Source: Methanopyrus sp. SNP6 (GTDB taxonomy: Archaea > JAADCQ01 > Methanopyri > Methanopyrales > Methanopyraceae). Taken from it: 64,000 bases of DNA. The notes beneath the pieces were generated by a model. The model saw only the letters and a list, made by a program, of their open reading frames with translations. It searched no databases and was not told the DNA's origin. Position numbers and translations under genes: made by a program. The stretch spans positions 791,619 to 855,618 of the forward strand of contig NZ_CP019436.1 in the NCBI RefSeq assembly GCF_002201895.1. The letters are read 5' to 3'. Of this stretch, positions 1-64,000 are shown piece after piece (positions within the stretch are counted from its first letter, which is position 1; each line of letters starts with the position of its first letter).

Positions 1-260
1 TAGACGTAATTTACCAGGACATCGCTCAGCCGAAACAGGCGGAGGTCGTCGCGGACAACGCCGAGGCGTTCCTGCGTCCCGGAGGATACGTGATCGTCGC
101 TATCAAGGCGCGCTCCATCGACGTAACTAAGGAGCCGGAAGAGGTCTTCGAGGACGAGGAGCGTAAGCTCGAGGAGCGCGGCTTCGAAGTGCTAGAAGTC
201 ATCGATTTGGAGCCGTACGAGCGCGATCACGTGGGGCTCGTCGCGGAGTACCACGGGTAA
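1..260 (+). CDS. flpA: fibrillarin-like rRNA 2'-O-methyltransferase, C-terminal part
   Basis: The reading frame is open from base 3 to the TAA at 258-260 and is cut by the window edge. The visible 85 residues include DVIYQDIAQPKQAE and FLRPGGYVIVAIKARSID, the conserved C-terminal half of the fibrillarin Rossmann methyltransferase, with the AIKARSID strand near the catalytic lysine. Fibrillarin is the methyltransferase of the archaeal C/D box sRNP and works with Nop5 and L7Ae. The context fits: three C/D box guide RNAs start 3 bases after the stop codon. Confidence 0.93.
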   Translation, partial: DVIYQDIAQPKQAEVVADNAEAFLRPGGYVIVAIKARSIDVTKEPEEVFEDEERKLEERGFEVLEVIDLEPYERDHVGLVAEYHG

Positions 261-262
261 CC

Positions 263-315
263 GTGATGAGCGTTTCGCTAGCCGACGCGCGGATGACGAG
301 TTACTCCCGCTCTGA
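263..315 (+). ncRNA. C/D box sRNA A (double guide against 23S rRNA)
   Basis: Boxes in order: C GTGATGA (263-269), 12-nt guide, D' CCGA (282-285), 4-nt spacer, C' CGGATGA (290-296), 15-nt guide, D CTGA (312-315). The upstream guide pairs over 11 nt (one G.U) with 23S positions 60645-60655. The downstream guide pairs over 13 nt (two G.U) with 60617-60629. By the D+5 rule these predict 2'-O-methylation at C60648 and G60621, only 27 nt apart, as is usual for a double-guide RNA. The match was found by hand against the 23S gene in this window. D' has C where the consensus has U. Confidence 0.85.
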
Positions 316-325
316 GCTCCTCTCC

Positions 326-377
326 CCGATGACTGCATTCACCCCTCCTGAGAACAAGTGATGAAGCGGTCCCCGGA
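326..377 (+). ncRNA. C/D box sRNA B (candidate)
   Basis: Second unit of the tandem array. C is a degenerate CCGATGA (326-332), followed by a 15-nt guide, D' CTGA (348-351), a 6-nt spacer and a perfect C' box GTGATGA (358-364). A weak D box, CGGA, lies at 374-377. The first guide pairs over 9 consecutive nt with 23S positions 59473-59481, predicting methylation at G59476. No target was found for the short second guide. The unit is about 52 nt long and about 10 nt from each neighbour, matching the spacing of units A and C. Confidence 0.55.
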
Positions 378-386
378 GAGGAGGGC

Positions 387-438
387 CCGATGACGAAGCA
401 GCCCCAGCCTGAGGGATGACGACGGAGAGCCGAGCCGA
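387..438 (+). ncRNA. C/D box sRNA C (candidate double guide)
   Basis: Third unit: C CCGATGA (387-393), 15-nt guide, D' CTGA (409-412), C' GGGATGA (413-419), 15-nt guide, D CCGA (435-438). The first guide pairs with 23S 60962-60969 over 8 nt (predicted site G60966). The second pairs over 10 nt with 61223-61232 (predicted site G61226). The spacing GATGAC-N14-CYGA is identical in four modules of the array (starts 292, 328, 389, 415). As in sRNA A, one D box is CCGA instead of CUGA. Confidence 0.65.
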
Positions 439-514
439 GGGCGAGAGACTTTAACCCGCGAACGTCGATTCATCGGGCGGTGACGGTCGGTAAGGTGAGT
501 GATGGGGTGCGAGC

Positions 515-1486
515 GTGAACGTTCTGGAAGTTCTGGCCGTCGTCGTACCTTCACTCTACATGGGATGGACCATAGGAGCTGACGATGCCGGTGCGGCCAT
601 GGGATCCGCCGTCGGAGCAGGTATCCGCACGATGCGGCAGGCGGTTACGCTGATCGCCGTTTTCACAACCATGGGTGCGGTGCTGGAAGGGCACAAAGTA
701 GTCAAGACGCTGGGGAAGGGAGTCGTACAGGCGCACCTCGATCCTATCGCGGCCGGCGCGACCGTACTCGTGGCGGCCGCCTGGTGCCATCTGGCCGTCA
801 TGCTCGGAGTGCCGATCTCCACGACGCAGGCTACCGTAGGATCCATCGCCGGAGTAGGATGTGCGCTGGGCCTCCCGGTTAACTGGAGCAAGTTCGGCCA
901 GATAGCCGCCGGATGGGTCTTATCACCGATACTTGCGATGATCCCAGCCTACTTCGTTTCTCGACGCTTGCGAGCCGTATTGGAGAGAGGTAAGTGGCCG
1001 CTCGCCAAGATAGAGTGGAAGATCGGATGGTTACTCACCATCTCAGGGTGCTATGTCGCCTACACTATAGGTGCGAACAACGCCGCCAACGCCGTGGCGC
1101 CGATAGTAGTGGCCGGTCTTCTGGACGTCAGATCGGCCGCCATTGTAGGTGGTATCATGATCGCAGTAGGGGCTCTAACGGCGGGTTCCAAGGTCATCGA
1201 GACCGTGGGGAGGAGGATCACCAGGTTGGACCCTGTAACAGCGTTCTCTGCGGAACTTTCGGCCGCGATAGTCACGCACGGGGCGTCGGAGCTCGGAATC
1301 CCCATTTCCATCAACGAGACGACGGCGGGAGCTGTCATCGGCGTTGGGCTATCCCGAGGTGAACTCAACACCCACACCTTGAAGAAGATATTTACAACGT
1401 GGATCGCGAGCCCGGTGGGCTCGTTCGTAATGTCGTACGCACTAATGCGTCTCTACTTGTCGGTGCGAGGGGCGGCGATGCCTTGA
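515..1486 (+). CDS. pit: PiT-family inorganic phosphate permease
   Basis: A 323-residue polytopic membrane protein of the PiT/PHO-4 family, which imports inorganic phosphate with a cation. The family's inverted duplicated signature is visible as GADDAG near residue 21 and GANNAANAVAP near residue 187; the first copy has D where GANNA is usual. The GTG start follows GGGGTG at normal distance. The stop overlaps the start of the next gene, a DUF47/PhoU-like regulator, a pairing seen in many archaea and bacteria. Length is short but complete for archaeal PiT. Confidence 0.92.
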   Translation: MNVLEVLAVVVPSLYMGWTIGADDAGAAMGSAVGAGIRTMRQAVTLIAVFTTMGAVLEGHKVVKTLGKGVVQAHLDPIAAGATVLVAAAWCHLAVMLGVPISTTQATVGSIAGVGCALGLPVNWSKFGQIAAGWVLSPILAMIPAYFVSRRLRAVLERGKWPLAKIEWKIGWLLTISGCYVAYTIGANNAANAVAPIVVAGLLDVRSAAIVGGIMIAVGALTAGSKVIETVGRRITRLDPVTAFSAELSAAIVTHGASELGIPISINETTAGAVIGVGLSRGELNTHTLKKIFTTWIASPVGSFVMSYALMRLYLSVRGAAMP

Positions 1487-2094
1487 TCTTACGCCCGAGC
1501 ACGCGACCCGCGGAGCGCGCACTAGACGCGCTCCTTAAGGAACTAGACACCATGATTGAAGCCTGTGATCTGCTTTCCGACGTAACGGAGATGGATGGTC
1601 CGAAGGAAATCGAGGAGCGGCAAGAATCCCTGAGCGAAGAAGTGGCCGAACTCAGGGACCGTATAGATGAGGCTATGGAAAGCAGCTCCATGATCCCGGT
1701 CGTCAAGGAAGAGTTAGGCTACATAGCCGAGAATGTGAGGAGAGCCGCCGAGACGTTGCTGAGTTTGGCCTCCCTACTAGTGAGCTTCTACGAAGATTTA
1801 GAGGAGGAAGATCGAGAGAAGCTAGACGAAGTGATCGATGGTATCGCCAAAATCGCCTCAGGAGTACGTGAGTCGGTCGAGTTGTTGAACGAGGACGTAC
1901 GGAAGGCGGCGGAGCACGTCGAAAAGATTCGGAGCCGGGAGGAAGACGTTCGGTCCCGACTACGCGCGTTGATGCTCGAAGCCGAGAGGAACGGGCGTCT
2001 AGCACCGATCGCACTGGAAATCGAACGGGCGCTTGAAGATATGGACCGAGCTCTTGACGGGGTGAACAGGATCAAAGTGAGGTTCCTCGGGTGA
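1483..2094 (+). CDS. DUF47 (PhoU-like) protein, partner of the phosphate permease
   Basis: An all-helical, acidic protein with long amphipathic heptad-like stretches, as in the DUF47/PhoU-related family that accompanies PiT transporters and is thought to control phosphate uptake. The open frame extends upstream, but the TTG at 1483 is preferred. It overlaps the pit stop codon (TTGA) and follows GAGGGGCGG by 8 nt. The 3' end overlaps pyrD by 4 bases, so pit, this gene, pyrD and pyrK are probably one transcript. Confidence 0.82.
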   Translation: MILRPSTRPAERALDALLKELDTMIEACDLLSDVTEMDGPKEIEERQESLSEEVAELRDRIDEAMESSSMIPVVKEELGYIAENVRRAAETLLSLASLLVSFYEDLEEEDREKLDEVIDGIAKIASGVRESVELLNEDVRKAAEHVEKIRSREEDVRSRLRALMLEAERNGRLAPIALEIERALEDMDRALDGVNRIKVRFLG

Positions 2095-3047
2095 TACCGG
2101 TGGAGGTCCTAGGGAAGCGCTGGGACCATCCGATCGCCTGCGCTTCCGGGGCTCTCGCCGCACATCTGCCGGGTATGGAGGATGCAGTCCTACGCGGTGC
2201 TGCGGCTATTTTCACGAAGACGATCACGGAATCACCGCGCGAAGGTCATCCAGGACCGGTATTCGTGGACTACCCAGACGAGGGATACGCGCTCAACGCC
2301 ATGGGCTTACCGAACCCAGGTCCGGACAGGATGGTGGTGGAAATAGAAGAGTTCCGGGACGAATTCGACGTGCCGGTGTACGCGAGCGTGGCGGCCGACG
2401 GTCCGGAGGGTTTCAGGAAGTTGGCACGCGCGTTCTCCGACGTAGCGGACGGGTTGGAACTGAACGTCTCGTGCCCTCACGCGGGCAAAGGGTACGGGGC
2501 GGAACTAGGCTCCGATCCGGAAGCCGTAGCCGAAATCACCGAGGCCGCTGTCCGGGCGTTCGACGGACCGATGTCCGTGAAATTGACTCCCAACGTGGAC
2601 CGCGAAACCTTGCTCGAGGTAGCTGCAGCGGCCATCGATGCGGGAGCGGAAGCACTCACCGCCGTGAACACGCTGGGACCTGGCCTTAGGATCGACCTGA
2701 GAACAGCTAGCCCCGTTCTAGGAGCCGGGGTGGGTGGACTGTCGGGCCCAGCGCTCAAACCCATCGCGCTCCGCGTCGTGGCGGATTTAGCACTGGAATT
2801 CGGGGAGGAGGTGGAGATCATAGGAGTCGGTGGGATCCGGAGCGGGGAAGACGTCGTCGAGTTCCTGCTCGCCGGTGCTAAAGCGGTGCAGGTTGCCACG
2901 GCGGCTCGAGAGAAGGACTTCGGAGATATCGCGATGGAAACCTACCGTATTCTCAAGGAACTCGGATACGAGGAACCCGAAGAGGCGATCGGAGCCGCCC
3001 TCCCTGAGTACCGGAAAAGATTGCGCCGATTAGGGTGGTGTCAGTGA
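2091..3047 (+). CDS. pyrD: dihydroorotate dehydrogenase catalytic subunit (class 1B)
   Basis: TIM-barrel FMN enzyme that oxidises dihydroorotate to orotate in pyrimidine synthesis. LELNVSCPHAGKGYGAELG contains the conserved N-x-S-C-P segment with the class 1B catalytic cysteine. VKLTPNV and GVGGIRSGEDVVEFLLAGA are the usual barrel and phosphate-binding motifs. At 318 residues it matches the family. It overlaps pyrK by 13 bases, which supports the heterotetrameric PyrD2PyrK2 form that passes electrons to NAD or another acceptor through PyrK. Confidence 0.95.
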   Translation: MIPVEVLGKRWDHPIACASGALAAHLPGMEDAVLRGAAAIFTKTITESPREGHPGPVFVDYPDEGYALNAMGLPNPGPDRMVVEIEEFRDEFDVPVYASVAADGPEGFRKLARAFSDVADGLELNVSCPHAGKGYGAELGSDPEAVAEITEAAVRAFDGPMSVKLTPNVDRETLLEVAAAAIDAGAEALTAVNTLGPGLRIDLRTASPVLGAGVGGLSGPALKPIALRVVADLALEFGEEVEIIGVGGIRSGEDVVEFLLAGAKAVQVATAAREKDFGDIAMETYRILKELGYEEPEEAIGAALPEYRKRLRRLGWCQ

Positions 3048-3823
3048 AGCCAACACCGGCGGAGGTCGTGGAGAACAGGGAAGAATGTGAGCGGACGCTC
3101 GTACTTAGGCTACAACCGGAGAGGCCGATACGTTGGGAACCCGGTCAATTCCTGATGCTCGGAATTCCCGGAGTCGACGAAAAGCCGATGGCGTTCTCAG
3201 GTGGAGACGACCGAGAGCTCGAACTCACTATCGAGATCGTAGGCCCGTTCACAGAGCGTTGCGCAGACCTCAAGCCTGGGGACGTGGTCTGGGTACGGGG
3301 GCCGTACGGGAAACCGTTCGAGGTGAGAGGTCCGAAGGCGGTGGTAGTTGCCGGAGGGACCGGGGTAGCACCGTTGGTTCCGCTCGTTGAAAGGCTACGT
3401 CGAGCACGGGTTCACGTTACCTCGGTGCTAGGAGGTCCACACGCGGACCGCCTCCCGAGGAGGAACGATCTGGAAGAGCTGTCCGATGAGCTGTACATCA
3501 CCACGGAGGACGGGAGTGAGGGGCGTAAAGGATTCCCTACGGACGTCCTTGAAGAACTCGTGGAAAAGGAATGTCCGGATGTAGTGTACGCGTGCGGTCC
3601 CGAAGGGATGCTGGCCCGGGTTGCCGAGATAACACGAGAGTACGGTGTCCCTTGCCAAGTCAGCGTCGTCCGGTACGTGAAATGTGGCGAAGGGATCTGC
3701 GGCTCATGCGCCTTAGGCAAGGGACTGCTAGTGTGCCGCAACGGTCCGGTGTTTTGGACGGAGGAGCTCGAAGGTACGGAGTTTGGGAGGGTCAGACGTG
3801 ACGTCACGGGAAAGCCTGAGTGA
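3035..3823 (+). CDS. pyrK: dihydroorotate dehydrogenase electron transfer subunit
   Basis: FAD and [2Fe-2S] protein of the ferredoxin reductase family that serves PyrD. It has an FAD-binding N-terminal barrel (EPGQFLMLGIPG), a nucleotide-binding domain (VVAGGTGVAPLVPL), and C-terminal cluster ligands in VKCGEGICGSCALGKGLLVC followed by NGPVF. All four cysteines are present. The start overlaps pyrD and the end overlaps the next gene. Confidence 0.94.
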   Translation: MVSVKPTPAEVVENREECERTLVLRLQPERPIRWEPGQFLMLGIPGVDEKPMAFSGGDDRELELTIEIVGPFTERCADLKPGDVVWVRGPYGKPFEVRGPKAVVVAGGTGVAPLVPLVERLRRARVHVTSVLGGPHADRLPRRNDLEELSDELYITTEDGSEGRKGFPTDVLEELVEKECPDVVYACGPEGMLARVAEITREYGVPCQVSVVRYVKCGEGICGSCALGKGLLVCRNGPVFWTEELEGTEFGRVRRDVTGKPE

Positions 3824-4541
3824 CGTCGCATTCGTGATACCGGCACATAACGAGGAGAGTGCGGTGGGAAGAGTCGTACGCGAGATCCGGGAGATGTATC
3901 CCGACGCTCTGATAATAGTAGTGGATAACGCGTCCTCGGATCGCACTGCCGAAGAGGCGGAAAGGGCCGGGGCCCTGGTCGTTAAAGAACCGGTCAAAGG
4001 GCTTGGAAGGGCTGTCAAAGTGGGGATTCAATGTGCACTCGAACACGGCGCTCACGTTATCTTCCGAACGGATTCCGACGGAGAGTTCGATCCGAATTGT
4101 TTCGACGAATTGATCGAAGCCTCGGACGATTACGATCTGGTGATAGGGAACAGGTTCTCAGAGGGTAGACCGGAGAACGTGCCGTTTTCCCATTACCTTT
4201 TCAATTTGACACTGATGGCGCTCTTCTGGCTGTTTTATGGGAAGATCCTTGACGTCACGTGCGGGTGCCGCGTGTTTTCCAGGGAATTCGCGGAAGAAAT
4301 CCTAAAACGGTGCGTAGACGACGGTCCCGCGTTCGACGCCGACACCACTTCCCTTGCGGTATCTTTAGGGTACTCTGTCAAGTCCGTCGATGTGAGGCTG
4401 CGTGGGAGGATATCCGGACATAGGAGAGTAGCCCCTACGATGATAGACAAGATCCTCGTCGGACTCAGGATACTGTTCAGGGTAGCTGCGAATAGGATTA
4501 GATGGCGGTGCGAAACGCCGTCGACCCCGAATGAGGGATGA
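3798..4541 (+). CDS. family 2 glycosyltransferase (dolichyl-phosphate hexose synthase-like)
   Basis: A GT-A fold transferase. The N-terminal FVIPAHNEESAVGRVVREI, a DNASSDRT nucleotide-binding loop and RTDSDGEFDP (DxD-type metal site) are characteristic of the DPM1-like group that loads sugars onto polyprenyl phosphate. A hydrophobic stretch (residues about 135-150) could sit at the membrane. The start was set at GTG 3798, after GGGAGGGTC, overlapping pyrK by 26 bases. The acceptor and sugar cannot be told from sequence. Confidence 0.85.
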   Translation: MTSRESLSDVAFVIPAHNEESAVGRVVREIREMYPDALIIVVDNASSDRTAEEAERAGALVVKEPVKGLGRAVKVGIQCALEHGAHVIFRTDSDGEFDPNCFDELIEASDDYDLVIGNRFSEGRPENVPFSHYLFNLTLMALFWLFYGKILDVTCGCRVFSREFAEEILKRCVDDGPAFDADTTSLAVSLGYSVKSVDVRLRGRISGHRRVAPTMIDKILVGLRILFRVAANRIRWRCETPSTPNEG

Positions 4542-4559
4542 TAGCGACAGCCCGGGTAG

Positions 4560-4566
4560 TTATAAG
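4560..4566 (+). promoter_or_regulatory. TATA box upstream of fen1
   Basis: TTATAAG lies about 33 bases before the TTG start of fen1, in a short AT-rich gap between two genes. A GGAGGGG ribosome site follows at 4587-4593. The position is consistent with an archaeal TATA element giving a short leader. Confidence 0.5.
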
Positions 4567-4598
4567 TTAGATCCACAGGGGTTCCTGGAGGGGACAAT

Positions 4599-5645
4599 TT
4601 GGGGCTAGCCGAACTCAGAGAACTGATCGAACCCGAAGAGACGGACCTGAAAGCCCTCGCCGGTCGGGAGATCGCTATCGATGCGTTCAACGCCATGTAC
4701 CAATTCCTGACCACGATCATGAAGGACGGACGACCTCTCATGGACTCGAGAGGCAGGATTACCAGCCACTTAAACGGTCTCCTGTATAGGACCGTGAACT
4801 TGGTCGAAGAGGGTATTAAGCCTGTGTACGTGTTCGATGGTGAGCCCCCGAACCTGAAACGTGAAACACTGGAGCGTCGACGGGAACGGAAGGAGGAGGC
4901 GATGGAGAAACTGAAGCGGGCAAGAACGAAGGAGGAGAGGGAGAAGTACGCCCGACAAGTCGCCAGACTCGACGAGTCGCTGGTGGAAGACGCGAAGAGG
5001 TTGTTGGATCTAATGGGCATTCCGTGGGTACAGGCCCCATCGGAGGGAGAGGCACAGTGCGCGTATATGGCGAGGTGTGGAGACGTGTGGGCGGCAGGCA
5101 GTCAAGACTACGACTCGATGCTGTTCGGCAGCCCCAGGTTGGTTCGCAACATCACGATAGTCGGAAAGCGGAGGCATCCACACACCGGAGAAATCGTGGA
5201 GGTCAAGCCAGAGATCATAAGGTTGGAGGACGTACTCAAACAGTTGGGATTGGAATCGAGGGAGCAGCTGGTGGACCTGGCGATCCTATTGGGCACGGAC
5301 TACAACCCGGATGGAGTACCCGGTATCGGTCCGAAGCGAGCGCTGCAGTTGATCAGGAAGTACGGGTCACTGGACGAGCTTAAGGACACTGACATCTGGC
5401 CTAAGATCGAACGGCATCTACCGGTAGAACCGGAGGAGCTCAGAAGACTCTTCCTCGAGCCGGAAGTCATTGATGACTACGAACTAAATTGGGACGAACC
5501 AGACGAAGAGAGGCTGGTCAAGTTCCTGGTTGAGGAGCGTGATTTCTCTGAGGATCGAGTCCGCCGCGCCGTCGAGCGTCTGAAGGAGGCGCTTCAGGAG
5601 TTGCGAAAAGGAGGTCGTCAAGAGACCCTGGACACGTTCTTATGA
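4599..5645 (+). CDS. fen: flap endonuclease 1
   Basis: Structure-specific nuclease that removes 5' flaps during Okazaki fragment maturation and repair. The N domain has IAIDAFNAMYQFL with the first metal-binding Asp and VYVFDGEPPNLK. The I domain has APSEGEAQCAYMARCG, AAGSQDYDSMLFG and DLAILLGTDYNPDGVPGIG (helix-hairpin-helix region). The C-terminus ends in QETLDTFL, a PCNA-interacting PIP box. At 348 residues it is complete. The TTG start follows GGAGGGG. Confidence 0.97.
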   Translation: MGLAELRELIEPEETDLKALAGREIAIDAFNAMYQFLTTIMKDGRPLMDSRGRITSHLNGLLYRTVNLVEEGIKPVYVFDGEPPNLKRETLERRRERKEEAMEKLKRARTKEEREKYARQVARLDESLVEDAKRLLDLMGIPWVQAPSEGEAQCAYMARCGDVWAAGSQDYDSMLFGSPRLVRNITIVGKRRHPHTGEIVEVKPEIIRLEDVLKQLGLESREQLVDLAILLGTDYNPDGVPGIGPKRALQLIRKYGSLDELKDTDIWPKIERHLPVEPEELRRLFLEPEVIDDYELNWDEPDEERLVKFLVEERDFSEDRVRRAVERLKEALQELRKGGRQETLDTFL

Positions 5646-5729
5646 CCCGAGATCCCGGCGGCTCCGCCTATGTAGCCGGTACTCTTCAGGAGTGGATCTC
5701 CGAACGCTCAGCTCGAGGTTGTAGGACGG

Positions 5730-6554
5730 TCAGAAACTCCCGAGCACACCGAGTGGGGGTACCCCAGAGGGTCCGAAGGTCAGGTATCCGATCACCACCC
5801 CGTAAACTAGCAGCAGCCCGATGTCCGCGAGTAAGTTGACGGTAGAGAGCAGCGACCCGGAACGAAGCCCGGTGATTGCGACCGTCACGGGTCCGCAACT
5901 CCTCAGCAGTCTTCCTACGTACGATAAGGCCGCTCCAGTTACGGCGAGGGAGTAAGCGTGTGCGTAGTCGAGGACCCCAGATCGAAGCATCGTCCCGACC
6001 GCCGCGCACCCGGCCACCGGGTTAGCCAGAAACGTCATGGGCACGGCGTACCCGCCCAATCCGCGAAGAAGGTGAGATGATAGAACAACCCCAAGCAGAG
6101 TCCCGGGCACTAGATAAGCGGCGATACGGCCGACGGTGCGAGTCGCTTCGTTGAGAGCGTCCCGAAGGCTCCCGTGTGTGGGAAGTTGCGCATGCACCCG
6201 ACGGAGGAGGAGCCCGCCGACGATGGTCTCGGTGACATCCACTAGTGCTAGCGTTAGAGCGTACGGCTCACCCACCGTCGACCCCAGCAACGTTAACGCA
6301 TTCACGCACGCTGTAGCGGTGTAGATGGCGGAGTTGAACGAAACCTTGGCGATAAGGAGCTCACATCCCTTGAGGCCCATCTCTCGTGCCGTCGTCAGCG
6401 CCGCGTGGGGGTGGACCAAACCAACGGCGACGAGCGGTACGGCACGACATCGGATTCTTTCGGATACGAGCGCCCCGAGCAAGTGTAGCCCGAACACACT
6501 GACACCGATAACTAGCAGTGCCTCGAGCACGAATTTCACCACTTCAGCGATCAA
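5730..6554 (-). CDS. nucleoside-recognition (Gate) domain membrane protein
   Basis: A hydrophobic protein of 274 residues with about seven to eight membrane segments and a paired internal layout, resembling the nucleoside recognition/spore maturation (Gate) domain family. Segments such as VGLVHPHAALTTAREMG and TFLANPVAGCAAVGTMLRSG each carry a small polar motif inside a hydrophobic region. The substrate is unknown. It is transcribed alone, convergent with fen and divergent from the enolase-family gene. Confidence 0.6.
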   Translation of the reverse strand: MIAEVVKFVLEALLVIGVSVFGLHLLGALVSERIRCRAVPLVAVGLVHPHAALTTAREMGLKGCELLIAKVSFNSAIYTATACVNALTLLGSTVGEPYALTLALVDVTETIVGGLLLRRVHAQLPTHGSLRDALNEATRTVGRIAAYLVPGTLLGVVLSSHLLRGLGGYAVPMTFLANPVAGCAAVGTMLRSGVLDYAHAYSLAVTGAALSYVGRLLRSCGPVTVAITGLRSGSLLSTVNLLADIGLLLVYGVVIGYLTFGPSGVPPLGVLGSF

Positions 6555-6611
6555 CCGACTTCCCCCTAGGACTTTAACGACGGAGACGGTGCGTGTTGCC
6601 GGGGCGTCGCG

Positions 6612-7507
6612 TTGGGCTCGCTGGAGACAGAGCCCGTATCGTTATCCCTCAAACGGCCGTTCCGGATATCGGGCCGGGAAGTTAGACGAGTGCGGGGCTA
6701 CTGGTGTACGTGCGTCGCGACACCGGGAGAGGGTTCGGACTCTGTCGTGGTATTGCCGAGGAGATGGCGATACTGGACGCCGCGGCTAGAAGGTACGACG
6801 AGCCACTGTGCACAGTCTTGGGGGGAGAACCGACCTCGATCGAGTCGTTCGCCACTGTGGATCTGGTAGGCGCGGAGCGGGCTGAGAAACTCGCACGGCG
6901 TTACTACCTTAGAGGGTATCGGAGGCTAAAGGTGAAGGTAGGAGGTGACTTGAAGCGGGATCTGGAGCGTCTCGAGGCGTGCGTGGAGTCCGCCGAGTTT
7001 GACGCCCTCATATTGGACGGAAACGAGGGACTGACGGTTGAAGGAGTGTTCCGGTTACTAGATCTCTTGGACTTCGACGGTGACGTGTACCTCGAACACC
7101 CGACGCCGCCCGATAGCCTGGAGGAAGTGTGCGAATCTTGCGAGGTGCCCGTGATCGTGGATGTAATGGATTTGGGAGCCCGGTCTATCGACGACGTTCT
7201 CGACGTCGCGGAACCCTGCGACATCGTGAACATTAAGGCACAGGAGGTCGGATTCGTCGGTGGTTTGAGGTTAGCTCGAGACGCGCAGGAAGAGGGTTTC
7301 AAGGTGATGATAGGGTGTGCCGTCGAGAGCTTCTCCTCCGTATCCGCCGCCGCTCACTTAGCCACCGCCGTGGAGGCCGACTTATGTGACCTCGATGGAC
7401 ATCTGTTTCTGAACGAGGATGTCGTGAGCAACCCCAGATACGCACCCGTGATGGTCACCGAAGGACCCGGATGGGAGGTCCGCGTGGAGCGACCTAAGCC
7501 CCGGTAA
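6612..7507 (+). pseudogene. enolase-superfamily (dipeptide epimerase/MLE-like) gene with an apparent frameshift
   Basis: The N-terminal capping region (SLKRPFRISGREVRRVRG) is read in one frame from 6612. The rest (VYVRRDTGRGFGLCRG onward) is read in another from about 6700, so about one frameshift at 6690-6705 separates them. The barrel part keeps LKVKVGG (KxK general base), LDGNEG, LEHPTPP and NIKAQEVGFVGG. The usual third metal ligand motif (DE) is VDVMD. The cap is shorter than in typical MLE family members. It could be a real frameshift, a sequencing error, or a truncated gene starting at 6704. The neighbour is a DUF1611 gene, a partnership known for N-acetyl-glutamate racemase and D-glutamate N-acetyltransferase. 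Confidence 0.65.
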
Positions 7508-7647
7508 TATGAGTAATCAGCGATGCCACGTAGGACACGAGTTGACGGCTGGAGGTTGTTGTGCTCTTGACGACTCACTCTCCGATATTTTCAACCCGAT
7601 GACCGCTAAGTGTGATAATGGAAAAACTCATGACAGGAGGTGGTTCG

Positions 7648-8685
7648 TTGGGGTTACCGCACGAGCCCGGAACACCCGCGATCATACTGTGTCACGGGGC
7701 GTTCGACAAGCCTCATGGGAAGACAGCACACGGACTGCTCCGGTTCGGACGTGTTTATGACATCGTTGCCGTGATAGATCGCGAGCTGTCTGGGAAAACC
7801 GCACGAGATGTGGATCCGAATTTCCCGCCGGTGCCTATACTGCGGTCGGTGAGTGAAGCCATAGAGGAACTGGATCCTGAAGTGTTGCTGATCGGAGCGG
7901 CGCCGCCCGGTGGGAAATTAACCCCGGAGTGGAAAGAAGAAGTCATCGAAGCTGTCCATGCGGGCCTGGATGTAGTGAGCGGGCTCCACGAGTTCCTTTC
8001 GGAGGACCCGGACATCAGCGAGGTGGCCGAAGAATCAGGTTCACGGCTGATAGACGTGAGGAAACCTCGGAAAGAGTTGTTCCGAGTTGCGGACGGGTCG
8101 GCCAGGGACGTGGATGCCACGGTAGTTCTCACGGCGGGGACGGACTGCGCCGTTGGTAAGATGTCGGCGGCCATCGAGCTCGCGGAACGCCTGAGGGAAG
8201 AAGGGGTAGAGGCCGCGTTCTTGGCGACGGGACAGACCGGTATCATGATCGGGGCTGAAGATGGCGTCGTGGTGGATCGCATGCCCGGGGACTTCATGAC
8301 GGGGGCCGTTGAGGAACTGGTCGTCCGCTTGGCCGAGGATCATGAGATCGTCGTAGTAGAGGGACAGGGGGCGTTAAGCCACCCGGCGTATTCCGGGGTT
8401 ACACTAGCTATCCTGCATGGCGCCTGGCCTGACGCTGTGGTGTTGGTGCACGACCCGGTTAGGGAGGTGCGGGATGGTTTCCCGAGGTTCCGAGTCCCCG
8501 ACCCACGCACCGAGGCGACGCTGATCGAGTCGCTTAGTGCGGCGGAAATAGTCTCGGTAGCTTTACGCACGTGGGACGAGAGACTCGCGGAGGAGTTATC
8601 GTCCGAAGGATACCTGGTAGAACGTTTAGGCGACCTCAGGAAAACTGTAGACAGGGTGTTAGAGGTTCACCGGACGGGGCGCTGA
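7648..8685 (+). CDS. DUF1611 family protein (DgcN-like, P-loop)
   Basis: A protein of about 345 residues with an N-terminal Rossmann-like domain (IILCHGAFDKPHGKTAHGLL) and a C-terminal P-loop-like domain (LTAGTDCAVGKMSAAIELA), then VVVEGQGALSHPAYSGV, all typical of DUF1611. Some members are D-glutamate N-acetyltransferases (DgcN) working with an enolase-family racemase (DgcA). Such a homolog lies directly upstream here, though disrupted. The TTG start at 7648 is 4 bases after a perfect AGGAGGTGG. The 3' end overlaps the convergent DUF2111 gene by 19 bases. Confidence 0.8.
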   Translation: MGLPHEPGTPAIILCHGAFDKPHGKTAHGLLRFGRVYDIVAVIDRELSGKTARDVDPNFPPVPILRSVSEAIEELDPEVLLIGAAPPGGKLTPEWKEEVIEAVHAGLDVVSGLHEFLSEDPDISEVAEESGSRLIDVRKPRKELFRVADGSARDVDATVVLTAGTDCAVGKMSAAIELAERLREEGVEAAFLATGQTGIMIGAEDGVVVDRMPGDFMTGAVEELVVRLAEDHEIVVVEGQGALSHPAYSGVTLAILHGAWPDAVVLVHDPVREVRDGFPRFRVPDPRTEATLIESLSAAEIVSVALRTWDERLAEELSSEGYLVERLGDLRKTVDRVLEVHRTGR

Positions 8686-9017
8686 GTCACCTTCCTGAGC
8701 GAGGAGTAGATACCGTAAGTGAGGTCGACGACACCGAGTGCGGCGATAGTCTCGCTCTTATCCTTGATAGGAACCACTACAACCGGTGTTCCTTCGTAGG
8801 GTCCCGATTCCGGCACCTTTCTGATCACCTCACCTTTCTCGAGCACCTCCTCCAGGATCGGGCCCGTGTACTCGTCGTCGATCACCTCGCCATCCTCTAT
8901 TCTTACCCCGGGATTGTCCCGGGTTCGCATTGTCACGGGCAGACGATTGACCAACTCATGGACCGCCATTGCGAGCGGTAATATATCTTCGGCTGTCGAG
9001 TCGGGTCTGATTCTCAT
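8667..9017 (-). CDS. DUF2111 family protein
   Basis: A 116-residue protein matching the archaeal DUF2111 family, found mainly in methanogens. The conserved segment LAMAVHELVNRLPVTMRTR, then NPGVRIEDGEVIDDEYTGP, is intact. No catalytic motif is evident and no role is known. It starts with ATG and reads away from a decayed DUF1847 gene. Confidence 0.75.
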   Translation of the reverse strand: MRIRPDSTAEDILPLAMAVHELVNRLPVTMRTRDNPGVRIEDGEVIDDEYTGPILEEVLEKGEVIRKVPESGPYEGTPVVVVPIKDKSETIAALGVVDLTYGIYSSLRKVTQRPVR

Positions 9018-9102
9018 AGCGACCTCCCCGTTTCTTCAAATGGAGAGGATACTTTAACGGGGTTCTCATCTGGACGTTCGGTGGGGATCACTTGATGCTG
9101 AA

Positions 9103-9537
9103 GTACCCTCATTCACCCGGAGATGTGATCGCTGCGAGTTCGCCGACGAAGATCGGGTAGAGCGGACTGTGGAGTCGTACCACGGGATGAACCGTTGGAT
9201 ACATGGAATGGACGGGTCGAGGAGACGGGACTATACGAGCGGATGGGTTGGAAGAGCGTCGGAGTGGCGTTCTGCGTGGGATTAGCCGAAGAGGTCGAGG
9301 TCACATTATGCGAGTTCCTGAGGGCTTGGAGGTGTAGCCCCATCTATGGTTCGGAGGGGGGTATCGAAGTCGAAACTGTACCTGCCGGAGCTGAAACCGA
9401 GACAGGACCTCATCGGGTTATTCGTGGGTCACGACATCATCTTCATCGAGGGGTCTGAGGCTCCCGTGACCGTCGCGGGTGAAGGATCGAAGACTGGCCT
9501 ACTGCCCGGCCTTAGCCCCGACAAACCGGTGTTGTAG
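9103..9537 (+). pseudogene. decayed DUF1847 (metal-binding) gene
   Basis: Three fragments in three frames line up with one DUF1847 protein. About 9118-9190 reads RCDRCEFADEDRVERTVES. About 9195-9350 reads GRVEETGLYERMGWKSVGVAFCVG followed by LAEEVEVTLCEFL. About 9346-9537 reads QDLIGLFVGHDIIFIEGSEA followed by PVTV. DUF1847 proteins are 160-200 residues with many cysteines. Here at least two frameshifts are needed, and several expected cysteines (for example in the GLCVGHD motif, here GLFVGHD) are lost. No intact start was found. It fills the gap between the DUF2111 gene and hdrB. Confidence 0.7.
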
Positions 9538-9564
9538 GAGAAAACTCGGATTGGAGTGAAAAAA

Positions 9565-10482
9565 TCAGGCGAGGCCGAGCTTCTCTAGTATGGGTGTGCA
9601 GTCGATCTCGTGCGTTTCGAGGGCGAGCTCCTCAGGGTCCATTCCGAACGCCAGACCGGCCAACTGGCAGTAGTGGAACACCGGCAGCTTCTTCGGCGGA
9701 AGTTTCTCAAAGTGTTCTTTCATCTCGATCTGTCCACGGTCGAACTGCAGGTGGCAGAACGGACACACGTTGGTAGTGCAGTCGGCACCGGCCTCGAGCA
9801 TGTTGAAAATCTTCTCGCGGGTGAAATGCAGTGACATCTTGAGTTCCCTGGACCTGACACCACCTCCCGCACCGCAGCACATGATCTTGTCCTTGTAGTC
9901 TACGGACTCCGCACCTAGGGCCTCGACGAGCTCATCGAGTGTCCTCGGATCCTCGACCGAACCCGGGAACTCGGTCACCTCAGACGGCTTCAGCAGGTGG
10001 CAACCGTAGTGAACGGCTACCTTCAGCGGCTCACCGTCGGTCTTTTTGAGCGGCCTCTCGACTTTCTTCTCGATCTTCTTGACACCCACCTCCTCGTAAA
10101 GGAAGGTGTTCACGTGGTAGATCTTGATTTTACCCTTGTACTCCCTGTCGATCTCGGCGAGCTTTTCGTTCACGAACTCGCGCAGCTCCGGATTCTCCTG
10201 CAACAGGTGGTTGGCCTCGTTCAGAGATCCGAAGCAACCGTTGCAGACTGTCAGAATGTCGTATCCTTTCTCCTCGGCTATCGACAGGTTGCGAGCTGCT
10301 ATCGTGACCCATGTCTTAAGATCGAAGGACCCGAACACTCCGGGCGCCGGGCAACAGGAGGCTCCGTCCATGTCGACGAGTTCGTATCCCAGTTCCTCGA
10401 GGACTAGACGCGTGGCCTTCTCGACGCCCGGATACCTGTTCGGCATGATACAACCCAGGAAGAAGCAGAGCTTTTTGGCCAA
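9565..10482 (-). CDS. hdrB: CoB-CoM heterodisulfide reductase subunit B
   Basis: The catalytic subunit that reduces the CoM-S-S-CoB heterodisulfide at two non-cubane [4Fe-4S] clusters. Both CCG domains are visible: CCPAPGVFGSFD plus VCNGCFGS in the N half, and CCGAGGGVRSRE plus TNVCPFCHLQFD in the C half. It starts with TTG at 10482, 12 bases after hdrC, in the usual hdrCB order. hdrA is not in the window; it is commonly separate in hydrogenotrophic methanogens. Confidence 0.96.
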   Translation of the reverse strand: MAKKLCFFLGCIMPNRYPGVEKATRLVLEELGYELVDMDGASCCPAPGVFGSFDLKTWVTIAARNLSIAEEKGYDILTVCNGCFGSLNEANHLLQENPELREFVNEKLAEIDREYKGKIKIYHVNTFLYEEVGVKKIEKKVERPLKKTDGEPLKVAVHYGCHLLKPSEVTEFPGSVEDPRTLDELVEALGAESVDYKDKIMCCGAGGGVRSRELKMSLHFTREKIFNMLEAGADCTTNVCPFCHLQFDRGQIEMKEHFEKLPPKKLPVFHYCQLAGLAFGMDPEELALETHEIDCTPILEKLGLA

Positions 10483-10494
10483 TGGTCAACCCCC

Positions 10495-11073
10495 TTAGTC
10501 GACCAGGTCACCCTCTTCCCAATCGTACCCGATCAGTTTGTCGAATTCATTGATCTTGACCAGCTTCTGGACCTCTTCTAGGGCTTCCTCATACCGATGT
10601 GTTGTCGGCGGTACCTCGTCCAAGCCGATGTTCTTCCTTACCTCGCGGATCTCATCGTTGATCGGCACGGCGTGTCCGGTCTTTATCACGAACATAGCCA
10701 CCATCCTGTGAGCCTTAGCCATATGCCCCTCCTTGGCCGCGAGGTTCCGGGCGGCCTTGACGGCGTCTACGATCTTCACGCCACGTGGGCACCGTTCGTA
10801 GCACGTGTAGCACGTGGTGCACATCCACAGCTCGTCGCTCTTGATTACTTCATCGACTAGTCCTAACTGGAGTTTCCGCATGATCAGTCGGGTGCGGTAG
10901 GAGGTTCGTCGCCCGCTGGGGCACGAGCCGGTGCACGTACCGCACTGGTAGCACGCCTGGACCGACAGTACCTCTTCCTCCTCGAACACCGGCTCGACGA
11001 GCTCGCTCAGTTCTTCCAGGAAGTCCGGGTTGAGGTCTTCCTCCCGGATGACGGTGTCCCGTGGCTCGACCAA
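10495..11073 (-). CDS. hdrC: CoB-CoM heterodisulfide reductase subunit C
   Basis: A ferredoxin-like subunit carrying two [4Fe-4S] clusters. CYQCGTCTGSCPSG and CTTCYTCYERCPRGVKIVD supply eight cluster cysteines. It passes electrons between HdrA and HdrB in the bifurcating Hdr/Mvh complex. At 192 residues it is complete. The TTG start sits about 100 bases from a divergent regulator gene. The complex also needs VhuD, encoded at the other end of this window. Confidence 0.96.
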   Translation of the reverse strand: MVEPRDTVIREEDLNPDFLEELSELVEPVFEEEEVLSVQACYQCGTCTGSCPSGRRTSYRTRLIMRKLQLGLVDEVIKSDELWMCTTCYTCYERCPRGVKIVDAVKAARNLAAKEGHMAKAHRMVAMFVIKTGHAVPINDEIREVRKNIGLDEVPPTTHRYEEALEEVQKLVKINEFDKLIGYDWEEGDLVD

Positions 11074-11173
11074 CGTGCGGCCCTAGACGATTCCACCCAG
11101 AAGAACCTTTTTACGATACCCACCAGGCACCGCGTGTAGGTACGCTCAACGTCAACCTGCGGGGAACGGCTCC

Positions 11174-11932
11174 GTGAGGTTAAACGTCGACGTGGCGATC
11201 AGGGTGAACGGGATACTCTTAACCCCCGAAGAGCTCGAGTTGCTGCTCAAGTTGTCGGAACACGGATCAATGTCCAAAGTGGCGGAAGAGAAGGGTGTGA
11301 CACGGTCCGCGGTACATAAAAGGATTAGGAATCTCGAGGAACGTCTCGGGTGCCGACTGGTTGAATCGAGCCCTCTCGGATCTTATCTCACGGAGCACGG
11401 ACGCAGGATAGTGATCAAGTACGTGAACGCCAAGGCTAGACTCTCGAGGACGGAAACTACAGTGGCATGTTCTGAGACCGTGATAGAAGACGTCCTAGCC
11501 GCTCTAGGTAGGGAACACGATGTCGACGTTATCGTGCCGCCCCACGAGAAAATGAGTCGTGTGGAGGCGGACGTGGTGGTCCCAGACGATCCGGTGATAG
11601 TCTTTGACCGCTCTGATGAGGCCGTCGGCGAACCGGTCGTCGTCAGACGAACGCGGCTGGTACGGGTCGGTGACGGAAGTGGGTTCGTCGAGGTACCTGG
11701 GAGCGCACAGCGGATATACCTTACAGATCTCCGCAACAGGGAGGAGGTAAGACCGAAAATGCGCGTAGGCTATTACGCTTCGGCCCTCGAGGCTGTTCGA
11801 AACGGAGGAATGTGGACCGTGGTACCCGAAGAGCTGGCGCCTGAAGGAGACGATCCCGGTCCTCACTACACCGTGATGGCGTTACCACTCACCCGAGAAG
11901 GGGAGGACCTCCTCGATGCTTTGGAAAGCTAG
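11174..11932 (+). CDS. LysR/ModE-type winged-helix transcriptional regulator
   Basis: The N-terminal HTH (LLLKLSEHGSMSKVAEEKGV, then TRSAVHKRIRNLEERLGCRL) is typical of LysR/ModE DNA-binding domains. The C-terminal half (about 100-250) has a short ligand-binding-like region with SALEAVRNGGMWTVVPEEL, but no molybdate-binding Mop motif was seen. It is divergent from hdrC, so it could control hdrCB; that is inference from position only. Confidence 0.75.
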   Translation: MRLNVDVAIRVNGILLTPEELELLLKLSEHGSMSKVAEEKGVTRSAVHKRIRNLEERLGCRLVESSPLGSYLTEHGRRIVIKYVNAKARLSRTETTVACSETVIEDVLAALGREHDVDVIVPPHEKMSRVEADVVVPDDPVIVFDRSDEAVGEPVVVRRTRLVRVGDGSGFVEVPGSAQRIYLTDLRNREEVRPKMRVGYYASALEAVRNGGMWTVVPEELAPEGDDPGPHYTVMALPLTREGEDLLDALES

Positions 11933-12254
11933 CCTAGTAGGTTTAGTGGCAGTGTATGCGATTTTGGCAACCGCAGGATGTCAGGAAATGAAAGCACCGC
12001 CGATCGACCAGCCGCAAGGGCCGCAGAAGGTACCTGAAGTAGGAGGTCAACCGGGACCGGGGCCATCCGGTCCCGGTCCAGGTGCTCCCGGAACAACACG
12101 AACTCAACAGTCCTACTGGCAGACGTTCACGAACCCTATGTACTCCGTACAGTGGGCCACATCGGAGATACCGTGGTTCCCCATAGGACTGATAGCAGCG
12201 ATCGTGGTGGGGTATTACGTGGGGTACCGGAAGGGGCCGTCGCCGTGGGAATAG
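11916..12254 (+). CDS. small proline/glycine-rich membrane-anchored lipoprotein-like protein
   Basis: A 112-residue protein with an N-terminal hydrophobic segment ending in ATAGC (lipobox-like). A Gly/Pro-rich linker (about residues 35-65, GPGPSGPGPGAPG) follows, then a C-terminal membrane helix (FPIGLIAAIVVGYYVGY) and a basic end. It overlaps the regulator gene by 17 bases and so is probably cotranscribed. Two anchors around a flexible linker suggest an extracytoplasmic loop. No family was recognised. Confidence 0.6.
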   Translation: MLWKASLVGLVAVYAILATAGCQEMKAPPIDQPQGPQKVPEVGGQPGPGPSGPGPGAPGTTRTQQSYWQTFTNPMYSVQWATSEIPWFPIGLIAAIVVGYYVGYRKGPSPWE

Positions 12255-12261
12255 CCGGAAG

Positions 12262-12969
12262 TTACGGTATTTCGGTGATTGAATTACCTACTACGAGAAA
12301 CGCCATCGGAGACATTGCCGCCACTAGGCACTCATCAGGGACTTCCGCGTAAGTGCGCGAACCGTTGCACCCGAGTGTGAAGTTAACTCCACCTTCCTTC
12401 ACGATCTTGCCCACCGCGTCGCCGCACAGGGACTGGATACCGGAGAAGTTGGAGTGTACTCTCCCACCTTCTGGGTACAAGTACGCCTGAGTTATTTTCA
12501 TGGCCTCCTTAGGCCTACACACGACCAAGATGACGTCCGGAACTACTTCGACATCGATAGCCTTCTCGTACGTGATAGCATCGAACACTCCCTCCCCGTC
12601 GAAGACCTTCGGTACCCGATCGACCGTACGTTTGGAGGCCGAGAGTGTAGAGTGCTGCCCGAGTTTCTCGTGGTAGAACTTACCCGTCCTCACCGGGTCC
12701 GGGATGTCGTCGAGTCCTATAGCCGCAGATCCGCCCTTACAGGCCTGCTCCTCCGAAGTTGCGTAGATCTTGTCCATCTCACCGCGAGCTACCTCCATCA
12801 CGAACTCGCAGTGACGGCGGGCTTCATCTACCCGCTCGTAGCCGTTCGGGACATCCTCTTCACTGAGGTACAGCTTCATCACCACAGGATGCAGGTCTAA
12901 GTCCAGGGTCTTCATGAGTGACTCGGCAGCTTCGCGGATCCTCTCAGGTTCCTCGACGCACATGGACAT
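12262..12969 (-). CDS. DUF169 family protein
   Basis: A 235-residue protein with the conserved cysteine and glycine segments of DUF169 (CEFVMEVARG, EEQACKGGSAAIGL, SGIQSLCGDAVGK, GCNGSR). The cysteines suggest binding of a metal or cofactor, but no activity is established from sequence. ATG 12969 is chosen; a TTG at 12984 is an alternative. It is convergent with the lipoprotein-like gene. Confidence 0.7.
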   Translation of the reverse strand: MSMCVEEPERIREAAESLMKTLDLDLHPVVMKLYLSEEDVPNGYERVDEARRHCEFVMEVARGEMDKIYATSEEQACKGGSAAIGLDDIPDPVRTGKFYHEKLGQHSTLSASKRTVDRVPKVFDGEGVFDAITYEKAIDVEVVPDVILVVCRPKEAMKITQAYLYPEGGRVHSNFSGIQSLCGDAVGKIVKEGGVNFTLGCNGSRTYAEVPDECLVAAMSPMAFLVVGNSITEIP

Positions 12970-13023
12970 AAATTGTGTCCCCAATCGTTTGTTCTCGATC
13001 GCTCAGCTACCGGTCACTTACAT

Positions 13024-13032
13024 GTATTAAAA
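13024..13032 (+). promoter_or_regulatory. TATA-like box upstream of the TrmB-like regulator
   Basis: TATTAAAAG lies about 40 bases upstream of the TTG start of the next gene, in the intergenic gap after the divergent DUF169 gene. It is AT-rich against a GC-rich background. Confidence 0.4.
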
Positions 13033-13071
13033 GTTGCTGATATCGACACACTGGTGAATGGGGGTGGACTA

Positions 13072-13473
13072 TTGAGGCCTTTCTTGAGGCCCATCGTAGT
13101 AGAGCTAGTCCAGGGAACGGCAGAGCTCAAACCGGAACGCGTACTCTCGTGTGTTTTTGGAGTCAAGGAAGACGAAGCAGAGCTGTACTTAAAACTGCTC
13201 GAAAACTCGGAGGAAGCACCATTTACCGTCGAGGACGTAGCCGAGATCATCAACAGGAGCAGGAGCACGGCTCAGAAGATGTTACAAAGCCTCGTTCGGG
13301 TTGGGATGGTAGAGCGGGAGCGCGAGACGTTGCCCGGAGGCGGTAGACGTTATCTGTACCGTCCCGCACCATGGGAGAAAGTAAAAGAACTCGGACTCGG
13401 AAACCTCAGGATAGTCCATGAGGAGGTAGAGAAGTGGTTCCGGGAATTCACACCGCACCGAGGGGGAAGATGA
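13072..13473 (+). CDS. TrmB-like winged-helix transcriptional regulator
   Basis: A 133-residue protein with a winged-helix domain ([40 protein letters not shown]) and short basic ends, resembling single-domain TrmB/MarR-like archaeal regulators. TTG 13072 is used because GGGGGTGG precedes it by 4 bases. The next gene, a small zinc finger, starts one base after the stop. Confidence 0.7.
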
Positions 13474-13474
13474 G

Positions 13475-13684
13475 ATGTCCGAGGAGAGGAGACCGTTCAA
13501 AGCCGAGAAAGTCGAGACTAGGGACGGAGAGATACTCCTCAGATGCCCACGCTGCGGTGCGTTGTTCCGCGACCAGAAGTCGTACTCTAGGCACGTGAAT
13601 AAGTCCCACCTGTACAAGAAGAACCGTCCGAAGCGGATACTCAAGAAAATGAAGCGTCGCGGGGACGCGTTAGTTCAGGACTGA
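13475..13684 (+). CDS. small C2H2-type zinc finger protein
   Basis: A 69-residue basic protein with [20 protein letters not shown], then SH. CxxC followed 12 residues later by HxxxxH forms a single C2H2 finger. The lysine/arginine-rich tail ([16 protein letters not shown]) suggests nucleic acid binding. It follows AGGGGGAAGATGAG and is probably cotranscribed with the TrmB-like gene. Confidence 0.7.
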
Positions 13685-13693
13685 TGCTAACCT

Positions 13694-13754
13694 GTGATGG
13701 GGAACAGGCTGAGCGCCGAGGCCTCAGGCCCGTGACGAGAGAACCCGGAGCCGA
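13694..13754 (+). ncRNA. possible C/D box-like element (weak)
   Basis: The intergenic sequence holds GTGATGG (13694-13700), then GTGACGA (13732-13738), a 12-nt segment and CCGA (13751-13754). The last three have the same spacing as the validated RNA at 34180-34228. No target was found in the 23S gene here, and the first half is irregular, so this is only a candidate. Confidence 0.22.
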
Positions 13755-13761
13755 CTACACG

Positions 13762-14214
13762 CTACACACGTAACTCACCGCGCTTCCACAGCTCGATCAC
13801 GCGCTTCACGATCTTTATGGTGCTGTCCAACGGACACCGTTCGTACTTCTCGATCCGACGAACCTCACAATCGACACCGACGCGTTCGGCCCAACGTTCG
13901 ACTTCCTTCTCATCGATGTCCTGATCGGGTCCTAGGACGACGACATCCGGTTTCACCGCCTTCAGGGTGATGGAGAAGTCCCGTGGATGGCCTAAGATCG
14001 CTCGATCAACGGGTTTCAGCGCCGAAACCATCCGTACACGCTGTTCCTCCGGCACGATCGGGGTTCTCTTCAGGCGTTGCACGGTTTCGTCTCGGGCGAC
14101 CACGACTACGAGTTCGCCGTCCTTTCCGGCTATTTTCCGGGCTTCCTCAAGGAACGCGGCGTGTCCTGGATGGAGGATATCGAACACACCTCCCGCAAGC
14201 ACACGCTTACCCAC
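13762..14214 (-). CDS. ribL: archaeal FAD synthetase
   Basis: A 150-residue nucleotidyltransferase with GGVFDILHPGHAAFLEEARK (the HxGH adenylyl-transfer motif) and the CTP:phosphocholine cytidylyltransferase-like fold, matching archaeal RibL, which makes FAD from FMN. It starts with ATG, 78 bases from mmp5, and is transcribed the opposite way. Confidence 0.88.
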   Translation of the reverse strand: MGKRVLAGGVFDILHPGHAAFLEEARKIAGKDGELVVVVARDETVQRLKRTPIVPEEQRVRMVSALKPVDRAILGHPRDFSITLKAVKPDVVVLGPDQDIDEKEVERWAERVGVDCEVRRIEKYERCPLDSTIKIVKRVIELWKRGELRV

Positions 14215-14292
14215 GTGAATGCTCCCCCGGGTGCGACCGAAGTTTGATTAACTCCGAACTGCCGGGTGTCCTGACGGCGCGGGGTGTTAGTA

Positions 14293-14730
14293 TTGGCCAG
14301 GGTGTTCATCCACCCTCCTAACAGTCTGATTCTCCACGATCTAGTCGAGAGGTTCGGGCACGAGCCGCTCTCACTACCGAAAGAGATAGGCAAGCGGGTA
14401 CGGGACCCAGAGATCGACTCACCTCCGATGAACGTGACCCCGCAGGACGCGAAACGTGGTCTAAAGTACGCGGCCGTGGAGGTACCTTCGGGTGTCAGAG
14501 GCAGGATGGCTCTGATCGGTCCACTTATAGAGAAGGCCGACGCCGCCATCGTAGTCACGGGCATCGAAGACATCTCCTTCGGCTGCTTAGGCTGCGATAG
14601 AACGAACGAGTTCGTGACGTACCTAGTTCGACGTCAGGGTATACCGGTGCTGGAGCTGGAGTACCCGAGATCGGAAGAGGAAGCGAAAGTGTTCGTCCGT
14701 GAGATTCGAGACTTCTTGGAGTCGTTATAG
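14293..14730 (+). CDS. mmp5: methanogenesis marker protein 5
   Basis: A protein of about 145 residues starting [20 protein letters not shown]. It has [18 protein letters not shown] near the end and matches methanogenesis marker 5, which occurs only in methanogens and relatives. The C-x-x-C may bind a metal or cluster. TTG 14293 is chosen, after GGGGTG; GTG 14284 is possible. First gene of mmp5-mmp15-mmp17-nifB-mmp7. Confidence 0.82.
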
Positions 14731-14743
14731 GGGTGACCCCCGT

Positions 14744-15967
14744 TTGGCAGTCCATATCGCTCAACTCTCGTGCGGCACGGAGTACAGTGGTGTTCAACCC
14801 GAGATAGAGCGCGCTGCCGAACGGGTCGGAGCCGAGATCGTACTCCCCGAGGTAGACATCGATATCGTAGAGGAAGCTTGCGAGGAGGTAGGGTACACCC
14901 CGAAGAGCGCGAACTTGAGGGTACTCCTTGCCCGTGCTTACGCGCTCGCGAACGGGTACGCGGAAGCCGACGCAGCCATTATCCTTACATGCTTCAGGTG
15001 TGCCGAAGGTGCCCTCGTGCGTAACGAGGCCCGACGGTACCTTCAGGAGAACACCGATCTCCCCGTCGTCACCTACTCGTTCACTGAAGACCTCGACGCT
15101 AGCGAGTTACTCACGCGTATGGAGGCACTAGTCACGATAGTGGAGCGGAAGGGGCTGCTAGCCCGGAAGAGGCAGGAGGGGCTCACCCTCGGTATCGACT
15201 CTGGTTCCACCACCACCAAAGCCGTGGTGATGGAAGACGACGAGGTGATCGGAACCGGATGGGTGCGGACAACGAAAGTGGTCGAATCCGCGGAAAAGGC
15301 CGTGGAAAGAGCGTTAGAAGAGGCAGGATACGAGCTCAATGACATCGAGGCGATAGGCGTGACCGGATACGGCAGGTACACCCTCGGCCGCCACTTCGAC
15401 GCCGACCTGGTGCAGGAGGAGCTCACTGTCAACTCTAAGGGAACGGTATACCTGGGTGATAAGCAGGAAGGTGGAGCGACCGTAATCGACGTTGGCGGGA
15501 TGGATAACAAGGCGATCACCGTTTGGGACGGAATTCCGGATAACTTCACGATGGGCGGAGTGTGCGCGGGAGCGTCAGGCCGCTTCCTCGAAGTAGCCGC
15601 GGACCGTATCGGCGTGGACCTGGACGAGTTCGGTAAGATCGCTCTGGATGGAAATCCAGAAGCCGTGCGACTGGACAGTTACTGCATCGTATTCGGGATC
15701 CAGGACTTGGTGACCGCGCTGGCCGAGGGTGCGGATCCCGAGGATGCCGCCGCTGCCGCATGTCGGAGTGTCGCAGAGCAGATCTACGAGCAGCAACTCC
15801 AAGAGATCGACATCCGAGAGCCGGTGTTCTTCGTAGGAGGAGCCTCGCTAGTCGAAGGCATGGTGAAGGCGTTAGAGGACGTGATCGGCGTCGAAGTAGT
15901 TGTGCCCGAGTATCCCCAGTACATCGGGGCCGTCGGTGCCGCTCTCCTGGCCTCCAACTACGTGTGA
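14744..15967 (+). CDS. mmp15: methanogenesis marker protein 15 (CoA-dehydratase activase-like ATPase)
   Basis: A two-part protein. Residues about 1-135 contain cysteines ([18 protein letters not shown]). Residues about 145-407 form an ASKHA ATPase like the activators of 2-hydroxyacyl-CoA dehydratase and benzoyl-CoA reductase ([52 protein letters not shown]). In activases the cysteine near [12 protein letters not shown] binds a bridging [4Fe-4S] cluster, consistent with ATP-driven low-potential electron transfer. TTG 14744 follows GGGGTGA. Confidence 0.88.
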
Positions 15968-15979
15968 GGGGATCTGGTT

Positions 15980-16606
15980 GTGTACGAACACATGGGAAAG
16001 AGGATCCTCGTAAGGGCGTCCGAAAAGGAAGCGGCCGAGCTGTATTACGATATCGCTAGGCACGCGGCCACCGATCTGGGACTGGCGAGGACGATCACCG
16101 CAGCCGTGTTCCACCTAGACATCGAAGCCCCGCTCTACGCCGCCGCAGTGCGAACGCGTCCCATGCTCAGGCCGGTGACGCTGGGAAAGGTCTCGCACCT
16201 TGAACTCGACGATGAAGAGGGCACTCTCAAGGTATCTGTCGCGGTGGAGCGCTACTTCCCCGATGTGATCCGAACGTTGCAGGATGTATTCGGAGAGGAT
16301 CGGGTCCGGCACGAAGAGCGCCTCAAAATCACGGTCGAGCCACCCGAGGGGATGAGTTCAGAACATCTCGAAAAACTCGAAGAGCTCGTCGTCCACGATC
16401 CTCGGAAGAAGCTCGCCCATAGAGTGTACGACCTCATCGAACGGGTGAGACCGGAAGGGTTCCGAGTGGCCCGATACGCGCGCTTCGATCGGGACTTTCT
16501 ATACCTGGCCAGTGAAGGCGTGCTCAAGGACGAGTGGACCGACTTACTTTTCGAGCTGCCGGGGGATCTAGATCGTGTCGGAGAGCGCCGGGGGCCGAGT
16601 GAGTGA
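15980..16606 (+). CDS. mmp17: methanogenesis marker protein 17
   Basis: A 208-residue protein matching methanogenesis marker 17. It has an N-terminal alpha/beta region (EAAELYYDIARHAATDLGLA) and a second, ferredoxin-like half (PDVIRTLQDVFGEDRVRHEE). Mmp17 is one of the proteins reported in the ATP-dependent methyl-coenzyme M reductase activation complex with McrC, Mmp7 and AtwA. Its end overlaps the start of nifB by 4 bases (GTGA). Confidence 0.85.
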   Translation: MYEHMGKRILVRASEKEAAELYYDIARHAATDLGLARTITAAVFHLDIEAPLYAAAVRTRPMLRPVTLGKVSHLELDDEEGTLKVSVAVERYFPDVIRTLQDVFGEDRVRHEERLKITVEPPEGMSSEHLEKLEELVVHDPRKKLAHRVYDLIERVRPEGFRVARYARFDRDFLYLASEGVLKDEWTDLLFELPGDLDRVGERRGPSE

Positions 16607-17451
16607 GAGGATCGTGTCCGAACGACCACCCGTGTTACGTCGGTGAGCACGGGAAATTCGTTAAGGTGCACCTACCCGTGGGCGGACGGTGTAACATCCA
16701 CTGCCGTTTCTGCGAATCCGGACTCGAGCACGAGGGAGTACGGGTGGATTATCCTGGGCGTACCGTCCGCACGATCACCGGAGGTGAGGCCAAGACGGTC
16801 CTCGAGAGGGTAAAAGAGCGCTGCGGACGCGTCGACGTCGTCGGGATCGCCGGACCCGGTGACCCACTGGCGAACTGGGAGGACGTGAAGGAGACCTTCG
16901 ATATCGTCGCCGAAACAGTACCGGAGGCAAAACGCTGCCTGTCCACCAACGGCGTGTGGCTACCCGGGCTGATCGATGAGGTGACGGAGCTCGTGCACTC
17001 GGTAACGATAACCATCAACGCGCTGGATCCTGAAGCCGCAGCCGAGATCTACGATCGGGCACTGACACCCGAGGGCGAGGTGCTGACCGGTAAGGAAGCC
17101 GCCCGATGGATCGTCGACAGGCAGAAAGAAGCCATGGACGCGCTGGAGAAGGAGCGCTACATACTCAAGAAGGTCAACTTCGTGCTCGTCCCCGGTGTGA
17201 ACGAGGATGAGGTCGAACGTGTCGCGAAGCGCGCCGCCGACGCAGGGTTTCACGCCATGAACGTAATCCCTCTCATCCCAGGCGGCGATATGAAGGATCA
17301 CCGACCGCCGACGTGCCGGGAACTCTCGAAGGCACGGGACCTGGCTGAGGAACACATCACCGTGATGCGCCGATGTATGCAGTGTCGCGCCGACGTGATC
17401 CACTGCCGCGGCAGACCTCGGCTGATCTGGGAGATGCTAGAAGAGGAATGA
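16603..17451 (+). CDS. nifB: NifB-type radical SAM protein (Fe-S cofactor precursor synthase)
   Basis: A 282-residue stand-alone NifB. CNIHCRFC is the radical SAM CX3CX2C cluster site. It is preceded by CPNDHPCYVGEHGKFVKVHL (extra Cys/His ligands expected of NifB) and followed by the C-terminal CMQCRADVIHC that binds a second cluster. NifB makes NifB-co, the [8Fe-9S-C] precursor of nitrogenase cofactors. Here it overlaps mmp17 and mmp7 at both ends, and no nif structural genes are present. That points to a role in methanogenesis, namely supplying the complex clusters reported in the MCR activation complex. It lacks the extra domains of bacterial NifB. Confidence 0.88.
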   Translation: MRGSCPNDHPCYVGEHGKFVKVHLPVGGRCNIHCRFCESGLEHEGVRVDYPGRTVRTITGGEAKTVLERVKERCGRVDVVGIAGPGDPLANWEDVKETFDIVAETVPEAKRCLSTNGVWLPGLIDEVTELVHSVTITINALDPEAAAEIYDRALTPEGEVLTGKEAARWIVDRQKEAMDALEKERYILKKVNFVLVPGVNEDEVERVAKRAADAGFHAMNVIPLIPGGDMKDHRPPTCRELSKARDLAEEHITVMRRCMQCRADVIHCRGRPRLIWEMLEEE

Positions 17452-18380
17452 ATCCGGGGGTCACGAGCGTGTTCGAAACCGTGATCTATGAAGGGGGCGT
17501 GTATAAGGCCGATGAGATGCGCGACCTGGTCGAGGACCTCGGAGGGTTCATCCTGTCCGAGCACAAGATGCAGTTGGAAGTTCACATGGTTCTAGCCGTA
17601 CCAGTCGATGACCTGGATGTCGTGGAGCGGAAGGCGGAGGAGCTCCTCGGAGAGATCAGGAGGATGCCGCTGGCTGGCACCGAGATCGCAGTCGTGGGAA
17701 TGAGCCTGGCCCGTCATCATATGCCACATCCCGTGTGCGATATCGCCGAGTACCTCAGGCGCCACGGCGCCAAGTCCAACGTGATTGGATTGGCAAGAGG
17801 TTACGGACGCGAGCTGGCCCAGCTGCGCGCCCGAGAGAAACGCCTCCTTGAGGAACACGACTTGGTAATATTCGTCGTAGGGAACTTCAAAGACTGTATC
17901 GAGAAGTACAAGCTTCCGCTGGTACGACGGATAGAACGTGTGCCGGTCGTCGTAGTGGGAGGTCCGGAGGGGATCGACGCCGACGACGTGGTGTACGTAG
18001 GAGGAGTAGGTAGGAAGCCATACCGGTTCAGGAAGGGTCGCGAGATCACGAAGCTCGACGAGATCGTCGACGTCGTCTCGAAGATTATCGAAGAGCGACG
18101 ACAGGAGTTGGCCGAGGACCCGCCCGCCGTCCCGCCGATGGTAGTGAAGGATCGGATCAACCGGGAGCTTAAGATCGAAGAGAGGTTCACCTCTCCCATG
18201 CCGATCACACTCCAGCTCGACGGTCTTCGGGTGAAGGCACCGTACGACGAGTGGGCGGACCGAGTGGCTGAGGTCAAGGTCTTCGGGTGGAAGCTCCGGG
18301 AAATCGCGGATATCAGGCAGTCTGAGATGGACGATCACATACTAGTGAAAATCAAACCTAAGAGCGCGGTGACCGGATGA
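17448..18380 (+). CDS. mmp7: methanogenesis marker protein 7
   Basis: A 310-residue protein matching methanogenesis marker 7, starting at an ATG that overlaps the nifB stop (ATGA). Visible blocks are the N-terminal FETVIYEGGVYKADEMRDL, ARHHMPHPVCDIAEYLRRHG (Cys/His-rich) and VVVVGGPEGIDADDVVYVGG. Mmp7 is reported as a component of the ATP-driven MCR activation complex. The 4-base overlap with nifB indicates tight coexpression. Confidence 0.87.
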   Translation: MNPGVTSVFETVIYEGGVYKADEMRDLVEDLGGFILSEHKMQLEVHMVLAVPVDDLDVVERKAEELLGEIRRMPLAGTEIAVVGMSLARHHMPHPVCDIAEYLRRHGAKSNVIGLARGYGRELAQLRAREKRLLEEHDLVIFVVGNFKDCIEKYKLPLVRRIERVPVVVVGGPEGIDADDVVYVGGVGRKPYRFRKGREITKLDEIVDVVSKIIEERRQELAEDPPAVPPMVVKDRINRELKIEERFTSPMPITLQLDGLRVKAPYDEWADRVAEVKVFGWKLREIADIRQSEMDDHILVKIKPKSAVTG

Positions 18381-18588
18381 TCACACCACCCAGACGACGA
18401 TGACCAACGACTCCCCCACTACCACGTGATCACCTAAGGGCTTTCCGAACACTGTTTTCCTGCAACCCAGGTAGTCTAGACGGTCACATAACTCGCGGAC
18501 TTACACCACGACCGATCACGAGCCGATGGACCGTCGGTCTCCACACCATTCCACCTCGGAAGTATCCTACGTCACCAGCGCTAGATCG

Positions 18589-19317
18589 TCAGGCGGCCTC
18601 CCGCTGTTTCACCCTGTCGTATAGGCCTATCCGCTCCCGCCAGTAGCGACGAGCTTCTTTCTCACCCCTCCAGAGACGCACGATGTGAAGGCCGTACCAA
18701 GCCGGCCACGGAGCCAACACGTCCGCTAGGATGTCTCGAACTGTTCCGGGTAACCCTCTGAGCACGCTATCGATTATTACTCTTCCGCCACCTGGCCGCC
18801 CAAGCCGACGCAACGGATTGAACTCGACAGACCTTAGGATCGAGTGAATCCGACTGACTCCTTCTCTCACTATCTCCTCAAGCTTTCGGAGCACCTCCGC
18901 ACGGTGCTTGGCGGACATTTGCGTGAGTCGCCTCAGCACCGGTACGAGGGCCCTACGGACCGCCTTAGCCACGAACCACTTCGCCTTCCTATGCTCCGAC
19001 AACCTCGGGGCCGCGAGTCTGATTGTTTCGAGCCATTCTCGGAGAAACCGAACTGATTCGTTGTCTTCTCTGCCTAAGTAGATGGTGCGGCCACGCTCGC
19101 CCTTCCGCGGCTTCCACCTGGCCTCGTAGTACGGCCCATACACCTTCCCGTTCACCGACCGGTACGACGCACCCAAGAACGGGAGGATTCCACGCCTCAA
19201 CGTTTCCATCAACACCCGGAACACCCGAATCAACTCCACAGGGTCCTTCGGGACCTCCATCGGGATACCCAACCGGACCGGGTCGAGTATCGGCGGTCCT
19301 CCAGGTCTGACGTTCAT
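18589..19317 (-). CDS. orphan basic protein with a GPYYEARW...YLG motif
   Basis: A 242-residue, strongly basic protein. Near residue 60 it carries VYGPYYEARWKPRKGERGRT then IYLG, a motif seen in short DNA- or phage-associated proteins (DUF6788-like). The remainder is helical and Arg-rich (KAVRRALVPVLRRLTQMSAK). No catalytic motif is seen. A decayed relative is recognisable at 37850-38219, so this is a family present in at least two copies. It is divergent from another orphan gene. The gap 18381-18588 between mmp7 and this gene shows no gene or RNA I can support. Confidence 0.55.
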   Translation of the reverse strand: MNVRPGGPPILDPVRLGIPMEVPKDPVELIRVFRVLMETLRRGILPFLGASYRSVNGKVYGPYYEARWKPRKGERGRTIYLGREDNESVRFLREWLETIRLAAPRLSEHRKAKWFVAKAVRRALVPVLRRLTQMSAKHRAEVLRKLEEIVREGVSRIHSILRSVEFNPLRRLGRPGGGRVIIDSVLRGLPGTVRDILADVLAPWPAWYGLHIVRLWRGEKEARRYWRERIGLYDRVKQREAA

Positions 19318-19591
19318 TCGATACCCCCCACTCCTGGCGCCGAGCGCATTTAAAATTCTTCCGATTACAGACGCACAATATTGGCGTTGAGCTTAAGTTT
19401 GTGCGAACGTCTAATTCTCCCAACAGAACCACCGGGACCGTCAGAACCACGGCATCCGTGTGTGGTGTGTGAGGGGAGTAAATGATTTAACTGACCCGGT
19501 CGAGTCCACGGTCAGACCAACGCTCGCACAAATGGGAATGGTTGGAGAGGAGGGCAAGAGGGAGGCTCCCACCGGTCGGGGGTCGAGGCCC

Positions 19592-20878
19592 ATGAGCCGC
19601 GGCACCAAGGCCGGCATCTACCGAGATGTACTCGTTATTGAAGTTTTCCCCGGTGCAGTCCCTGACACCGGAACGCTCCGAGCCTTGAGCGATAGAGATC
19701 GTAGGCTACTCCTAGCAGCGGCCGGATACGACGTAACCGAGTTCTGGGCTAGGAGTTTCATAGGACTGCTCTTCGATCACCCGACGCCTCTCGTTAGGGC
19801 ATCCGAGAGGCACGAGAAATTGCTACCGGAGGCGACGGTGGTAGCGGTCCGCGAGTTGTGCGATCGTATTGAGCCCGAGAAGCTACTGGAAATCCGTAAC
19901 CGTGTGGCTTCAGGAGAGACTCCGAGGGAAGCCGTACGCCGTGTCCTCGGATCCAAGATGGCCGGAGCCGTTTCCAGACTGCTCGGACGTGTGATGGGTT
20001 ACGTACAGTCCGACCCGCTCTCCGTGTCCATCACCCTCCAGGTGTTAGGCGCTATGATTGCAGCGGGTAAACGCCTTGAAGATGTGTCATCGGTCTTAGT
20101 CGTTATCCCGGACTTAGAGCACGTACGCATCGACGGATACCGGTTAGCACGTCGAGTTTACTCCAACCTCCTAAGGGCGATGAAGTCCCTCAGGCACCAC
20201 TTCAACCCACGAGTTAGGGTGCGAGTGTACGTAGCCACTGGTGATAAATTGGAACACCCAGCAGGAAATTCTATAGAAGAAGAGCTGATCGAGGCGTACG
20301 AGGAGCTCTCAAGAAAGCCCACCGTTAGACGCTTCTTCCCGGAGCGTGGTTACTTCACCGAGGTGCCTTGGGACCGTGCGCTTGCCGAGTTTTTTGTGCG
20401 AGTCATCCGAAGGGAGCTTCACCGTAGATCTCTGAAGGTCGCCCGAGCCGCGAAGCGTGAGGGTACCTCGGGGAGAGAACTGTCTGAGGTGTACGGTAGG
20501 GAGTACGGCAAGTGGTTGAGTAGGTGGTTCAAACGAGGTCGTCGGTGGTTGAGTTTTCACAGACCTAGCCCGGCACTCTCCGATATCTCCTGCTACTTCG
20601 TAGCGTCAGAGGCGGGAGTGGAGGGTTATCACGAAAAGTTCCTGATAAAGATACTTAGGAAGGTCGTAAGGGAAGTCGTCGAACGTGGGGTAACGGGACG
20701 GCGACTTGTGCGAAGGATAGTCAGAAAGGTCGCCAGAGCCATGAGGAAGAACTTCAGGGTTAAAGGGGAAACACGTGAAAGTATCCTCCACATGGCTAAG
20801 CTACTCAGCGGTAGACGCAGATCCGCGTTAGGCGGTAAGACTCTACTAGAAGCGTTCGGAGCTCCTCCACCGAATTGA
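19592..20878 (+). CDS. large basic orphan protein
   Basis: A protein of about 428 residues with an Arg/Lys-rich, mostly helical composition and a central alpha/beta part (SVLVVIPDLEHVRIDGYRLA, RVRVRVYVATGDKLEHPAG). No recognised domain. ATG 19592 (MSRGTKAG) is preferred; the frame stays open upstream to 19460. The gene is flanked by AT-rich DNA on both sides and is divergent from the orphan at 18589. The pair may be an accessory module peculiar to Methanopyrus. Confidence 0.5.
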   Translation: MSRGTKAGIYRDVLVIEVFPGAVPDTGTLRALSDRDRRLLLAAAGYDVTEFWARSFIGLLFDHPTPLVRASERHEKLLPEATVVAVRELCDRIEPEKLLEIRNRVASGETPREAVRRVLGSKMAGAVSRLLGRVMGYVQSDPLSVSITLQVLGAMIAAGKRLEDVSSVLVVIPDLEHVRIDGYRLARRVYSNLLRAMKSLRHHFNPRVRVRVYVATGDKLEHPAGNSIEEELIEAYEELSRKPTVRRFFPERGYFTEVPWDRALAEFFVRVIRRELHRRSLKVARAAKREGTSGRELSEVYGREYGKWLSRWFKRGRRWLSFHRPSPALSDISCYFVASEAGVEGYHEKFLIKILRKVVREVVERGVTGRRLVRRIVRKVARAMRKNFRVKGETRESILHMAKLLSGRRRSALGGKTLLEAFGAPPPN

Positions 20879-20929
20879 AAGTACCTTTGGGCGGTAACCC
20901 CCACAACCGCAGTGGTGGAGGTGCCGGTA

Positions 20930-20952
20930 ATTGTTACGATTTCAATAACATT
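20930..20952 (+). repeat. dyad element ATTGTTA-N9-TAACATT
   Basis: GTTA (20933-20936), nine bases starting CG, TAAC (20946-20949). It lies downstream of the orphan gene ending at 20878 and is one of nine such sites in the window. A further GTAACG half-site follows at 20961. Confidence 0.6.
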
Positions 20953-21172
20953 TGGGCACCGTAACGAAAAGACCTTTACCTACAGTTAATTTCAGATCTA
21001 GTATGCAACTTTCGCTAAATTAATTAATCTAATTTCGTTGAGCGAACAAAGGTGGTCGCAGACGGCCACGGCACCTCGGTAGTAGATAAGTAACCATATA
21101 GTAACCCTCTCTATTTGGTTTTCTATCCGCCGGATTACTGTCAAGAGTGTAAGGACTGCGGGTGCGAGAGGA
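20953..21172. other. AT-rich intergenic region upstream of priS
   Basis: About 220 bases of low GC content, with an imperfect AT palindrome (AAATTA...TAATTT, 21014-21032) inside a larger inverted pair (TTCGCT near 21008, AGCGAA near 21039). A short TTG-initiated frame at 21115 encodes DYCQECKDCGCERNGCED before overlapping priS in another frame. It could be the priS promoter and leader, or a structured regulatory or replication site; nothing decides this. Confidence 0.35.
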
Positions 21173-22063
21173 ATGGATGTGAAGACGCTAGTAAGAGAGT
21201 ACTACGCCTCACTTCCCAAAGGGGTGTTGCGAGAGTTCGTAGAGGACCCAAAATCCCGCGAGTGGGCGTACACATTCATAAAGGGACAGGACATCGTGTT
21301 CACCCGAAAGCGAAGGCTGGATGAGGTCTCAGGGTTCTTAGAGCTGTACCATTCGACTGGGAAGTTCAAGAACCCGAAATCGTGGGAGGGACTTCTCGGC
21401 TGGGATCTGGTGATCGATGTGGACGCGGAGCTTCCGGAGGAACCCGAAGCATTCCTAAGATCACTGGGGACACTACTCAAGGATGTAGTGATAGCATGCG
21501 ATGAGTTACGCCGGGCATTGGGATTCCCGCGACCGGACGTGGTTAATTTCTCTGGATCCAAGGGGTTTCACGTGAGGTACTTCGACGGTTCCGTGCGACG
21601 GTGGCTGAGGTGGGATCTACACGAGCGTCGGGGTATAGAGTCCGGAGAGATCATCCAGCGAGTAGGTCGTGGGATCGTGTGGTTGGCGCGTGAGGGTTTC
21701 GTGGCTGGGGACAGGGTGCGTGTACTCCGCGAGGGGCTCTTGGATGATTCGATGTACGATCTTAAGCGACTGATCCGGTGCGTCGGATCGATGAACGTCA
21801 AGTCGCTACTCCCCGCCGTACCGGTGTGGTCACGAGAGGAGGGTCGGTGGTCGGACTTCCGGGACGAGGTCCTAGGGATGGACGATTTGGAGCTGGGATG
21901 CCTGGTCGCCCACCGCGTGTTGGCCTGGCCCGGCCGCGGGGGATTGGGAGAAGTACTTTCCCGAGTACTCGACTTGGACACGGATGCGGATCCGGAGGAT
22001 CCAAGCGACTTCATCGAGGTATGGGGGAACGTGATGTCGGTGCTGGGGGCGCTTAATCCGTGA
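21173..22063 (+). CDS. priS: DNA primase small (catalytic) subunit, divergent
   Basis: A 296-residue archaeo-eukaryotic primase. WDLVIDVDAELP holds the metal-binding DxD, NFSGSKGFHVRYF is the SGxxGxH nucleotide site, and YDLKRLIRCVGSMNVKS corresponds to the RLIRxPGSLHGKT motif. It is shorter than usual (about 330-350). It lacks the cysteine zinc knuckle normally found between the DxD and SGxxGxH motifs, and has Asn where the GSLH histidine is expected. It overlaps cofC by 4 bases. Confidence 0.82.
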   Translation: MDVKTLVREYYASLPKGVLREFVEDPKSREWAYTFIKGQDIVFTRKRRLDEVSGFLELYHSTGKFKNPKSWEGLLGWDLVIDVDAELPEEPEAFLRSLGTLLKDVVIACDELRRALGFPRPDVVNFSGSKGFHVRYFDGSVRRWLRWDLHERRGIESGEIIQRVGRGIVWLAREGFVAGDRVRVLREGLLDDSMYDLKRLIRCVGSMNVKSLLPAVPVWSREEGRWSDFRDEVLGMDDLELGCLVAHRVLAWPGRGGLGEVLSRVLDLDTDADPEDPSDFIEVWGNVMSVLGALNP

Positions 22064-22632
22064 GGTTCGTGGTACCGTTCGCGGATAGGAGGGACCGAAA
22101 GACCAGGCTGTCCTCGTGCATGGACGAGGAAATGCGTGAGAAGTTCGCGTTGGCGATGTTAAGGCACGTGGTAGATGTGCTCTCCAAGTTTGGCGAGGTA
22201 GAAGTAGTGACTCCGGACACACGTCTGTCGGTGCCTGGGGCGAAGGTACGATTGAGTAACGCGAGTCTCGACGAGCTACCGCTCCCGGACGGCGAATTCG
22301 GGCTGGTGATGTCGGATCTACCGTTGCTGTCCGAAGAAGACGTCGAGCGGGCGTTGGAAGGGTTGGAAGATGCGGATGTCGTTCTCTGTCCGTCCCGACG
22401 AGGTGGTACGAGTGGGGTGTTTGTCGGGGAGGGTGTGCGGTTCAGGCCGACGTTCGGTGGTGTGAGCTTCCCTAGGAACTTGAAACGGGCGGAAGAGCGA
22501 GGGATGGAAGTCACTGTGGTGAAATCGTTGGGGTTCTTCGCCGATGTGGACGAGCCGGAGGATCTGCTCGACGCAGCGCTGTTGGGGAAGGAGGAAGTGG
22601 CGAGGATCGCGCGCTCCGTCATCAACGTTTGA
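22060..22632 (+). CDS. cofC: 2-phospho-L-lactate guanylyltransferase
   Basis: A 190-residue GT-A-fold nucleotidyltransferase that activates 2-phospho-L-lactate with GTP in coenzyme F420 synthesis. It begins MRFVVPFADRRDRKTRLSSC (the RxxxKTRLS nucleotide-binding region) and keeps VVLCPSRRGGTSGVFV and GVSFPRNLKRAEERGMEV. GTG 22060 overlaps the priS stop. Confidence 0.88.
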   Translation: MRFVVPFADRRDRKTRLSSCMDEEMREKFALAMLRHVVDVLSKFGEVEVVTPDTRLSVPGAKVRLSNASLDELPLPDGEFGLVMSDLPLLSEEDVERALEGLEDADVVLCPSRRGGTSGVFVGEGVRFRPTFGGVSFPRNLKRAEERGMEVTVVKSLGFFADVDEPEDLLDAALLGKEEVARIARSVINV

Positions 22633-22737
22633 CGGCACCTTTTGTGCGACTTTTATTAGAGAGTCCCGCGAGACGACACGCGCCGGAAGGGGGCCGGATT
22701 AAAGAAGTATGGAGCGCGCCTGGGCGGGGGGCTGCCA

Positions 22738-23817
22738 TTGTTATCTCGGGAGGAAATCCTCGAGGTCCTCTCGGAGTACGATCTTAAGGATCTGTCCATA
22801 GCTACGCTCGGAAGCCATACCGCACTCCACATTCTAAAGGGCGCCAAAGAAGAAGGGTTGCGCTCCGTGGTAGTCTGCGAAGAAGGCCGCACAACACCTT
22901 ATGAGCGACTCGGGGTCGCCGATGAGATCATCGTGGTGGAGAGCTTCCAAGACATGCTCGACGAGGAAGTTCAAGAGCGTCTTCGGGAGTTGAACGCTAT
23001 CGTCGTGCCGCACGGGTCCTTCGTCGCTTACGTCGGCCTGGACGGGATAGAAAACGAGTTTTGCGTACCAATGTTCGGAAACAGACGGTTACTACGCTGG
23101 GAAAGCGAGCGTTATCTGGAGCGAAAGCTTTTGGAGCGGGCGGGTGTGAAGGTACCGAAGGTATTCGACTCACCTGAAGACATCGATCGCCCGGTCATCG
23201 TCAAGTTCCCCGGGGCCAGAGGGGGGCGTGGGTACTTCATCTGCTCCGACTCGGAAGAGTTCGAGGAGAAGGCGGAGCGGCTGATCGAAGACGGTGTTAT
23301 CGACGAAGAAGATCTCGAGCAGGCACACATAGAGGAGTATGTGGTCGGGACCAACTTCTGCGTCCATTACTTCCGGTCGGTCGTGGAGGATACCGTCGAG
23401 GTCCTGGGGATGGATCGACGTTACGAGACCAACATCGACGGCCTCGTCCGGATGCCGGCGAGCGATCAACTGGAAGCGGGATTGGAACCTTCGTACGTCA
23501 TCTCGGGTAACATCCCCGTGGTCGTGAGGGAGTCCCTACTGGTGCAGCTGTACGAGATGGGCGATCGCGTGGTACGTGCGTCCGAGGATATCGAGGAACC
23601 CGGCTTCATCGGGCCGTTCTGCCTCCAAACTCTGTGCACCGAGAACCTCGAGTTCTACGTCTTCGAGCTTTCCGCCAGGATAGACGGTGGTACCAACGTG
23701 ACCTTCCTGCCGTACGCGTACCTGAAGTTCGGCGAAATCGTGACCATGGGTCGCAGGATAGCCAAGGAGGTACGCGAGGCTCGGGACAAGGGGCTCCTCG
23801 AAGACGTCGTAACCTGA
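22738..23817 (+). CDS. purP: FAICAR synthetase (archaeal purine synthesis)
   Basis: A 359-residue ATP-grasp enzyme that formylates AICAR with formate and ATP, replacing the PurH formyltransferase step in methanogens. It has the N-terminal ATLGSHTALHILKGAKEEG, IVKFPGARGGRGYFI in the ATP-grasp domain, and FELSARIDGGTNV near the end. The TTG start follows GGGGGG. A TATA-like TTTTATTAG lies about 85 bases upstream. Confidence 0.93.
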   Translation: MLSREEILEVLSEYDLKDLSIATLGSHTALHILKGAKEEGLRSVVVCEEGRTTPYERLGVADEIIVVESFQDMLDEEVQERLRELNAIVVPHGSFVAYVGLDGIENEFCVPMFGNRRLLRWESERYLERKLLERAGVKVPKVFDSPEDIDRPVIVKFPGARGGRGYFICSDSEEFEEKAERLIEDGVIDEEDLEQAHIEEYVVGTNFCVHYFRSVVEDTVEVLGMDRRYETNIDGLVRMPASDQLEAGLEPSYVISGNIPVVVRESLLVQLYEMGDRVVRASEDIEEPGFIGPFCLQTLCTENLEFYVFELSARIDGGTNVTFLPYAYLKFGEIVTMGRRIAKEVREARDKGLLEDVVT

Positions 23818-23896
23818 TCTCTCCGTGCGAAAACCGTTTTCCAAGTCGTCGGTACGGCCGCCGCCGGTGTTACCTTTCACCTAAACGTTCATCCTA

Positions 23897-23919
23897 AACG
23901 TTACGAGTATTATAACGTT
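23897..23919 (+). repeat. dyad element AACGTTA-N9-TAACGTT upstream of thiDN
   Basis: A perfect 7-bp inverted repeat (GTTA at 23900, TAAC at 23913) separated by nine bases starting CG. It ends right at the GGGGGTG ribosome site of thiDN, 14 bases before the ATG. Confidence 0.7.
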
Positions 23920-23933
23920 GGGGGTGCTCGGAT

Positions 23934-25217
23934 ATGCTCCTGATAGTCGCTGGACACGATCCTACGGGAGCCGGTCTCAGGGCGGACGTGGTGACGGCCG
24001 GAGTCCTCGGGATACCAGCGATTTCTCTCCCGACGTTGCTATCGCTCCAGGATGAGGGCGTCGAGTTAGTCGAGCCCGTTGACTCGCAGTTCTTATCGGA
24101 TTGCTTGGCTCGATACGTCCCGAGGTGCGAAGTCGTCAAAGTCGGGGCCGTCCCCACTTTAGAGATCTTCGAGATACTGGCGAAACGGCTCCGTAACCTG
24201 ACGGTAGTATGGGATCCTGTGTTCAGAGCCGAGGCCGGAGGGGTGTTATCTGAAGCGACTCCTGAAGAGGCGTTGGAAACGTTCGGTGAGACGGTCGATA
24301 TCATAACTCCCAATACGGAAGAGTTGAGCCAGCTGGTCGGTAGGAGGATACGCACTACGGTGGAGGCTGAGCTCGCAGCCCGTGAGCTGGTGGAGGAGTA
24401 CAGCTTGACGGGCGTCCTCGTCACGGGGGGGCACTCCGCCGACAGACTCGATGTATGGGTGCCGGCCGAGGGGGACACCATCGCGTGGGAGATGCCTCCG
24501 GGTGAAGGCGCTCACGGATCCGGGTGCGTGCTCTCCACGGCTCTCGCGTGCTTCTTGGCCCGAGGGTTGGGCCCAGAGACTGCCGTAGAACGAGCCGTTC
24601 GGTTCGCGAGAGCGGCGGTCCGAAAGGCTCGAAACACGCCCTTCGGTCGTGTGGTAGATCCCGCCGCACAAATCAGACGTGACGCGGCGTTGGGGAGGGC
24701 AATGCAGCACGTGATCCGGGCACTCGAGATCATCGAGTCGGATCCGACCTTCGCGAGGGCAATTCCACAGGTTGGAATGAACGTAGCGGAAGTCTTCGAT
24801 CCCTCAATGGGTCTCGAGGGTGTGATTGGACTTTCGGGTCGAATCGTCCTCGACGGTGATGAACCTAGCGTGGTCGGCTACCCGGTTCCGGGCGGTTCCA
24901 AGCACGTCGGCACCGTGGCTCTGACGGCCCATCGGCTTGATCCCTCGGTCCGGGCCGCGGTAAACGCTAGTTATAACGGGGAGTTCATCGAGAGGGCTCG
25001 TGATCTCGGGTTCGTGGTGTCTTCGTTCGACCGGTCGGAGGAGCCGGAGGAAATCGACTCCACGATGGAATGGGGTACCGAGGTAGCGTTTCGAAAATCG
25101 GACGACACCCCCGACGTTATCTACGACGAGGGCGATGTAGGCAAGGAACCGATGATACGCGTGCTCGGTAGGAGCGCCGTGGAGGCCGTGACCAAGCTGA
25201 GGATGTTGTTGGGGTGA
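23934..25217 (+). CDS. thiDN: bifunctional HMP-P kinase / thiamine-phosphate synthase
   Basis: Residues about 1-255 are ThiD, a ribokinase-fold HMP-P kinase (AGHDPTGAGLRADVVTAG, ITPNTEELSQLVGR, GEGAHGSGCVLSTALACFLA with the catalytic Asp replaced within GSGC as usual for ThiD). Residues about 265-427 match ThiN, the archaeal thiamine-phosphate synthase (QVGMNVAEVFDP, GYPVPGGSKHVGT). The fusion is common in archaea. The dyad immediately upstream could regulate it. thiL lies at 39380-40309. Confidence 0.93.
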   Translation: MLLIVAGHDPTGAGLRADVVTAGVLGIPAISLPTLLSLQDEGVELVEPVDSQFLSDCLARYVPRCEVVKVGAVPTLEIFEILAKRLRNLTVVWDPVFRAEAGGVLSEATPEEALETFGETVDIITPNTEELSQLVGRRIRTTVEAELAARELVEEYSLTGVLVTGGHSADRLDVWVPAEGDTIAWEMPPGEGAHGSGCVLSTALACFLARGLGPETAVERAVRFARAAVRKARNTPFGRVVDPAAQIRRDAALGRAMQHVIRALEIIESDPTFARAIPQVGMNVAEVFDPSMGLEGVIGLSGRIVLDGDEPSVVGYPVPGGSKHVGTVALTAHRLDPSVRAAVNASYNGEFIERARDLGFVVSSFDRSEEPEEIDSTMEWGTEVAFRKSDDTPDVIYDEGDVGKEPMIRVLGRSAVEAVTKLRMLLG

Positions 25218-25222
25218 GGTAA

Positions 25223-25834
25223 GTGGGTCGGTTCGAACGAATGCTGTACCTCGATACGATTTCTCGAAGCCATGCGGATTTCGCCAAGAGGGTGATCAGA
25301 AGGTTAGAGCCGAAGGTCGAGGTGAGGATAGAGTGTCTATCGAAGTACGAGCAGGAGGATGACGCACTGACGTACGACGGTCGTCTCAAGGACGAAAAAC
25401 CCTGGAAGGAGTTCCTGCGACGGCTGAGGAGTGAGAGTTCGAATACTGTGGTGGCTACCGCGCTGAACGTGCCACCCGACGTGCCGGACGTGTCCCCGGA
25501 TCCGACCGTGGTCGTCGGTGTGAACACAGGTGACCATCCCAAAACACTTGAAGTAGCTAGACTTGCGGACGTTGTCGTCGTCGGTCGTCGCCTGTACTCT
25601 CCCGGTACGGGCCCTCGCGAGTTCGATCGTGTACGTTCGGCGAAGCTTCGGGACGGTACGGTGATAGTGGATGTCGAGGATCTAGGCCTCAGATACGCCA
25701 GCGAAGCGGTGCCAGTGATCGCTGTTTTGGTGGCGGAGAACGGCGTTGAAGGGTTGGTTCGGGACCTCAAACGCAACCGCGTAAGGACCCTGGCAGAAGA
25801 AGCTCTCCGTGGTCTATCGCTCTCCCGGGTGTAA
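25223..25834 (+). CDS. conserved protein of unknown function, cotranscribed with thiDN
   Basis: A 203-residue alpha/beta protein starting GTG 25223, six bases after thiDN. Segments NTVVATALNVPPDVPDV, ADVVVVGRRLYSPGTG and GTVIVDVEDLGLRYASEAVP look like a Rossmann-type fold, but no family was recognised. Linkage to thiDN suggests a thiamine or cofactor context only by position. Confidence 0.5.
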   Translation: MGRFERMLYLDTISRSHADFAKRVIRRLEPKVEVRIECLSKYEQEDDALTYDGRLKDEKPWKEFLRRLRSESSNTVVATALNVPPDVPDVSPDPTVVVGVNTGDHPKTLEVARLADVVVVGRRLYSPGTGPREFDRVRSAKLRDGTVIVDVEDLGLRYASEAVPVIAVLVAENGVEGLVRDLKRNRVRTLAEEALRGLSLSRV

Positions 25835-25990
25835 GATCGCACGACGGAAAAACAGCTTCATCCGGGGCTGCGAGGATCGGCGGCTGCTATGGGAGCGGCC
25901 TGGAGTTTTCCAGCGCCTTCCGTTACCCTTTGGATCGCGTAGGTCCGGCTGACCCGCCGGTGAGAGCTCTTTCGCCGATCACAAACCTCC
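25835..25990 (+). other. intergenic region with RNA-like hairpins
   Basis: Contains a hairpin CTGGA-GTTT-TCCAG (25908-25921, extended by flanking GCGGC/GCGCC). A second unit has GATCG and CGATC arms around CCGGC/GCCGG, directly followed by ACA (about 25935-25982), reminiscent of an H/ACA guide. It is followed by the dyad element. An unannotated small RNA is possible; no target was found. Confidence 0.25.
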
Positions 25991-25993
25991 GGA

Positions 25994-26016
25994 AACGTTA
26001 TTCGTACCGTAACGTT
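25994..26016 (+). repeat. dyad element AACGTTA-N9-TAACGTT upstream of a methyltransferase gene
   Basis: A perfect 7-bp inverted repeat (GTTA at 25997, TAAC at 26010) with a nine-base spacer, ending 19 bases before the TTG start at 26036 and just upstream of the ribosome site. Same position relative to a start codon as the thiDN copy. Confidence 0.7.
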
Positions 26017-26035
26017 TCGCGGTGTGGGGGGTCGC

Positions 26036-26908
26036 TTGCGTCGGTACACGATCCGCCCCGCGGACTTTGTCACCGTCGTGTCCTACTTCGAGGCCAAGGA
26101 ACTGTTACGCGTCATAGAGAAGGGCGAAGAGGAAGCTGAAATCCGATTAGACCTGGGCTTGCGCTCTGGGAAAGTCTGGATTGACGGTGATGCAGTCATC
26201 GTCGAGGGCGTGGAGTTAACTCGGGACGACCTTGAGTCTATGACGGAGTGGAAGGGCGCTTACGGGCTGACTACCGATAGCATATACAAAATCGAGATCC
26301 GGGCCGAGCACTACTACAAACTCCTCCCGGTAAGACCCGGCGAAGCGCCGACTATCGAGATCGACGGCATCAGGATGCACCGCACTAAGTGGACTGATCC
26401 TTGGACCGATGCCGGCGTTAAGGTGGGTAGAATCGGGGTGTCCGGTGGGGATCGCGTCCTCGACATATGCACTGGATTAGGCTACACCGCACTGCGGGCC
26501 GTGGAACGCGGTGCGGATGTCATCTCCGTCGAAAAGGACAGGAACGTCCTCGAAATCGCCGGTGCGAACCCTTGGTCGCGAGGGTTAGAGGGGGTTGATA
26601 TTCTGTTAGGTCCCGCGGAGGAAGTGGTTCCGTCCCTCGATGACGAATTCGACGCTATCGTCCACGACCCCCCTAGATTGGCTAGAGCCGGTGAACTGTA
26701 CTCCGAGAATTTTTATCGCGAGTTACTGAGGCTTCTACGGCCCGGCGGCCGGCTCGTCCATTACGTCGGAGCTCCTGGGAGCCGGTATCGTGGGAAGGAC
26801 GTGCTCGCTGGGGTATCCCGTCGTCTCACACGCGTGGGGTTCGAGGTGGTAGACGTGGACCGGAAGTGGGGGTTAATCACCGCTGAGAAACCCAGTGCTC
26901 GAGTGTAG
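26036..26908 (+). CDS. predicted archaeal SAM-dependent methyltransferase (COG2521-like)
   Basis: A protein of about 290 residues. The N-terminal accessory region (RPADFVTVVSYFEAKELL) is followed by a Rossmann methyltransferase domain (GDRVLDICTGLGYTALRAVE motif I, ISVEKDRN motif II, FDAIVHDPPRL motif IV). This resembles the archaeal COG2521 methyltransferases, whose substrate is unknown; the DPPR motif hints at an amino-group substrate. TTG 26036 is chosen, 4 bases after GGGGGG. The 3' end overlaps the convergent DUF123 gene. Confidence 0.8.
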   Translation: MRRYTIRPADFVTVVSYFEAKELLRVIEKGEEEAEIRLDLGLRSGKVWIDGDAVIVEGVELTRDDLESMTEWKGAYGLTTDSIYKIEIRAEHYYKLLPVRPGEAPTIEIDGIRMHRTKWTDPWTDAGVKVGRIGVSGGDRVLDICTGLGYTALRAVERGADVISVEKDRNVLEIAGANPWSRGLEGVDILLGPAEEVVPSLDDEFDAIVHDPPRLARAGELYSENFYRELLRLLRPGGRLVHYVGAPGSRYRGKDVLAGVSRRLTRVGFEVVDVDRKWGLITAEKPSARV

Positions 26909-27341
26909 GGGTGGGTAAGAACGTCCCACCACCGACCCGTCTGACGGCTTCCGCCGTCTCGGCGATCCCTGCGCGGAATAGGTGGGTTTCACAGTGGCAA
27001 TCTGAGCATCCGAATCCTCGAATCCCGGACACCATACCCGACAGTGCTGCCGCCAGCTCACATTCACGGTCGCCTTCCATTATCCAAGCGCCCTCGACCT
27101 CCGGTCGTGCCTGGGAAAGCAAGTAATCGATATGCCAGTGTGGTTGCTCCGCTCCCTCCCGAGCCGATTTTAAGTGACGCCCAAGGCGACCCCTTAGCCC
27201 GGAGGGACCCCGTCCCATACCAGACCCGATGTAGGTCCAGCTCCCGGCCTCCACGATCACGTCTCCCAAGCTTCCTGCGTTCACCTCGACACGTCTGTTC
27301 ACGCGGAAGACGAGAGCGTACGAACCGTGATCCGGCAGCAC
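26877..27341 (-). CDS. DUF123 (GIY-YIG-like) protein
   Basis: The domain begins GSYALVFRVNRRVEVNAGSL and continues SWTYIGSGMGRGPSGLRGRL, PHWHIDYLL and FGCSDCHCETHLF, matching DUF123, an archaeal family related to GIY-YIG nucleases with conserved Cys/His residues. The frame stays open to 27446, but GTG 27341 is a better start. The shorter form removes overlap with the divergent membrane protein. A GGGGGAGTACCCCC palindrome separates the two starts. Confidence 0.75.
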   Translation of the reverse strand: MLPDHGSYALVFRVNRRVEVNAGSLGDVIVEAGSWTYIGSGMGRGPSGLRGRLGRHLKSAREGAEQPHWHIDYLLSQARPEVEGAWIMEGDRECELAAALSGMVSGIRGFGCSDCHCETHLFRAGIAETAEAVRRVGGGTFLPTPTLEHWVSQR

Positions 27342-27358
27342 GGGGGAGTACCCCCAAA

Positions 27359-29728
27359 TTGTCTGGCCACGGTCGTTTGGTCCTGGCGTTACTCGTGATC
27401 CTGGTGGGTGCGGTAGTAGCCAACGCGGGGAACCTGATGCACCCACTTTTAAGCAGAGACTCGCGCGCTCACGTGCTCAAGATCTGGTACACATACCACA
27501 TGCTCGCCGACGGTCGATGGGACCCGTGGTGTCCGATGTGGTACTCGGGATTCCCGTACCTCACGTACTACGGGTCTTTGGGGTACCTAATCGGCGCCGC
27601 CGTAAACGCGGTGGTCAAGGATCCGGTACGGACGTTTGTTGTCTGCCTGGTTGCCGCCTCCGCGTTAATCGGAGTGGGCGTCTACGCGCTCGTTCGGGCT
27701 CGGGGGTACGCTAGAAAGATAGCCGTAATCTGCGCGCTTCTGGGCCTCACTTCCGGAGGGTTCATGAAAGCGCTGAACTGGGAGGGCGTTTACCCGACGA
27801 TCCTATCCCTTGGGTTCGGGTTCCTGGCGCTTTCCTGCTATGAACGGTGGTTACGGGGTGAGAGGTGTCATCTGGCCTATGCGACGTTATTCCTGGTGCC
27901 CGCCTATTACTCCCATCCGCTCGGCGGTCTACTTTCCGGAGGATTAATCCTGACCCGTTGGGTCGCCGAAGCCCTGTTCCGGGAGGAGTTCCGAACTCCC
28001 GGGTTCCTGTTGCGATCCACGGCACCCGTTGTCGTCGGGTTCGCGATCGCGTTCCCGCACTACGCGGCAGCGATCTACTACAAGAGGTTCCTATCGGAGC
28101 TGTGGTTGTACCCGCCTGGTTCCGTTGCGGGAGTTCTGAAAGACCTGGCCGTGGGTGGCAAATGGTCCACCGGACTGCTCGTAACGGCGACCGGCATCGT
28201 GGGCGTCACCTACGAGATTCGACGTCGCACCGGGTTCGGCTTGTTCGCGCTGTTCTGGGGCGTGATCTCGATCGTGGTGGCCTTCGCCTTCGTTCTAGGG
28301 TACTGGAAGTATCTCCCCCTAGGTAAGAACATGCTCGCGGAGCGTTACACGACGGTCCTCATGCCGATGCTGCTAGCGGTGGCGGCGGCCCCAGTCGTTC
28401 GTCAATTGCTCCGGTCGATAAGAGCTGCTTGGGTGGTTCCTCTAGGAGTTGCGGGTTTGCTCCTCTCCGGTAGCATCGGGGCTCTGACGTACGTTCCTCC
28501 GGAGCCTCCACACGTCACTCCTTCGGCCGTGAAGTTATGGAAATGGATGAAGGACAGCTGGCCGGACGACTCGTACACCGCCCGTTGCGATGCTGACCCT
28601 TACACGCATCTTTTCGACGCGAGCGTCCCGATTTCACCGATGTACTCCGGACACCCGACGATCATGGGGTGGTTCTCTCAAGGAGATCCGATGTTCTTTT
28701 CCCTAGCTGCTCGCTGGGAGTGGGAGCTCGGTTGGGTATACGATACCAACGCACTCAAAACCTCGCTCTGGGCGACCAACACCCGGTACTTATTGACGAA
28801 ATCCTCGCTGCTATCGAAGAAGTTGTCCCGGGAGCCGGGTTTCGTGCTACGGAAGAAGGCCGGTGACTACAGTGTGTTCGAGTTCTTAGGCCATGGTGGT
28901 TCCGCGTGCGTCGTCCCACACCCGATAGCGGTAGTGGATCGTCGCTTGGGCCTTAGGACCGAGAACGCGTATTACACTACGCTCCTCAACTTCGTCGCGA
29001 CTCCCGGTAACCGGTACGTGTTCGTCGACGCCACGTTTCGCGACGCGAGGAAGTTCGACAGAGTGATCGTGAGACCTCTGACACCGGGCGACGTGGACCG
29101 GGCGGTGAAGTTAGCTCGTGAGGGTCGTAGGGTACTGCTCATCCTACCGGTCTTCGACCCTCGGGTCGCCCGTGCCGTTGAACGTCTCGGTGTCAAGGTA
29201 AGTCCGGCCAGTCCACCTTCTTTCGTTCCACTCAGGAAGTACCTGCCGTTCGCGTACCGAGTGGATGGCAGATGGTGGAAGGACGTGCGCGTCGGTCACG
29301 GGCTCGTCCGCGTATGTGGTGTGGACGTGGTATACTTCGTCATGCGATTCCACAGGCTCATCAAGGAGGTGCAAACCGAAGGGTACCGCATGCCTAGGTT
29401 ACCGACGGATAAGGAGCGGAAATTCGTCAATGGGGTCTTGCGAGGGTTCGATTCCGGGAAACCCACTCGAGTTCACCTGGAGTACCGTGGTGATCCGACC
29501 ATGATGCGAGTGCGTGGTAATGGTTGGGTGTACTTGAAGGTCAAGTACTTTCCCGCGTGGCGGTCTTCCGACGGTCCCGTTTATCCTGCCTCATGTGGAC
29601 AGATGCTGGTGCGAGCCCACGGAGACACCATACTGAGGTACGAACTACCACAGCTCCTGTCCTACGGCTCTTACGCTGCGGCCGTACTAGGCATTCTGGC
29701 GCTCGGGGCGATGCTATTATGGATGTGA
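27359..29728 (+). CDS. large polytopic membrane protein (PTPS-related/GT-C-like)
   Basis: A protein of about 789 residues. The N half has about ten membrane segments starting LVLALLVILVGAVVANAGN. The first extracytoplasmic loop (LLSRDSRAHVLKIW, WDPWCPMWYSGFPYLTYYGS) has D/H and W residues as in GT-C glycosyltransferases and the 6-pyruvoyl-tetrahydropterin synthase-related membrane family. A large extracytoplasmic C part follows, with a final membrane helix (YAAAVLGILALGAMLLWM). TTG 27359 after GGGGGAG is my choice; the open frame reaches 27044. A role in envelope glycosylation is inferred. Confidence 0.6.
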   Translation: MSGHGRLVLALLVILVGAVVANAGNLMHPLLSRDSRAHVLKIWYTYHMLADGRWDPWCPMWYSGFPYLTYYGSLGYLIGAAVNAVVKDPVRTFVVCLVAASALIGVGVYALVRARGYARKIAVICALLGLTSGGFMKALNWEGVYPTILSLGFGFLALSCYERWLRGERCHLAYATLFLVPAYYSHPLGGLLSGGLILTRWVAEALFREEFRTPGFLLRSTAPVVVGFAIAFPHYAAAIYYKRFLSELWLYPPGSVAGVLKDLAVGGKWSTGLLVTATGIVGVTYEIRRRTGFGLFALFWGVISIVVAFAFVLGYWKYLPLGKNMLAERYTTVLMPMLLAVAAAPVVRQLLRSIRAAWVVPLGVAGLLLSGSIGALTYVPPEPPHVTPSAVKLWKWMKDSWPDDSYTARCDADPYTHLFDASVPISPMYSGHPTIMGWFSQGDPMFFSLAARWEWELGWVYDTNALKTSLWATNTRYLLTKSSLLSKKLSREPGFVLRKKAGDYSVFEFLGHGGSACVVPHPIAVVDRRLGLRTENAYYTTLLNFVATPGNRYVFVDATFRDARKFDRVIVRPLTPGDVDRAVKLAREGRRVLLILPVFDPRVARAVERLGVKVSPASPPSFVPLRKYLPFAYRVDGRWWKDVRVGHGLVRVCGVDVVYFVMRFHRLIKEVQTEGYRMPRLPTDKERKFVNGVLRGFDSGKPTRVHLEYRGDPTMMRVRGNGWVYLKVKYFPAWRSSDGPVYPASCGQMLVRAHGDTILRYELPQLLSYGSYAAAVLGILALGAMLLWM

Positions 29729-30198
29729 TCAGGGCCGTGCTGGTTACACTGTCACTGCTGTACGGGATTGGATGGACGTCGACCGTGGTGAACTGGGGTA
29801 TCCCACACGAGATGGTCCGGATGAGCGCAGGGATTTACCAGTCGACGGGAACCACCACGCAGCTGACGTTGAACCCGTACCGGGGAAGGGCGACCTTGAC
29901 AGTGGCCTACGACCCCGCCGTTCTGGTAAAGTTAGGAGATCGAGGGAAACCTGTGCGCCTCTCACCGAGTTCGCTGCGTGTCGGTAGGGTCAAGGTGAAG
30001 TCGTACGGCGACGCGGTCGTGATTCACGGCCCGTGTTCCGTCCGTCCTTACGTATCTGCACACGGTGTCATGTACTCCTTCGATATCATCGATACACCCG
30101 GGTTCTCCGCATATTTCAACAGATCCGGTTACCTGGTGCTCGTCAGTCACGGTAGGACGACAAAGATACGCGTTCTTCCGCTGATGCCGCTGATCTGA
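29719..30198 (+). CDS. secreted or membrane-anchored protein of unknown function
   Basis: A 159-residue protein with an N-terminal hydrophobic segment (VIRAVLVTLSLLYGIGW) followed by a beta-rich extracytoplasmic domain. ATG 29719 overlaps the 3' end of the membrane protein gene by 10 bases, so the two are coexpressed and the product is probably an envelope partner. No family was recognised. Confidence 0.6.
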   Translation: MDVIRAVLVTLSLLYGIGWTSTVVNWGIPHEMVRMSAGIYQSTGTTTQLTLNPYRGRATLTVAYDPAVLVKLGDRGKPVRLSPSSLRVGRVKVKSYGDAVVIHGPCSVRPYVSAHGVMYSFDIIDTPGFSAYFNRSGYLVLVSHGRTTKIRVLPLMPLI

Positions 30199-30210
30199 GG
30201 GGTCTCAATC

Positions 30211-31221
30211 GTGCCCGAACTCCCCTACGTCGCAGTCCCCAAATACATGGCGGAACGCGCTAGAAGGGCACTGTCTAGGGAGGATCTTCTCGCCAGGAAC
30301 GCCAAGGTGCGACGGGAGGAGGACATGGTGCTTTTTCCAGTACGCGATGTCAGACGTGCGTGCAGTGTGCTTGAGGAGCTCGGGGTACCTTACGAAGCTG
30401 GTGAAGCCGAGTTCGAACGGACCGTCGAACACCGGAGCGTAGAGGATGTCCTCGAGGACAGCCTCGGATGGTCCGTGCCCGTACCTTACGACGTGATCGG
30501 CGACGTGGCCGTGGTTCAGATTCCCGACGAGTTGCGTGGGCATGAACGCGAAGTCGGCCGAGCGATCATGAAGGTTCACCGACGGGTCAGGGCGGTCTTC
30601 GAGCGCGGTCCCGTCCGGGGGATCTTCCGCGTTCGAGACCTTCGCCGTATAGCCGGAAAGGGCCCCGCGATGACCGAACATCGAGAACACGGGTGCAGGT
30701 TCCGGGTCGATCTGGCTCGGTGCTACTTCAACCCGAGGCTGGCCACCGAGCGTCGGTTGCTCGCCGAGGACGTTGTGAAGGAAGGATCCACAGTACTCGA
30801 TCTCTTCGCCGGCGTGGGCCCCATCACGGTGATCTTGAAACGGTTCGTCCCGAGCGTAGATGTCACCGCCTGCGAACTGAACCCCGTCGCATACAGGTAT
30901 CTCCTGAAGAATCTCCGGTTGAATAGGGTCAAGGCGAGGGCTTTCCTGGGCGATGCACGCGAAGTGTCACGGCTGGTGGGGAAGTTCGACTACGTGATAA
31001 TGAATGTACCCAAGATGGCGCATCGGTTCGTCGAAACCGCGGTACGGTGTGTACGGCCCGAAGGTAGGTTGATTTACTATCGGATCGTCCCGAACGCCGA
31101 AGAAGCGTTCGAAGAGCTCCGGAGGAAAATCGATAGACCAGTGGAACTCGAGTCTCACCGGGAAGTGAAGCCGTACTCTCCGGAGGAGTCGCTATACCGG
31201 CTTGTGGTCCGCGTTCACTGA
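30211..31221 (+). CDS. trm5: tRNA (guanine37-N1)-methyltransferase, Trm5 family
   Basis: A 336-residue protein. An N-terminal region is followed by a tRNA-recognition part (FRVRDLRRIAGKGPAMTEHR) and a class I methyltransferase domain (VLDLFAGVGPITVILKRF, ELNPVAYRYLLKNLRLNRV, YVIMNVPKMAHRF). The NVPK motif replaces the N(L/P)PxxA of Trm5. Related archaeal enzymes include Taw2, so m1G37 methylation is likely but wyosine-type transfer is not excluded. Confidence 0.85.
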   Translation: MPELPYVAVPKYMAERARRALSREDLLARNAKVRREEDMVLFPVRDVRRACSVLEELGVPYEAGEAEFERTVEHRSVEDVLEDSLGWSVPVPYDVIGDVAVVQIPDELRGHEREVGRAIMKVHRRVRAVFERGPVRGIFRVRDLRRIAGKGPAMTEHREHGCRFRVDLARCYFNPRLATERRLLAEDVVKEGSTVLDLFAGVGPITVILKRFVPSVDVTACELNPVAYRYLLKNLRLNRVKARAFLGDAREVSRLVGKFDYVIMNVPKMAHRFVETAVRCVRPEGRLIYYRIVPNAEEAFEELRRKIDRPVELESHREVKPYSPEESLYRLVVRVH

Positions 31222-31685
31222 TTCAGACGCTTCCTCAGTTCGTGAAGCAGGATAGCCACGGCACCAACTTCACCCACGTTACGCTCCGTACCCACGTACA
31301 CGGCCTCGTCACCGAGCTCGAGCTCCTGTTTCGTCAATCCCGGCCTGGCGCTACCGAAGACGAAACAGACCTCTTTCTCCCGAATCTCCTCGGCTACGGC
31401 GTCGAAGTCAAGTGGCTTCGCTCCACCGTGCTCGGCGTCCTCGGCCATGTACGTCACATCCGGGGAAAGCACCTCCAGTGCCTCCTTCAGATCCCGGAAG
31501 AACAGGAGCTCGATCCCGGCCTCCAGGCAGATCTTTTGAGCTTTGGGCACCCCTTCCTGGGCCGCACTACCGAGTGCTCTGCTGATAACGAACCGCTTCA
31601 CTCCGAAACCGGCTACAGTCCTGGCTATCTCCTCCACTTTTCTGGGACTGTGCACGTTGTGGTACACTACAGTCACGGGAATCAC
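31215..31685 (-). CDS. SPOUT-like family protein (COG4080-like)
   Basis: A 156-residue protein starting VTVVYHNVHSPRKVEEIART and containing CFVFGSARPGLTKQEL and GTERNVGEVGAVAILLHELR. The terminal segment resembles the knotted SAM-binding region of SPOUT RNA methyltransferases; the family has also been annotated as RecB-like. It overlaps the 3' end of trm5 by 7 bases. Confidence 0.6.
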   Translation of the reverse strand: MIPVTVVYHNVHSPRKVEEIARTVAGFGVKRFVISRALGSAAQEGVPKAQKICLEAGIELLFFRDLKEALEVLSPDVTYMAEDAEHGGAKPLDFDAVAEEIREKEVCFVFGSARPGLTKQELELGDEAVYVGTERNVGEVGAVAILLHELRKRLNQ

Positions 31686-31697
31686 ATGGAAACCCCC

Positions 31698-31706
31698 AAA
31701 TATTAA
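31698..31706 (+). promoter_or_regulatory. TATA box of the ABC importer operon
   Basis: AAATATTAA lies about 32 bases upstream of the GTG at 31737, in the short gap from the divergent SPOUT-like gene. The ribosome site GGGGGGTGG follows. Confidence 0.5.
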
Positions 31707-31736
31707 GTACGAGAGTGGACTCTGGGGGGTGGTCTT

Positions 31737-32696
31737 GTGAAGAAGGTGGTAGCGCTAGGCATAGTCATCGTGGCGGTCCTCGGCGGTGCGCTAGGATATT
31801 ACTATTACACGACGACGTCTAACGTAGTCCGGATCGGTTATCAACCCAGTGACCACCATGCGGCTCTCTTCGTGGCCATGGCCAAGAAAATGTTCGAGAA
31901 GGAAGGAATCAAGGTGGAGACGTACGAGTTCAAGGCCGGACCGCCGGAGACGCAGGCGCTGGCGGCAGGTAAGATCGACGTCGCTTACATCGGGTGCGTT
32001 CCTGCGATCACGGCGTACTCCAAAGGTGTGCCGATCAAGATTGTGGCGGGAGTGAACCAAGAGGGTTCCGCGATCGTGGTGCGTAAGGATGAGGCCGGCG
32101 AGATCAAAGGCATCAAGGACTTGAAGGGTAAGCGGGTCGCGGAGCTCATGAAGGGATCCATCCAGGATTGTATGTTGAGAATCGCGCTGAAGCGGGCGGG
32201 CCTGGACCCCGATAAGGACGTGGATATCGTCGAGATGAAGACGGCCGACGCCGTGAACGCACTCGGGGCGAAGCAGATCGATGCGTTCATCGAGCCCGAG
32301 CCGGGTCCGGCGATGGCAGTCAAGAAGGGGTTCGGCGTCCGGCTCATGGACACAGGTAAGATATGGCCCCACCACCAGTGTTGCGTGCTCGTGATGCGGA
32401 AGGACTTCATCGAGCGCCATCCGGACCTCGCTAGGAAGGTACTTCGGGTCCACGTGATGGCCACGAAGTACGTGCAGGAGCATCCCGACGAGGCCGCCAA
32501 GATCACGGCGAATCAGCTAAAAGTGCCAGAGGAAGTGGAGAGAGAGGCGATGCAACACGTTCGCTACTCCGTGGACTTGGACGTGGATAGCATCAAGATG
32601 TTCGCCAGGTTCCTCAAGCAACTCGGTTACATCAAAAAACTACCGGACTGGTCCGATTTCATCGACCTGAAACTGCTCAAGGAGGTGGCCGGTTAA
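31737..32696 (+). CDS. ABC transporter substrate-binding protein (SsuA/TauA/ThiY-like)
   Basis: A 319-residue protein with a signal/anchor (VVALGIVIVAVLGGALGYYY) and an NMT1/SsuA-type binding fold (VRIGYQPSDHHAALFVAMAK, YEFKAGPPETQALAAGKIDV). This group carries nitrate, sulfonates, taurine or thiamine precursors. No ligand can be assigned by sequence alone. The permease and ATPase genes follow with no gap. Confidence 0.88.
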   Translation: MKKVVALGIVIVAVLGGALGYYYYTTTSNVVRIGYQPSDHHAALFVAMAKKMFEKEGIKVETYEFKAGPPETQALAAGKIDVAYIGCVPAITAYSKGVPIKIVAGVNQEGSAIVVRKDEAGEIKGIKDLKGKRVAELMKGSIQDCMLRIALKRAGLDPDKDVDIVEMKTADAVNALGAKQIDAFIEPEPGPAMAVKKGFGVRLMDTGKIWPHHQCCVLVMRKDFIERHPDLARKVLRVHVMATKYVQEHPDEAAKITANQLKVPEEVEREAMQHVRYSVDLDVDSIKMFARFLKQLGYIKKLPDWSDFIDLKLLKEVAG

Positions 32697-33452
32697 GTGA
32701 TACGGAACTACGATGAGCGGCTCGAAACCCTGCTGAAGGTGTCGGCGCCGGTAGCCGTGCTCGCAATCTGGCAGGCTGTGAGCGGACTCGGTTTGATCAA
32801 TCCGGTCCTCCTTCCCCCTCCCTCCCAAGTTTTCTCGGTGTTCGTCGATATGCCTGGGGAGATACTGAAACATGCGATAACCAGCCTCTACCGGGTGGCT
32901 GTCGGGTACTCGATCGCGGCGGTCGCGGGGGTCTCGCTGGGCGTCCTGATGGGGACGTACCGTACGGCTCACGCAGCGATGGACCTCCTGATCGAGATCG
33001 TCCGTCCGATACCGCCGATAGCGTGGATACCACTGGCCATCGTGTGGTTCGGGATCGGCGACCCGTCCGCGTTCTTCATCATCTTCGTGGGTTCGTTCTT
33101 CCCGATACTGATCAACACTATCTCCGGTATCAAGGGTGTCGACAGAATCTACATCGAGGCGGCCCTCAACCTGGGTGCTGACGACACTGCGCTGATCCGG
33201 CACGTACTGGTGCCCGGGGCGCTACCCAGCATCTTCACCGGCCTGCGGGTGGGACTGGGAGTCGGCTGGATGTGCGTCGTGGCTGCCGAGATGATCGCGG
33301 CGAAGTCCGGACTCGGATACATGATCATCGAGGCACAGCGTATACTGGCGACCGACCAGGTTATCGCGGGCATGATCACGATCGGTCTCTTGGGCCTCGT
33401 GATGGACCGCGGGTTCAGATACTTCGAGAGGAGGGCGCTCGCATGGAAGTGA
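32697..33452 (+). CDS. ABC transporter permease (SsuC/TauC-like)
   Basis: A 251-residue inner-membrane permease with about six membrane segments. The EAA loop is visible as YIEAALNLGADDTALIRHVL followed by VPGALPSI, the contact site for the ATPase. It starts immediately after the binding-protein gene and overlaps the ATPase gene by 10 bases. Confidence 0.92.
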   Translation: MIRNYDERLETLLKVSAPVAVLAIWQAVSGLGLINPVLLPPPSQVFSVFVDMPGEILKHAITSLYRVAVGYSIAAVAGVSLGVLMGTYRTAHAAMDLLIEIVRPIPPIAWIPLAIVWFGIGDPSAFFIIFVGSFFPILINTISGIKGVDRIYIEAALNLGADDTALIRHVLVPGALPSIFTGLRVGLGVGWMCVVAAEMIAAKSGLGYMIIEAQRILATDQVIAGMITIGLLGLVMDRGFRYFERRALAWK

Positions 33453-34183
33453 TCCTGAAGGTTGAAGACCTGCACAAGAGCTACGACGACCTGAAGGTGC
33501 TGGACGGCATCACGTTCGAGGCCTCGGAAGGTGAGTTCTTCGCGATCGTGGGTCCCAGCGGGTGCGGTAAGACTACTCTCCTCAAGATAATCGCCGGACT
33601 GGAGGACTACGACGCGGGCAAGGTTCTGGTGGATGGAAAGGAGGTTCGGGAGCCCGGACCCGACCGCGCTCTGGTCTTCCAAGAGTACGCCATCTTCCCG
33701 TGGAAAACCGTGTTGGAGAACGTCATGTTCGCCCCACTGATGCAAGGAAAGGACCCGGAGGAGGCTGAGCGCATCGCTCGGGAGTGCCTCAAGGTCGTCC
33801 CGGGACTCGAAGGGTTCGAGGACGCCTATCCCAAGCAACTTTCCGGCGGCATGAAGCAACGCGTCGCCATCGCCAGAGCACTTGCGGCCGAGCCCAGGAT
33901 CCTGCTCATGGACGAGCCGTTCGCTGCCGTGGACGCCCAGACGCGCAACAAGATGCAGGAGGAGCTTCTGAAAATATGGGAGAGAACGGGGCGAACCATC
34001 CTCCTAGTGACGCATAACGTCGAGGAGGCGGTGTTCCTGGCCGACCGCGTGATGGTGCTCTCACCCAGGCCCGCCGAGGTAGTCGATATAGTCGATATCG
34101 ACCTACCACGACCCAGGGACAGGACCGACCCGGAGTTCGTCGAGCTGCGGGCCCGAATACTCGACATGATCGGAAGCCGATGA
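33443..34183 (+). CDS. ABC transporter ATPase (SsuB/TauB-like)
   Basis: A 246-residue ATPase with Walker A GPSGCGKTTLLKII, signature LSGGMKQRVAIARALA, Walker B ILLMDEPFAAVD and H-loop LLVTHNVEEA. ATG 33443 is used because the frame upstream lies inside the permease gene. The last bases overlap a C/D box guide RNA (34180-34228). Confidence 0.94.
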   Translation: MEVILKVEDLHKSYDDLKVLDGITFEASEGEFFAIVGPSGCGKTTLLKIIAGLEDYDAGKVLVDGKEVREPGPDRALVFQEYAIFPWKTVLENVMFAPLMQGKDPEEAERIARECLKVVPGLEGFEDAYPKQLSGGMKQRVAIARALAAEPRILLMDEPFAAVDAQTRNKMQEELLKIWERTGRTILLVTHNVEEAVFLADRVMVLSPRPAEVVDIVDIDLPRPRDRTDPEFVELRARILDMIGSR

Positions 34184-34228
34184 TGACGAGAGGGTTAGCC
34201 GAACCGTGACGAGCGTTTGCCGGTCCGA
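34180..34228 (+). ncRNA. C/D box sRNA D (double guide against 23S rRNA)
   Basis: C ATGATGA (34180-34186), 12-nt guide, D' CCGA (34199-34202), 3-nt spacer, C' GTGACGA (34206-34212), 12-nt guide, D CCGA (34225-34228). The upstream guide pairs over 10 nt with 23S 60631-60640 (predicted site C60634). The downstream guide pairs over 11 nt, two of them G.U, with 60607-60617 (predicted site G60611). These interleave with the two targets of sRNA A. D, D' and C' differ from consensus only by C in place of U. The C' box is also the GTG start codon and next codon of the following gene. Confidence 0.78.
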
Positions 34229-34988
34229 GGCTCTCAGGTTCTGGAAACGGCTGGGCTGCCCCTCGCTCACGTTCAACGCCCCAATGTCGGGTCACACGGG
34301 GCCAGATCTGGCGCCCGAGCTGGAGCGCCACGGCGTGGGGATGGTGATACTCGGCGGTTACCCCGGCGACGACGCCACTTACCGGGCCTCGAAGCTGGTG
34401 GCACGCCGACGGGACGAGTTCGCGGTGCCGCCCGACCGTCTGCCGGAAGAACTATCGCGCGTCGACGTGGAGGTACCGGTGGCCGTGAACGTAAGGTTCA
34501 CGGATTCCCATGGGGCAGAGAAGCTCTCTGGTGAACTTGCGGACCTCGTGGATATCATCGAAATCAACACTCACTGTCGACAACCCGAGGTCGTCCGAGT
34601 GGGTGCGGGCGAGGCGCTGCTCGAGGATCGGACACGGCTGGTCGAGATAGTTGAAGCGGTTGCGGAGCACGATGTGTACGTCTCAGTGAAGCTTCGTGGA
34701 CCACATCCAGCGTTCGAAGACGCGCTAGAGGCCCTGCGGGACTCGTCGGTGGACATCCTACACGTGGACGCCATGAAACCAGGCGAACCGACGTACGAGC
34801 TGGAGTACGTCCGGGCGGCGGCTCGGGTTGGGGTTCCGGTGATAGGAAACAACTCGATCCGCTCACCGAAAGACGTACGCGCCATGTTCGAGGCCGGCGC
34901 TTCCGCCGTGTCTATAGGCCGACCGATCCTAGAGGGAGATTGGGACGTCTTCGAACGACTCGCTCAGTATACCGCACTTGAAGAGTAG
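34206..34988 (+). CDS. dihydrouridine synthase-like TIM-barrel protein (methanogenesis marker 9-like)
   Basis: A 260-residue flavin-binding TIM barrel. FNAPMSGHTGPDLAPELERH, IIEINTHCRQPEVVRVGAGE (catalytic-type cysteine), VSVKLRGPH and VPVIGNNSIRSPKDVRAM resemble tRNA-dihydrouridine synthases and a methanogen-specific relative called marker 9. It lacks the RNA-binding C-terminal domain of true Dus enzymes, so a small-molecule substrate is possible. The GTG start is also the C' box of the overlapping guide RNA. Confidence 0.65.
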   Translation: MTSVCRSEALRFWKRLGCPSLTFNAPMSGHTGPDLAPELERHGVGMVILGGYPGDDATYRASKLVARRRDEFAVPPDRLPEELSRVDVEVPVAVNVRFTDSHGAEKLSGELADLVDIIEINTHCRQPEVVRVGAGEALLEDRTRLVEIVEAVAEHDVYVSVKLRGPHPAFEDALEALRDSSVDILHVDAMKPGEPTYELEYVRAAARVGVPVIGNNSIRSPKDVRAMFEAGASAVSIGRPILEGDWDVFERLAQYTALEE

Positions 34989-35196
34989 AGGAAGAAACGG
35001 TAGCGGGACACGTGACGCACCGCTCCCGGAATGGAGCGAAGGGGCAGGACTTGCCCGCACGTGAGGACGGTCGTTAACCCACGGCTCATAAGAGTCGCCG
35101 ATTCAGGGTCGCTGTCCGACTGGCCATCCCTCCGATCGTGCGGTGAACCCGATTATTACTTACTCCGGAGGGTAGGCTCCGAGCACGCTAATGAGC
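34989..35196. other. intergenic sequence at the 3' side of the TnpB relic
   Basis: No protein-coding frame that I can support. GGGCAGGACTTGCCC (35041-35055) is an inverted repeat. Since the adjacent TnpB relic reads toward this side, it may hold an old IS200/IS605-type right end, but no intact end or target was identified. Confidence 0.3.
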
Positions 35197-35601
35197 TCAG
35201 TCCTCGGCTTGTACTCTCTCGCTTCCGCGTTCCATGACGTTGAAAGCCACCGTGACGTCCGCCTTCATCGCCACGCCGCAGTGCGGGCAGACGAACAATC
35301 CACGAGACCTGCAGCCTTCTTGTGGCTTCTCGCTACACAACTGGCATGATCGAAGTGTACAGTGGAACCTCCACCACTTTAATTCTAGAACTAGTTTGTC
35401 GGCGTTCTCGCTCTTAGATGCATGACTGGGTCGCCTGAGAAACCATCTTGAGAACTCGAGCCGGGTCCCACGGGCCTTCCCATGCTTAAACCCTATTCCG
35501 GTAAGATCGCTAACGACACTGCTGAATCCGGAGAAGTGGACAACGCCACGGTCCTGGTTGGCCAGAAAGGCTATCCCGAGTTCCCGACCCCGTGCGTGCT
35601 T
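35197..35601 (-). pseudogene. TnpB (IS200/IS605 OrfB) relic, C-terminal part
   Basis: A 134-codon open frame with no start codon upstream of the relevant region; TGA at 35602-35604 marks its limit and a frameshift. It reads ANQDRGVVHFSGFSSVVSDL, then GIGFKHGKARGTRLEFSRWF, LVLELKWWRF and CQLCSEKPQEGCRSRGLFVC, then PHCG and KADVTVAFNVMERGSE. This is the RuvC-II/zinc-ribbon/RuvC-III end of TnpB with all four zinc cysteines and the final Asp. In the frame upstream of the break, PVNHLGTESTHGVG may be the RuvC-I region with its Asp lost. It is decayed and not transposition-competent. Confidence 0.72.
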
Positions 35602-35604
35602 TCA

Positions 35605-36111
35605 GTACCGAGGTGATTGACGGGAAACATCTGCGCCCGGTTAGCTGTGACATATAGGATCGCCGGGCTACAGTGCTCTTTGTTCGATTCGCAGTTGCTG
35701 TTTGCGTCCCGAGGTCAGACCCGTAATTCTAGTACACGCACTTAAAGGTCGGATCGGACTTCGAGTGCGACAGTTTTGATAACGTTATCACAGAAGAATG
35801 CGCGATGTTCCAGGTAATTTAACTCATTGTAAGCTGTAATACACATATTAGCCAAGAAGTCCAAATCAGATGATTTTTTCCATGATCAGTCAGTACTCTC
35901 GGTCTTACCGAGTGATATTCATATTTTGACTACGAAATTTAATTCCCTTTGATTATAATTTAGACCTTAAGTATTCTCCTACTATGTATGCGGTATGTGT
36001 CGTACTCGCGTCCATTGTTGAACGTATCGATAATCTTCGGCTCTCGGTTCACGATAGCGTATGAGAGAAAGTTTTTTAGCGTCGTAATACTCATCCGGGG
36101 CTGGGAGAGGT
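35605..36111. other. AT-rich noncoding region between the TnpB relic and tRNA-Leu
   Basis: About 500 bases with GC content well below the surroundings, in particular 35750-35990. A TAACGTTA palindrome is at 35780-35787. Traces of the TnpB N-terminus may extend to about 35720, but the frames are broken. No gene, CRISPR or tRNA beyond the one at 36112 was seen. Confidence 0.35.
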
Positions 36112-36201
36112 GCGGGGGCGCCCGAGCCTGGTCGAAGGGGCGGGACTTAAGATCCCGTGGCCGTAGGGCCGTCCCGGGTTCAAATCCCGGCCCCCGCACC
36201 A
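36112..36201 (+). tRNA. tRNA-Leu (anticodon TAA)
   Basis: Acceptor GCGGGGG (36112-36118) pairs with CCCCCGC (36191-36197). The anticodon loop is CTTAAGA, giving UAA. There is a long variable arm as in class II tRNA, a T arm CCGGGTTCAAATCCCGG, discriminator A and encoded CCA. Position 8 is C, not T, so the transcript needs C8-to-U8 editing as known in Methanopyrus. It is nearly identical to the tRNA-Leu at 62842 outside the anticodon arm. Confidence 0.95.
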
Positions 36202-36208
36202 ACCGGAA

Positions 36209-36231
36209 ATCGTTACGAAGATAATAACGAT
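36209..36231 (+). repeat. dyad element ATCGTTA-N9-TAACGAT after tRNA-Leu
   Basis: A 7-bp perfect inverted repeat (GTTA at 36212, TAAC at 36225) with a nine-base spacer starting CG. GTTA begins 10 nt after the CCA end of the tRNA. Confidence 0.65.
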
Positions 36232-36359
36232 TGCTCGGACTCTTGAAGCGACGTTCCCCGCGACCGTCCACGCCGTACGCCGACGTCGGGTCCGGAGGTA
36301 GTCGGGCGGTTTCCCGGGACTTCAAGGGCACCCGAGGAGCGGCGGGGGATCGTGACACC

Positions 36360-37172
36360 GTGACGGTTGGACGCGGCCGTTCCTTGGTATCCGTCCTGCG
36401 TACCCTACTGAGGATCCCCGCGGTGCGACGATCTCTGGCCGCGCTGTCATCGATCCTCCTGGTGTCTACGGTCGTCTTCCACTTCCTGGAGGGATGGCCG
36501 CTGCTGACCTGCCTGTACTTCACTGCGGCCACGATCACAACCGTGGGGTACGGCGACGTCGTTCCCACCACGGAAGTGGGTCGCCTGCTTTCCGTCGTCG
36601 TCATGTTCTCCGGGATCGGCGTGGCCTCGTACGCCCTGGGAGATATCATCCAGCTCGTCTTACGAGGGGAGCTCCCCTTGGCGATCAAGGAGGACGTTCT
36701 CCGGAGGAGGATAAAGGAGGTCGAGAACCACATCATCGTGTGCGGGTTCGGCAGGACGGGTAGCCGCGTCGCCAGGTTACTCTCGGAACGGTACAAGTTC
36801 GACATTGTGGTGGTGGATAAAGACGAGGAGGCCTACGAGCGAGCCGTGTACCAAGGGTTCCCCGCGGTCCTGGGCGACGCGACGAGGGAAAACACGCTAC
36901 GAGAGGCCAACGTCGAGGGCGCCCGCGGCATAGTTGTGGCGACGGGTGACGACCGCACTAACGTCTTCGTGACTCTACTCGCGAAGAACTTCAGGCGGGA
37001 TCTCCACGTCGTCGCCGTCGCCAACAGCCGTGAGGGCGCCAAGATGATGGAGCGTGCCGGGGCTGATGAGGTACTCTTCCTGTACGACTGCGCGTCCCGT
37101 CATATAGTGCGGGCGGCTCTCCCCCACGATGTTCAGAGTGACGGTGCGGCACTCCGTGGACGAGATCTCTGA
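36360..37172 (+). CDS. potassium channel with RCK (TrkA-N) domain
   Basis: A protein of about 270 residues. Two membrane helices flank the K+ selectivity filter (TAATITTVGYGDVVPTTEVG), followed by a Rossmann RCK domain (NHIIVCGFGRTGSRVARLLS, VLGDATRENTL). This resembles MthK-type channels. It ends after the TrkA-N part with no TrkA-C ligand domain. GTG 36360 follows GGCGGGGG; the frame is open from TTG 36231, but that extension is low-complexity. Confidence 0.85.
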   Translation: MTVGRGRSLVSVLRTLLRIPAVRRSLAALSSILLVSTVVFHFLEGWPLLTCLYFTAATITTVGYGDVVPTTEVGRLLSVVVMFSGIGVASYALGDIIQLVLRGELPLAIKEDVLRRRIKEVENHIIVCGFGRTGSRVARLLSERYKFDIVVVDKDEEAYERAVYQGFPAVLGDATRENTLREANVEGARGIVVATGDDRTNVFVTLLAKNFRRDLHVVAVANSREGAKMMERAGADEVLFLYDCASRHIVRAALPHDVQSDGAALRGRDL

Positions 37173-37509
37173 CGTCATGTGGATCATAATCGGCAACGGC
37201 GGTGTGGTGCAGTGCGTAGAGTACTACACTCCGCCGTTGAAGTCACCGATCCGTAGGGATGTCGTGATAAGCTCAATGGACGAGGTGATGAAGTTCATCA
37301 AAAGTCTAGAGAAGTACCCAGAAAGGAAGCGAACCCTGGAGGATCTCTACAAGGTCTCTGAGAACGTCCACACCTACTACGTCATCGTCCATAACGAAGA
37401 GGAGCGCGAGCGCATCCTCCGGGAGCTCGACCGACGCGGCTATCTCGTCGGTGTCGACCTCACCACCGACGAGATCTTCAAAGAGATCGAGCGGCTCCGA
37501 GGCGAGTGA
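37129..37509 (+). CDS. small conserved-looking protein, unknown function
   Basis: A 126-residue mixed alpha/beta protein. It starts inside the 3' end of the K+ channel gene (44-base overlap) in another frame, with an alternative ATG at 37176. Segments VVQCVEYYTPPLKSPIRRDV and VHTYYVIVHNEEERERILRE look like a folded domain. The overlap suggests translational coupling to the channel. Confidence 0.5.
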   Translation: MFRVTVRHSVDEISDVMWIIIGNGGVVQCVEYYTPPLKSPIRRDVVISSMDEVMKFIKSLEKYPERKRTLEDLYKVSENVHTYYVIVHNEEERERILRELDRRGYLVGVDLTTDEIFKEIERLRGE

Positions 37510-37849
37510 CTCCCGTGCCTACTACCGAGCTGCCCCCGCACTCCGTTGCCGGTCCTGTACTCACCGTCACGCTCCTCGGGCCCACTCTTCTGTAATCGTC
37601 TTCGATCGATGTTCAGGTGATGCTCAAGTCTCAGATTCTCCCCTATCTTTGAGATGTACTGTAAGTCTGGAATATCTATCATCTCGCAACGATTTACAAA
37701 AGGACGGCAGCGGATCCATCCGGGGTACAGGCGTATACCACAGCAGGACGTTCCGCTACCTGCCGATCCGGTGGAGCGAATTCGGTGCATGCGGATCCTT
37801 CGAAAGTGCACCGACGTGATGTCAAGCCGAGGCTGCGGAAGACGTGTTG
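37510..37849. other. noncoding or decayed region after the K+ channel operon
   Basis: No frame with protein-like composition was found on either strand. It leads into the decayed relative of the 18589 family. No RNA gene recognised. Confidence 0.3.
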
Positions 37850-38219
37850 TAAGGTTTCGGGTGGATGTGTGACCTGTACTACGTCGCGTATTTCGAGCGG
37901 ACGAAGCGATACCGACGGGTTCGGCCAATCTACCTGTGGAATGGTAACTCGAGCGTGGAGTTCGTCGACTGGCCGAACAGCCGAGGGAGCGCGTGCTCAA
38001 ACTCGCCCGAATCGCCGCCCGGCACCTTCGCACAGCGCTCGGGATATCACGCGAGGCTTGCGCCGTACGCCGACTGATCGTCCGGACCCAGGCACTCGCC
38101 TTCGACCTCGAGCCCGCGTGCTCGACTGGGCTACGGGGTCAGCTCGAGCGCGCCCAGAGATTCGTGAAGACCGTGCTCGGACTCTGGAAGGTCTGGAAAA
38201 CGGTAAACTCCTATCTCTA
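37850..38219 (+). pseudogene. decayed copy of the GPYYEARW...IYLG orphan family
   Basis: From 37865 the translation reads CDLYYVAYFERTKRYRRVRP then IYLWNGNSSVEFVDW. It aligns with YYEARWKPRKGERGRTIYLG and EDNESVRFLREW of the intact protein at 18589-19317 (shared YY-A, R-R-IYL, SV-F-W). Shortly after, the frame breaks, and a basic helical segment continues in another frame (RERVLKLARIAARHLRTALG, to the TAG at 38219). The second part does not align clearly and may belong to something else. Confidence 0.5.
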
Positions 38220-38540
38220 GGCGATAGTGATGGGATGGCAAACGCCGGGCAACGTGTGGTCACCAGGTACCTCGGGAGCACGGTCACCACGTCCACCTGA
38301 TAATTCGGCGTGGGGCTTCCGATTCTCAGCGGCCTCGGAAGCGGTGTGAAACGAGTGGGCCAGCGGATCGAGGGAACGGTGACTAGTTCTCCCTGGACCT
38401 CACGACGCTAGCTAAAAGACCGCGTCGACCGGATCAACTCCTCGGACGGACTCGACGTAACCTTAGGGGAGGGTTTAGCAGGACGCACTTGGGGACGTCC
38501 CACCAATCTCCGCCCATAGAGGGCACACCTCGTCCAGCAC
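38220..38540. other. noncoding region
   Basis: No supported gene. Sequence composition is GC-rich like the rest of the chromosome. No repeats or RNA genes were recognised. Confidence 0.3.
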
Positions 38541-38805
38541 TCACTGAACGAGCCGTCGAAGACCTCCGGCCAGCGGTAAAGGCAGGCCCGTGCCGGCCGC
38601 TACGAGTCGGAGCCACAGAGTTCCAGCGGGAGCGCCCCCCATCACACCTTCCTCGACGTACATACTGGTGTAGGCGAGCTGGTCGAAGTAACACCGGTTG
38701 GCTACCATGGCGAGGCAGAGGATAAGCCGGAGGAGCGCGTCCTCGGGCTGTAGCCTCAGCGGGGTGATCAGGATGTTATCGACGAACGAGCGCGAGAGCT
38801 AGAGC
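38541..38805 (-). pseudogene. gene fragment of unknown family
   Basis: A minus-strand frame without a plausible start reads TPLRLQPEDALLRLILCLAM, then VANRCYFDQLAYTSMYVEEG, VMGGAPAGTLWLRL and LPLAGGLRRLVQ, with amino-acid composition typical of a real protein. An in-frame TAG closes it upstream, while SPERRALALALVRR in a neighbouring frame may be the preceding part. The family is unknown. It is the third relic in the 35-39 kb stretch. Confidence 0.35.
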
Positions 38806-39260
38806 GCGCCGTTCAGGACTCGCATGAGGCATCCGATGGGGAATCCTATTACGGTTCCATAACGTCATTTTCCGGTGGGAAAGCCTCAGGCGGCGGGTCC
38901 GGGTGAGGTGAGCGTCACTTCGTATTTCTTGGTTAGCTCCGTATGTGTCGGTGCCAATGCGAGCTCATTAAGAGCGTTCGGATTTCCTTCACAGTTCACT
39001 GCTGTCCCTGGCTCTCCCTCCGCAGCGACACTTCGGGCCACCCCCTTTCCTGGTCGTTCATCGGAGTTAGATCGGCGCAGAATGCCGTGGCAGTTGCTGC
39101 TCGGGAGACGTAGAGTCGATGTTAACGCTAAGAGACGTCACGATGTAACCGTCCTGGAAAACCCACCACGTCGCTGTGTTATGCCAACCTGCTAATCATC
39201 GGCTAGCCAGGCGACGGAAAAGTTATTAGTGGCTAGCTTCGTGGTTAATCGTTGGAGAAA
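38806..39260. other. noncoding region before tRNA-Ser
   Basis: About 450 bases without a supported gene. A near-match to the dyad element (TTA-N8-TAAC) occurs at 38849-38863. Otherwise nothing is recognised. Confidence 0.3.
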
Positions 39261-39351
39261 GCCGGGGCGGCCGAGCCCGGTCTAAGGCGCGGGACTTGAG
39301 ATCCCGTGGCCCGTATGGGCCGCCCGGGTTCAAATCCCGGCCCCGGCGCCA
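39261..39351 (+). tRNA. tRNA-Ser (anticodon TGA)
   Basis: Acceptor GCCGGGG pairs with CCCCGGC (39341-39347), with discriminator G and encoded CCA. The anticodon loop CTTGAGA gives UGA. The long variable arm and G73 agree with serine. Position 8 is C, so editing to U8 is expected. A dyad element begins 11 nt after the CCA end and lies against the 3' end of thiL. Confidence 0.94.
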
Positions 39352-39358
39352 ATTCGAA

Positions 39359-39381
39359 ATTGTTATGAGTACCGTAACGTT
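39359..39381 (+). repeat. dyad element ATTGTTA-N9-TAACGTT after tRNA-Ser
   Basis: GTTA at 39362 and TAAC at 39375, spacer TGAGTACCG. It lies 11 nt from the CCA end and touches the last bases of the convergent thiL. Confidence 0.6.
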
Positions 39382-40309
39382 ATTCATACCGAGCTCGTGT
39401 GTCCCTAACGACTCTAACCCCATCGCCTTCCGTCACCCTCCCGATCGTCGTCAGATCGAACTCCTCAATCACGTCCTCTGGACCGCAGATCAAAAACTCG
39501 TAATCTTCTCCGCCCTCGAGCGCTAGATCCACCGGGTTCACACCCAACCTTCTCGCGATCTCCCTCACGCCTTCATCCACCGGTACTTCCCACGCGTAGA
39601 TCTCGATCGCCACCCCGGATCGTCTCGCGATCGCTTCCGCCTCCGCCAGAAGTCCATCGCTAATGTCCGTGACAGCGACGCGATAGCCACTCCGTGCGAG
39701 CTCCACACCCACCTCCACTGGTGGTCTCGGTCGTGCGAACCGCTCGTACAACGTTTCCTCCAGTTTTAAACCGTTGAGTATGGCCCTCACGAACGCGTTG
39801 GGGCCGCCTAACGGCCCCGTGACTGCTACCAAGTCACCAGGGCGGGCGTTCGACATCAGCAGCGGTTCGCCTTTTAGCTTCCCCAAGCACGTACCCGAGA
39901 GGGCGAGCTCATCCCCTTCCACGATATCTCCACCTACCAGAGACGTCCCGAACTCCCGTAGTCCTTCGGATATTCCGAGTATGAGCTGCTCGACGTCCAC
40001 CTCGTCGTCTAGGCAGACGGAGAACCCGAAAAAACTCGGTTCTCCTCCCATAGCGCCGACGTCGCTCACCACTGAAGCCACGAACTTCCAGCCCAGATCT
40101 CGGTCCTTGAGCTCCTTCGGCACGTGCCTAGATCGGGTCATAGCGTCGAAGTTGACGACGGTTCCGTCCGGGAGGACAGCAGCGTCGTCCTCCCCTGCTT
40201 CGACCCATGATCCCTCGGTGGGACACGCCTCCACGATGTGTTTGATCAATTCTTCTTCTTCCTTCGGCCGCCACGTCCGGGGTGACGGCCCCTTGAAGCC
40301 GGAGCTCAA
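39380..40309 (-). CDS. thiL: thiamine-monophosphate kinase
   Basis: An AIR synthase-fold kinase that phosphorylates TMP to TPP. The motifs are EAGEDDAAVLPDGTVVNFDA, SVVSDVGAMGGEPSF, GGDIVEGDELALSGTCLG, VTDISDGLLAEA and LEGGEDYEFLICG. TTG 40309 is a likely start; TTG 40249 is an alternative, and the frame is open to 40408. It is head-to-head with the PUA-domain gene (start 40293), a small overlap. It completes thiamine synthesis with thiDN at 23934. Confidence 0.9.
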   Translation of the reverse strand: MSSGFKGPSPRTWRPKEEEELIKHIVEACPTEGSWVEAGEDDAAVLPDGTVVNFDAMTRSRHVPKELKDRDLGWKFVASVVSDVGAMGGEPSFFGFSVCLDDEVDVEQLILGISEGLREFGTSLVGGDIVEGDELALSGTCLGKLKGEPLLMSNARPGDLVAVTGPLGGPNAFVRAILNGLKLEETLYERFARPRPPVEVGVELARSGYRVAVTDISDGLLAEAEAIARRSGVAIEIYAWEVPVDEGVREIARRLGVNPVDLALEGGEDYEFLICGPEDVIEEFDLTTIGRVTEGDGVRVVRDTRARYE

Positions 40310-40826
40310 GCGCGTCCCCCGCGAGGAGCTCGACTCGATAGCGGATGAAATGGCGAGGAAGTTCAGCTGCAAACGTGTAGCCCACGTTGTGAGATCTTTC
40401 CGTCTCATTAAGCTCGAGGGTAGATGGACGGAGTACTTCGTAATGAACCGGGTGGATTTCGACCCGGCCGATCTGCCCGAGCGCGCGGACCCGTTCCTGG
40501 TCGGTCGACCCTTCTGTGAGAGGTCGGCCCGAGGTGATCTGAGGATTCACGTCGAAGGTGCGCGCGAACTCACGCGTCACGTCGATGAAATAAAGACTTA
40601 CGTGACGGAACGGGCGGCGGTGCTGTTCACCTACGGTCGAGACGTGCTCCCCGAGAGTATCGTCGAAATCCGTGGTCCGAAGGAACCCAGACTGGTCGCG
40701 GTGGTATATCGTGACGATCTTGGGGAGCATTGCGTCGGAGTGGGTCGCCTTCGGTTCTCCGAAGATGGTCGTCCCGTGGTGGATAACGTGATCGATCGTG
40801 GCTGGTATCTCCGGAGGGGAGGTTGA
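40293..40826 (+). CDS. Nip7-like protein with C-terminal PUA domain
   Basis: A protein of about 177 residues. The N-terminal domain ([40 protein letters not shown]) resembles the UPF0113/Nip7 pre-PUA fold. The C-terminal part ([30 protein letters not shown]) is a PUA RNA-binding domain. Nip7-like proteins act in ribosome assembly. TTG 40293 is preferred over the long upstream frame, which is antisense to thiL. Confidence 0.7.
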
Positions 40827-40827
40827 G

Positions 40828-41475
40828 ATGCTTGCCATTAGCATGGACGTAGACAACGTTCCTGGTGCTCTTAAAGCGATCGCCGGCGTCATCGCGGACC
40901 ACGGTGGTAACATAGTCCACATCCAGCAGGACTCCGAGGGCGAGCTGGCCCGCTTGTACATGGAGATCGAGGGTGTAGAGCGGCCCAAAGTACTCGTCTC
41001 CGAGCTGAGATCACTGGACGTCGTCCGAGAGGTCCGCGTGCTGAAGCCCCTGAAGGAGATATACGGCAAGCGCGTGATCGTGATGGGAGGAGGAGCTCAG
41101 GTCGCCGAAGTTGCCCGAGGCGCGATCACCGAGGCGGACCGTCATAACATCCGAGGTGAACGCATCAGCGTTGACACTATCCCGCTAGTCGGTGAGGAAA
41201 ACCTGGCGGAAGCCGTCCGGGCCGTGGCCCGTCTGCCTAGGGTGGGAATCTTAGTTCTCGCGGGGTCCCTGATGGGGGGGAAGATCACGGAGGCAGTTCA
41301 AGAGCTCCGCGAGGAACACGGGATACCTGTGATATCCCTGAACATGGCTGGGAGCGTTCCCGAGGTTGCGGACCTCGTGGTGACGGACCCCGTTCAAGCC
41401 GGTGTCATGGCCGTCATGGCTATCTCCGACGCCGGGGTCTTCGACCTTTCCAGGGTTAGGGGTAGGAAGTTCTGA
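40828..41475 (+). CDS. ACT domain-containing protein (DUF5612-like)
   Basis: A 215-residue protein. An N-terminal ACT domain ([32 protein letters not shown]) is joined to an alpha/beta C-terminal region ([40 protein letters not shown]), as in methanogen proteins annotated DUF5612. The ACT part suggests allosteric sensing of an amino acid or purine. ATG 40828 follows GGAGGGGAGGTTG; the preceding gene ends one base before. Confidence 0.75.
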
Positions 41476-41488
41476 CGGGGGTACTTCC

Positions 41489-42052
41489 ATGCTCCTCGAG
41501 AAGTCCTTGGAGGAGGCGCCCGTGGTGAACCGTGACGGATACTGGTACTTCGTACATCCTATCACGGACGGTGTCCCGGAGCTCCCGCCCGAGTTACTCC
41601 GTGAAGTTGCGTACAGGATCGTCCGCGCCTTAAACAGCACAGACTTCGATAAGATCGTGTGTGTGGAGGCCATGGGGATCCACCTGGGAGCCCTTCTATC
41701 GGACATGTTGGACCGTCCGTTAGTGATAGTCAGGAAACGTGAGTACGGGTTAGACGGTGAGGTGGAGATCATCCAGGAGAAAGGGTACGGTGTGGAGAAG
41801 CTGTACCTGAACGGCGTGTCCGAAGGGGACAGAGTCGTGGTCGTGGACGACGTGATCAGTACAGGTGGAACTCTCGTCGGGTTAATCAACGCCCTCGACG
41901 ACGTCGGGGCCGAGATCGAAGACGTGGTGGTCGTGGTGGCCAGGGGAGGTCTCGGCAGAGTTAAGGAGGAAACAGGGATCGACGTCAAGTACTTGGTTCG
42001 AGTGGAGGTGTCGGAGGACGGTGTGAGCGTGGTCGAGTCGTGCTATCGCTGA
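41489..42052 (+). CDS. hpt: hypoxanthine/guanine phosphoribosyltransferase
   Basis: A 187-residue type I phosphoribosyltransferase with the PRPP loop VVVVDDVISTGGTLVGLINA and an N-terminal substrate region (CVEAMGIHLGALLSD). It matches the archaeal HGPRTase family that is adenine-phosphoribosyltransferase-like in sequence. ATG 41489 lies after the ACT gene; 3' overlap with the convergent nucleotidyltransferase gene. Confidence 0.87.
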   Translation: MLLEKSLEEAPVVNRDGYWYFVHPITDGVPELPPELLREVAYRIVRALNSTDFDKIVCVEAMGIHLGALLSDMLDRPLVIVRKREYGLDGEVEIIQEKGYGVEKLYLNGVSEGDRVVVVDDVISTGGTLVGLINALDDVGAEIEDVVVVVARGGLGRVKEETGIDVKYLVRVEVSEDGVSVVESCYR

Positions 42053-43050
42053 TCTTTGAGGACGCGGATCCACTCCCCTTCCGCCTCCCTGGAGCTCCCG
42101 ACGATCGCTATCAGTTCTCCCGAGTTCCTCTCCCGCTCGAGCTTTCCGGAGACCTCGATAACCTCTCCCTCGAACGCTTGACCCACGTAGGTGTGTGTAT
42201 AACTCCTCACTTCGGTCACTCCGTACCCTTTCTCGGTGTCCGACTCTACCACTTCGACCTTCCATCGCGCGGGGTAGTCAAACGCCAACGAATCGTCGAG
42301 GACTTCGCAGACTAGTCGAACGTTCTCTTCGACGGTCTCGAACTCTTCCCACCTGACGTCGGAGAGTTCCGATTCGTCGCGTACGAGCAACACGTCACAC
42401 ACCCGATCGCCGATGACCACCCTATTCCCCTTACGCAGTTCGTGCCGTAGGAACTCCTCGAAGTCGAGCTCTGGGGATCTCCTCCGGTATACGCGCTCCC
42501 AGTGATCGTAGTCCAGCGCCCTCAGAAGATCCCGACCCTCGCCGGTCTCCTGGATCCGTAAGATCGCATCACGTACCGCGAGGAACTCCTGAACACCGTA
42601 GACGACCACATCCAGGTCCGATTCGGCCGGATCGTGGAGTTCAGGTAACAGCGATCCTGTGACCCCGAACTGGGACTCCGGTACTCCGGAGTCCTCGGCG
42701 AGTTCCAGCACGGCTCTAGCGGCCATCTCTTCTAGATCGTCCTTCGGTTCTTCTAAGATCCTATCCATACGATCCCTCGGGTGTAAGTGTTCCACTACAT
42801 CCTCCGATGGCACCACTTGATCGTAGAAGTCCCCCCTGACCTTCCGGACGTACTCCGGGTGTCGCTCCTTGAGGATTTCGAACGATTCCTCGAAGCTTAC
42901 TTTACGATACCTTTCACCTGTAGGTCTGCGAATCCTATCTCCCTCTGGATCCCTCACGTACCGCATCAGCGCCAGGAAACCGTCCTCCGGATGGACGTAA
43001 GATATCACCGAGAACACGGCATCCTCCGTTACGAGGAAGTCGCGCAGCAT
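42043..43050 (-). CDS. predicted nucleotidyltransferase (COG1665-like)
   Basis: A 335-residue protein. FGVTGSLLPELHDPAESDLD, then VVVYG, is the GS-x9-DxD signature of minimal nucleotidyltransferases, preceded by a helical region and followed by a nucleic-acid-binding-like C-terminus (HTYVGQAFEGEVIEVSGKLE) with OB-like character. The target is unknown. ATG 43050 is chosen; longer frames run into the neighbouring gene. Confidence 0.7.
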   Translation of the reverse strand: MLRDFLVTEDAVFSVISYVHPEDGFLALMRYVRDPEGDRIRRPTGERYRKVSFEESFEILKERHPEYVRKVRGDFYDQVVPSEDVVEHLHPRDRMDRILEEPKDDLEEMAARAVLELAEDSGVPESQFGVTGSLLPELHDPAESDLDVVVYGVQEFLAVRDAILRIQETGEGRDLLRALDYDHWERVYRRRSPELDFEEFLRHELRKGNRVVIGDRVCDVLLVRDESELSDVRWEEFETVEENVRLVCEVLDDSLAFDYPARWKVEVVESDTEKGYGVTEVRSYTHTYVGQAFEGEVIEVSGKLERERNSGELIAIVGSSREAEGEWIRVLKDQR

Positions 43051-43108
43051 CGGGTACAAGGGGGACACCCCGCTGATCGAGGAGTGTGTTGAAGGTGCTG
43101 AGCTGCGA

Positions 43109-43498
43109 GTGGTCCGATTGGAACCCGGCGAGCGATTCCCGGAGAGTGTTAACACGAACAGGTGGAGGAACTCCGTCGTGGTTTCAGGTAAGGGGAGCGT
43201 CCGCGCGCTCCGGTGGAGGTTGGGGGACACTCCAGTCTTCGAGACTCGCGGGAAGTTCGAGCTGATCTCACTTGAAGGGCTGCTGTTCGACGACGGTTCC
43301 TATCACCTGCACGCGTCGGTATCTGACGAGAACGGGCACATACTATCTGGGCATGTCAAGGGATTCGAGGTCTACACCACCGTGGAGTTGGTACTACTCA
43401 GACTGAGTGCGCGCCTCGAGCGTGAACATGACCTTCACACCGGGCATATGGAGTTAGCCCGCGTTATTCCGTCAGCACGCGACACCCGCGCTCGGTAA
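43109..43498 (+). CDS. PPC (DUF296) domain protein
   Basis: A 129-residue protein with the PPC fold core YHLHASVSDENGHILSGHVK, then GFEVYTTVELVLL, including conserved histidines that form a surface metal-like site. PPC/DUF296 proteins occur singly in prokaryotes and fused to AT-hooks in plants. GTG 43109 is the first plausible start, but about 10 upstream residues (EECVEGAELR) also look domain-like. It overlaps map convergently by 35 bases. Confidence 0.7.
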   Translation: MVRLEPGERFPESVNTNRWRNSVVVSGKGSVRALRWRLGDTPVFETRGKFELISLEGLLFDDGSYHLHASVSDENGHILSGHVKGFEVYTTVELVLLRLSARLEREHDLHTGHMELARVIPSARDTRAR

Positions 43499-44336
43499 TC
43501 ATCACGGTATGTTCCCACTGGGCAACCGGTTCCCCGTTCACCTCGACGAGCTCTGGGTAGGCTTTCACGGCTCCAAGCTTACTCAGTCTTATCAGTTCGA
43601 ACTTCATTCTTGTGGCTTCCTTCACCCAACGTCGAGCGAAAGGCAGTGACTTCCGATCCTCGTATATTCGGTGCAGATCTAAGCGAGACCGTTGATTGGG
43701 GTTCCGCACCGAGAAAATCTCGACGGTCGAGCCGGGTCTCACGTCCCCTTTTCCGTCCTCAGTGGTCACGAACGGTTCGACTGCCAGTACCATCCCCTCC
43801 TCGAGCTTGTCTTTGTATCCCGGCAGATCGTCGTTGGGGATAGAAACGCCGGCGTGTAGGTTCCACGGTTCGATCTGATGACCTGTGAGTCCGATAACCG
43901 GCTTGAAGCCGTAGTCTCGACACACCTCGCCGATGGCCCTTCCGACTTCGCGACACTCGGCGCCCGGTCGAATCATCGCTATGGCCGCTTCTAGGGCCTC
44001 GCGGGCGACCTCCGCCAACCGTTCTCCTAGGTCGTTGTCGAAGGACAACGTGATCGCCGCGTCTCCGATGGCACCGTTGACGTGAGCACCTATGTCGATT
44101 TTCAGGATGTCCCCTGGTGATATCTCGATTTCATCATCCGGGCTCGGCGTGTAATGAGCCGCCACCTCGTTAAGCGACAGGTTTACCGGAAATGCCGGTT
44201 CTGCACCTTGATCCCTCACGCAATCCTCGAGGTATTCGGCTATTTCCAGCAGCTTGTCTCCAACGTCGACCTCCCGGGCAGCCCTACGTAGAACCCTTTT
44301 GACCACCTTTCCGGCTTCCCGGAACTCATCGTTCAC
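43464..44336 (-). CDS. map: methionine aminopeptidase, type II-like
   Basis: A 290-residue protein with the pita-bread fold motifs: FPVNLSLNEVAAHYTPSPDD, GDILKIDIGAHVNGAIGDAA (two Asp metal ligands), LTGHQIEPWNLHAG, VLAVEPFVTTEDGKG and QWEHTVMI (Glu ligand). It removes initiator methionine. GTG 44336 (VNDEFREAGKVV) is the start; 28 bases separate it from the divergent gene. Confidence 0.93.
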   Translation of the reverse strand: MNDEFREAGKVVKRVLRRAAREVDVGDKLLEIAEYLEDCVRDQGAEPAFPVNLSLNEVAAHYTPSPDDEIEISPGDILKIDIGAHVNGAIGDAAITLSFDNDLGERLAEVAREALEAAIAMIRPGAECREVGRAIGEVCRDYGFKPVIGLTGHQIEPWNLHAGVSIPNDDLPGYKDKLEEGMVLAVEPFVTTEDGKGDVRPGSTVEIFSVRNPNQRSRLDLHRIYEDRKSLPFARRWVKEATRMKFELIRLSKLGAVKAYPELVEVNGEPVAQWEHTVMITERGCRVLTE

Positions 44337-44364
44337 GTCCAGTCCCCCGGGGGGGAGACGCCCC

Positions 44365-45027
44365 GTGGAAACGGTTAGAGTATCCGTGCTGGATATAGTG
44401 CGACGCATCGCGGACGTCGCGGCCCTAAGCGTTTTCGAGGTGATCAGGGATAGTTCCCTCGACGTACTCGGATGCACGGTGTTCAACATCGAGCTCGCGC
44501 GACGACTGATAAACAAGGGCTTGGACGTCCGGCTGGTCTCTTCGGAAGTGGACGGTCTGAAGGGCTTGCCAGTGGTCGAGGAGCCTGCGTCCGATACGCT
44601 GCTACTGATCGAGCCGCTGACTTTCTACTCAGAATACCGTCTGCTTCGGTCTCACGTCCTCGTTCTTATGTTCAAGTACGAGAACCCCGGATTCAGGGAG
44701 TGTTTACGTGACCTGGATCACACGATGCTGCTACCCGAGGTCGGAGGGCAACCTTTACCTGATCTTCACACGGCATTCTTGGCGGTGCTTCAGGAGGCTG
44801 TGAGATCCGCCTCTGAAGGGCACCATGTTGTGGGGCTCCGGGTCTCCGACACTTCGGATTACTTCATCCCTAATTCAGATCCGGAAGAGGTGAGGCGACG
44901 CGATGACGCGATCGTAGTAAGGGCCATACCTCCCTACCGGTTGAGGGAAGGTAGGGTTTGGGAAGCCGTAGCTCGGGCGATCGATCAAGTACGATTCAGG
45001 AGGGTGTCCCGGTGCTTCCAGAAGTAG
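44365..45027 (+). CDS. protein of unknown function, divergent from map
   Basis: A 220-residue alpha/beta protein with VRRIADVAALSVFEVIRDSS and LLLIEPLTFYSEYRLLRSHV. The GTG start follows a GGGGGGAG ribosome site. No family recognised. The 3' end overlaps the minus-strand small membrane protein gene by 43 bases. Confidence 0.5.
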   Translation: METVRVSVLDIVRRIADVAALSVFEVIRDSSLDVLGCTVFNIELARRLINKGLDVRLVSSEVDGLKGLPVVEEPASDTLLLIEPLTFYSEYRLLRSHVLVLMFKYENPGFRECLRDLDHTMLLPEVGGQPLPDLHTAFLAVLQEAVRSASEGHHVVGLRVSDTSDYFIPNSDPEEVRRRDDAIVVRAIPPYRLREGRVWEAVARAIDQVRFRRVSRCFQK

Positions 45028-45293
45028 GCGCCCACCCCTCCGAGACAAACTGCTGGGACCGACAGATGGAAAAGACCGTTCAGAAGGTCCCGCCCGGCGA
45101 GACACGCTAAGAATATTATGGCGAGTGCTAAGCCGTCTCCCTCTCCGGGGCAGATTACGTGAGTTACGGCTAGAAACACGGCGGCTACGATGCACATCCA
45201 CTCGGGGTAATAGTACGCCGCGGGTGCTAGGGATACCAAAAACACGACACGTAGCCACCGCTTACTACGGAGGTTCAACTGGAACTTCTTCAC
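44985..45293 (-). CDS. small membrane protein
   Basis: A 102-residue protein with three predicted membrane segments (VVFLVSLAPAAYYY, WMCIVAAVFLAVTHV, LALAIIFLACLAG) and basic ends. It overlaps the end of the UPF0058 gene upstream. No family recognised; its place at the end of the dnaG-Lon-like-UPF0058 run suggests the same transcript. Confidence 0.5.
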   Translation of the reverse strand: MKKFQLNLRSKRWLRVVFLVSLAPAAYYYPEWMCIVAAVFLAVTHVICPGEGDGLALAIIFLACLAGRDLLNGLFHLSVPAVCLGGVGAYFWKHRDTLLNRT

Positions 45294-45576
45294 CCCTTCT
45301 CTTCAGCTCCTCGAAGAGTTCTTCCAGCAGCTTCCCCAGCCTCTGTCCCAATCCCTCCGCTTTCGGTAGTTCTGAGCTGATAGCCCTGGCGATAACGTAA
45401 GCTAGCAGGAACACGGCACACTTGTGCTGTAGTTTTGTTTTGTGTAGATGGCCCGGTTTCACGTTGAACTCATCGTACAACTTTACGTCGTCTTCCCTAG
45501 TTTTCCCTTCCATTTTTAGATACTCCAGAACATAGTAAAGAACCGAGTGGAGGAGGAAGAATTCGTCCTTTTTCAT
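45265..45576 (-). CDS. UPF0058 family protein
   Basis: A 103-residue protein that starts MKKDEFFLLHSVLYYVLEYL, typical of UPF0058, a small helical archaeal family of unknown function with conserved histidines (HLHKTKLQHKCAVFLLA). It lies 15 bases downstream of the Lon-like ATPase gene. Confidence 0.8.
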   Translation of the reverse strand: MKKDEFFLLHSVLYYVLEYLKMEGKTREDDVKLYDEFNVKPGHLHKTKLQHKCAVFLLAYVIARAISSELPKAEGLGQRLGKLLEELFEELKRRGEEVPVEPP

Positions 45577-45591
45577 CTGGGGTGCACCCCG

Positions 45592-47127
45592 TTAAATGTA
45601 CCCTCGTTTATCCTCTTGGTGGTAGTATGAATCTGTTGTATCACCCTGAATAACACGCTGTTGCGCGGCCGGTGAGGAGAGCGAGCATGTAGCTACATCT
45701 CGTCTCAGGCCTTCCTCTAGTGAGCCGTACTCCTCTATAATCTGATCCTCGACGGGCTTCGCCTTCTTAATGGCGGCCCGAACGTGCTTAGGTTCAATGT
45801 ACTTCGCTCCCTTCATCACCGCGAGATCTCCCGCCAACCTCACGACCCCGGACAAGTCACGGAGCCGTAGAGTTAGGGCGTCTCTCTCACCATCTATCAC
45901 TCTGGCGCGTCGTTGCGCCTCCTTCACGATCTCTTCGACGGCCTCTCTGGTGGCGTGCGGGATCCGTCCATCCCGCTCCACTTCTTGGGCGACGAACTGT
46001 GCCAACTTGGCCCGGTTCTCTTCGGTATCCGGCATCGTGGTTTTCATCAGGACTTCGTATCCTTCACCTTGGATACGCGATCGTAGCGGTGATAATATCA
46101 TTGGAAGGTCCTGGATGTTGCACGCCCCTACGAGAATGAAATCGCATGGGACGCCTTCCACGCGTACCGCCGCGCCTGATGACTGTGGGTTTTTACCGGT
46201 GATCGGGTACTCCTTTTCCTGCATCGCCGTGAGCAGGTGTTGCTGGAGGGGACCCAACTGTGCTAGTTCGTCGATGAACAGGACGCCTTCATGGGCTTCG
46301 TGTACAGCCCCCGGGATTACTCGCTTATACGGAGGCTCACCAAGCTGCTCATCGCCTCCCCAGGGACAGTGTTTTACGTCTCCCAATAGCTCCGTTTCAC
46401 TAGCACCAGTAGCTTGGACGAACGGTTTCCTATCGAGAGGCACCAGTACTTTTTTCTCCTCCTCGGAGTCGGGCTTGACGACCCGGATTCTGTCACCCAC
46501 GCGTTCGTAGATCACCGCCACTTGGCGGCTCGTAGCCCGGTCGTATTGGGTGGCCCGATAGGTACGAGCGGAGTACTTCTGTGATCCACACCGAGGACAG
46601 TATCGACAGTCACAGTCCGGATCGCTGTATTCCCCACAGCTCGGGCATCGGAATCCGAGCTGTTCGGCGACCGGCTCAGGGACATCCTCGGGCGACAGTA
46701 GTGTGTCCGAGTCTTCCTTCTCGACCTCGTCTCGCGTACGGACCTTCACGATGGGACGTTCCGGGTTAGCTGGGTTGTGGTACACCTCGATCTGCTCACG
46801 GGGTTTGGGCAGCAGCTCGGCAATTCCCTGAGCTATCATGCTCTTACCAACGCCCGGAGGACCGACGAGAAGAAGGTGCCTACGCTGCTTCGCGGCGAGC
46901 TTAGCGTACTCCACGGCGTGGTCTTGGCCTATCACCATGTCCAGCGGGTTGTCGGGAATCTTTATGTCGGCCGTCGTCTCGATATCATCCAGGGTGAAGT
47001 CCTCCTTCACGGGGTTGATAAGGTCTTTCTCATCACGCTCATTCTCGGAGCTCTTCTCATCTTTGCCAGAGTCTTTTTTCCGAAGCAATTTATCTAGCAA
47101 GCCCGAGGAAAGCACATTGTGCGGCAT
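45592..47127 (-). CDS. Lon-like AAA+ ATPase with zinc ribbon and without protease domain
   Basis: A 511-residue ATPase of the archaeal LonB type: Walker [21 protein letters not shown], Walker [21 protein letters not shown], sensor region [13 protein letters not shown]. Archaeal LonB normally has a membrane insertion between Walker A and B and a C-terminal Ser-Lys protease domain. Here the insertion carries a four-cysteine ribbon ([20 protein letters not shown]) with no membrane helix. The protein ends soon after the AAA+ lid, so no protease domain is present. ATG 47127 follows GAGGTGG. It is probably cotranscribed with dnaG. Confidence 0.82.
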
Positions 47128-47161
47128 ATGAAACCACCTCAGACTCGGGATTAGACTAGTG

Positions 47162-48391
47162 CTAAGACATCGTGATGATCTTAACACCTTTCTTGATCTC
47201 AGGATCGAGATCTCCTTCTTTCACGCCCACTACGTACTTCACACCCTTCTCTCGGGCTGCTTCGACGAGTCGACGCGTAATCACACCGTCAAGAACTACA
47301 GCCCGTACGCCGTCTTCGGATTTCAGTTTCTCAACCAACTCATCGAGTTCCACCTCTTTAACCGGCTCTAGACCCTCATCGAGGAGCTCCGCGCGGAACG
47401 TGCCTTTGAGATGCTTCAACCTGTCAAGCAATCGGCGCTCTTGGGGGTCACGTTTCGGTCGCTCCTTCTTACGTAGTCGACCTCGTCTCTTGGGTCTCTT
47501 CTTGGGTTTTGGCTTCTTCTTGCCCTTCTCCCTCTCCTTGTCCTTGTGGCGCTCACTGACCTCCTTGAGGTACTCCTCTACCGGGACCTTCCTCTCGAGC
47601 GCCCGTTTGATCTCCTTCCTGGTCAGCTCCTCCACTTCCTTGCCCTTCGGTGCCTTCGCGACGTAGTCTACGTCGGCTACTTGGAGTAATTCCTTTAGGA
47701 TCAGCTCGCCGCCGCGGTCCCCGTCGACGAACGCCGTCACGGTCTTCTCCTTGGAAAGTTCTACGATTGCCTCCGGTACGTTAGTGCCCTCCACCGCGAT
47801 CACGTTTTTAATCCCGCACCGGAGCAGGTTCGCTACGTCCGCCCTCCCTTCCACCACTATGATCGCGTCCGAATCTTCCACGTTCGGTCCGGCCGGTAGT
47901 CCTTTGTACTCCTCGACTTCGACGTCCTCTACGGCCTCTTTCACCTTCTGCACGAGCTCACTGCTGTCCGGAGTCACTTCGCTCACCATTTCACGCAGAA
48001 TCTCGCGAGCTCTGCGGATCATCCGATTCCGCTTCTCTTTCCGGATATCGTCTATTGACACCACCTCCACTTCGGCCCGACACGGGCCGATCCTATCGAC
48101 TTGCTCCAACGCAGCGGCTACCAGGGCGGTCTCCACACGATCCAGGCTCGACGGGACTATGATTTCACCTACGGTTTTTCCATTCTCGTTCCGCAGCTTG
48201 ACGTCAATACGACCTATACGGCCCGTTTTTAATAACCGACGCAGGTCGAGGTCGTCGCCTAATAGTCCCTCAGTCTGGCCGAAGATAGCACCCACGACGT
48301 CCGGACGTTCCACGTAACCGTTAGCACGTAGTTTGGCCCGGATGACGTATTTGACGGCCCCGTTACCGTAATCGGTGCGCCCTTCCGACAA
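47162..48391 (-). CDS. dnaG: DnaG-type primase (archaeal, exosome-associated)
   Basis: A 409-residue protein. The N-terminal archaeal region ([20 protein letters not shown]) is followed by a TOPRIM domain ([34 protein letters not shown]) and a Lys-rich linker ([18 protein letters not shown]), then a C-terminal helical domain. It lacks the bacterial zinc and helicase-binding domains, as normal for archaea, where DnaG joins the RNA exosome. priS, the replicative primase, lies at 21173. Confidence 0.93.
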
Positions 48392-48509
48392 TGCTATCCC
48401 TCCCTCGCGCGATCGTGAGGAGTGAAGGATAAGCGCTAACTCGGTTTCCTAGCACCCCCCCGTCGTTCGAGTAATAATAAGGTTGCTTCAAGCCGGAGCG
48501 GAAGGGGCG

Positions 48510-49562
48510 TTATAGTGGCGAGGAGGTGAGTATACCGAGTGCATCGTCCGTGGCGTCCATGGAAGCCTCCGGGTCTTCTTCTAACTCGGTCATCGCGCGG
48601 ATAGCGTCCACGTTCTCGGGTACGACGTCGGCCTCCTGGTGCACGGCCTGCATGTAGTAGAGCACGCCGTCCTCCACGTTGATGGACTCTTCCCAAACTA
48701 GTATCTCATACAGGTCGTACCGCTTCCTACCGAGGTCACGTCCCAACTCGATCAACTCGGCCGTGGAACCGAGCCCCTCCCCGTGTGGTACCACCCAGAT
48801 CCTTCTCGCCTCCTTGAACGCGTCGATGACGTCGTCCGACGTGACTTCTTCCTCCAGCTCCACCCTGACAACGTGCATGTGCATGAGTGTCGTCGGCACC
48901 TTCACGGCCGCTGTCGTAATGTCGATGTCCGGCATTACGGTCCTGACGTCCGGCCCGTGGTGGGACGGCACAGTTACCGGGTTCGGCACGATGGCGTTGA
49001 TCGGCCCCTTCTTCACCTGGTGCGGATCGGCCGCCCGGCGTACGATCGTCACGTAGACGCGTCCGAGCTCGAACTCCTCCCTCAGAGTCCCTAGCGTGCG
49101 GCATAGGGCCGTGGTGTTGCACGACACGCACCGAACGTAGTCGGCACCTACGGCCTCTTCGTAGTTACACTGAGCGACGAACGACACCTCGGCGACTTCC
49201 GCCTCCTCGCCACCTTGGAAGATCGCCTTAACCCCGGCTTTCTCATACAGCGTCTCCTTGTTCCGGGCTCCGATGCCTTCGGGGGTGCAGTCCACGACGA
49301 CATCAAGCCCGTAGTCATCTGCGTTCAGCACCACGTCTTCCACTGTACCCTCAATCTCGATTCCTGCATCCTCGAACTTCTCAACTCGGTCTTCCGGCAC
49401 GAACAGCGGGTAACCGTACTCCTCGACGGCCAACCGGGCCAGGTAATCCGGCGACGTTTTGACTACCCCGAGCACCTCCATGTCATGCTGAGCGTCGACA
49501 GCATCGGCGACTCTTTTGCCGATAGTTCCGTACCCGTTGATCAACACGCTAACGTCGGCCAA
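48510..49562 (-). CDS. gap: glyceraldehyde-3-phosphate dehydrogenase (archaeal type II)
   Basis: A 350-residue enzyme. INGYGTIGKRVADAVDAQHD is the NAD(P)-binding start, VRCVSCNTTALCRTLGTL holds the catalytic cysteine, and TTLMHMHVV is in the catalytic domain. It works mainly in gluconeogenesis in this type of methanogen. It starts with ATG; an AT-rich stretch upstream may be its promoter. Confidence 0.95.
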   Translation of the reverse strand: MADVSVLINGYGTIGKRVADAVDAQHDMEVLGVVKTSPDYLARLAVEEYGYPLFVPEDRVEKFEDAGIEIEGTVEDVVLNADDYGLDVVVDCTPEGIGARNKETLYEKAGVKAIFQGGEEAEVAEVSFVAQCNYEEAVGADYVRCVSCNTTALCRTLGTLREEFELGRVYVTIVRRAADPHQVKKGPINAIVPNPVTVPSHHGPDVRTVMPDIDITTAAVKVPTTLMHMHVVRVELEEEVTSDDVIDAFKEARRIWVVPHGEGLGSTAELIELGRDLGRKRYDLYEILVWEESINVEDGVLYYMQAVHQEADVVPENVDAIRAMTELEEDPEASMDATDDALGILTSSPL

Positions 49563-49679
49563 GACCCGCCTCCCCCCACGCGCTGCCCGTAACTGGGGGC
49601 TTAAATTAGCGCCGTTCGGACCCCGAGTGGCGGATAATAAGGCGGTGGGAATGTACCTCCCGCGATTAACACTCCCAGG

Positions 49680-49935
49680 TCACCGGTCACCGGACTGGCT
49701 CATCCCTTCTCCTGGGAGGACCCTCGCGCGGGAGGATATCCCCGCCTGTCCCGCGTCGGGGTTGACCGTCCGGTCATCCCCGGTCCTCACGACCGTGTCC
49801 CGGAGGGACCGTGCGACGCGGGTGTACCCCGGGTCTCGACCCCGGGCTTCACGGCCTAGGGTATCCTCCCCGCTCCACCCGGGTCGGCGGGGGCCCCGGG
49901 GCGGGGACGGCGGGGGATTCCCGGGGGAGAACGTG
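49680..49935. ncRNA. candidate structured RNA, GC-rich multi-hairpin region
   Basis: Between gap and tfb, about 250 bases of very high GC content fold into a clear three-way junction. A 9-bp stem CCCGCGTCG/CGACGCGGG (49750-49758, 49814-49822) encloses two hairpins: GGGG-T-TGACCG-TC-CGGTCA-T-CCCC (49758-49781) and GTCCC-GGA-GGGAC (49797-49809) within CACG/CGTG. A third hairpin CCCGGG/CCCGGG follows (49828-49846). Such GC enrichment is typical of structured RNAs in this organism. The conserved cores of SRP RNA and RNase P RNA were not found on either strand, so strand and identity are unknown. Confidence 0.4.
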
Positions 49936-50082
49936 AATGTGGGTTACCTTGAAGGTTACTCCGGTTGCTTCCCCTAGCGTGTATGGATTGATAACTGAGG
50001 GGGAACGCGCTGTCGTAGATCGTAATCTCATGGTCTGATCACGAGTTTCGGAAACTCCGTGGTTTCTTTTCCCTCCAGAGTC

Positions 50083-51108
50083 TCATGCCGGCACATCGAT
50101 TTTAGTTGGATCCGGAACTTCCAGGTCCAACTCCTCGGCCAGCTCCTTGTACCGGTTCCTGATCGTGACTTCGGTAACTCCAGAAATCTTCGCAACCTCG
50201 GGCTGTGTCCGGCGGCACGTTCGGAGCTTCTCGTTGAGCTCGCGTTCGAGTTTCTTCTTCTCTTCCTCCGACTCGGCTTCCTTCATCTTCTCACGGTACT
50301 CTTCTATATACTCCTTAGCCTTGAGGAGTCCGGCTAAGTACAGAGCCGCGCCCGCCAGTCCGGCCGGATTACGGCTCACGGTCAGGCCTTTCTTCTCGGC
50401 CTTCTCCAGGATCTCACGGGCCAGCATTTCGACATCCTCAGAGACACCTAGCTCGGTCGCGAATCGGGATAGGTACTGCTTTGGATCCGGAGCGGGCATA
50501 CGCTCGTTCAGGTGCCGGAGTAGGACCCGGTGCGTTCGGTTGATGTCTTTGGGTGTGATCCCGAACAGTTTCGCAATCTCCTTAATAGTACGGGGGTGCT
50601 TACGCTTCTTACACGCCATGAACAGTGCGGCCGCGGCCGTGTTCTCGATCGACCTACCTCGGACTAGATCCTTCTCCACGGCCTTCCGATATATCCGGAT
50701 CGCTTCATCCACGATTGACCGTGGGATGTTAGCCTGTGAGCATACCCTCTCAATGAGTTCCACAGCGGATCGGATGTTCCTGCTGACCGGATCGTTCGAA
50801 ATCCACCTATCCCACCTCTTCAGACGCCTGAACCGCCAGTCAACGAGACGACGACCATGAGTGTCGCGGTCGTCGATGATCGTGTCCCCTAACCTATGCG
50901 GATGACGTTCTGAGATGGGTGCACCCGTACGCTCACGCTGCGCGCGCTGATCCGCGTTGAAGGCCCTCCACTCGGGCCCGTAGTCGATCAGATAGTCGAC
51001 GACGGTACCACAGTCCCGACAGACCAGCTCCCCATGCTTCTCGTCACGCTCCAGGTTCGCACTTCCACACTTCGGGCACACCCGGTGCTCCGACTCGGTG
51101 TAGACCAT
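50083..51108 (-). CDS. tfb: transcription initiation factor TFB with insertion in the second cyclin repeat
   Basis: A 341-residue factor. The zinc ribbon is CPKCGSANLERDEKHGELVC, then RDCG; the B-reader is YGPEWRAFNADQRAQRERTG. Two cyclin-like repeats follow (NIPRSIVDEAIRIYRKAVEK; LTVSRNPAGLAGAALYLAGL). After the second repeat's helix, about 35 highly charged residues (KAKEYIEEYREKMKEAESEE, KKKLERELNEKLRTC) interrupt the usual sequence before RRTQPEV. TFB recruits RNA polymerase with TBP at TATA/BRE promoters. Confidence 0.94.
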   Translation of the reverse strand: MVYTESEHRVCPKCGSANLERDEKHGELVCRDCGTVVDYLIDYGPEWRAFNADQRAQRERTGAPISERHPHRLGDTIIDDRDTHGRRLVDWRFRRLKRWDRWISNDPVSRNIRSAVELIERVCSQANIPRSIVDEAIRIYRKAVEKDLVRGRSIENTAAAALFMACKKRKHPRTIKEIAKLFGITPKDINRTHRVLLRHLNERMPAPDPKQYLSRFATELGVSEDVEMLAREILEKAEKKGLTVSRNPAGLAGAALYLAGLLKAKEYIEEYREKMKEAESEEEKKKLERELNEKLRTCRRTQPEVAKISGVTEVTIRNRYKELAEELDLEVPDPTKIDVPA

Positions 51109-51162
51109 GGCAGCCTCACCCCCCTTACGCCGGGAAACGGCCCGGTTGGCTTTTCGGGAAAG

Positions 51163-51171
51163 ATTTTAAGT
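51163..51171 (-). promoter_or_regulatory. TATA-like box upstream of tfb
   Basis: On the minus strand CTTAAAATC lies about 55 bases before the tfb start, in the short gap to the upstream gene. It is the only AT-rich element there. Confidence 0.35.
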
Positions 51172-51174
51172 AGA

Positions 51175-51465
51175 TTACTCCCTAGTGCGCGGGCACAGCC
51201 CAACCGCTAGCACGGCCAACGAGCAGACCAAGGCCAGCCGGTACGTCAGCGGCGTATCCAATCCCAACAGCTTCACTATCACAGTCACCGCGACGATTGC
51301 ACCGACGGAGTGTGCAGTCGCCTTAACCCATCGTTCGTCGATCTCACCTTCTCCGGACTTGAGCGCGGGCAGGCCCTTGCGTATCACCACGTAGCAAGCT
51401 AACCCCAATATCACGGCCTCCACGATCGGCGCCGCCAAGTACTCCTCGATCATTGTTCCGGTCAT
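51175..51465 (-). CDS. small membrane protein
   Basis: A 96-residue protein with three hydrophobic segments (IVEAVILGLACYVVIRKGL, SVGAIVAVTVIVKLLGL, ALVCSLAVLAVGLCP). The start overlaps the end of the PLP-enzyme gene by 4 bases, so the two are coupled. No family recognised. Confidence 0.5.
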   Translation of the reverse strand: MTGTMIEEYLAAPIVEAVILGLACYVVIRKGLPALKSGEGEIDERWVKATAHSVGAIVAVTVIVKLLGLDTPLTYRLALVCSLAVLAVGLCPRTRE

Positions 51466-52460
51466 GACAGCTCCCCCTTCACGACCTCAACGAACCGATC
51501 GTAACCGAAACGCTCCGCGTCCTCCGTCAGAAGATTGAAGCGCAAGGTTCTATCCACGCGCTCGTAACCCAGGGCGGTTATGGTCATAATCCCGTACCGT
51601 CGCAGTAACCTGAGCCCGATCTCCACTTCCCGCTCCACTCCGTGGAACACCAGACCAGCACCCGTCCGTTCCACGTCGAGCTCATCCTTGAGCCGCTCGT
51701 ACACGCGTTCAAGCTCCTTTAACCGTGCTTCTAGTGAGCTAAACTCGAACTCTTCCAAGGCCCTCTTCACGGCCGCGAGCGTCGGTCCGTCGACCGTCCA
51801 ACCGTATCCTTCGCAGACCCGCCGTACGTCCTCCACGAGGTCGTCCCGTCCGATCAATATGCCGGCACGTGGCCCGTCCATCAGCTTGTCACAACTCGTC
51901 ACCACCAGGTCGAACCCGTACCTCGGACCCGGCTTCTGGCCGTGCAATCGACGTACTCGGTCGCCCGAGGCGTCGTCCAGCAACGTCACGGCCTCCGCGG
52001 AGGCGACTTCCCTCAGAGTATCTTCGCTTACAACGTTCCAACGTACATCGCAACCCGTCACGACCACGAGATCGAACCCGTTGAGGTCGGATTTCTCCGA
52101 CTCTTCGACCTCTTCGTACTCAGCTCCCGCCAACCTACAGCCTTCCTCCACACACGGGTGGGCTTCACCGCCCTCGGGTAGTACGTGCAATACACTTCTC
52201 GGCTCGAGTGCCAGGATCGTCGCGATGACGGCCGCCGTCGTCCTAGGGACTACCATAACTTCGTACTCCGGGGCATCGAAGTGCTCCCGACAGAGCTCCC
52301 GGATCTCCGGTAGGATCAGCGCTTCCGACAAGTAGGTACGGAACTCGTCCGAGGCCGCGTCAACCTTCGGTCGCGACGCTAACCCGGTGAAGTCGTAGAG
52401 TGGGTCGCCCCGCGAGATCCTCTCCCTGATTATCTCCAACGCCCGATCCCTAACCCTCAT
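51462..52460 (-). CDS. SelA-like PLP enzyme (MJ0158 family)
   Basis: A 332-residue fold-type I PLP protein of the MJ0158 group. DLVVVTGCDVRWNVVSEDTL and DLVVTSCDKLMDGPRAGILI contain the lysine expected to bind PLP. Related to bacterial selenocysteine synthase SelA, but archaeal members were shown not to make Sec-tRNA (SepSecS does). The role is unknown; it overlaps the PP-loop/PUA gene by 4 bases. Selenocysteine is used in this organism (see vhuD). Confidence 0.78.
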   Translation of the reverse strand: MRVRDRALEIIRERISRGDPLYDFTGLASRPKVDAASDEFRTYLSEALILPEIRELCREHFDAPEYEVMVVPRTTAAVIATILALEPRSVLHVLPEGGEAHPCVEEGCRLAGAEYEEVEESEKSDLNGFDLVVVTGCDVRWNVVSEDTLREVASAEAVTLLDDASGDRVRRLHGQKPGPRYGFDLVVTSCDKLMDGPRAGILIGRDDLVEDVRRVCEGYGWTVDGPTLAAVKRALEEFEFSSLEARLKELERVYERLKDELDVERTGAGLVFHGVEREVEIGLRLLRRYGIMTITALGYERVDRTLRFNLLTEDAERFGYDRFVEVVKGELS

Positions 52461-54031
52461 CGTCCGAACACCCGCCGCAAGCTGGCTTCCAATATCTCAC
52501 ACCGATCCGACCCCACCACACCGCAGTACCCACAACCTGGACACCCCCGACGGAAACCCCGAGCCGCCTCATCCGGGAGTACCTCCCGCCACCGCCCGAG
52601 AACGCGCTCTCCCCACCGTAGCGACTCCTCACTAGCGACCTTTCGGATCTCGCCTTCGGGACGTAACCACCTCCAAACGTGGTACCTGAGCCAATCGCGC
52701 GGCAGCCCGTGCCTCTCACGGTATCGTCCGAGCGTCTCCACCCACTCCTCCCAAAGTTCTGGGTGTACGCGCTCCGAGAGCCTGAAGTCCCCGACTTTGC
52801 TCGCCGGGCACATGTAACACCCTATCCTATCGAAACCCTCGTCGTAAAGCGGGTTGTACGGCAAGTTACGAGAGTACAAGCACAGCCAGATGTCCAAGGA
52901 CGACCAATCGAAGATAGGGGCCACGTTCACCTGTCCTGGCACCGCGTCGCTATCCCACACCCTACCCCGCTCGGATCGGGCCTCGGACTCGTACTTCCGG
53001 ATACCTACCAGCGTGTAACACCTTCGGTCGAACTCGGAACGAACGTACCTCGTGACGGGTGCGAGCTTCGCGGCCAGCGTGCACCACCTGTTGTCCCGGG
53101 AAGGGGGTAACAGCTCCTCCGTCACCCGGTGGAACATCTCCGGATCTCCTTCGACCACCTCCACGTCGATACCCACTGCCTCGGCGGCCCGCTCCGCTAC
53201 CTCCACGGTCTCCGGTAACTCCATGCCCGTGTCCACGAAGAGCGCGCGCTCCACCCCCGCCTCCGCTGCCACGAGTAAGGTGACCAGACTGTCCTTGCCG
53301 CCCGAGAACGAGGCGAAGGTCCGGGACGGGCTCACGTTCTCCCGGACGAACTCCACTGCCTCTTCCAACCGCTCAGAAACGTACTCCTCGTGCGCCTTCG
53401 CCACGTCCTCAAAGTCCCTACCACGGAAGTACGTCGAATACCCCTCTACGGTACCCCTCACGTTCACGGCTAGCCCGCGGCTCCGGCGGACCATTTCGCT
53501 CCCCGACATCTCGGCCCGACCGAAGGCTACCGGACGGTCCCCGTGTTCGATCACCACCCACTCTCCCGGCTCGACATCGTCCGCGGACGTCACGCCCGGC
53601 GCGAACAGGTTCTTCCCCTCCCTTACCGCCTTCGCGGCCCCACGGTCCACCTCGATCGATTTTCCACCCAACTCGTGGAGACGTCTCGCCCCCTCCGGCT
53701 TGAGCACGATCGTCCATCTGTCCTCCCACAAATCGTACCGCAGCGCCAGTACCGGCTCGGCGGCGACGATCTCGTCCAGGTAATCGAGATCCGGAGCACG
53801 ATTCGCGAGGAGTAGCTCGTCATCACGCACGAGATTTGCCGGTAACCCCTCATCCTCCAACACCTCGCGGATCAGCTCCAAGTAACCGGGACCTACCGGT
53901 CGGAGCTCCGCAGGAGGGGTCACGCGCAGCGGGTCCGTACTTCTATCACACTCCGGACACCGGCGTAGCAGTGTGACGAGCTCGCATTCTCGGCACACGT
54001 ACGCCGGGGCCCTATCCGGAAGCTTCTCCAT
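52457..54031 (-). CDS. PP-loop (PAPS reductase-like) protein with zinc ribbon and PUA domain
   Basis: A 524-residue multidomain protein. Residues 1-30 form a zinc ribbon (CRECELVTLLRRCPECDRST). A PUA-like domain follows (about 100-200, KSIEVDRGAAKAVREGKNLF, APGV). Then comes a PAPS-reductase-type PP-loop domain (FASFSGGKDSLVTLLVAAEA, WCTLAAKLAPV, FDWSSLDIWLCLYSRNLPYN). The C-terminus is a Cys cluster (GCPGCGYCG). PUA plus PP-loop suggests sulfur or nucleotide chemistry on RNA rather than sulfate assimilation. ATG 54031 follows GGGGGTACTGGG. Confidence 0.78.
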   Translation of the reverse strand: MEKLPDRAPAYVCRECELVTLLRRCPECDRSTDPLRVTPPAELRPVGPGYLELIREVLEDEGLPANLVRDDELLLANRAPDLDYLDEIVAAEPVLALRYDLWEDRWTIVLKPEGARRLHELGGKSIEVDRGAAKAVREGKNLFAPGVTSADDVEPGEWVVIEHGDRPVAFGRAEMSGSEMVRRSRGLAVNVRGTVEGYSTYFRGRDFEDVAKAHEEYVSERLEEAVEFVRENVSPSRTFASFSGGKDSLVTLLVAAEAGVERALFVDTGMELPETVEVAERAAEAVGIDVEVVEGDPEMFHRVTEELLPPSRDNRWCTLAAKLAPVTRYVRSEFDRRCYTLVGIRKYESEARSERGRVWDSDAVPGQVNVAPIFDWSSLDIWLCLYSRNLPYNPLYDEGFDRIGCYMCPASKVGDFRLSERVHPELWEEWVETLGRYRERHGLPRDWLRYHVWRWLRPEGEIRKVASEESLRWGERVLGRWREVLPDEAARGFRRGCPGCGYCGVVGSDRCEILEASLRRVFGR

Positions 54032-55556
54032 CCCAGTACCCCCGGTAAGCTTCCGCGAACCCCCCCACACCTAGCCGGTTAACCGCCGCCTCGGTCGCGT
54101 TCAGGGCCCGCTCGAGCTTCCCGCGCCACGTGCCTTCCAGACGCTCCACAGCCGCGAGTTCCGCCCGCAGTCTGTCCAAAATCACACCCAGCCGCTCGGG
54201 ATCGGTGGATCCTTCCACGGGGCGCCGGAGCGTCCTCTTCAGGTTCAGAACGTCACGAACGTCCTCGGCCCGCAGCTCCACCCCTTCCCGTTCAAGCTCC
54301 TCGACCACCCGATCCGCCCACTCGGGGCTCATTGGAACTCCCTCGCGGTCCAGCCGCGTCGAGACCCTACCCACGACCTTGTGTGCCTCTCGAAACGTCA
54401 TATCCGCCCGCTCCGCCACGAGCTCCGCCAGGTCGACGGCTGCCGCATGCGATCCCAGAACGGTACCCCGGGCCGCCTCCTCGTCCACTTCCAGTCCCTC
54501 GACTACCTTACGGAGCACCCGCACGCACAGCTCGAACCGGTTCACGGAGTCCCACAGTAGGCCGTTCAACACCTGGAGGTCCCTGTTGTAGAACATCGGA
54601 AGCTTACCGTGGACGGCGTCCCCGAGACCCTTCAGTCCCGCGACGACGGTCAGCTCGGCCCGGACGAGCTCCAGCGCGTCCGGGTTCTTCTTGTGCGGCA
54701 TCACCGAGCTCGTCGACGACAACTCGTCCGGGGGTTCCACTACCCCGAGCTCGTCGGAGCACATCTGTACCAGGTCCCCGGCCAACCTGGTCAGCTCCGA
54801 AGCTGTGGTGGCCAGTCTCCCGAGGAACTCCAAGATCGGTCCCCTCAACGCTGTGGCCTCACCGCAGTGCTGCGCCGGTCTCCGGAAGCCCAGCAGCGCG
54901 GCCTCCCGGTACCTGTCCACCGGGACCGTCGATCCCGAGAACGCGGAGCACCCCAGCGGGCACTCGTCCATCCCCGGGACCCTGAGCAATCCCCGGGCGG
55001 AACGCGCGACCGACGCCGCGTAGGTAGACATCCAGAACCCGATCGTGCACGGCTGCGCCCGCTTCAGGTGGGTGTACCCAGCGATAGGCACCTCAGCGTG
55101 CTCTCGGGCTAAGTCCAGCAGCGCCCTTCCGAGCCCGACTAGCTCGCGCGACAGGTCCAGCGCGCGCTCCCTCAGCCGCATCCGTACGCTCGTCGCCACC
55201 TGATCGTTCCTGCTCCTGCCGAGCTGCAGCCATCCGGCTTCCTCGCCGACCACCTCGTGTAGCTTCGACTCTACGGCCTCGTGGACGTCCTCTGCGTCCT
55301 GGGGCAGCCGGTCGGGACCCTCCTCGAGAACCGTTACGAGACCCTCAACGATTTCCGCAGCGGTCGAACGATCTATCCTCCCGGCTTCCCACAGCGACAC
55401 CGCGTGGACCACCGAGTTCCACACGTCGCAATGGAAGATCTCCCGGTCCTGCTCCAGCGACGATGACAGTTCAGCGAAGTCAGGGTCGCGGCCGCCGGAG
55501 ACGCGACCGCCCCGGTAGAACGGTCTCCCCAGTGCCAATCTCGTCACACCCACCAC
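54012..55556 (-). CDS. argH: argininosuccinate lyase
   Basis: A 514-residue fumarase-superfamily enzyme making arginine and fumarate. WLQLGRSRNDQVATSVRMRL and GYTHLKRAQPCTIGFW are conserved, as is the signature loop SSVMPHKKNPDALELVRAE. The N-terminus fits (FYRGGRVSGGRDPDFAELSS). GTG 55556 is the start. It overlaps the PP-loop gene by 20 bases. Confidence 0.95.
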   Translation of the reverse strand: MVGVTRLALGRPFYRGGRVSGGRDPDFAELSSSLEQDREIFHCDVWNSVVHAVSLWEAGRIDRSTAAEIVEGLVTVLEEGPDRLPQDAEDVHEAVESKLHEVVGEEAGWLQLGRSRNDQVATSVRMRLRERALDLSRELVGLGRALLDLAREHAEVPIAGYTHLKRAQPCTIGFWMSTYAASVARSARGLLRVPGMDECPLGCSAFSGSTVPVDRYREAALLGFRRPAQHCGEATALRGPILEFLGRLATTASELTRLAGDLVQMCSDELGVVEPPDELSSTSSVMPHKKNPDALELVRAELTVVAGLKGLGDAVHGKLPMFYNRDLQVLNGLLWDSVNRFELCVRVLRKVVEGLEVDEEAARGTVLGSHAAAVDLAELVAERADMTFREAHKVVGRVSTRLDREGVPMSPEWADRVVEELEREGVELRAEDVRDVLNLKRTLRRPVEGSTDPERLGVILDRLRAELAAVERLEGTWRGKLERALNATEAAVNRLGVGGFAEAYRGYWDGEASG

Positions 55557-55692
55557 TGGGGTCAGTGGGGGTAACTCCGGTCATCCCGGTGGAGATGGGC
55601 ACATACGTCGCGGCTGGCGTGCACGTCGTTCCCTTACAGTTAAAAGGTAACCGGTCGGGCTGCGCCGCGTAGCCGTAAGCGGGGGGGAAACG

Positions 55693-56355
55693 ATACTGAT
55701 ATTCCCGCTGGCACTCCTCCTCACGCTGATCCTCGCACTGGGCTTCACAGGCCTCCCGCTCAACGCCCCACCCCAGCTCAGTGCGGACGTGCCCGATACG
55801 TATCCCTGGGTCGGCGTATACCTTCCGAACGTGGAGGTCACGTACGTCAACAACTGGGACCCGAACCTCAACCCGGAACACATCGAGGACTGGAAGCGCA
55901 TCGCCAGAGAAATCCTCGGCGACCCGAAGTCCTGGTGGGAGCAGTATACTGCCGGTACACCGCTGGACGAGCTCGTCTACGAGGCCGCCAAGAAGATCGA
56001 GTACTGGGTGTCACCCTACGATGACGTCGACCCGCACGGCATCAAGTACCAGTACTACTACAACACGAGGTACGGCGCCTGGAAGACATTGCAGCTCGGT
56101 CGCGGTAACTGCTGCGACCACGCCCATGTCATGGTCGCCCTATGCAGGGCGTCCGGCATCGCTATCAGGTACCGTCACGAGGTCACCCGGTTCCCGTGCT
56201 GGGGCACGTGCGACCACGTCTGCGTTGAGGTAGGACTACCCGAGAACATCGTCGACGGTAAGTCCCAGGACGTGAAGTGGGTCCGCATGGACCCCACCAA
56301 CCCCAACTCGCGGTGCATCCGGCTGAAGGCCACGTACCCGAACCTCCCCTTCTAA
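55693..56355 (+). CDS. secreted transglutaminase-like protein with a non-canonical start
   Basis: The domain YYNTRYGAWKTLQLGRGNCC, DHAHVMVALCRASGI, CWGTCDHVCVEVGL and WVRMDPTNPNS carries the Cys-His-Asp triad of the transglutaminase/papain-like superfamily, which includes pseudomurein-cleaving enzymes. The first ATG/GTG/TTG is GTG 55789. In frame upstream, however, is an obvious signal peptide (ILIFPLALLLTLILALGFTG). This implies a start at ATA 55693 or CTG 55696, six or nine bases after a GGGGGGG run. An in-frame TAA at 55648 limits it further upstream. Activity on the pseudomurein wall is inferred. Confidence 0.65.
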   Translation: MLIFPLALLLTLILALGFTGLPLNAPPQLSADVPDTYPWVGVYLPNVEVTYVNNWDPNLNPEHIEDWKRIAREILGDPKSWWEQYTAGTPLDELVYEAAKKIEYWVSPYDDVDPHGIKYQYYYNTRYGAWKTLQLGRGNCCDHAHVMVALCRASGIAIRYRHEVTRFPCWGTCDHVCVEVGLPENIVDGKSQDVKWVRMDPTNPNSRCIRLKATYPNLPF

Positions 56356-56442
56356 GCTATCTATCTCCGTGAACCGAAACGACGATATAATCCGGGTGGC
56401 CATCACCAGGCCCGCGAGAGTGGGTCGGCGTGGGCGATGTAG

Positions 56443-57174
56443 TTGACGTTCGTCACACCCCGGATCTCCCCGACGGAATCTGACATCGAGGTCGAGTCGT
56501 GGAAGGAGATCGAAGAGATAGTATCATCCCTGAGCTCCGGGCTAGTTCGCATTACCACCCGCGATCACGATGACATTTACGATTGCTTCTTCATTGTCGA
56601 AGGGGGCGCCGTAATCGGAGCCTACCTCTCGCGCATCCACGCCGAGGAGCTCTCGGCCGAAGAAGCCGTTCGGACCATCCGTGACGTGGTGAACTCCGTC
56701 GGCTTCGCGCTCCTCGACGTGTACGATCTCGAACCGGAGCTCCTGGAGCTCATCAAACGCGTGAACGACGAGTGTCTACTCGAAGAACCCTTCACACCGA
56801 CCGAAGTTGAGGAAGTCGCACCCGAGGTTGAGGAGCCCGAGCGGGATGAGCTCCTGGAGAAGTTGGGCATCGATCTCGACGCGATATACGAGTCCGTGGA
56901 GGCCGTGCTCGAGGACTACTTCGAGGAGGAAGATCCCTTCGAGGAGTTCAAGCGCATGCTCCGGGCCCTCGGAGCCCAGGACGCCCGCGTGTACCTGCGC
57001 GTGAAGGTGTCCGAAGGTGTCGATGAGAGGATGCTCGAAGAGATCCGACGCGACCTCGAACACGCCCTGTCCGAGTTCTCGATCGACGGCGTCGAGATCA
57101 CCCCATCACTTAAGGAGAAGGAGACGGTCACCCTCCGCATCCGCGATATCATGAAACGCATTCGGGGAGGGTAG
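56443..57174 (+). CDS. DUF2226-like archaeal protein
   Basis: A 243-residue acidic protein. The N-terminal region (SSGLVRITTRDHDDIYDCFF) resembles DUF2226, and a Glu-rich linker (EVEEVAPEVEEPERDELLEK) leads to a C-terminal alpha/beta part (ARVYLRVKVSEGVDERMLEE). Role unknown. It starts with TTG 56443 and lies three bases upstream of mch. Confidence 0.6.
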   Translation: MTFVTPRISPTESDIEVESWKEIEEIVSSLSSGLVRITTRDHDDIYDCFFIVEGGAVIGAYLSRIHAEELSAEEAVRTIRDVVNSVGFALLDVYDLEPELLELIKRVNDECLLEEPFTPTEVEEVAPEVEEPERDELLEKLGIDLDAIYESVEAVLEDYFEEEDPFEEFKRMLRALGAQDARVYLRVKVSEGVDERMLEEIRRDLEHALSEFSIDGVEITPSLKEKETVTLRIRDIMKRIRGG

Positions 57175-57177
57175 ACC

Positions 57178-58128
57178 TTGGTGAGCGTGAACGAGAACGC
57201 CCTGCCCCTGGTGGAGCGGATGATCGAGCGCGCCGAGCTCCTGAACGTCGAGGTCCAGGAGCTCGAGAACGGAACCACCGTGATCGACTGCGGTGTCAAG
57301 ACCGCCGGAGGATTCGATGCCGGTATCCTCTTCTCCGAGGTGTGCATGGGCGGCCTGGCCACCGTCGAACTGACGGAGTTCGAGCACGACGGTCTGTGCC
57401 TGCCCGCCGTGCAGGTGACCACGGACCACCCGGCGGTGTCCACGCTCGCCGCCCAGAAGGCAGGGTGGCAGGTCCAGGTAGGCGACTACTTCGCCATGGG
57501 CTCCGGACCCGCCCGAGCCCTGGCGCTCAAGCCGAAGGAGACCTACGAGGAGATCGACTACTCGGACGACGCCGACGTCGCCATCCTGTGCCTGGAGTCC
57601 TCCGAGCTGCCGGATGAGGACGTCGCCGAGCACGTGGCGGACGAGTGCGGAGTCGACCCAGAGAACCTCTACCTCCTCGTGGCTCCGACCGCGTCGATCG
57701 TGGGTTCCGTCCAGGTGTCCGCCCGTGTGGTCGAGACGGGGCTTTACAAGCTCCTCGAGGTCCTCGAATACGACGTGACCCGCGTGAAGTACGCGACCGG
57801 AACGGCGCCCATAGCACCCATCGCCGCCGACGACGGTGAGGCTATGGGGCGTACTAACGACTGCATCCTCTACGGTGGAACCGTGTACTTGTACGTCGAG
57901 GGCGACGACGAGTTGCCGGAGATAGTCGAGGAACTCCCCTCCAAAGCCAGCGAGGACTACGGGAACCCATTCATGAAGATCTTCGAGGAGGCTGACTACG
58001 ACTTCTACAAGATCGATCCCGGAGTGTTCGCACCCGCGCGGGTGGTCGTCAACGACCTGTCAACCGGCAAGACGTACACGGCAGGTGAGATCAACGTGGA
58101 CGTGCTGAAAGAATCGTTCGACATCTGA
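57178..58128 (+). CDS. mch: methenyltetrahydromethanopterin cyclohydrolase
   Basis: A 316-residue enzyme that hydrolyses methenyl-H4MPT to formyl-H4MPT and back, the third step of CO2 reduction to methane. Conserved segments are [39 protein letters not shown] and [20 protein letters not shown], then MGRTND. The sequence, with [15 protein letters not shown] as N-terminus, fits the M. kandleri enzyme. TTG 57178 precedes GTG 57181. Followed by tRNA-Val and 23S rRNA in the same direction. Confidence 0.97.
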
Positions 58129-58148
58129 TTCCCCACACCACCATCCCT

Positions 58149-58171
58149 AACGTTACGTAGTCCATTACGTA
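58149..58171 (+). repeat. degenerate dyad element between mch and tRNA-Val
   Basis: AACGTTA (58149-58155), nine-base spacer CGTAGTCCA, then TTAC (58165-58168) where TAAC is expected; a separate AACGTTATA follows at 58172-58180. It precedes rather than follows the tRNA, so it may belong to the mch 3' end. Confidence 0.45.
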
Positions 58172-58212
58172 AACGTTATAGTCGAGCACTGTCAAGGGCG
58201 GTGTGGGGAGGA

Positions 58213-58289
58213 GGGCCCGCAGTTCAGCCCGGCAGAACGCCGGCCTTACGAGCCGGTGGTCCCGGGTTCAAATCCCGGCGGGCCCACCA
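58213..58289 (+). tRNA. tRNA-Val (anticodon TAC)
   Basis: Acceptor GGGCCCG pairs with CGGGCCC (58279-58285), with discriminator A and encoded CCA. D stem GTTC/GAAC, anticodon stem CCGGC/GCCGG with loop CTTACGA (UAC), T arm CCGGGTTCAAATCCCGG. Position 8 is C and should be edited to U. It is the only tRNA in the 23S rRNA leader; bacterial-style and most archaeal operons have 16S-tRNA-Ala here. Confidence 0.96.
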
Positions 58290-58295
58290 CCGCTA

Positions 58296-58318
58296 ATTGT
58301 TACGTACTTCATAACGTT
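58296..58318 (+). repeat. dyad element ATTGTTA-N9-TAACGTT after tRNA-Val
   Basis: GTTA at 58299 and TAAC at 58312; spacer CGTACTTCA. GTTA is 10 nt from the CCA end of the tRNA and lies between it and the 23S leader. Confidence 0.65.
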
Positions 58319-58427
58319 TTCAGAGAATGTCGTGGGGACGGATCTCGCCGCTAGTCCATCCTTCAGGGTGAGAAAATTTAATATATGACCCACCAGCACA
58401 AGGGGATGGTCGCGGAGGATGGGACCC

Positions 58428-58514
58428 CGGGCAACCCCTGGGGGAACATACCCCAGGGGCCCCGGGGTCGACACAAGCCCCCCTAATGCCGACCCCCCCG
58501 GGCGGGGGCTATCC
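58428..58514 (+). other. pre-23S leader with processing stem
   Basis: The CCCCTGGGG...CCCCAGGGG hairpin lies at 58435-58460. The segment GCCGACCCCCCCGGGCGGGG with CTATCC (58488-58514) is complementary to 61621-61647 beyond the 3' end of 23S, with a bulge-helix-bulge-like middle. This is the expected archaeal 23S excision structure. Confidence 0.65.
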
Positions 58515-61621
<3,107 letters not shown>

Positions 61622-61750
61622 AGCCAAACCCGTCCGGGGGGTCGGCTAGGTCCAGGTGGATTCTCGGGAATCCGGCGTCCTGGTCGGAGTGGTCCTGTCG
61701 GTTGATCGCCTCGGACCGCTTCGGTGCCGACCATACGGCCGCCTAGGTGA
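61622..61750 (+). other. 23S trailer with stable hairpin
   Basis: 61621-61647 pairs with the 5' leader. Downstream, GGTCGGAG...TGGTCC (61684-61697) pairs with GGACCG...GCCGACC (about 61709-61729), a long hairpin, and GATTCTCGGGAATC (61660-61673) forms a small one. It could be trailer structure or a small stable RNA. No 5S rRNA motif found. Confidence 0.45.
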
Positions 61751-61773
61751 ATCGTTACGAATTTCATAACATT
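61751..61773 (+). repeat. dyad element ATCGTTA-N9-TAACATT after 23S rRNA
   Basis: GTTA at 61754, TAAC at 61767, spacer CGAATTTCA, followed by a T run (ATTATTTTTTC) typical of an archaeal transcription end. Confidence 0.65.
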
Positions 61774-61783
61774 ATTTTTTCAG
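61774..61783 (+). terminator. T-rich transcription end after the 23S unit
   Basis: ATTTTTTC directly after the dyad, in an AT-rich stretch. T-rich tracts commonly end archaeal transcripts. No strong hairpin is required. Confidence 0.4.
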
Positions 61784-61899
61784 GTTTAAAATTAACTGTT
61801 CGTTTTCGAAACTAATGTTTTCTTATTTTCCATATAGATGTGTTGAAAATGCTAACACATATCAACTTGCAATACAATCGGACATTCGGGGAATCGCCC

Positions 61900-62814
61900 A
61901 TGGCCCTTTGGCTAGATGTCCCCGTAGTCCCGACCGATTCGTTCTACCGGAAGTTGTTCGAGGCCGTGTGGCGAATCCTTGGTGATCGGGCCCGTGGGAT
62001 AGCTTCTGAGCGGCTTCCGGCCCTCCGTCGCTGCTACACGGCATCGCCCAGCTCCAGTACGTTCCTTTCCGGGGACGTACCCGGTATCCGACTGTTAGAT
62101 GAGTTCAGACTCGGTGAACTCCTGGAAGAGGTCCTCTCGGAGACTGTATCGGGTGAGCTCGGCCGCCGACTTTGGGGCTCGCTGGTAGTCAGCGTGGTAG
62201 AGCGAGGAGACGTAGCCGGTCTGGAAGTCATGAGGAGGTCGATCGAAGCCCTGAGAGCTGTCGACGTGACGCCCTGGTTGGACGTGCTCGCGCTGGACGT
62301 GCTGGTGGCACTGGTGGAGGACGTCGGTGAGGACGTCCTCGTGGATTCACTCCATCTGGTCGCGGAGAGACTGGACGTCGACGAGGATAGGATGCTTCGT
62401 GTCTCCCCGTTGGCGTTGGAGTTTGCAGGGTATTGCTTCGAGATGATCCTGCTGGGCTACGTGGTGGCGTATCGGAAACCCGAGGAAATCGAGGTGGTCT
62501 CCTGTGACGTCTTCACGGTAGAGGACGTACGGCGGGATATCGAGAGGAGGATTTCGGAGGTTAAGTCCGGAGACCTGGAGCTAGCGGCTGAGGTGATCGA
62601 AAAGGTATTGGCGCCGTATCTGCGAGTGGTTACCGACGTTAGGGGTTACCTGGAGGAGGTCCGGTCGATGGATCCTTCCATCGTGCTTGAGGTCGACGGG
62701 TTCTCGGTGTCGATCGCTCCCGAAGAGCTAGATCCTGAGTGGGACAGACACGTTCATGAGGCGATCGAGAAGCTGACGGGTTCGGATGGCAAGGCCCGAA
62801 GGGTTTTTAATTAA
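61900..62814 (+). CDS. orphan protein of unknown function
   Basis: A 304-residue acidic, largely helical protein (LLEEVLSETVSGELGRRLWG, DVLVALVEDVGEDVLVDSLH, KRVEIEVVS-like stretches). ATG 61900 follows CGGGGAATC; an upstream TTG/ATG region from 61840 is AT-rich and unlikely to be coding. No domain recognised. Located between 23S and tRNA-Leu. Confidence 0.5.
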   Translation: MALWLDVPVVPTDSFYRKLFEAVWRILGDRARGIASERLPALRRCYTASPSSSTFLSGDVPGIRLLDEFRLGELLEEVLSETVSGELGRRLWGSLVVSVVERGDVAGLEVMRRSIEALRAVDVTPWLDVLALDVLVALVEDVGEDVLVDSLHLVAERLDVDEDRMLRVSPLALEFAGYCFEMILLGYVVAYRKPEEIEVVSCDVFTVEDVRRDIERRISEVKSGDLELAAEVIEKVLAPYLRVVTDVRGYLEEVRSMDPSIVLEVDGFSVSIAPEELDPEWDRHVHEAIEKLTGSDGKARRVFN

Positions 62815-62841
62815 GCCAGGGTCGCCGGTCATTGGGAGCTT

Positions 62842-62931
62842 GCGGGGGCGCCCGAGCCTGGTCAAAGGGGCGGGAATGAGGATCCCGTGGCCGTAGGGCC
62901 GTCCCGGGTTCAAATCCCGGCCCCCGCACCA
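62842..62931 (+). tRNA. tRNA-Leu (anticodon GAG)
   Basis: The same body as the tRNA-Leu at 36112: acceptor GCGGGGG/CCCCCGC, class II variable arm, discriminator A, encoded CCA. The anticodon loop ATGAGGA gives GAG. Position 8 is C, needing editing. Near-identity with the other Leu gene outside the anticodon arm suggests recent duplication or gene conversion. Confidence 0.95.
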
Positions 62932-62937
62932 CCCTGG

Positions 62938-62960
62938 AACGTTACGGGGGTGATAACGTT
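62938..62960 (+). repeat. dyad element AACGTTA-N9-TAACGTT after tRNA-Leu
   Basis: A perfect 7-bp inverted repeat (GTTA at 62941, TAAC at 62954), spacer CGGGGGTGA, GTTA 10 nt from the CCA end. It also lies just beyond the SECIS of the convergent vhuD, so it could serve both transcripts. Confidence 0.7.
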
Positions 62961-62967
62961 CTCCCGA

Positions 62968-63028
62968 CGGCGGCTCGGACCCGGGGGTCCCCTCCTTGCG
63001 GGGTTCCCCCCGGGCGTCATCCCGCCGG
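62968..63028 (-). promoter_or_regulatory. SECIS element in the 3' UTR of vhuD
   Basis: On the minus strand, lower stem GGCGG/CCGCC, then CCCGGGGG pairing with CCCCCGGG, then the conserved asymmetric loop GAA opposite A, a 4-bp CCCC/GGGG stem and loop GCAAGGA. This is the archaeal SECIS consensus. It begins about 6 nt after the vhuD stop, the usual archaeal place (3' UTR). Confidence 0.85.
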
Positions 63029-63033
63029 CACGT

Positions 63034-63432
63034 TCAGGCGAGTGGTCCTAGTTCCTTCGCCCGCTCGTGCATCTCCTTAACGGCGGCGACGAACTTGTCG
63101 GCCTCAGCTGAGCTCATGAAGTACATCTCGACGCGCTCCGGCTCGATGCCGAGCTCCTCTAGTAGCTTCTTGGCCGCTTGCACTCGACGCTCGCACTTCA
63201 GGTTCCCGTCCTCGTAGCTGCACTCTTCCTTCTTTCATCCGGCTACGAAGACCGTCCACGCGCCCTTAGCGAGCGCTGTCAGGATGTGCTCGATGCCGAC
63301 TCGACCAGTGCACGGCACCCTCACGATCCTGACACTGCTGGGGTACTGTGACCTTCCAGTACCCGCTAGGTCGGCGGCACCGTAACCTCACTCGTAGCAG
63401 CAGAAGGCTACGACGACCGGCTCCTCGGACAT
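63034..63432 (-). CDS. vhuD: F420-non-reducing hydrogenase iron-sulfur subunit D, selenoprotein with two Sec
   Basis: The frame from ATG 63432 to TGA 63034 has two internal TGA codons, at residues 15 (63390-63388) and 66 (63237-63235). Reading them as selenocysteine gives VVVAFCCYEUGYGAADLAGT, RIVRVPCTGRVGIEHILTAL, and WTVFVAGUKKEECSYEDGNL then KCERR, a full 132-residue MvhD/VhuD. Both Sec replace [2Fe-2S]-ligand-type cysteines of homologs (FCCNWCSYGGADLAG; VAGCHPGDC). A SECIS follows the stop. VhuD connects the hydrogenase to HdrA in the Vhu/Hdr bifurcating complex. A simple reading-frame search would miss it or split it. Confidence 0.9.
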
Positions 63433-63461
63433 TGTCATCACCCGATTGTCACCGCTCCGCC

Positions 63462-63472
63462 CGTTTTAAATC
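63462..63472. promoter_or_regulatory. TATA element between vhuD and aroA
   Basis: CGTTTTAAATC lies 30 bases from the vhuD ATG and about 40 bases from the aroA GTG on the other strand. Being near-palindromic, it could serve either direction. Confidence 0.4.
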
Positions 63473-63508
63473 GGTTACCATCCCGAGGGGTCGATCGGGG
63501 AGATCCAC

Positions 63509-64000
63509 GTGAGAAGAGTAGAGATGGAGGGTGTCCCGGAAGTTCTGGGAACCGTCTGTCCACCTCCATCGAAGAGCGGGTCACACCGGGTATTGACCGC
63601 CGCCGCGTTATGTGAAGGGAGTACCGAGCTCCGGAACGTGTTGAATGCGGAAGACGTGCGCGCGACGCTTCGACTTTGTCGAAAATTGGGGGCTGAAATA
63701 GACGTCGACGGTGGGGAGCGGCTCGAGGTGACGGTTTCCGGGTTCGGGGATTCTCCGCGTGTGCCCGAGGACGTCGTAGACTGCGGGAACTCGGGGACTA
63801 CGTTAAGGTTTGGGTGTGGGCTGGCGGGGCTCGTCGGTGGAATAGTGGTCCTGACAGGGGACGATTCCCTCAGGTCCCGTCCCGTCGGGGACCTCCTGGC
63901 GGCGCTCCGCTCCCTGGGTGTGGACGCACGTGGGAGGGTCTGGCGGGGTGAGGAGTATCCTCCGGTGGTGATCTCGGGGCACCCGCTTCGGGAACGCGTC
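63509..64000 (+). CDS. aroA: 3-phosphoshikimate 1-carboxyvinyltransferase, N-terminal part
   Basis: The start is GTG 63509 after GGGGAG; the gene runs off the window end (164 codons visible). PPPSKSGSHRVLTAAALCEG and DCGNSGTTLRFGCGLAG are the phosphate-binding motifs of EPSP synthase; DDSLRSRPVGDLLAALRSLG continues the first domain. It acts in the shikimate pathway. Confidence 0.95.
   Translation, partial: MRRVEMEGVPEVLGTVCPPPSKSGSHRVLTAAALCEGSTELRNVLNAEDVRATLRLCRKLGAEIDVDGGERLEVTVSGFGDSPRVPEDVVDCGNSGTTLRFGCGLAGLVGGIVVLTGDDSLRSRPVGDLLAALRSLGVDARGRVWRGEEYPPVVISGHPLRERV

Follow-up and report, generated by a model that had tools for sequence, protein, structure and literature searches.

A nifB gene among methanogenesis-marker genes in nitrogenase-free Methanopyrus and its probable link to MCR activation

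The mmp–nifB locus and its genome

Five genes, mmp5, mmp15, mmp17, nifB and mmp7, run head to tail in the 1.42-Mb genome of Methanopyrus, within the window (the whole 64,000-nucleotide stretch of DNA that was analysed). They were found in the order and at the places given by the original prediction, which is borne out by NCBIfam profiles and NifB homology; in a profile search of the locus, mmp5, mmp15, mmp17 and mmp7 each exceeded the NCBIfam cut-offs. The features are as follows.

14284..14730, + strand: mmp5 (DUF2112); TIGR03271 247 bits, PF09885; start at 14284, 14293 or 14302
14744..15967, + strand: mmp15, a BcrAD/HgdC-type activase ATPase; TIGR03286 768 bits, PF01869; N-terminal extension of ~145 residues
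15980..16606, + strand: mmp17, MCR activation complex subunit; TIGR03291 236 bits; match to 8s7v chain G
16603..17451, + strand: nifB, 282 aa, single radical-SAM domain; TIGR01290 E 2e-64; phmmer to 7bi7 E 6e-57
16711..16758, + strand: nifB codons 37-52, third SAM-motif Cys and rewritten plug loop CESGLEHEGVRVDYPG; from the alignment of 70 NifB rows
17448..18380, + strand: mmp7, McrC-like cluster-binding subunit of the MCR activation complex; TIGR03274 486 bits; 8s7v chain H E 1e-86; ligands H91, C97 and C150
8667..9017, - strand: DUF2111 gene; PF09884 128 bits; 53% identity to the neighbour at locus L094

The most likely start of mmp15 is TTG at 14744. Two 4-base overlaps had been described, one of which stands: the mmp17/nifB overlap (GTGA, 16603-16606) is genuine and also occurs in genome G001. 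The nifB/mmp7 overlap (ATGA, 17448-17451) is present in the sequence, but a conserved coupling is ruled out, as the relatives lack that start codon. In the three remaining Methanopyrus genomes mmp7 begins at the codon corresponding to GTG 17469, which makes a 17-base gap between nifB and mmp7 likelier.

The genes mmp3, mmp6 and mcrC lie far from the locus in the same genome. A possible Mmp6 at ~60.8 kb of the window, picked up by tblastn at E 0.02, matched no protein family and was rejected; mmp6 sits elsewhere in the genome. The DUF2111 gene is on the opposite strand, 5.3 kb away, and its relative belongs to the M. thermautotrophicus mmp cluster.

The claimed absence of nitrogenase genes holds genome-wide. 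A whole-genome search found no NifDK or NifEN and only one NifB, so that an additional NifB copy and an overlooked nitrogenase are both ruled out. The sole PF00148 protein is CfbD (TIGR03282, 539 bits), and the one strong NifH-like protein falls under the nifH cut-off, consistent with CfbC. The only nitrogenase homologs of Methanopyrus are thus the F430-synthesis pair CfbC/CfbD.

NifB, its cluster ligands and its altered plug loop

Against TIGR01290, Methanopyrus NifB scores 217.8 bits, under the curated cut-off of 343.65 bits. This cut-off is passed by just 21 of 69 archaeal NifB-bearing genomes, because archaeal NifB proteins lack the NifX-like domain. A fold search of the PDB with the AlphaFold2 model (pLDDT 88) ranked solved NifB structures first (7bi7, E 4e-28, TM 0.84). 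The radical-SAM motif CxxxCxxC (C30, C34, C37), the K1 ligands C11, C112 and H23, and the K2 ligands C258 and C261 are invariant in the 70 aligned rows; in M. acetivorans numbering, the K1 ligands are C30, C129 and H43 and the K2 ligands C274 and C277. C264, formerly suggested as a K2 ligand, occurs in only 37 of the 70. Methanogen NifB synthesises the L-cluster in vitro, and with this set of ligands the Methanopyrus protein is predicted to make the [8Fe-9S-C] cluster.

A loop cysteine of NifB, Cys62, caps the SAM cluster and has been termed strictly conserved, and the loop glutamate Glu65 forms part of an ExRPG motif (PMC9692996). Both residues are missing in all four Methanopyrus genomes, in which the loop is rewritten to ESGLEHEG....DYPGR; a new conserved cysteine appears seven residues past the second K2 cysteine. 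Judged by Cys62 and Glu65, the protein departs from standard NifB and is a homolog whose gate is altered. The protein has also evolved faster than Mmp7, sharing 37-40% identity with that of other class I methanogens, compared with 48-52% for Mmp7. The missing plug cysteine and loop glutamate and this unusual divergence mean that the product of Methanopyrus NifB may differ. No earlier description of the Methanopyrus gene arrangement or of the changed NifB control loop came up in the literature consulted.

Cys62 is also missing in five f78 (Methanobrevibacter-type) genomes, in all of which nifB comes after mmp17, and in two f38 genomes. In the 55 Mmp7 genomes whose NifB sequence could be used, the cysteine is lost in 8 of 28 without NifDK-like proteins, in none of five with a single NifE/D-like protein and in 1 of 22 with NifDK-like pairs. 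The last case is genome G163, whose NifD/K-like proteins score far under the Nif cut-offs. A tracking of Cys62 loss with nitrogenase absence was rejected, since just three independent pairs lie on supported branches and the association is without significance. Only tentatively can it be suggested that in some methanogens, where NifB has no nitrogenase to serve, it became dedicated to MCR and dispensed with the plug, separately in Methanopyrus and the Methanobrevibacter group. These proteins might then be natural gate-free L-cluster synthases, operon-tied to the MCR activation complex. A plug-less NifB, if active, would separate the parts needed for chemistry from those for control only, and would bear on efforts to transfer NifB to other hosts.

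Conservation of nifB and the mmp genes in archaea

A narrow Mmp7 alignment returned Methanopyri and Methanococci only, and a wider genome search gave the comparative sample of 297 archaeal genomes, 56 with Mmp7 and 241 without. NifB is present in all 56 Mmp7 genomes, 29 of which have no NifDK-like proteins, and in 13 of the 241 others. This co-occurrence is the strongest support found here for a supply of clusters by NifB to MCR activation.

Gene order varies more widely. Same-strand mmp17-nifB occurs in 20 of the 56 genomes (16 Methanobacteriales and 4 Methanopyrus), a recurrence above chance. The arrangement mmp5-15-17-nifB is the Methanobacteriales pattern, and mmp17-mmp7 that of most other lineages. 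In 32 genomes, class II methanogens included, nifB is located elsewhere, and in four further genomes it merely adjoins mmp17 in convergent orientation; in most lineages it is not linked to mmp genes. The full mmp17-nifB-mmp7 order is confined to the four Methanopyrus genomes holding the locus, and a general nifB-mmp7 adjacency is therefore rejected. The claim that gene order alone predicts the role of NifB proves weaker than stated.

Some f38 genomes have NifB without Mmp7 or NifDK, and the two that were tested also lack PF00148 proteins. Their nifB homolog adjoins genes for topoisomerase VI A and a Roadblock protein. Other NifB clients are thus possible.

MCR activation and the clients of NifB

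Nearly all biological methane comes from MCR, and the reduction of its nickel is a long-standing question.

Ramirez-Amador et al. 2025 reported that the McrC/Mmp7/Mmp17 activation complex of M. maripaludis contains [8Fe-9S-C]-like clusters, although the carbide was not proven (PMC12176620). The statement that nitrogenase-cofactor-like clusters had been reported for this complex is thereby in print, and the naming of Mmp7 and Mmp17 as its components agrees with their matches to 8s7v chains H and G. The same study pointed out that in Methanothermobacter marburgensis the mmp cluster is followed by nifB, and put NifB forward as the supplier of the [8Fe-9S-C]-like clusters. It termed NifB essential with three sources cited, one of which, PMC8809328, reports no nifB deletion. 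In a diazotrophic methanogen grown on N2, nifB rose by log2 1.8 only, compared with 7.0-8.8 for the nif structural genes (PMC9765008); such a modest rise is expected if the gene has a second job.

Mmp7, Mmp17, Mmp3 and McrC are all encoded in the Methanopyrus genome. The Mmp7 ligands H91, C150 and C97 match H84/C143(/C90) of the reference and are conserved in 31 of 31 sequences; H47, H115, C10 and C53 of McrC match H49/H118/C12/C55. The five genes can with good confidence be read as one unit for ATP-dependent reductive MCR activation, in which NifB supplies L-type clusters to McrC and Mmp7. They would be transcribed together, and NifB would join two [4Fe-4S] clusters and insert a carbide from SAM, giving the [8Fe-9S-C] (L-type) cluster. 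In nitrogenase-free Methanopyrus its putative clients are McrC (FeSI, FeSII), encoded in the mcr operon, and Mmp7, which would hold FeSIII at its contact with Mmp17; the clusters of both would pass electrons to the F430 nickel. Mmp15 is probably the source of ATP-driven low-potential electrons; its description as such an ATPase is upheld at the level of sequence by TIGR03286, PF01869 and the activase cysteines. The supply of [8Fe-9S-C]-type clusters to MCR activation, the main point of the original prediction, is very likely, chiefly through the co-occurrence of NifB with Mmp7, but it is already published (PMC12176620).

The NifB homolog might instead serve MCR activation with another product or control, making an L-type cluster without an off-switch or a carbide-free 8Fe cluster. 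The rewritten loop, the new cysteine, the accelerated divergence and the parallel Cys62 loss in f78 genomes with nifB after mmp17 point this way, but the direct K1, K2 and SAM ligands are all retained and the Mmp7 and McrC sites match M. maripaludis sites that hold L-like clusters. This alternative is accordingly considered unlikely.

More improbable still is a client outside MCR activation, such as F430 synthesis or another enzyme, with the place of nifB in the mmp operon reflecting shared regulation only. The f38 homolog without Mmp7 and the presence of the nitrogenase relatives CfbC/CfbD would fit, yet CfbD is reported to be free of [8Fe-9S-C] clusters (PMC12176620) and NifB accompanies Mmp7 without exception. 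Chance rearrangement as the origin of the adjacency, in whose favour stand the many genomes with an unlinked or merely convergent nifB, is scarcely credible; it is disfavoured by the same-strand junction recurring across Methanopyrus and Methanobacteriales, even though mmp3, mmp6 and mcrC are distant here. With supply to MCR activation as the preferred reading, a nitrogenase-free genome with nifB between two activation-complex subunit genes would be a very simple sign from nature that L-type clusters work in methanogenesis as well as in N2 fixation.

Methanopyrus resembles Methanococcus maripaludis (8s7v, 8s7x, 9h1l) in having Mmp7, Mmp17, Mmp3 and McrC with the Mmp7/McrC cluster ligands. In M. 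maripaludis, however, the mmp genes are scattered, and Mmp5 and Mmp15 are unnamed in the main text of the complex paper. Mmp15 aligns over its C-terminal 256 residues with the 2-hydroxyacyl-CoA dehydratase activator (4eht, 1hux), keeping both activase cysteines, but has an additional N-terminal domain of ~145 residues. Methanopyrus NifB has the same single-domain fold as M. thermautotrophicus NifB (7bi7, 7jmb) and every ligand of K1, K2 and the SAM cluster, but is ~40% identical to it, lacks the plug cysteine and loop glutamate, and has an additional conserved C-terminal cysteine. The closest known arrangement is the Methanothermobacter mmp cluster (MTBMA c04360-c04410, then nifB; PMC12176620), in which mmp5-mmp15-mmp17-nifB have the same order and strand. 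Upstream, that cluster carries further genes (DUF2111 as judged by homology, and others read here as Mmp6- and Mmp3-like), and mmp7 lies far away, whereas in Methanopyrus the DUF2111, Mmp6- and Mmp3-type genes lie elsewhere and mmp7 directly follows nifB.

Gene order and boundaries of the mmp operon

The genes mmp5, mmp15, mmp17, nifB and mmp7 (window 14284-18380, forward strand) are identified by NCBIfam in the order and on the strand originally predicted. Of the two 4-base overlaps in that prediction, the one between mmp17 and nifB (GTGA) is genuine and also occurs in genome G001; in genome G004, the two genes abut. The ATGA overlap of nifB and mmp7 did not hold up in the same way, as it needs an ATG start for mmp7. 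In the other three Methanopyrus genomes, mmp7 begins seven codons further downstream, at GTG or TTG (protein start MFETVIYEGG or MYETVIYEGG), so a 17-base gap is likelier. In the literature examined, which left out many subscription papers, no report described the Methanopyrus nifB-mmp7 junction. The start of mmp15 is most likely TTG 14744. The resulting intergenic distances, in order 13, 12, -4 and then -4 or +17 bases, suggest a single transcript.

Upstream, window 11174-14214 contains a DUF169 gene, genes for a LysR/ModE-type HTH protein and an Lrs14/TrmB-type regulator, and a cytidylyltransferase gene divergent from mmp5; the operon might be controlled by any regulator among them. Two genes lie just 3' of mmp7:

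18589-19317, reverse strand, DUF1678 protein
19460-20878, forward strand, 472-aa protein with no Pfam match

Similar genes follow mmp7 in G001 (DUF1678-like protein) and G004 (440 aa protein). A DUF2111 gene (8667-9017, reverse strand) is also near the operon, outside it and on the other strand, whereas its relative in M. thermautotrophicus lies inside the mmp cluster.

Three further genes are located outside the operon on contig C1 of the 1.42 Mb genome:

C1:605171, mmp6
C1:876957, mcrC
C1:1018652, mmp3

NifB is single-copy, and the originally noted absence of nitrogenase genes extends to the whole genome. Only two proteins related to nitrogenase are encoded: CfbD, with 539 bits to TIGR03282, and one resembling CfbC/NifH, which scores below the nifH cut-off.

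Co-occurrence and layout in archaeal genomes

Among 297 archaeal genomes, Mmp7 was found in 56 and NifB in 69; the Methanopyrus genome G003, matching only through McrC, was not counted for Mmp7. NifB is present in all 56 genomes with Mmp7 versus 13 of the 241 without it (Fisher p ~2e-48, a figure that ignores shared ancestry). In 29 of the 56, the only PF00148 protein is CfbD-like, or none passes the threshold used; five add a single NifE/D-like protein, and NifDK-like pairs occur in 22. No earlier report of such genome-wide counts was found in the literature examined.

Several Methanobacteriales without a NifDK pair encode a stand-alone NifE/D-like protein (PF00148) of ~400 aa that differs from CfbD (L131 of G146; G006, G028, G182, G218, G272 and others). 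Its best NCBIfam match is NifE, at 147 bits far under the cut-off. A divergent NifB homolog without Mmp7 occurs in the 3 Mb genomes of family f38, possibly, at a guess, Asgard (loci L118, L119, L121, L124-L127; genomes G075, G189, G170, G207, G261, G055, G243). In L126, it lies downstream of genes for a topoisomerase VI A-like protein and a Roadblock protein; L119, L121 and L125 show similar gene spacing.

Gene coordinates divide the 56 Mmp7 genomes into four layouts. In (i), mmp17 and nifB are together and mmp7 is distant (16 genomes; families f34, f3, f78, f87). In (ii), mmp17 and mmp7 are together and nifB is elsewhere (21 genomes; f27, f33, f93, f81, f14). Layout (iii), mmp17-nifB-mmp7, is that of the four Methanopyrus genomes holding the locus; in the fifth, G003 (89% complete), all three genes are absent together. 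In (iv), all are apart (15 Methanococcales; f22, f42), with nifB and mmp17 being convergent neighbours within 2 kb in four. By tblastn with the window proteins, layout (i) loci have the order mmp15-mmp17-nifB, with mmp5 upstream where the fetched stretch extended that far, except L103 (G182), where only mmp17-nifB was detected. Among the Mmp7 genomes, conservation of the gene order applies to mmp17-nifB (the 16 genomes of layout (i) and four Methanopyrus) but not to mmp17-nifB-mmp7, which is confined to Methanopyrus.

As mmp17-nifB and mmp17-mmp7 are separate in all other sampled genomes, Methanopyrus unites two arrangements kept apart elsewhere. An ancestral mmp17-nifB-mmp7 order, broken in two ways, fits these layouts; a merger specific to Methanopyrus fits them as well.

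Short frames of 137-176 aa in f34, f3 and f87 (G146:C1:516663, G146:C1:515715, G068:C1:12925, G182:C1:801935 and similar ones) align to the Mmp7 profile over residues 1-70 alone, as would be expected if a separate small protein corresponded to the N-terminal portion of Mmp7.

The altered loop of NifB

The NifB alignment comprises sequences from 68 loci, the window copy and a reference from M. thermautotrophicus, 70 rows in all; ligand assignments follow PMC7145814 and PMC9692996. Residues assigned to K1 (C30, H43, C129), K2 (C274, C277) and the SAM cluster show no variation; the flexible loop that follows the SAM motif is the exception. There, the "strictly conserved" C62 covers the SAM cluster's unique iron; together with E65, a K1 ligand, it forms a plug hampering SAM binding until K2 is loaded (PMC9692996). 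All four Methanopyrus sequences have neither residue (ESGLEHEG....DYPG) and carry an extra cysteine seven residues past the second K2 cysteine (CRADVIHC or CRADVLHC). C62 is also absent in all five f78 genomes (Methanobrevibacter type), which retain the loop Glu (TRNINDEENRPG, TRKLNDTEKRPG and the like), and in two of the seven f38 sequences. No earlier report of plug-residue loss was found in literature that excluded the NifB crystal-structure papers. G163 is the sole genome with NifDK-like proteins whose NifB is without Cys62; its locus L133 holds a NifH/NifD-like/NifK-like trio scoring far under the Nif cut-offs.

On a NifB tree built without the loop, the C62 trait requires four changes, and Methanopyrus sits on a very long stem. 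Its identity to other class I methanogens drops to 37-40% for NifB (52% between Methanobacteriales and Methanococcales) but scarcely for Mmp7 (48-52% versus 53%), so the acceleration is confined to NifB. It may reflect a relaxed gate or a changed function.

Probable cluster supply to McrC and Mmp7

The original proposal that NifB supplies clusters for MCR activation is very probably correct, though already known: both the association of nifB with the mmp cluster, described for Methanothermobacter marburgensis, and this inference have been published (PMC12176620). A NifB homolog has been listed among methanogen-specific genes (PMC3087415), and nifB of Methanocaldococcus FS406-22, outside the nif cluster, may have another function (PMC8809328). 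Added here are the Methanopyrus gene layout and the NifB loop variant, both testable at the bench.

The best-supported reading has NifB building L-type clusters that McrC and Mmp7 use. Methanopyrus NifB would synthesise the cluster, which would then pass to both proteins. A role is presumed for Mmp15, an HgdC-type ATPase encoded in the same operon as Mmp17 and nifB; it keeps both activase cysteines.

The M. maripaludis activation complex contains three [8Fe-9S-C]-like clusters, with FeSI bound by McrC H49/H118, FeSII by McrC C55/C12 and possibly also Mmp7 C90, and FeSIII by Mmp7 C143/H84 (PMC12176620). The Mmp7 ligand columns show no variation across the 31 usable sequences. Compared with that complex, Methanopyrus keeps every reported cluster ligand, at aligned positions H47, H115, C53 and C10 of McrC and C150, H91 and C97 of Mmp7.
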